Below are positions 1 to 20,196 of a stretch of 20,196 bases of DNA, one piece after another. The notes under the pieces were generated by a model. The model saw only the letters and a program-made list of their open reading frames with translations. It did no database searches and was not told the origin of the DNA. Position numbers and translations under genes: made by a program. The number at the start of each line of letters is the position of its first letter. Positions within the stretch are counted from its first letter, which is position 1. The DNA is taken from contig JACRIR010000145.1 in assembly GCA_016215705.1 (NCBI GenBank), positions 1 through 20,196 on the forward strand, written 5' to 3'. Origin of the DNA: Candidatus Poribacteria bacterium (GTDB taxonomy: Bacteria; Abyssobacteria; SURF-5).

Positions 1-457
1 CAAGACTCGGCGCAGATTTCCTCGTTCAACTGACCAATGACGGCTGGTTCGGGCGCACTGCCCAGCCAAAGCAGGATATGGCGCTCGCAGTGTTTCGCGC
101 CATAGAAAACGGCGCTACACTTGTGAGAGGAACCAATACGGCCATATCGGGCTTCTCGACCCGTGGGGCCGGGTGAGCGGGGTCGTGCAGGCACACGGCA
201 ACGAGACTGTGTTTGTGCGCGGCTTCTCCGTTGAATCAATCTCCACTGCCGCCCACAATACGTTCTACAAGTCGCGCGGAGACATCTGGGTGTTGGCCTG
301 CGGGATGGTTTCGGTTATAATATTCGGGCTTTGTTCAGGGCGAAGGAGTCACGAGTTTCGCGGCGAGAGTCAAAAGAGGCAAGAAACAAAAAGGGGCGCC
401 GAAGAGAGAACAAACCTTCGTAGGGGCGACCCGGTGGGTCGCCCGAACAAGTTTTAG
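1..457 (+). pseudogene. lnt: Apolipoprotein N-acyltransferase, 3' end, frameshifted
   Basis: This is the C-terminal end of a nitrilase-fold Lnt, the inner-membrane enzyme that adds the third acyl chain to lipoproteins. From base 3 one frame reads the family's LTNDGWFG motif, then AVFRAIENG and RGTNTAISGF, and hits a stop at 174-176. The family's continuation (DPWGRV, then a stretch ending in TFYKSRGDIW and a final hydrophobic segment) is in another frame from about 158. One base therefore appears to be missing near 155-158. The second frame runs to a stop at 455-457, but its last roughly 40 residues are basic, unlike Lnt, and are encoded partly by a palindromic repeat. The N-terminal membrane segments and most of the catalytic domain lie outside the window. 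Either the gene is broken or this is an assembly/sequencing error. Family assignment is fairly sure; pseudogene status is not. Confidence 0.7.
424..444. repeat. Short palindromic repeat (hairpin) at the lnt 3' end
   Basis: GGGCGACCC, a GGT loop, and GGGTCGCCC form a perfect 9-bp stem. The element is flanked by GTAG on the left and followed by GAACAAGTTTT. It lies between the convergent lnt remnant and the cyclic-nucleotide-binding gene. Its G+C-rich stem followed by a loose T run could also act as a terminator, but I see it mainly as a dispersed repeat; the longer palindrome at 1724-1755 starts with the same GTAGGGGC. Confidence 0.75.
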
Positions 458-543
458 GCGGATACGCCGCCATCTTCATGAAAACGTGTACTCAAGGAAT
501 GCTCGGAGGCCTGGCGTCGTAGCCGTGAGATTCCCCCCTTTTC

Positions 544-571
544 GCCTTTGCCCTTTCGCCTTTCGCCTCTT
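544..571. repeat. Degenerate heptamer tandem repeat, GCCTTTC type
   Basis: Four 7-bp units follow one another: GCCTTTG, CCCTTTC, GCCTTTC, GCCTCTT. Read on the minus strand this is a GAAAGGC-type array, starting 10 bp after the stop codon of the minus-strand gene at 582. It matches the GAAAGGN array at 2949-2976. Confidence 0.7.
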
Positions 572-581
572 CCTCCCCCTC

Positions 582-1478
582 TTATACGATCGTCGGTCCA
601 ATCAACGACCTCATCCGCGCCGTTGTGATACGAAAGAGATTCAAAAACAGCTTGGTCGCAATATCAGGATTCTTCTTCTGAAGTTTATGCAGACCATCCT
701 CGCTCAACGCCAGCAGGTCGGCATCCGTGTGCGCGACGGCGGAGGCCATGCGCCCCTTCTTTGACACGAGGCCGAGTTCGCCGAAGATGTCACCTTCACC
801 CATCATGGCCAGTCGCTTCGTTCCCGATGCCTGCCGCTTCACGATTTCGACCGTGCCCGCGAGCACGCAATACAACTCGGCGCCGACTTGCCCCTCGAGA
901 AAAATCGGCTGCCCCTTCGGAAAACGTTTCACGTCGCTGAACTTGAGCAGCCTGCGTTTCTCTTCGTCCTTGAACCCCCGAAGCGCTTTCGGAAGCGGGA
1001 TGTTCTCGTCAATAAGGCGGTTGCGGATTGATTCCCGCAGACGCTGGCCCGTTATGTAGAACAGATTCATGAGGAGCTTTGAGGCGAGGTCCTGATGGCG
1101 GTCGAGCAAATCCGCGAAAGCCTCCTCCTCAACCACGAACATTGTGGTGTCGGTCTCGGCGATTGCCGAGGCGGAGCGCTGGAGCGAGGGCGCCTGAGCG
1201 GAACGTTTCGTTTCCTTTGTTGTCAGCGAGAGTTCGCCGAAAAGCTCGCCCTCGCGGAGAACGGCTATCTGCTTCGGAGGGGTCACCGTGTCATCCAGAA
1301 TGCGGACGCTTCCGTCCACAATGATGAACATCTCCTTGCCGGTCTGCCCCTTCCTGAAAACCGGAGCGCCCTTGGCGAACCACTCCTGGATACCGGCCTT
1401 GTTGAGTTGTTTCATCTCGTGTGAACTCAGGCCTTCATAGATGCGGGCAACGTCTTCTTTCTTCTTGAAGAATAGCAT
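582..1478 (-). CDS. Protein with two cyclic-nucleotide-binding (cNMP-type) domains
   Basis: The 298-residue product has two Crp-like beta-barrel domains, about residues 30-150 and 175-290. Each carries the phosphate-binding-cassette signature: GELFGELSL with a later RSASA in the first, and GDIFGELGLVSKKGRMASA in the second. The first cassette carries an insertion of about ten residues between FGELSL and RSASA, so its ligand binding may be altered. There is no helix-turn-helix, kinase, channel or membrane segment, so this is not a CRP/FNR regulator; it may be a stand-alone cNMP sensor or regulatory subunit. The start is the ATG at 1478, because AGGGGG lies 6 bp upstream; a longer in-frame extension to 1586 overlaps the promoter. 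Transcription is probably monocistronic. Partner and ligand cannot be told from sequence. Confidence 0.88.
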   Translation of the reverse strand: MLFFKKKEDVARIYEGLSSHEMKQLNKAGIQEWFAKGAPVFRKGQTGKEMFIIVDGSVRILDDTVTPPKQIAVLREGELFGELSLTTKETKRSAQAPSLQRSASAIAETDTTMFVVEEEAFADLLDRHQDLASKLLMNLFYITGQRLRESIRNRLIDENIPLPKALRGFKDEEKRRLLKFSDVKRFPKGQPIFLEGQVGAELYCVLAGTVEIVKRQASGTKRLAMMGEGDIFGELGLVSKKGRMASAVAHTDADLLALSEDGLHKLQKKNPDIATKLFLNLFRITTARMRSLIGPTIV

Positions 1479-1556
1479 GGCGGACCCCCTATCTGAGACG
1501 AAAGATGAAAGGAACAAGACAAAAGGGAAACCTTTTCCTCGCGTGCTTTTGTCAAA

Positions 1557-1586
1557 ATTATAGACCCGCAGAAAGCCAATAGTCAA
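1557..1586 (-). promoter_or_regulatory. Sigma-70-type promoter for the double-cNMP-domain gene
   Basis: On the minus strand TTGACT (1586-1581) is followed after 18 bp by a perfect TATAAT (1562-1557). Predicted transcription start is near 1550, giving a leader of about 70 nt. Confidence 0.6.
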
Positions 1587-1723
1587 ACGGAACAGGAAGG
1601 GAGACTGTGGGACATGAAAGGTGGTTGCTGATAACTTCTTCCGCTGGCGTCGTATTTTCTGAGGGTAGCGAATACTACCGCCAAGGGATTCATAATGCGA
1701 CTGGAAATGCGTCTACCTCGCTT

Positions 1724-1755
1724 TTGTAGGGGCACGGCGCGCCGTGCCCCTACAA
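1724..1755. repeat. 32-bp perfect palindrome (dispersed repeat type)
   Basis: The arm TTGTAGGGGCACGGCG is followed directly by its exact reverse complement, with no loop. Every one of the 16 pairs matches. It lies mid-way in the intergenic region, far from either start codon, so it is unlikely to be an operator. The GTAGGGGC...GCCCCTAC form is of the REP/MITE-like palindromes seen in many environmental genomes. Confidence 0.9.
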
Positions 1756-1803
1756 GAATTCTTTGGCCTTGACCAATTCTTATGTCGCACACCCAGAGAG
1801 GGA

Positions 1804-1831
1804 GAAAATAGAAAACGGAAAAAGGAAACAA
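1804..1831. repeat. Degenerate heptamer tandem repeat, GAAAANN type
   Basis: Four 7-bp units are in phase: GAAAATA, GAAAACG, GAAAAAG, GAAACAA, followed by a G run. This is the same period as the arrays at 544-571, 2949-2976 and 17146-17229. Confidence 0.6.
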
Positions 1832-1902
1832 GGGGGCCCCTCGGCCTCCGGCTTCTTGCCAATGTCCGAATTCGCGTAATTCGTGTTTCCTGTCTCTCTC
1901 CT

Positions 1903-1931
1903 TTGCATAATTGCCGAAAGTATGCTTTAAT
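1903..1931 (+). promoter_or_regulatory. Weak candidate promoter for the epimerase gene
   Basis: TTGCAT (1903-1908), a 17-bp spacer, and TTTAAT (1926-1931). The -35 match is poor; the -10 differs from consensus at one base. It would give a leader of about 40 nt. Confidence 0.35.
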
Positions 1932-1965
1932 ATGGCCTGCTTGTCGAAACTGTGAGTGGCTGTTT

Positions 1966-1972
1966 AGGAGGT
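1966..1972 (+). promoter_or_regulatory. Ribosome binding site that fixes the epimerase start
   Basis: AGGAGGT lies 7 bp before the GTG at 1980. An upstream in-frame GTG at 1971 is inside this Shine-Dalgarno sequence and cannot be the start. Confidence 0.8.
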
Positions 1973-1979
1973 GAATCGA

Positions 1980-2993
1980 GTGTTCGCGCTGGTGACTGGC
2001 GCAAGCGGATTGCTCGGGCGGCATCTGACGGAGGAACTGCTTCGCAGAGGCCACCGGGTTCGCACGCTTGACGTGAAGCCGTCGAGCAATACGCCGGAGG
2101 GCGCCGAATCGATCCGGGGCGACGTCCGGAATGCCGACACCGCGCGCTCCGCCTGCGGACGCGTCGATGTGGTTTTTCATCTCGCGGCGCTGCTGCCACA
2201 ATCGAGAGCGGCGGAGGAGGCGTTTTACTCCGTCAATGTCAAGGGCACCGAGACCATGCTCTCGGCGGCGGTATCGGAATCGGTCAAACGCTTTGTTTAC
2301 TCTTCGTCCGTCGAGATATACGGCGTGCCGGACCGCGTTCCGTGCACCGAGGATGCGCCCAAGAAACTGCTGGGGACGTATAGCCGCACGAAGCTCGACT
2401 GCGAGGAGATGTGCGCCCGGTACTCGGCCGACTTCGGGATCGAGGTGGCCATGATGCGCATGCCGATGATCGCCGGCCCGGGCTATTATCACGAAAAATT
2501 CTTCACAAAAATGTTTGCGGACCTCGGCCGAAACAAGACCGTCCGCATTATCGGCGACGGCGCCAATCGCTACCAGATGGTCGCTGCGTCCGACGTGGTT
2601 GATGCTTATATTCTCGGGGCCGAATCTCGGGCTGCGGCCGGCGAAGCGTTCAATATCGCGTCGGACCCCTCGAGAGTTCTTTCCGTTCGCGAGATGGTGC
2701 AGGAACTCATAGCGCGTGTCGGCTCGAAGTCGAAAGTCAGCCGGGTGAATAAGTCACTTGCGCGCGCCGTGATAAAACTGACCTCGGCCATAGGCAGGCC
2801 GCTGCTTCTTGAGGAATATCATGAGGTCGCATTCGCCGACTATGTGTTTGACATAAAGAAGGCGCAGCAACTTCTGGGATACTCGCCGAAGAAGGACGAC
2901 GTCGAAGCAATGGCGGAAACGGTCAAATGGTACTGGAGCAGCACAGGTGAAAGACGAAAGGAGAAAGGCGAAAGGGGGATCGGAAAAGTGTAA
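1980..2993 (+). CDS. NAD(P)-dependent epimerase/dehydratase (extended SDR)
   Basis: The 337-residue product has the N-terminal Rossmann signature TGASGLLG (residues 6-13), an acidic residue after the second strand (TLDVKP, favouring NAD over NADP), the HLAA motif, a serine cluster in VYSSSVEIYG, and the catalytic YSRTK (Tyr134, Lys138). This is the layout of extended short-chain dehydrogenases such as UDP-glucose 4-epimerase and 3-beta-hydroxysteroid or dihydroflavonol reductase-like enzymes. The substrate, a nucleotide sugar or a hydroxy/keto compound, cannot be decided. Length is normal. The last roughly 15 residues (Lys/Glu/Arg/Gly-rich) are encoded by a GAAAGGN heptamer array and are probably not part of the fold. 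The gene stands alone, with a GTG start set by a strong ribosome binding site. Confidence 0.9.
   Translation: MFALVTGASGLLGRHLTEELLRRGHRVRTLDVKPSSNTPEGAESIRGDVRNADTARSACGRVDVVFHLAALLPQSRAAEEAFYSVNVKGTETMLSAAVSESVKRFVYSSSVEIYGVPDRVPCTEDAPKKLLGTYSRTKLDCEEMCARYSADFGIEVAMMRMPMIAGPGYYHEKFFTKMFADLGRNKTVRIIGDGANRYQMVAASDVVDAYILGAESRAAAGEAFNIASDPSRVLSVREMVQELIARVGSKSKVSRVNKSLARAVIKLTSAIGRPLLLEEYHEVAFADYVFDIKKAQQLLGYSPKKDDVEAMAETVKWYWSSTGERRKEKGERGIGKV
2949..2976. repeat. Heptamer tandem repeat GAAAGGN inside the epimerase 3' end
   Basis: Four in-phase units: GAAAGAC, GAAAGGA, GAAAGGC, GAAAGGG. The array is read through as the C-terminal tail of the epimerase. It is the same motif, on the coding strand, as the array beyond the stop of the gene at 582. 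Confidence 0.75.
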
Positions 2994-3027
2994 AGTGTCT
3001 GAAGTGAGCTAAAATATCTAAAAGTGC
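2985..3027. repeat. Degenerate short tandem repeat, AAAGTGT and 9-mer units
   Basis: Two perfect AAAGTGT heptamers (2985-2998) run into looser 9-bp units (AAGTGAGCT, AAAATATCT, AAAAGTGCG) that overlap the epimerase stop codon and continue beyond it. No terminator hairpin is evident here. Confidence 0.45.
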
Positions 3028-3074
3028 GATCCATTCTGTCCTTCACTATCCGTGTCCCGCCGATTAGACTCTGT

Positions 3075-3103
3075 TTGACATGCCCTTTTTCGGGGAATAT
3101 AAT
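3075..3103 (+). promoter_or_regulatory. Consensus sigma-70 promoter of the sensor kinase operon
   Basis: Perfect TTGACA (3075-3080), a 17-bp spacer, and perfect TATAAT (3098-3103). Transcription should start near 3110, leaving a leader of about 110 nt before the TTG start at 3219. Such a strong match suggests steady housekeeping-type expression of the two-component pair. Confidence 0.85.
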
Positions 3104-3218
3104 TATTTTGTAGTTCCGTTACGTTTCCATCCACATAACTTCGGTCTCCGCCGCACACGGCGCGTTGTTTCACCCCGCATCGATCGGCAACATTGACCAC
3201 CCCGAAGGAGAATCGGCC

Positions 3219-5090
3219 TTGAACCTCTTGGGTGGCCTGCGCGCAAGAGTAATCGGACTCACTGTCGCGATAGTCGTCGTGTTTATGTCCACATGTTTTC
3301 TCGTGTTGTTGCACATGAATCGCGCGCACACGCTGAGCCGCTTCGAAGAACTTACCGCGCGCATGAGCGAACTTATTGCGGTCGGGCTGGAGAACGACAT
3401 GCTTGACCGAGACCTGAATCTCGTGAATAAAATGGCCGTGGGCCTCTCCGAGCATGACAGTGTTGAAGCCATCAACATCCTGAACAAGAAGGGAGAAGTG
3501 AAGATTTCTTCCGAGAAGGCAATGCTCGGCCGATATCTTGACACCAGGAGCGACGGCTGCAGGATTTGCCACGAGGTTCCGCCCGAATCCCGACGCCGCA
3601 GCGCCATTGTCGCCGTCAACGGCCGTCGCGTCTTCCGCAGCGTGCTTCCAATCGCCAACAAGCCCGCGTGTCATTCCTGTCATTCGCCCGCCGAAAAGGT
3701 CAACGGCATGCTCATCGCAGATTTCTCGATGGAGCTGTTTGATCGCGAAATGCGCGCCGGCCTTTTAAGCATGATCGCGGCCATTGCGGTAACGATCTCG
3801 GGGCTGACCGGATTTATCTGGATGCTGATGGCCAGCCAGATCATACGCCGTCTCGACAGATTCCTCGAGGGAGTGCGCCTCCTTTCCACGGGCGATCTCA
3901 GCGGTCAGATCGCCGTCGAGGGACGCGACGAAATATCCGATCTCGAGCGCGCGTTCAATTCCATGGCTTCAAATCTGCAGGCAAGCATGGCGGAAGTCAA
4001 GTTCGCGCGCGACTCGCTCGCGAACCTCATCAACAGCATCACCGATGAAATCATCGTGATTGACCGGGATTTTCGAATCGTAACAGCCAACCATGCGGCG
4101 CTCTCGCGGCTCGGCAAGCGGCAAGAGGAAATCCTCGGACGCTTCTGCCATGACGTTTGCTACAACCTGCCTGAGCCATGCAGCGACCCCGAGCGGGATT
4201 GCCCCGTGCGGGCAACCTTCTCGAGCGGTGTCTCGTACTCGACGTCCCGGGCCGTCGCCGTAAATGGAGAAAATCGCTATCTCGAGCAATATGTCTCGCC
4301 GGTGAGGAACGAAACGGGCGAAATCATCCAGGTCGTCAAGATTTCCCGCGACGTGACCCGACGCCGAAAGCTTGAAGAGCAACTGGTGCAATCGGAGCGC
4401 TTGATTTCCTTGGGACAGCTTGCCGCCGGCGTTGCGCACCAGGTGAACAACCCCATCGGTATTATCGTAAACCGAATCGATTGTCTCAAACGCGAGAGCA
4501 AGACAGCGCAACTTCCCGAATCGTTCCAGGCCGATCTTGACGTGATGGTGAACTGCGCCTGGCGCGTATCTGAGATTATCCGGAACCTGCTCACCTTCTC
4601 GCGCGAGACGCCGCTCATAGTGGAATCGGTCGATGTGAACCGGGCGATCAAGACCTCGCTTGATCTCATACAGATGCAGGCCGTCAACCATGAGATAACG
4701 TTTGAAGCCCTTCTTGGCGACGGCTTGCCCTTTGTCAGAGGCGATGTTAACAAACTCGAACAATGTTTTGTCAACATCATCAACAACGCCGTCGACGCCA
4801 TTCCCTCGCGCGGGCGAGTGACGGTGGAGAGTTCGCTCTGTGATGAGGGGCGCGCGGTCAGCGTTCGAATATCCGACACCGGCGTGGGCATCGCGCCTGA
4901 ACACATGGAAAAGATTTTCGACCCCTTTTTTACGACGAAGGGGGTGGGTAAAGGAACAGGGCTGGGGTTGTCCATCAGTTATGGCATTGTTAAGGACCAC
5001 GGAGGCCGGCTCGACGTCGAAAGTGTGCCGGGGGAGGGGACCACGTTCACGATAACGCTCCCGATACGGAAGGAAGTGGAACACCGATGA
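3219..5090 (+). CDS. Membrane histidine kinase with a di-haem c periplasmic sensor
   Basis: This 623-residue sensor kinase has a first membrane helix (about 10-32), a periplasmic domain of about 150 residues holding two CxxCH haem c motifs (CRICH 114-118, CHSCH 151-155), and a second helix (about 181-205). HAMP follows (about 202-257), then a PAS domain (about 267-377) with a Cys cluster (310, 314, 321, 328). HisKA has its phospho-acceptor His407 in AHQVNNP. The HATPase has an N box (NIINNAVDA), a G1 box (DTGVG) and a G2 box (GKGTGLGL). The start is TTG 3219, with AAGGAG 8 bp upstream; an in-frame TTG at 3165 has no such site. The stop overlaps the regulator start (ATGA). Inference: periplasmic haem redox state or a haem ligand is the signal. 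Haem attachment needs the cytochrome c maturation machinery, which is not in this window. Confidence 0.93.
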   Translation: MNLLGGLRARVIGLTVAIVVVFMSTCFLVLLHMNRAHTLSRFEELTARMSELIAVGLENDMLDRDLNLVNKMAVGLSEHDSVEAINILNKKGEVKISSEKAMLGRYLDTRSDGCRICHEVPPESRRRSAIVAVNGRRVFRSVLPIANKPACHSCHSPAEKVNGMLIADFSMELFDREMRAGLLSMIAAIAVTISGLTGFIWMLMASQIIRRLDRFLEGVRLLSTGDLSGQIAVEGRDEISDLERAFNSMASNLQASMAEVKFARDSLANLINSITDEIIVIDRDFRIVTANHAALSRLGKRQEEILGRFCHDVCYNLPEPCSDPERDCPVRATFSSGVSYSTSRAVAVNGENRYLEQYVSPVRNETGEIIQVVKISRDVTRRRKLEEQLVQSERLISLGQLAAGVAHQVNNPIGIIVNRIDCLKRESKTAQLPESFQADLDVMVNCAWRVSEIIRNLLTFSRETPLIVESVDVNRAIKTSLDLIQMQAVNHEITFEALLGDGLPFVRGDVNKLEQCFVNIINNAVDAIPSRGRVTVESSLCDEGRAVSVRISDTGVGIAPEHMEKIFDPFFTTKGVGKGTGLGLSISYGIVKDHGGRLDVESVPGEGTTFTITLPIRKEVEHR

Positions 5091-6493
5091 TTGCGTTAGA
5101 CGAGGCGGCGAAAACACAGAACATCCGAGTTCTCTGTGTCGATGACGAGGCCCCGATGCTCGAGGGCTATGCGCGCCTGCTGCGCTCGCTCGGCTATGAC
5201 TGCATCACGACGACGGACGGTTATCGCGCGATTGAGATCGTCAAATCCGAATCCCCGCATATTGTGCTCACTGACCTGAAAATGCCGGGGATCGACGGGA
5301 TTGCGCTTCTTGAGTCGGCAAAGAATATTGATCCTGATCTTGCCGTGATTGTCGTCACTGCATATGCAACGATACCGTCCGCTGTTGAGGCCGTCCGCAA
5401 AGGGGCCTTCGACTACGTCCCGAAGCCGTTTTCCGCCGACCAATTGGAAATCGTGTTGCAGAAGGCCTCGGAGCATCGCAGACTGCTCGACGAAAACAAG
5501 AGGTTGCGCGTGCAATTGCGCGACACCTATGCCTTTGGGAACATCATTGGAAAGAGCCAGCCGATGCAACGGGTGTTCGAAACCGTTTGCAAGATCGCGC
5601 CGAGCGACGCGAACGTGCTCATTTGCGGAGAAAGCGGCACGGGAAAAGAACTCATCGCCCGCAGCATCCACGCAAACGGACCACGCGCAAATCAAGGGTT
5701 CGTCCCCGTCGATTGCGCCTCGTTGCCGGAAACGCTGCTCGAAAGCGAACTTTTCGGACACGAGAAAGGCGCATTCACGGGCGCGCACACCGACCGGCCC
5801 GGCCTGTTCGAGTTTGCCAACCACGGCACGGTCTTTCTCGATGAAATCAGCGATCTCGCGCCGAGCATACAGGCGAAACTGCTTCGCGTCCTGCAGGAGC
5901 ATCGAGTGCGACGCCTCGGCGGCCGGCGCGAGATAGCCATAGACATCCGCATCATCTCCGCTAGCAACCGCGACCTCGAGGCCGCAGTCGCCCAGAAACA
6001 GTTTCGCGAGGATTTGTTCTACCGGTTGAACGTAATTTCGATAAAGCTGCCGCCGCTTCGAGACCGGTCCGGGGACATTGAACTCTTGGCAAATCATTTC
6101 CTCCGTAAGTTTGGCAAAAGCGTCATACGGCCGCCGGTCAGAATTTCCACTGATGTGATAGAACATCTTTTGCGTCATTCATGGCCGGGCAATGTCAGGG
6201 AATTGCAAAATGTAATCGAGCGCGCGGTTTCGCTCTGTGAAAGCGACGCTATCTCGGTCGCCGACCTGCCCGAGCGCATCCGGAGTTTCGGCGCGCCTCT
6301 GCCAACTGATCCGATGCGCGTATCGCTGCGCGAGGCAAGGCGCATCTGGCTCGAGCCGCTTGAAAAGGACTATCTCAAGAACCTTCTCGAGCGACACGGC
6401 GGCAACGTCTCCGAGGCTGCCCGCGCCGCCGAGATCGATCGACAGACGATCTATCGGCTTCTCAAGAAATACGGCATCAAGAGTTTTGAGTGA
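5087..6493 (+). CDS. Sigma-54-dependent response regulator, NtrC family
   Basis: The 468-residue product has three domains. The receiver (1-125) has acidic Asp19/Asp20, phospho-acceptor Asp63 in LTDLKMPG, Thr91 and Lys113. The AAA+ domain (about 150-390) has Walker A GESGTGKE (181-188), the sigma-54 contact loop GAFTGA (228-233), Walker B in TVFLDE, and the arginine-finger region FREDLFYRLNV. A Fis-type helix-turn-helix closes the protein (about 436-462, GGNVSEAARAAEIDRQTIY). Length is typical. It overlaps the kinase gene by 4 bp, so the two are translationally coupled and form a cognate pair. The candidate target is the -24/-12 promoter at 6757-6772, directly downstream. Confidence 0.96.
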   Translation: MIALDEAAKTQNIRVLCVDDEAPMLEGYARLLRSLGYDCITTTDGYRAIEIVKSESPHIVLTDLKMPGIDGIALLESAKNIDPDLAVIVVTAYATIPSAVEAVRKGAFDYVPKPFSADQLEIVLQKASEHRRLLDENKRLRVQLRDTYAFGNIIGKSQPMQRVFETVCKIAPSDANVLICGESGTGKELIARSIHANGPRANQGFVPVDCASLPETLLESELFGHEKGAFTGAHTDRPGLFEFANHGTVFLDEISDLAPSIQAKLLRVLQEHRVRRLGGRREIAIDIRIISASNRDLEAAVAQKQFREDLFYRLNVISIKLPPLRDRSGDIELLANHFLRKFGKSVIRPPVRISTDVIEHLLRHSWPGNVRELQNVIERAVSLCESDAISVADLPERIRSFGAPLPTDPMRVSLREARRIWLEPLEKDYLKNLLERHGGNVSEAARAAEIDRQTIYRLLKKYGIKSFE

Positions 6494-6511
6494 CAAAAAC
6501 AGAGCCGAAAG

Positions 6512-6540
6512 TGTGACATCTATCCTACATCTGTGACATC
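6512..6540 (+). promoter_or_regulatory. Direct repeat TGTGACATC x2, candidate activator site
   Basis: TGTGACATC occurs at 6512-6520 and again at 6532-6540, exactly 20 bp (two helical turns) apart, about 220-245 bp before the -24 element. Same-face spacing suggests cooperative binding. It is not a CRP palindrome. Confidence 0.45.
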
Positions 6541-6568
6541 AATGCCCCAAGTGGCCGCCGCCTCCATT

Positions 6569-6669
6569 CCGGACACCCCCGGACAGCTCTCCTGAGCTGA
6601 CGGCAGGGCCCTGCCTGCAACACGAATCCCACACATTCATACCAACGCGCTGCCGCCGGACAACTCTCT
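6569..6669 (+). promoter_or_regulatory. CCGGACA repeats, candidate enhancer (UAS) sites
   Basis: CCGGACA occurs at 6569-6575, 6579-6585 and 6656-6662. The last two extend to CCGGACAGCTCTCC and CCGGACAACTCTCT (12 of 14 match). They end about 165 and 89 bp before the -24 element, within the usual range for NtrC-family enhancers. Confidence 0.45.
6584..6615. promoter_or_regulatory. Two adjacent dyads, operator or weak terminator
   Basis: CAGCTC-TCCT-GAGCTG (6584-6599) is followed after 2 bp by the perfect 14-bp palindrome GGCAGGGCCCTGCC (6602-6615). No T run follows, so a rho-independent terminator for the regulator gene is doubtful. Protein binding is the alternative. Confidence 0.4.
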
Positions 6670-6756
6670 ATCCCGGTATGTGAAAATGCAAAACATATTT
6701 GGCTGCAACATCTTCGGTGATCAGCCACAAAGCACCCGGCAGCGCCTCTTAAGCGC

Positions 6757-6772
6757 TGGCACATGGATTGCC
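6757..6772 (+). promoter_or_regulatory. Sigma-54 (-24/-12) promoter of the respiratory operon
   Basis: TGGCAC, 5 bp, TTGCC: the invariant GG (6758-6759) and GC (6770-6771) have the required 10 bp between them, and nearly all other positions match consensus. Predicted transcription start is about 6783, leaving a leader of about 55 nt before the ATG at 6839. The preceding gene encodes a GAFTGA-type sigma-54 activator, which strongly supports function. Confidence 0.82.
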
Positions 6773-6838
6773 TTGTATAGTTGCCGACCGGTGCGAATAA
6801 AGTCTATCACGGAAGGTTACACGGGATGGGCGATTCTT

Positions 6839-7231
6839 ATGGTAGAACTCGGGAATGTTCTCATCCTGACGAGCGATGAAGATTTTCGGTGGCAGGCCAC
6901 CAGAGGTCCTGTCGGACGGGAATGCAGAGCAAAGGTGTTACGAGAAAGCGGCGAAGCCGTCCTGAGCGTCCTGGAGGATGACATCGACGTAGTCGTGCTT
7001 GACGCCGACGGCAAGGAGCTGAAGTCATTGATCACAACCGTCAGAATAATCGAGAAATGCAGGCCGCGGATTCCGGTGGTGCTTGTGACAAGCAATAAGT
7101 CTATTTTGAATGGGGCCGAGATATTAAAGGAGAATATCTTCTACTTTGTGATAAAGCCCGCGAACCCGGAAGAGTTGGGCGAGGTCGTTTTCAGGGCGAT
7201 CAAGAAGAAACATCATCTGGAGAAGATATAG
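6839..7231 (+). CDS. Stand-alone receiver-like (CheY-fold) protein
   Basis: The 130-residue product is first in the sigma-54 operon. It looks like a divergent receiver domain: an acidic cluster SDED (12-15) after the first strand, a candidate phospho-acceptor Asp55 in VVVLDADG, Thr84/Ser85 after the fourth strand (VLVTSN), and Lys106 in FVIKPANP, with a C-terminal helix. There is no output domain. The region after the first strand is longer and unlike classical receivers. The ATG at 6839 is preceded only by a weak GGGATGGG; upstream in-frame starts (as far as 6680) would run through the promoter and give a non-homologous N-terminus. It could be a phosphate sink, an adaptor for the neighbouring kinase, or a feedback regulator; the sequence cannot tell which. 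Confidence 0.75.
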   Translation: MVELGNVLILTSDEDFRWQATRGPVGRECRAKVLRESGEAVLSVLEDDIDVVVLDADGKELKSLITTVRIIEKCRPRIPVVLVTSNKSILNGAEILKENIFYFVIKPANPEELGEVVFRAIKKKHHLEKI

Positions 7232-7256
7232 GTCGATCGGAGGCGGCATACAGCTC

Positions 7257-7778
7257 ATGAGCATGAGGACGATTAGCCTTACGCTGGCGGTGATTATCAT
7301 TCTTGTTGTTTCAAGCGGGTGGAGCCTCTTTTGGATGCGAACGGTCAAGGTCGAACAACCGATTCAGTTTAATCACCAAAAGCATCACGTCGAACTCGAA
7401 CTGGAGTGCGGCTTCTGCCATCCGTATGTTTCGAACAACGCCGCTGCGGGGTTGCCGGGCGCCGAGCTTTGTGGGACGTGTCACGAAGTCGGCGTCGCGA
7501 ATGATAATCCTCGGTTCGCCGAGGTTACAACCGCCGTGCAGGGTTACCTCGAGCGACGCGAAGCGATTCCATGGGTGCGCATGTATCAGGCCCCGTCGCA
7601 CGTAATCTTCTCTCATGAGCGCCATCTCGAGGCGCACGTAGACTGCTCCGAATGTCACGGCGCGACTGGTGTTGGCACGATTCCCCTGGCGGAGCCTCGC
7701 AGGATCACCATGAAAAGCTGTGTGGAATGCCATGAAAAGCGACGCGCGTCGCTCGACTGTCTCGCGTGTCACAAATAA
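7257..7778 (+). CDS. Membrane-anchored pentahaem cytochrome c, QrcA/ActA-like
   Basis: The 173-residue product has one N-terminal membrane helix (about 5-27, uncleaved anchor) and five CxxCH haem c motifs: CGFCH 51-55, CGTCH 72-76, CSECH 130-134, CVECH 155-159 and CLACH 168-172. Extra His residues (FNHQKHH, FSHERHLEAH) suit bis-His ligation as in cytochrome c3/c7. Position directly before the Mo-family, FeS and NrfD genes matches QrcA (six haems in Desulfovibrio) and ActA of Alternative Complex III (five haems). It should pass electrons between the complex and periplasmic cytochromes. GGAGG lies 13 bp before the ATG, a longer gap than usual; no better start exists in frame. Confidence 0.9.
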   Translation: MSMRTISLTLAVIIILVVSSGWSLFWMRTVKVEQPIQFNHQKHHVELELECGFCHPYVSNNAAAGLPGAELCGTCHEVGVANDNPRFAEVTTAVQGYLERREAIPWVRMYQAPSHVIFSHERHLEAHVDCSECHGATGVGTIPLAEPRRITMKSCVECHEKRRASLDCLACHK

Positions 7779-7806
7779 GTCCGCGCAGGGAGTCGGGAGT
7801 CACATT

Positions 7807-10224
7807 ATGAGATTGACACGAAGATATTTTCTGAAGATGGCTGGCGCCGGCGCGGCTGCGGCAGGCGCGTGGCGCCTCAAAAGCAGGCCTGTGACCACGG
7901 CGGCCGATTCCTCACAGCCGCCGTCGGAACCGGGCCAGGAGCGCTGGGTCAAAAGCGCCTGCCTTCAATGTCCGGCAACCTGCGGGCTCAACGTGCGGGT
8001 GGTGGATGGCCACCCGGTGAAGATTGAGGGCAATCCCGAGCATCCTATCAACCGGGGCGGTCTGTGCCCCAAGGGGCAGGCAGGCCTGCAGGTGCTCTAC
8101 GACCCGGACAGGATCAGGTCGCCGCTCAAATGCAACGGTGAACGCGGCTCCGGCAATTTCAAGGAAATTACATGGCAGGAAGCGATAACCGAAGTCGCAG
8201 GCAGATTGAGCAGCCTGCGCGAGACAGGCCAGTCGCATACCGTGGGAATCCTTACCGGCAGATGCAGAGGAACGATGGGGCTTCTTATCGACAGGTTCCT
8301 CGAAGCGTATGGGTCGCCGAACAATTTCGCGCACGGCGCCGCAGGCACTGAGCCCATCCTTATCGGTAATTTTCTCACCAATGGCGTAAAAGACTATTTT
8401 GCCTATGACTGGGCGGGCACGGACTACCTCTTATGCTTCGGCGCCAGCTTCCTTGAAGCATGGAGAACAGGTGTCCACTTGCAGAGGGCATACGGATTAA
8501 TGCGCCGAGGCCGGCCGGGCGAACGGACGAAAATCGTGGTCATCGACCCGCGTTTCTCCGTTACGGCGGCCAAAGCCGACGAATGGGTGCCCATCAATCC
8601 CGGCACAGATTCAGCGCTCGCGCTCGCCGTTGCTCACGTGTTCGTCAAGGAATCTCTATACGACTCCGACTATGTGGGAAGGCACGGGTTTGGTTTCGAG
8701 GACTGGACGCACCCGGACGGCACGAAGCACATGGGTTTCCGCACCCTCGTCTTGAACCAGTACTCGCCTGAAACCGTTTCTCCATTGGTTGGCGTTTCAG
8801 CCGACACGATCTACCGCCTCGCGGAGGAGTTCGCGGCGAACAAACCGGCGCTCGCGATGGCGGGTAGGGGTGCCTGTGGCCATTCCAGCGGAGCTTATAC
8901 GCAAATGGCCGTCAACTGCCTCAACGCTCTTCTGGGGAGTTTTGAGATTCCGGGCGGCGCTCTGGCCCAGCGAGAGCCGCCATGGGACCCCCTGCCGAAG
9001 ATCACGCCGGACGCGCTGGCCCGTTCCGGCCGAGCGCAGAGGCGGTTGGATTCATCGGAGCAGGATTCGCGTCCCTTTATCGAAAACCGGTTCGACATTC
9101 TTGTCGATAATATCGCCGCCAGAAGGCCGTATCCGCTCAATACCCTCTTTCTCTACTACTCGAATCCCTTGTACAGTTTTGCGGAACCTCGCAGGATGCT
9201 TGCCGCTGTAAGAACGATCCCGTTCGTAGTCAGCTTTTCTCCGTTCATGGACGAAAGCTGCAAGTATGCCGACTTGATTCTGCCCGACCACACCTATCTT
9301 GAGCGATGGCAAGACGCCCCGGTTGAGCCGAGCGTCGGATTCGCGGCAGTAGGATTGCGGCAGCCGGTGACGCCGCCTCTCTACAACACTATGAACGCGG
9401 GCGATTGCATTATCCGGATCGCGAGGGAACTCGGCGGACCGACCGGCGCTGCGTTCCCGTGGCCGGATTACGAGGAACTGCTCAAGGAACGCTTCCGGTC
9501 CATTTACAGGAACACGATCCCTCGTGACAAGACGTTCGAGGAGTTCTGGGAACATGTTTGCGCGAATGGCGGCTGGTGGGAACAGCAGTATATTCACGGC
9601 AACTGGGAAAACATATTCAAAACTTCCGGCAACCGCTTCGCGTTCTTCTCTCACGAACTGCAGAGAAGATTTGAGGAGTCGTCAGCGGCGCGCGCCAAGC
9701 GGGAGGGCATTACGCGGGGGGCGGCCCACGAGAAGAATCTGCAGGACTTCGGCATCCAAGCGCGAGGCGACGTAGTCTATCTTCCTCACTACGAACCAGC
9801 CCGATTCATCGGCGCCGAACGCGACTTCCCGCTCCGGCTGAACTTATTCAAGACGATGACCCAGGCTGAGGGCCGCGGCGCCAACGAGCCGTACTTGCAA
9901 GAAATCTTCGGACTGCATCTGCTCGAATCGTGGAATTCATGGGTCGAGCTTTCGCGCGAGGACGCCCACGAATTCGGAATCAGCGACGGCGATGACGTAT
10001 GGGTGGAATCCGCGATAGCGCGCATCCGGGCAAAAGCGAGAATCTATGCCGGAGCGAAGCCGGGGGTGCTCAACATGCCCTATGGACAAGGGCATACCTC
10101 CTATGGCCGGTGGGCGGAAAACCGGGGCAGCAATCCGAACGAAATCGTGCCAGCCGCATGTGATCAATTGGGCGGCTCGGTCGCCGGGCAAGCGGTCAGG
10201 GTGAGGATTTACAGACCAAGTTGA
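7807..10224 (+). CDS. Tat-exported molybdopterin oxidoreductase-family subunit, QrcB-like
   Basis: The 805-residue product has a twin-arginine signal (TRRYFLK, residues 4-10, then an Ala/Gly-rich stretch), so the folded protein is exported. An N-terminal [4Fe-4S] site follows: Cys52, Cys55, Cys59, Cys87. The molybdopterin oxidoreductase core comes next, and a C-terminal dinucleotide-binding domain (about 675-800, with NMPYGQGH). At the place where this family normally has a Cys, SeCys or Ser ligand to Mo or W, the sequence reads FAHGAAGTEP, with none. QrcB and ActB likewise belong to the family but lack the metal cofactor. This makes a structural or electron-relay role more likely than an oxyanion reductase, though an unrecognised substrate is possible. 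The start is ATG 7807 after GGGAGT. Confidence 0.9.
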   Translation: MRLTRRYFLKMAGAGAAAAGAWRLKSRPVTTAADSSQPPSEPGQERWVKSACLQCPATCGLNVRVVDGHPVKIEGNPEHPINRGGLCPKGQAGLQVLYDPDRIRSPLKCNGERGSGNFKEITWQEAITEVAGRLSSLRETGQSHTVGILTGRCRGTMGLLIDRFLEAYGSPNNFAHGAAGTEPILIGNFLTNGVKDYFAYDWAGTDYLLCFGASFLEAWRTGVHLQRAYGLMRRGRPGERTKIVVIDPRFSVTAAKADEWVPINPGTDSALALAVAHVFVKESLYDSDYVGRHGFGFEDWTHPDGTKHMGFRTLVLNQYSPETVSPLVGVSADTIYRLAEEFAANKPALAMAGRGACGHSSGAYTQMAVNCLNALLGSFEIPGGALAQREPPWDPLPKITPDALARSGRAQRRLDSSEQDSRPFIENRFDILVDNIAARRPYPLNTLFLYYSNPLYSFAEPRRMLAAVRTIPFVVSFSPFMDESCKYADLILPDHTYLERWQDAPVEPSVGFAAVGLRQPVTPPLYNTMNAGDCIIRIARELGGPTGAAFPWPDYEELLKERFRSIYRNTIPRDKTFEEFWEHVCANGGWWEQQYIHGNWENIFKTSGNRFAFFSHELQRRFEESSAARAKREGITRGAAHEKNLQDFGIQARGDVVYLPHYEPARFIGAERDFPLRLNLFKTMTQAEGRGANEPYLQEIFGLHLLESWNSWVELSREDAHEFGISDGDDVWVESAIARIRAKARIYAGAKPGVLNMPYGQGHTSYGRWAENRGSNPNEIVPAACDQLGGSVAGQAVRVRIYRPS

Positions 10225-10234
10225 GGAGTCACAC

Positions 10235-10936
10235 ATGGCCCGTTGGGGAATGGTAATCGACCTTGATAAATGTACTGCGTGTCAGGCATGCGTTGTGGCG
10301 TGCCGGCAGGAAAACAATGTGCCGTTCGCAGGCGAAGAACAGGCGGCCATGGGCCGCGCCATTTTCTGGATGCAGCTCATCCCGATTCTCGAGGGCGAAT
10401 ACCCGAAACTAAAAGCACGCTATCTCCCGCGGCCGTGCTTCCACTGCGATAATCCGCCGTGCGTAAGAGTGTGCCCCGTCGGCGCTACATACAAGAACCC
10501 TGAGGGTCTCGTCGGACAGATTTACGCGCGCTGCATTGGCTGCAGGTACTGCACAGCCGCCTGCCCTTACACCGCGCGATACTTCAATTGGCGCGCTCCA
10601 CACTGGCCCGCCGAGGCGGCCGACAAGATGAACCCCGATGTGTATGTGCGGACAAAGGGCGTAGTGGAGAAATGTTCATTCTGCGTGCACCGCATCCGCA
10701 AGGCAAAAGAAAAAGCGCGCGCCGAGAACCGGCAGATCAGGGACGGTGAGGTCAAGCCGGCGTGCGCCGAAACCTGCCCGAGCAATGCGATCTTCTTCGG
10801 CGACCTTGACGATCCTCGCAGCCTGGTCTCTATCCTGGCACGCAGCCGCCGGGCTTTCAGACTCGAGGAGCACCTGGGCACTGAACCAAAAGTCATCTAT
10901 CTGCGAGAAGGAGAATGGGATGAAAGGCAGGTCTGA
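10235..10936 (+). CDS. Four-cluster ferredoxin-type subunit, QrcC/NrfC/PsrB-like
   Basis: The 233-residue product has 16 cysteines in four groups able to bind four [4Fe-4S] clusters: 13/16/19/23, 68/71/76/80, 100/103/106/110, and 147/150 with 177/181. This is the layout of the DmsB/NrfC/PsrB/QrcC family. It has no signal peptide, so it is expected to ride through Tat with the preceding subunit. It links the Mo-family subunit to the NrfD-type membrane subunit. It starts 10 bp after the previous stop with GAGGAG 6 bp upstream, and its 3' end overlaps the next gene by 17 bp. All expected Cys residues are present. Confidence 0.95.
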   Translation: MARWGMVIDLDKCTACQACVVACRQENNVPFAGEEQAAMGRAIFWMQLIPILEGEYPKLKARYLPRPCFHCDNPPCVRVCPVGATYKNPEGLVGQIYARCIGCRYCTAACPYTARYFNWRAPHWPAEAADKMNPDVYVRTKGVVEKCSFCVHRIRKAKEKARAENRQIRDGEVKPACAETCPSNAIFFGDLDDPRSLVSILARSRRAFRLEEHLGTEPKVIYLREGEWDERQV

Positions 10937-12269
10937 TTTTACGGTCGACGATGAAATCGCCATTTTGAGTCCTGTTCTCAGGACGGGCAAGGGATTCTAC
11001 GTGGCGACGCTGCTCCTGCTTTCCATTATGGGTTGGGCTTTCTTTGCCTGGCTCAACCAGATCACTTTCGGTTTGGGCGTAACGGGTATGAACCGGCCCG
11101 TGTACTGGGGAATCTACATTACTAATTTCGTCTTCTTCGTGGGCATCAGCCACGCAGGCACGCTCATATCGGCGATCCTGCGTGTGACGGGCGCCGAGTG
11201 GCGAAGGCCTATAACGCGCGCTGCAGAAGCGATCACCGTTTTCGCACTGATGGTCGGACCCATCAATGTCTTCTTCGATCTTGGCCGGCCTGATCGCGTT
11301 CTCAACATGTTTCTGAACGGGCGGCTGCAATCCCCGCTCATCTGGGACTTCGTGTGTATCGGAACTTATTTGGCCTGCAGCCTGACCTATCTCTACCTGC
11401 CGCTCATCCCTGACATCGCCCTTTTGCGCGACCGCTCGAGCAAGCGAGGCTGGCTGTACCGGACGCTTGCGCTCGGCTGGACAGGATCGCCCGGACAGAA
11501 GCATCGCCTCGAACGGTTAATCTCGGTGATGGCAATTATCATCATCCCCATCGCCATCTCGGTACACACCGTGGTCTCATGGGTTTTCGCGATGACCGTT
11601 CAACCCATGTGGCATAGCACCATCTTCGGACCCTATTTTGTCGTCGGCGCAATTTTCTCCGGGATTGCATCCCTGATCATAGCGATGGCTGTGCTGCGCA
11701 GGGTGTTCCATATGGAGAGGTACCTGCAGCCCGTCCATTTCAACAACCTGGGGCTGCTGTTGCTGACCATGTCGCTGTTGTGGTTCTATTTCACATTTGC
11801 GGAGTTCTTGACGACTTTCTACGGCGCCGAGCCTGCCCATCTCGAAGTCTTTTACTCAAAGCTGCGAGGCGAATTTGCGCCGTTGTTCTGGACAATGTTC
11901 ACGTGCTGCTTCGCGCTGCCGTTCGGCATCCTCGTGTTCAAGCGGACCCGCACAATCACCGGGACGGTTGTGGCTTCGATTTTCGTAAACATCGGAATGT
12001 GGCTCGAGCGATATACTATAGTGGTTCCCTCGCTCAGCCGGCCGAGATTGCCATACCCGTTCGGGAAATACTTTCCCACATGGGTCGAACTCTCCATCAC
12101 ACTCGGATGCTTCGCCGCGCTTGTATTCTTCTATGTCGTCTTCTCAAAATTGTTCCCGATAATTTCGGTATGGGAACTGAAGGAAGGGGCTCGCGCGCCG
12201 GGAACCGGCGAGAAGCCCGCCGAGGAGCCGGCAGAGCCCGTGTACGGGATAAGGGTCAACCGCTCGTGA
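10920..12269 (+). CDS. NrfD/PsrC-family quinone-interacting membrane subunit, QrcD/ActC-like
   Basis: The 449-residue polytopic protein has about ten hydrophobic segments, longer than eight-helix NrfD and like QrcD or ActC/ActF. Family motifs include MNRPVYWGIYITNF with GISHAGTLISA, a RPDRV loop, and SVHTVVSWVFA. The conserved polar residues in these helices are those proposed to form the quinol site and a proton path in the family. It anchors the complex and exchanges electrons with menaquinone or ubiquinone. The ATG at 10920 has AAGGAG 6 bp upstream and overlaps the FeS gene by 17 bp, showing translational coupling. The acidic/Pro-rich C-terminal tail (about 420-445) should be cytoplasmic. 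Confidence 0.94.
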   Translation: MKGRSDFTVDDEIAILSPVLRTGKGFYVATLLLLSIMGWAFFAWLNQITFGLGVTGMNRPVYWGIYITNFVFFVGISHAGTLISAILRVTGAEWRRPITRAAEAITVFALMVGPINVFFDLGRPDRVLNMFLNGRLQSPLIWDFVCIGTYLACSLTYLYLPLIPDIALLRDRSSKRGWLYRTLALGWTGSPGQKHRLERLISVMAIIIIPIAISVHTVVSWVFAMTVQPMWHSTIFGPYFVVGAIFSGIASLIIAMAVLRRVFHMERYLQPVHFNNLGLLLLTMSLLWFYFTFAEFLTTFYGAEPAHLEVFYSKLRGEFAPLFWTMFTCCFALPFGILVFKRTRTITGTVVASIFVNIGMWLERYTIVVPSLSRPRLPYPFGKYFPTWVELSITLGCFAALVFFYVVFSKLFPIISVWELKEGARAPGTGEKPAEEPAEPVYGIRVNRS

Positions 12270-12281
12270 GGTGGTCTTGTG

Positions 12282-13376
12282 ATGTTCTTCGACCCACAGT
12301 TCAAGGTTGCGCGCTCACGGAGCCGTATCTACCTTCTTCTCTCTGCGTTTTTCTGCCACCCGACGGAACACCCCCACGTCGAATTGGCGCTCAGCGTACT
12401 CGCAAGCTCATTCAACGGGTTGCCTGAGCGCTTCTTCAGCCGGCGGGCATCGCGCGCTGACTTCGATCGGTTCACTTCCGAGATTTCCCGGATTCGAAAA
12501 GAAGAATCCATCGAGTCGCTCTCGGCCCAATACCATCAGCTTTTGTCGCGAAACGGGCTGGCCCCCCCATATGAATCCTGTTATCGCGATTCGAATTCGG
12601 CGGACCGCAACATATCGTTGATCCAGCAGGTATATGCGCGATCAAAGTTCAGCGTCATGACATGCCCGGATGAGTCGCCCGACAATATCGTGACGCAGTT
12701 GGATTTCCTGCATTGCCTGAGTGAGGTGGAATCGGACTGTGTCATGGAGGAGAAGCCCGATGCGGCCGCTGAGAGCCGCAGACGCCAGGCTTCGTTTCTA
12801 TGGCAACACGTGAGAACATGGCTCCCCGTTTTCTGCGAGGCGGTTTCGGAGACGCCCACGTCGGATTTCTATCGACTGCTTTCGATAACGGCCGATTCGT
12901 TCACCAGACTTGATGCGGGATATCTGCTCACAATGACCAAAGCCGATCCCGGGTGCGAAGCAAGTTCCCGGGAAAACGGAAGGCTGGTCTCCCTCACCGT
13001 GGATACAGCGGCGTGCTCGCTCTGTGGCGCCTGCTGCGAGGTCTGCAAGAACGAAGCGCTGGTCATCGAACCGGGAGAGACGTTGCGTCTGCGCTATTTC
13101 AAACACCGATGCAATTTTTGCGGGGACTGCGGACAACTGTGTCCGGAAAATGCGATCAGCCTCGCCTCCGCCTGCGATCCCGCCTGCATGGCGGACAGCG
13201 TCCTCATCAGCAGAGAAATAGGTCTATGCCCGCGCTGCAGGAAGCCCAATGCTTTGGCCCCGGTCACAGGGAAAGTCATTGAACGACTTGGGACCGAAGT
13301 GCCCCAAAGCCTCGGCCAAAGATTGCTGCTTTGTCCCAGGTGCCGCGCCGTGGAATTTGGAAGAGCCGCGAAATAA
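12282..13376 (+). CDS. TorD-type chaperone fused to a ferredoxin and Cys-rich tail
   Basis: The 364-residue product has three parts. Residues 1-220 are a helical TorD/DmsD-like domain with the family's recognisable stretches SAQYHQLLSRNGLAPPYES and DNIVTQLDFLHCLSEVE. Residues 238-295 are a two-cluster ferredoxin (Cys245/248/251/255 and Cys277/280/283/287). Residues 310-360 hold two CPRC motifs (316-319, 351-354), like a zinc ribbon or rubredoxin knuckle. TorD proteins bind the Tat signal of a molybdoenzyme and check cofactor loading before export; the partner here should be the subunit at 7807. The ATG at 12282 is 7 bp after GAGGTGG, better placed than the GTG at 12279. The fused clusters suggest redox or Fe-S-linked proofreading (inference). 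Confidence 0.85.
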   Translation: MFFDPQFKVARSRSRIYLLLSAFFCHPTEHPHVELALSVLASSFNGLPERFFSRRASRADFDRFTSEISRIRKEESIESLSAQYHQLLSRNGLAPPYESCYRDSNSADRNISLIQQVYARSKFSVMTCPDESPDNIVTQLDFLHCLSEVESDCVMEEKPDAAAESRRRQASFLWQHVRTWLPVFCEAVSETPTSDFYRLLSITADSFTRLDAGYLLTMTKADPGCEASSRENGRLVSLTVDTAACSLCGACCEVCKNEALVIEPGETLRLRYFKHRCNFCGDCGQLCPENAISLASACDPACMADSVLISREIGLCPRCRKPNALAPVTGKVIERLGTEVPQSLGQRLLLCPRCRAVEFGRAAK

Positions 13377-13387
13377 TCCGCAATCAG

Positions 13388-13406
13388 CCGGCGGCGCGTA
13401 CGCCGG
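13388..13406 (+). other. GC-rich hairpin between the chaperone and cytochrome genes
   Basis: CCGGCG, a 7-nt loop, and CGCCGG form a 6-bp stem 11 bp after the chaperone stop. No T run follows, so it is more likely an mRNA stability or processing element in the 128-bp gap than a terminator. Confidence 0.35.
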
Positions 13407-13504
13407 TGAGTCTCGCGAGAGATTGGCTGGTTGCGACTCCGCCGAGGAGAAAGAGTTGGAGGAGGACGAAAACATCCCGACAGCAAGCTAGGAGGGAATT
13501 AGCC

Positions 13505-14653
13505 ATGAAAAGTATTGCTTTGCTGGGGGTGATTTGTGCATCTTTCGCCTGCGCCGATCCTGCGTTCACCCAGGATAGCGGTGTCACGAAAAACCTCTTC
13601 GCCAGCAGCGGTGTATGCAAGGAGTGCCATGCCGACATTCACAGTTTCTGGAAGAATTCGATGCACGCTTTTTCTTATTCCGATCCGATATTCAAAACGG
13701 CATACGAAAAAGCGATGAAGATTTCGCAGGAAGCGAAGGCATTGTGCTTGCAGTGCCACGCTCCCGCGACCCAACTTAACCGTGACTACGAGATGCAATA
13801 TGAAGTCACGCGCGAAGGAGTGACCTGTGACTTCTGTCATGTGGTCATCGCAGTCACGCGCGCGAGCGAAAACTTTGCTTACAAATTCAACCTCGACCGC
13901 ACTCGAGTCGGGCCGCTAAGAAACGCCGATTCCCCGATCCACGCCTCCGCATACTCTGAACTCCATACGAAGTCTGAAATCTGCGCCGGCTGTCATGAAT
14001 ACACAAACCCGGCCGGCGTGAGGCTTCTCGAGACGTACAGCGAATGGAAACAAAGCCCCTATGCGGCTGAGGGCGTCCAATGCCAGGGCTGCCACATGCC
14101 GATCGGCGAGGGATACGTCGTTCGCCCGGGCGTAAGACAATCGCCCAAGGGCATCAATCTCCACAATTTGCAGGGCGGCCATTCCATCGACAAAGTGAAA
14201 ATGGCGGCAAAGGTTCGGATTTCCGATATCCAGAAATTTCATGAAGGCGCACGGATAACGGTTGAAGTGACGAACACGGGTTCCGGACATCGCATCCCGA
14301 CCGGCACTCCGAGTCGCGAGCTCCTGCTCGAAATCAGTTTGCTCAGCGTTTCGGCGAATCAGCTCATCCAGAAGAAGGAACTTGTATTCGATAAAACACT
14401 GACAGATAAACACGGCCGTATTCTGGATGGCGACGCCGAGATTATGCTGAGTGCGGGCAGAATTCTGAGTGACACCCGCATCTGGCCCCGCGAGACGCGC
14501 ACAAGCCAGTTTACCTTTGTCGGATTGCCCTCCAATCTGTACAGGATTCGGGCAAAGCTGTACTATAATTACATTGCTGAGACCTCACCCGGGCAGGTTC
14601 AGCAAATGCTCGTCGAGATGGTGTCCGACGAGAAGCCGATCTCCATAGAATAG
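13505..14653 (+). CDS. Secreted pentahaem cytochrome c, c554-like
   Basis: The 382-residue product has a Sec signal (about 1-22, ending near AFTQ) and five CxxCH motifs: CKECH 38-42, CLQCH 81-85, CDFCH 108-112, CAGCH 160-164 and CQGCH 193-197. The SFWKNSMH and ECHADIH context is that of the cytochrome c554/multihaem family. A beta-rich C-terminal domain (about 230-380) contains SGHRIPTGTPSRELLL, a motif that recurs in such proteins. The product is periplasmic or surface-facing. It ends the operon and has a strong AGGAGG 9 bp before the ATG, after a 128-bp gap. It probably is the soluble partner of the membrane complex or a reductase for an unknown small molecule; the substrate is not evident. 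The gene is convergent with the next one, 45 bp away. Confidence 0.9.
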   Translation: MKSIALLGVICASFACADPAFTQDSGVTKNLFASSGVCKECHADIHSFWKNSMHAFSYSDPIFKTAYEKAMKISQEAKALCLQCHAPATQLNRDYEMQYEVTREGVTCDFCHVVIAVTRASENFAYKFNLDRTRVGPLRNADSPIHASAYSELHTKSEICAGCHEYTNPAGVRLLETYSEWKQSPYAAEGVQCQGCHMPIGEGYVVRPGVRQSPKGINLHNLQGGHSIDKVKMAAKVRISDIQKFHEGARITVEVTNTGSGHRIPTGTPSRELLLEISLLSVSANQLIQKKELVFDKTLTDKHGRILDGDAEIMLSAGRILSDTRIWPRETRTSQFTFVGLPSNLYRIRAKLYYNYIAETSPGQVQQMLVEMVSDEKPISIE

Positions 14654-14698
14654 CTTCGAGCGGTGCGATGGCAGATGGATGTCTTCAGGGTGCCTGTT

Positions 14699-16078
14699 CT
14701 ATGGCCCGAGATAGAGCGGCAGCCTTACTTCAAAAGACGGGGAGAGTTTTCGCTTCAGTTCGTCGGCGTCCAACGCGAAAAGGGGGCTGATTTCCAACAG
14801 TCCCTTGACACGGCCGCCTGCATTATGCGGAATCTGCATGCCTGCGCCCTCCAGCCATTTCGCGTACAGCCGAATCATCAAATCGCGGGCGGTTTCCGGA
14901 CTGTCTTCGCCGTCGGCATTCTTTATCGGCGCAAACTCTTCGTCACGATTGACCTCCACAATGGCCGAAGCTTGCGCGTGGCTCAAGGCATCGAAAACAA
15001 ATCTTTCGAACTTCAATCCGTTCTTCTGTTTTGGCTTCACCAATTCGCCGCGGTCATCTAGAAACGGTATCGCTTTCTCGGCGATATGAAACGGCAGGGA
15101 ATGTTTCTCTGCGTTCAGTCGTTCGACGAAGCTGACGCTGAGAACGTGGATCGCCAGATTGCCGGCGGAGAACCTGAGAGAGCCGTCCTTATTCAGCGCA
15201 TACTTGTGTTCCTTCGGCAGATCGCTGTACTCGATGACCGTCGTAATGTCGCCCAGACGACACACAACGCCCACCTTTTCTTCCGGGTCGCGCTTGGGAG
15301 CAACTTTTACGGACATCTCGGCCCCCTTCGCAATATGGTAACCGATGAAGATGGGGTCGCCTATCTTGATCAACACGTTATCGACCTGAAAGTAAGAGAG
15401 GTATTTGATGCCGCGCGCTTTCATGTCGGCAAGCGCGCCGGATTTCTCGAGCGAAGAGATCGAGCCTCCATGCCCGTTGGGACTCGCAAAAATGTGGTCT
15501 TTCGCATCGAGCACAAGCCTGCCTTCAAGATCGAGCGCAGGCATCATGTCCTGCTTGAAGAAGAACACGTCGGCGGGATTAAGCCCGAAGTGTCTGTGTC
15601 GCTCAAAAAACTCTCGCGTGGGCTCGCCGTTCGTCTCGCTCGTCATAACGTAAAACGGAAACGGTTTCCCGTATCTTTTCGAGATCGCCCGAATCTTCTC
15701 CGCGTGATGCTCGAATATCGTTTTCTTCTTTATCGGCGTTATCTTGAAGGTTCCTTTCGGCGTCTCGATGCCAAGCCGGGTCGCCTGGCCGCCGGCCACA
15801 AGAAACGCCGCAACTTCGCCCGCTCTAAAAGCTTCCTCGCCGATTCTCCTGATTCTCTCGAGCGCCGAGATTTCACCCTTCGTCTTCGGAAGAGAAATCA
15901 CATCGGCAGGCTCGATTCCTTCAAGCGAAACAGGTGGTTTCCCTTCTCTGTAGCGCCTTGACAGGGAGTCCAACTCATCGAAATCGATCGAGGACAACTG
16001 CTGCAAGAGACGCGCGCGACCCCTCTCGCCGATTTCGTTCCACCATCGTAGGACGTGGCCGTGACCGTTGCGTATCAC
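14699..16078 (-). CDS. UDP-N-acetylglucosamine/UDP-sugar pyrophosphorylase, UAP1 (UDPGP) family
   Basis: The enzyme makes UDP-sugars from UTP and a sugar 1-phosphate. Family motifs are VAGGQATRLG followed by PKGTF (nucleotide loop), FYVMTSETNGEPT, FFKQDMMPALD, SPNGHGG, YFQVDNVLIKIGDP, and FERFVFDAL. These fit the eukaryotic-type UAP1 family rather than bacterial GlmU. The start is uncertain. The conserved helix (HVLRWWNEI) begins within eight residues of GTG 16078, which lacks a ribosome binding site; taking it gives 459 residues. The frame stays open upstream through a palindromic repeat (encoding NPPSPPFTKGG) and into the HEAT gene, but has no start codon until at least 16249, deep inside that gene. 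The original 5' end may have been altered by repeat insertion. Confidence 0.85.
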   Translation of the reverse strand: MIRNGHGHVLRWWNEIGERGRARLLQQLSSIDFDELDSLSRRYREGKPPVSLEGIEPADVISLPKTKGEISALERIRRIGEEAFRAGEVAAFLVAGGQATRLGIETPKGTFKITPIKKKTIFEHHAEKIRAISKRYGKPFPFYVMTSETNGEPTREFFERHRHFGLNPADVFFFKQDMMPALDLEGRLVLDAKDHIFASPNGHGGSISSLEKSGALADMKARGIKYLSYFQVDNVLIKIGDPIFIGYHIAKGAEMSVKVAPKRDPEEKVGVVCRLGDITTVIEYSDLPKEHKYALNKDGSLRFSAGNLAIHVLSVSFVERLNAEKHSLPFHIAEKAIPFLDDRGELVKPKQKNGLKFERFVFDALSHAQASAIVEVNRDEEFAPIKNADGEDSPETARDLMIRLYAKWLEGAGMQIPHNAGGRVKGLLEISPLFALDADELKRKLSPSFEVRLPLYLGP

Positions 16079-16112
16079 AGTGTCGATGATTCTTTGTTTC
16101 TCGGAGCCTGCA

Positions 16113-16148
16113 GTCCCCCCTTTCGTAAAGGGGGGTGAGGGGGGATTT
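16113..16148. repeat. C-rich palindromic repeat at the UAP1-type gene 5' end
   Basis: CCCCCCTTT, a CGT loop, and AAAGGGGGG (16115-16135) form a perfect 9-bp hairpin, followed by TGAGGGGGGATTTT. It belongs to the type of dispersed element that reads as PPSPPFTKGG in one frame. It lies in the short gap between the HEAT gene stop and the pyrophosphorylase. Confidence 0.85.
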
Positions 16149-16157
16149 TGCGTCTTC

Positions 16158-17090
16158 TCACCAGAGGTCTTTCTGGATGAGTTTCTTTTCGAGCGCGTCG
16201 CCTTTCGCGGCGATGGTCCGGACCGATTTTTCGAGTTCTTTCGTGTCAACGTTTCCCTCCAGGAGCGTATCAATAATAGCAAGAAACTCTTTGTCGTCAA
16301 TCTTCACAAGGCCGATGGCCCCGTATGAAAAAGTCGGATTCAGCTTCAGCGCCCAGCGATAGTGGTCGGGTTGCGCAGGCCCGATGACGGTAAAAACCTG
16401 GATAAGCGGAGAACCGTCCTCATCGGTCGAGTCGAAACTGAGGCGGACCCTCTGATACCTCCCACCCCCCACCGGCACGCGCAAAAGGAAGCCTGATCGC
16501 GTGGGTTTGTAGCTGATAGAGGTCCTGCGCGTCACCATTCTCACTATGTCTTCGGGAGTCTGACGAGTTTTATCAGCGAGTCCAGGCCTGGGCACGGTCG
16601 CATGGGGCCTATGCTCGACGGGGGCTTCGTTCACGGTCAGTCCGGGCTCTGTCTCGCGAGCAGAACCGGCGCCGCTCTCCGGCGCAACCACAGGTTTTGC
16701 GGTTCTTGCAGGCTTGGGCTCGGAGACTTTCTTGAGCGCCTCTGTTACGGCGTCGCGCACCCAGGAATCGGAATCACCCTTCATTCCCTCGAGCAATGTT
16801 CGCGCCCCCTCGCCACCGATCTTGCCGAGGGCCTCAACAGTGGAACTGCGGACTTTGTAGTTGCTTGATTTCAGAAGCTCGCCCAGGGCCGCAACGGCCG
16901 GCGGATGCTCCAGCTTGCCAAGAGCCTCGGCGGCATACTCCTTTACCCACTCATCTTCATCCTTAAGCGCTTCTATGAGGGCAGCCGCCGCCTTTTCGCC
17001 GCCGACTTCGCCCAGCTTGCGCGCGGCGGTGCTGCGCGAGTAGTAATCACCCGATTTCAGCATCTCGATGAGCGAGTTCACGTCAGCCAT
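16158..17090 (-). CDS. HEAT-repeat protein with YbjN/CesT-like C-terminal domain
   Basis: The 310-residue product has no signal or membrane segment. Residues 1-125 are about four HEAT-like units with the A-V-x-A-L-G-K-L/I-G pattern (STAARKLGEVGG, EYAAEALGKL, SSTVEALGKIGG, RDAVTEALKKV). A Pro/Ala/Glu linker follows (about 126-180). The last 125 residues carry RVPVGGGRYQRVRLSF, LKLNPTFSYGAIGL and a helical end; this pattern resembles the YbjN/type III secretion chaperone-like fold. HEAT solenoids bind protein partners. GGAGGGGGG precedes the ATG at 17090. The TMEM198-like and pyrophosphorylase genes on the same strand suggest a common transcript, but the shared function is unknown. Confidence 0.82.
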   Translation of the reverse strand: MADVNSLIEMLKSGDYYSRSTAARKLGEVGGEKAAAALIEALKDEDEWVKEYAAEALGKLEHPPAVAALGELLKSSNYKVRSSTVEALGKIGGEGARTLLEGMKGDSDSWVRDAVTEALKKVSEPKPARTAKPVVAPESGAGSARETEPGLTVNEAPVEHRPHATVPRPGLADKTRQTPEDIVRMVTRRTSISYKPTRSGFLLRVPVGGGRYQRVRLSFDSTDEDGSPLIQVFTVIGPAQPDHYRWALKLNPTFSYGAIGLVKIDDKEFLAIIDTLLEGNVDTKELEKSVRTIAAKGDALEKKLIQKDLW

Positions 17091-17145
17091 AAGTCCCCCC
17101 TCCGTTTATTCCTTTTCTCTCGTCTCCCCTCTTCTGCTTCTCCTT

Positions 17146-17234
17146 AACCATGAACCATAAACCATAAACTATAAACCATGAACTATAAACCATGAACCAT
17201 GAACCCTAAACCATGAACCATAAACCCTAAACCC
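17146..17234. repeat. Heptamer minisatellite, AACCATR x12
   Basis: Twelve exact 7-bp units (17146-17229) plus a partial AACCC. Variants are AACCATG (5), AACCATA (3), AACTATA (2) and AACCCTA (2). The array ends 1 bp before the stop codon of the gene at 17236 and starts 55 bp upstream of the HEAT gene's start. Copy number is likely to vary by slippage. Confidence 0.93.
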
Positions 17235-17235
17235 G

Positions 17236-17865
17236 TCAGCCCGGTTTTCGACGCCGCCAATACATTTCCTTGCCGCGTTTGAACTGCGCAACCATTCCGC
17301 TCGCAAAAAGGATGAACCAAACGAGCGCACCCGCGAAAAACCACATGCCACCGCCACGGGCCAGTTGCCCATCGAGAATGCGGTAGAAGAAACTACGGTA
17401 TGCCCAGATGCCGCCGCCGCTCACTATCACGACCGCCGCCAGCACCGCCGAAAGCGCCCCCTGCGCGGCAGTCGCTACAATGATGATTACGCGCTGAAGG
17501 CTGACCGCGAGAATTCCGCCTATGAGGCCGACTACGATAAGGAGCAGTTGCGAGACTGTGTTACTGTAAAGACCCGACACGAACGCCGCCAGCAGCGCGA
17601 AACCGAGCGCCCCAATAATAAAGATGAAGGCATAATATGCCGCCACGCTCGCCCACGCCCCAAGCAAACCGAGAATCACCGCTGCAACCACCGCAATCAT
17701 TCCACCGCCGAGCGGGTTCCCCATCATATACCCGAAAGAAGCGCCGATGGCGAGACCGACGACGGCAACGGTAATCATGAACAAACGATACCCGAAGAAG
17801 CAGTTGAGCAGCCCGAGGAAGAAAGCGCCTATCAGCCACATTAGGCCAAACGTTTGTGTGTCCAT
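17236..17865 (-). CDS. TMEM198/DUF4203-like membrane protein
   Basis: The 209-residue product is mostly hydrophobic, with about six to seven membrane segments rich in Gly/Ala/Val. Features such as FFGYRLF, GASFGYMMGNPLGGG, and a repeated glycine-rich segment pattern are like TMEM198/DUF4203 proteins. The C-terminus is basic (KRGKEMYWRRRKPG) and should be cytoplasmic. Molecular function in bacteria is unknown. The ATG at 17865 has GAGG 6 bp upstream; an in-frame GTG at 17877 lies within that Shine-Dalgarno stretch. It is the first gene after the promoter at 18029-18058. Confidence 0.78.
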   Translation of the reverse strand: MDTQTFGLMWLIGAFFLGLLNCFFGYRLFMITVAVVGLAIGASFGYMMGNPLGGGMIAVVAAVILGLLGAWASVAAYYAFIFIIGALGFALLAAFVSGLYSNTVSQLLLIVVGLIGGILAVSLQRVIIIVATAAQGALSAVLAAVVIVSGGGIWAYRSFFYRILDGQLARGGGMWFFAGALVWFILFASGMVAQFKRGKEMYWRRRKPG

Positions 17866-18176
17866 TCGCCCCCTCACGTCAAATCCGGATTCGGATTAGG
17901 ATGGACTCGCGAAGAGCATGACGTGGTCTGTTCCTGCTCCTGTTCGCGTCATCCGTCCCCGCTCATTCCACTTATGACCAGCATTTTGTTTCACGTGATT
18001 CTTCCTGAATCGTGTTCCCGTGTCAGAGCTTATATCATATTTTCAGACAGACAGTCAAAAACCGCCACTACAACAACCGTTCTTCCAAAATCTCGTCTTC
18101 GCGCATCGTCTTTGTCATGGCAAACTTGCCCTTGAATCAGTAATTCAAAATAAATATGCCTCGCGAAACCGGCGGG
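17866..18176. other. Intergenic region upstream of the TMEM198-like gene
   Basis: About 310 bp without a supported gene. Apart from the promoter at 18029-18058 I see only short T-rich stretches. No clear terminator follows the acyl-CoA dehydrogenase. Confidence 0.6.
18029..18058 (-). promoter_or_regulatory. Sigma-70-like promoter for the TMEM198-like/HEAT/UAP1-type genes
   Basis: On the minus strand TTGACT (18058-18053), an 18-bp spacer, and TATAAG (18034-18029), each one base off consensus. The leader would be about 155 nt. Confidence 0.5.
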
Positions 18177-19328
18177 CTATGTCATGGGCGCGAAATCGCG
18201 CCCCAGAAGGATTCGTGAGATTATGAGCTTCTGGATTTGCGGCGTGCCGTCGCCTATTTGCCATCCTATCACATCGCGCAGACGCTGTTCGATGGGAAAC
18301 TCGTTGGTGTAGCCGTAGTGTCCATGCAGAAGAAGGCATTCGTGGATGACTTCGACGCACGTCTTCGGGACCCACCATTTTGCCATGGCGGCCTCGAGCG
18401 TGCACTGCATGTCATTCTGCTTCATCCAGAGAATCTTGTAGCATAGCAGGCGACCGAGTTCGAGTTGCGTCGCGGCCTCGGAAATCGGGAATGCCACTCC
18501 CTCAAAGCGGCTCAACGATAGGCCGAAAGCGCTTTTCTCTTTCACATATTTGATGGTTTCATCGAGCGTCTGAGTGGCAGCCCCCAGACACATAAGTCCG
18601 ATAAAGGCGCGATTGATGTCAAAGTACTTCATGATCATCCTGAATGCTTCCCCCTCGCAGCCGACCATACAGGAGGCAGACAATTTGGCGTCGCTCATAA
18701 AAAGCTGCCCCCGCGGAACAGCCCGGCATCCGAGGTCATGATACGGAGAAAACTCGAGGCCCTCGGTTTCGCGCGGCATAAGGAACGCGCTGATGCCTCG
18801 GTAGCCCGACGAGCCGGGTGTAGTTCGCGCAAACACGTAAAAAACGTCGGCATTCAGGAAGCTCACTGAATTTTTCTCGCCGTTCAGGATGTAAACGTCG
18901 CCGTCTCTCGACGCCGTCGTTTGCAATGCGCCGAGATCGGACCCGGCATTGGGCTCGGTCAGGCACAACCCGATCACCTTGTCGCCGGTCATCAAACCGG
19001 GAAACCACCTCTCCTTGAGTTCGTCGCATGCTTCCGCCAAAAATCTCCCCATTATGAATGGCGACAGACTTGGCAGCACGCAGTTGAAATCGCCGCGCGC
19101 TATTTCCTCCGCTATGATTCCGGGTATGACAAGGTCTGTCGAGTTTGCCGCCTGGCGCCAGTCGCTGCCGTAAGGGTTGACTATTCTCAGTATCTGCTTG
19201 ATAGGCTCGTACGGATATTCCTCGCGCTTATCCCAGTAACCATATTTGGGAAGCAATTCCTTCAGCGAGAATTCTCGCAATGTCTTCCGCAGAAGCCCCT
19301 GCTCGTCGGTGAATGAGAAGTCAAGCAT
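18177..19328 (-). CDS. Acyl-CoA dehydrogenase
   Basis: This 383-residue FAD enzyme has an N-terminal helical domain, a beta domain with the flavin/substrate motif LTEPNAGSDLGAL and NGEKNSVSFLNAD, and a C-terminal helical domain ending in the signature NEFPIEQRLRDVIGWQIGDGTPQIQ. Where medium- and short-chain enzymes have the catalytic Glu (EGT), this protein has Asp (GDGT, Asp360). The alternative Glu site used by isovaleryl-CoA dehydrogenase reads FDINR, an Asn. The substrate is unclear; with the upstream iorAB genes a branched or aryl-acyl-CoA from amino-acid breakdown is plausible. The ATG at 19328 has GAGG 6 bp upstream and lies 18 bp after the iorB stop, so it is in the same operon. Confidence 0.93.
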   Translation of the reverse strand: MLDFSFTDEQGLLRKTLREFSLKELLPKYGYWDKREEYPYEPIKQILRIVNPYGSDWRQAANSTDLVIPGIIAEEIARGDFNCVLPSLSPFIMGRFLAEACDELKERWFPGLMTGDKVIGLCLTEPNAGSDLGALQTTASRDGDVYILNGEKNSVSFLNADVFYVFARTTPGSSGYRGISAFLMPRETEGLEFSPYHDLGCRAVPRGQLFMSDAKLSASCMVGCEGEAFRMIMKYFDINRAFIGLMCLGAATQTLDETIKYVKEKSAFGLSLSRFEGVAFPISEAATQLELGRLLCYKILWMKQNDMQCTLEAAMAKWWVPKTCVEVIHECLLLHGHYGYTNEFPIEQRLRDVIGWQIGDGTPQIQKLIISRILLGRDFAPMT

Positions 19329-19346
19329 GCTCGCCCTCACGGAGGT

Positions 19347-19961
19347 TCACGGCATTCGCGCGCATCCCTGTTCATAACCTGCTTCAAAAGCCAGCCGGTT
19401 AAGTTCGCGGTACTTCTCGGGAACGCCATTAACTATCGTTTCGACAAATTGTTCGCGTTCAAAAGAGAGGAGACTCAGGCCGCACAGCGCGCCCAGCATG
19501 ACGACGTTGAGCAGAATCGGGTCTCCCGCCTTACTGGCCAACTGAGTAGCTTCTATGAGATGGACACATTGGTTCATTGAACCCAGTTCCAGAGAAATGT
19601 CTTCGAGCTTCGGATACTGCTGGAGCCCTTGCGCTACCAGCATCGGGACGACAGGGGCAGGATTGAAAAGCACGGTCGTCTCCTCGTTTGAATATCTTCT
19701 GGAAGCGCGCAATGTTTCGAGAGGCTCGAATCCGATTATGATATGAGCCATTTTATGGGGAATGAGCGGACCGAGCGGGTGTTGTGAGAAACGAATATGC
19801 GAAGTCACGGGGCCACCCCTTTGCGAGGCGCCCTTAGTCTCGCCAATCACGACCCCGACCCGGTTTTTCATCGCTACGGCGGCGAGAAGACGGCTGACGA
19901 TGAGGTTGCCTTGACCGCCCACGCCCGCTATGAGGACGTTAATGGGGAGATGACTATACAC
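19347..19961 (-). CDS. iorB: Indolepyruvate:ferredoxin oxidoreductase beta subunit
   Basis: The 204-residue product is the gamma/beta-type subunit of a 2-oxoacid:ferredoxin oxidoreductase. VLIAGVGGQGNLIVSRLL near the N-terminus and GETKGASQRGGPVTSHIRF are characteristic of IorB. With IorA (TPP and Fe-S subunit) it converts aryl-pyruvates and CoA to aryl-acetyl-CoA, CO2 and reduced ferredoxin, in the cytoplasm. The start is GTG 19961, with AGAGG 9 bp upstream; it overlaps the iorA stop by 8 bp, so the pair is coupled. A longer frame to 20039 would overlap iorA extensively and lacks homology. Confidence 0.9.
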   Translation of the reverse strand: MYSHLPINVLIAGVGGQGNLIVSRLLAAVAMKNRVGVVIGETKGASQRGGPVTSHIRFSQHPLGPLIPHKMAHIIIGFEPLETLRASRRYSNEETTVLFNPAPVVPMLVAQGLQQYPKLEDISLELGSMNQCVHLIEATQLASKAGDPILLNVVMLGALCGLSLLSFEREQFVETIVNGVPEKYRELNRLAFEAGYEQGCARMP

Positions 19962-20196
19962 GCAAAGGTTCCTCTTGTTCGATTGCGTCGAACGGGCAAA
20001 TCTGTTTGCAGTCGCCGCAACGCGTGCACACGGCCTCATTGATTTGAATTGTGCCGGTCTCGTTCGAATACATCATTCCGGGACACGAAAATTCCCTCAG
20101 GCAAAGCATGCACTTTTCGCCCTTGCATTTCTCCGCATCCACGCGGACGCGAGAGACCGCAACTCCTTGAAGCCGGTGTTTGTATACGCGCATGAG
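19954..20196 (-). CDS. iorA: Indolepyruvate:ferredoxin oxidoreductase alpha subunit, C-terminal end (partial)
   Basis: Eighty codons are visible, running off the window edge. They encode a two-cluster ferredoxin domain: an irregular first motif (C-x4-C-x2-C-x5-CP, in EKCKGEKCMLC) and a regular second motif, CTRCGDCKQICP. IorA ends in exactly such a domain, and the gene directly precedes and overlaps iorB. The first motif has two extra residues between its first cysteines relative to the usual C-x2-C-x2-C. A Met near the edge could alternatively make this a separate small ferredoxin; the open frame through the edge and the iorB overlap favour iorA. Confidence 0.75.
   Translation of the reverse strand, partial: LMRVYKHRLQGVAVSRVRVDAEKCKGEKCMLCLREFSCPGMMYSNETGTIQINEAVCTRCGDCKQICPFDAIEQEEPLRV

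Follow-up and report, generated by a model that had tools for sequence, protein, structure and literature searches.

The window analysed here is a stretch of 20,196 nt on contig JACRIR010000145.1 of a Candidatus Poribacteria bacterium (GCA_016215705.1), and all coordinates refer to its forward strand. Genes for a sensor histidine kinase and a sigma-54 activator are followed in it by a sigma-54 promoter element and a seven-gene operon:

3075–3103, + strand: sigma-70 promoter upstream of the kinase gene, 12/12 consensus (TTGACA-17-TATAAT), by sequence match
3219–5090, + strand: sensor histidine kinase; periplasmic Cache-like domain with two CxxCH motifs between two TM helices, then HAMP, PAS, HisKA and HATPase_c
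5087–6493, + strand: NtrC-type sigma-54 activator; receiver, AAA+ domain with GAFTGA, Fis-type HTH
6512–6540, + strand: two copies of TGTGACATC, 20 bp apart; candidate activator site (putative function)
6757–6772, + strand: -24/-12 sigma-54 promoter element, TGGCACATGGATTGCC
6839–7231, + strand: stand-alone receiver protein, ATG start at 6839
7257–7778, + strand: membrane-anchored pentahaem cytochrome, QrcA/ActA-like, five CxxCH motifs
7807–10224, + strand: Mo-family subunit; Tat signal, FS0 Cys motif, Gly180 at the Mo-ligand position
10235–10936, + strand: FeS subunit with 16 Cys, QrcC/ActB-C-terminal type
10920–12269, + strand: NrfD-family membrane subunit, ActC-type, quinone-site Asp122
12279–13376, + strand: TorD-like chaperone fused to a ferredoxin domain
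13505–14653, + strand: secreted pentahaem cytochrome; cytochrome c554 type N-terminus, beta-rich C-terminal domain

The module is flanked upstream by an epimerase gene (1971–2993, + strand) and downstream by a gene for a UDPGP-family nucleotidyltransferase, which lies on the opposite strand from position 14699. The protein encoded at positions 582–1475 on the minus strand matches the cyclic-nucleotide-binding domain twice and no other Pfam domain. All parts listed in a preliminary description of this DNA (kinase, activator, promoter and seven-gene operon) were found in the sequence, and the kinase, called di-haem there, does carry two CxxCH motifs in its Cache-type periplasmic domain. Some of its start codons needed correction; its range began at the sigma-70 promoter (3075), upstream of the kinase gene. 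Its 'packed operon' is correct as to gene order but not as to the last cytochrome gene (13505–14653), which is separated from the TorD-ferredoxin gene by a 128-nt gap. The AlphaFold model of this last cytochrome, built from three sequences, has a pLDDT below 50 across residues 1–230, the haem part.

The best start of the kinase gene is the TTG codon at 3219, with AAGGAG at 3205–3210; the gene ends at 5090. HAMP, PAS, HisKA and HATPase_c domains are recognized by Pfam, and the catalytic motifs are present, as befits the kinase of an NtrC-type two-component system. The two CxxCH motifs are located at residues 114 and 151, in a sensor region that matches the Pfam families PF21563 and PF11845 solely below their cut-offs. 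In an alignment of 20 kinase relatives the first CxxCH is present in 19, and the columns of Cys151, His155 and Met61 are kept in all 20. Relatives without the second CxxCH usually carry a CX4CH-like sequence at the same place, and most of the family may therefore be di-haem. In Geobacter the haem motif has also been written as CX2-4CH (PMC8396549). Foldseek searches seeded with an AlphaFold model of the sensor, which was obtained from two sequences and is of low confidence (pLDDT 62), gave the Cache sensor domains of WalK and KinD as best matches; the haem-c sensors 3b42 and 3b47 ranked lower and superposed poorly on the model. On the evidence of the motifs and the alignment the CxxCH sequences lie within a periplasmic Cache domain, the fold itself being predicted from this low-confidence model.

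The invariant Met61 could act as the sixth haem ligand, a role that would speak for a redox-linked switch. For the Geobacter haem-c sensors, signalling has been proposed to proceed via a redox-linked change of haem ligation, the axial Met being bound when the haem is reduced (PMC8396549). The main rival to redox sensing is sensing of NO. The haems might bind NO or another diatomic gas, in which case the complex would be induced by nitrosative stress or by a change of electron acceptor, not by the redox state of the pool. NO is bound by a HAMP-linked haem-c Cache protein (PMC12889525), and oxidised GSU0582 displays high affinity for NO (PMC8396549). We nevertheless regard a gas sensor as unlikely, considering the possible ligand Met61, the absence of an NO-detoxification gene from the module and the repeated occurrence of this kinase family beside NrfD-type quinone complexes and multihaem cytochromes.

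The activator gene starts at 5087 and overlaps the end of the kinase gene by 4 nt. With a Walker A motif at residue 181 and GAFTGA at residue 228, its product is the coupled GAFTGA activator anticipated in the preliminary description. The pair is preceded by a perfect sigma-70 promoter of its own (3075–3103). The -24/-12 promoter previously noted downstream of the activator gene corresponds to TGGCACATGGATTGCC at 6757–6772; its core, CTGGCAC-N5-TTGC, is unique in the window (0.02 occurrences expected from shuffles), and the ATG of the receiver gene (6839) is found 66 nt past the element. The sequence TGTGACATC occurs twice in the window, against 0.12 expected, and this pair is perhaps the site bound by the activator.

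In order to establish the identity of the complex, its subunits were compared with those of the menaquinone reductase Qrc and of alternative complex III (ACIII). None reaches the curated NCBIfam cut-off for Qrc, the scores (bits/cut-off) being 87.6/180 for QrcA, 291/440 for QrcB, 295/400 for QrcC and 36.5/570 for QrcD. The nearest solved structure to the NrfD subunit is ActC of ACIII (6f0k_C, E 8e-73), and that to the FeS subunit is the C-terminal half of ActB (6f0k_B, E 5e-63). When the ActC residues listed in PMC8076601 were mapped onto the NrfD protein of the window, all 13 residues of the N-side half-channel and four of the six of the P-side half-channel were found to be kept. At the quinone site, Ser164 and Asp169 of ActC are likewise kept (Ser140 and Asp145), but His139 is replaced by Asp122 and Asp253 by Val224. 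The quinone site of QrcD and DsrP contains Asp and Ser (PMC8076601). Asp122, Val224 and the same channel residues are common to nine related NrfD sequences, whereas the ActC encoded elsewhere in the same genome retains the quinone-site His and Asp. That genome also encodes an ACIII with fused ActB plus ActF (L132, contig C251), and on contigs C7 and C13 it has two further loci with QrcB proteins that score above the NCBIfam cut-off. Distinct from this ACIII and from both Qrc loci, the window complex is thus a third type within one genome.

The NrfD protein of the window clusters with ActC-type proteins, away from the QrcD-like proteins of its own genome family. A genuine Qrc was ruled out by the NCBIfam scores together with this branching, and a genuine ACIII by the unfused ActB and the quinone-site residues. 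Judging from its sequences, the complex is best regarded as a sister of ACIII and Qrc that is unfused and has a Qrc-like quinone-site Asp, and it is probably a quinone:cytochrome c oxidoreductase. As to the direction of electron flow, analogy leans both ways: the quinone-site Asp, like that of Qrc, would favour quinone reduction, the ActC scaffold quinol oxidation. The label 'Qrc-like' given previously is apt for the unfused core and the quinone-site Asp, but the NrfD and FeS subunits resemble those of ACIII at least as much.

The Mo-family subunit has ArrA and PsrA as its best solved relatives. In both alignments the Cys that is the Mo ligand of these two enzymes falls on or next to Gly180. 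Four FS0 Cys residues (52, 55, 59 and 87) have been retained, as has a Tat-type N-terminus, and most close relatives are likewise devoid of the ligand Cys. Three relatives in genome G058 (L039, L027 and L041) retain a Cys at the Mo-ligand spacing. QrcB has been reported to be without redox cofactor (PMC13059093).

The subunit could nonetheless be an active Mo/W oxidoreductase, which would make the operon a substrate-specific respiratory reductase or dehydrogenase and the kinase a sensor of the matching condition. The TorD-like chaperone suggests Moco insertion and counts against our preferred explanation; with a protein of this type in the operon, active Mo is therefore still conceivable, and the retained FS0 motif and Tat signal, the kinship with ArrA and PsrA and the Cys of the G058 relatives are in keeping with it. 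We consider this alternative improbable, since Gly180 replaces the ligand Cys, a position not occupied by Cys in most relatives either, and since the pentahaem cytochrome and the ActC-type subunit belong to the ACIII/Qrc set, whose Mo-family subunit is reported to be cofactor-less (PMC6303296, PMC13059093). The trees of the Mo-family and NrfD proteins conflict, the window grouping with L036 and L073 in one and with L042, L045, L054 and L044 in the other, which points to exchange of subunits between complexes (window 7807–12269).

In order to find out whether kinase, activator and operon co-occur elsewhere, as the preliminary description had proposed, we searched for related loci, in which genes were called mechanically. 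The pair, the site and the operon recur as a unit in L036 (MHDQ01000127), from the Nitrospinae-labelled MAG Nitrospinae bacterium RIFCSPLOWO2_12_FULL_45_22. The order there is di-haem kinase, activator, -24/-12 site, 136-aa receiver, pentahaem cytochrome, Mo-family subunit (49%), FeS subunit (64%), NrfD, TorD-ferredoxin, Band-7 protein, another cytochrome and second pentahaem cytochrome. L042, in the same genome, likewise presents kinase, activator, sigma-54 site and operon, but its kinase (594–2180) has a different sensor sequence, lacks CxxCH and contains a single CX4CH (CHNGQCH, residue 95); haem c sensing may thus have arisen a second time at operons of this kind. In L112 a kinase (35% over 612 aa), an activator and then a receiver precede the gene for an 11-haem cytochrome. 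L113 (3735–7123, genome G088) encodes another di-haem kinase and activator, and the sigma-54 site after them has the same sequence as in L042 (TGGCATAAAAATTGCT).

A sigma-54 site scoring at least 26 was found within the 400 bases upstream of 11 of 18 related operons, compared with 1.9% of random 400-base stretches, with p values that serve as a guide only, given our own scoring scheme and the relatedness of the loci. The count becomes 9/16 without L052 and L053, whose starts were set by hand after the site had been seen, and 6/10 if each genome contributes a single operon. The distance from site to start codon is 65–76 bases in five operons. No such site was found in the 400 bases upstream of the ACIII operon of the same genome. 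In L045, L074 and L077 divergent sigma-54 sites, one per direction, separate the operon from the second pentahaem cytochrome gene.

An NrfD-family gene is located within 9 kb of the kinase gene in 14 of the 20 kinase-family loci, window included (~3% expected), and in most of the 20 an activator or receiver gene adjoins the kinase gene. Relatives of the haem kinase adjoin operons for NrfD and NrfC-type FeS proteins in L123 (same genome as the window, G000:C225), L115, L117, L118, L119, L120 and L129; these operons often include a multihaem cytochrome gene, plus one to three GCV_H (lipoyl-domain, PF01597) matches. Homologous operons devoid throughout of kinase, regulator and promoter, the case named beforehand as contrary to the proposal, are not what L036, L042 and the 11 of 18 upstream sites display. 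The link is nevertheless not universal, which counts against our preferred explanation: a haem motif is absent from the kinases adjoining L076 and L077, two of the related operons, and in L045, L073 and L074 the promoter occurs with no kinase–activator pair beside it. The latter loci, together with the 30 strong matches to sigma-54 activators in the genome, would suit a different activator driving the 6757 promoter while the adjacent pair acts elsewhere, but this seems to us improbable in view of the kinase–activator–site–operon order shared with L036 and L042, the clustering of the kinase family with NrfD operons and the presence of a sigma-54 activator gene at most 5.1 kb from four of the eight NrfD genes of the genome. 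A further point against the preferred explanation is that the window operon was not found in two compared genomes of the same family, where an ACIII-like NrfD (41%) was the only match at the search threshold; the module was therefore either gained here or lost there.

The explanation that we prefer, by a little more than even chances, is that of a self-contained module in which the haem kinase reports on the condition of the electron pool in the periplasm, the activator opens the 6757 promoter and the quinone:cytochrome c oxidoreductase is expressed. Kinase and activator would be produced from their own sigma-70 promoter. The two c-type haems of the Cache-like domain would report the pool through their redox state or a change of ligation, a step modelled on the proposal for the Geobacter haem-c sensors, and the kinase would then phosphorylate the NtrC-type activator. 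The latter would bind upstream, perhaps at the TGTGACATC pair, and open the sigma-54 promoter, giving rise to the pentahaem cytochrome, a Mo-family scaffold without Mo-ligand Cys, an FeS protein with Cys for four putative clusters and the ActC-type membrane subunit. TorD-ferredoxin would take part in assembly, and the second pentahaem cytochrome would be the periplasmic electron partner of the complex. Redox sensing by the haems would, as the preliminary description proposed, feed back on the complex. The sequence itself establishes the parts and their order, the promoter elements, the kept channel residues and the recurring wiring; phosphotransfer, activation of the promoter, the signal read by the haems and the direction of electron flow are inferred.

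To our knowledge, little is understood of how anaerobes match their quinone and periplasmic cytochrome complexes to periplasmic redox load, and detailed work on haem-c sensors has dealt with chemotaxis proteins. The presence of the same wiring in relatives from other bacterial groups suggests a general means by which cells fit their respiratory apparatus to the load of electrons outside the inner membrane, and the recurring association of haem-c kinases with sigma-54 activators and NrfD complexes in genomes points to targets on which this class of sensor can be tested. The window complex sits between ACIII and Qrc and therefore also bears on the origin of quinol oxidase and quinone reductase from one scaffold. 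More tentatively, with the chances slightly below even, di-haem c Cache kinases and sigma-54 activators may constitute a dedicated and widespread control of NrfD-type quinone/cytochrome c complexes, the window being one example and adding an undescribed family (unfused ACIII sister, ActC scaffold, Qrc-like quinone site).

The preliminary description knew of no system with exactly this set, and a full-text literature search of partial coverage agrees, having returned no described combination of haem kinase, sigma-54 and NrfD. Nothing on MccSep, a multihaem selenoprotein, came up in it either, and the words operon, NtrC and respiration are absent from the text of the haem-c Cache preprint. Sigma-54 control of CbcBA by BccR in Geobacter would be an expected precedent; the word BccR occurred in none of the papers found, and this case is not used as evidence. 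Already known are haem-c sensor domains and the predicted sigma-54 control of a cytochrome complex. The latter concerns the periplasmic cytochrome complex ohcBAC of Desulfovibrio, which, like the window, combines a membrane complex with a neighbouring predicted sigma-54 activator gene (DVU3142) and a sigma-54 promoter; unlike the window complex, it has a haem-b membrane subunit, and the passage describing it names no haem kinase (PMC4641369).

With ACIII (ActABCDEF) the window complex shares the ActC-type membrane subunit, the FeS part of ActB and the membrane-anchored pentahaem cytochrome. It differs in that the Mo-family and FeS proteins are encoded by separate genes, that there is a single NrfD with no ActD, ActE or ActF in the operon, that Asp and Val replace His139 and Asp253 at the quinone site, and that TorD-ferredoxin and a sigma-54 site are present. 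The unfused four-part core, the quinone-site Asp and the Mo-family subunit without Mo-ligand Cys are shared with QrcABCD. However, all four subunits fall below the NCBIfam cut-offs, the NrfD protein is distant from the QrcD branch, and the first cytochrome has five predicted haems (five CxxCH motifs) instead of the six haems c of QrcA (PMC8076601); TorD-ferredoxin, the receiver and the second pentahaem cytochrome are additions. The kinase resembles the haem-c Cache/PAS sensors (GSU0582 and GSU0935; DUF3365/Tll0287) in that CxxCH sits on a short helix within a Cache-like domain of the periplasm, and two-motif sensors are already known in the di-haem proteins GSU0591 and GSU0599. Unlike in these, the sensor of the window is part of a kinase coupled to a sigma-54 activator beside an operon of the ACIII/Qrc type.
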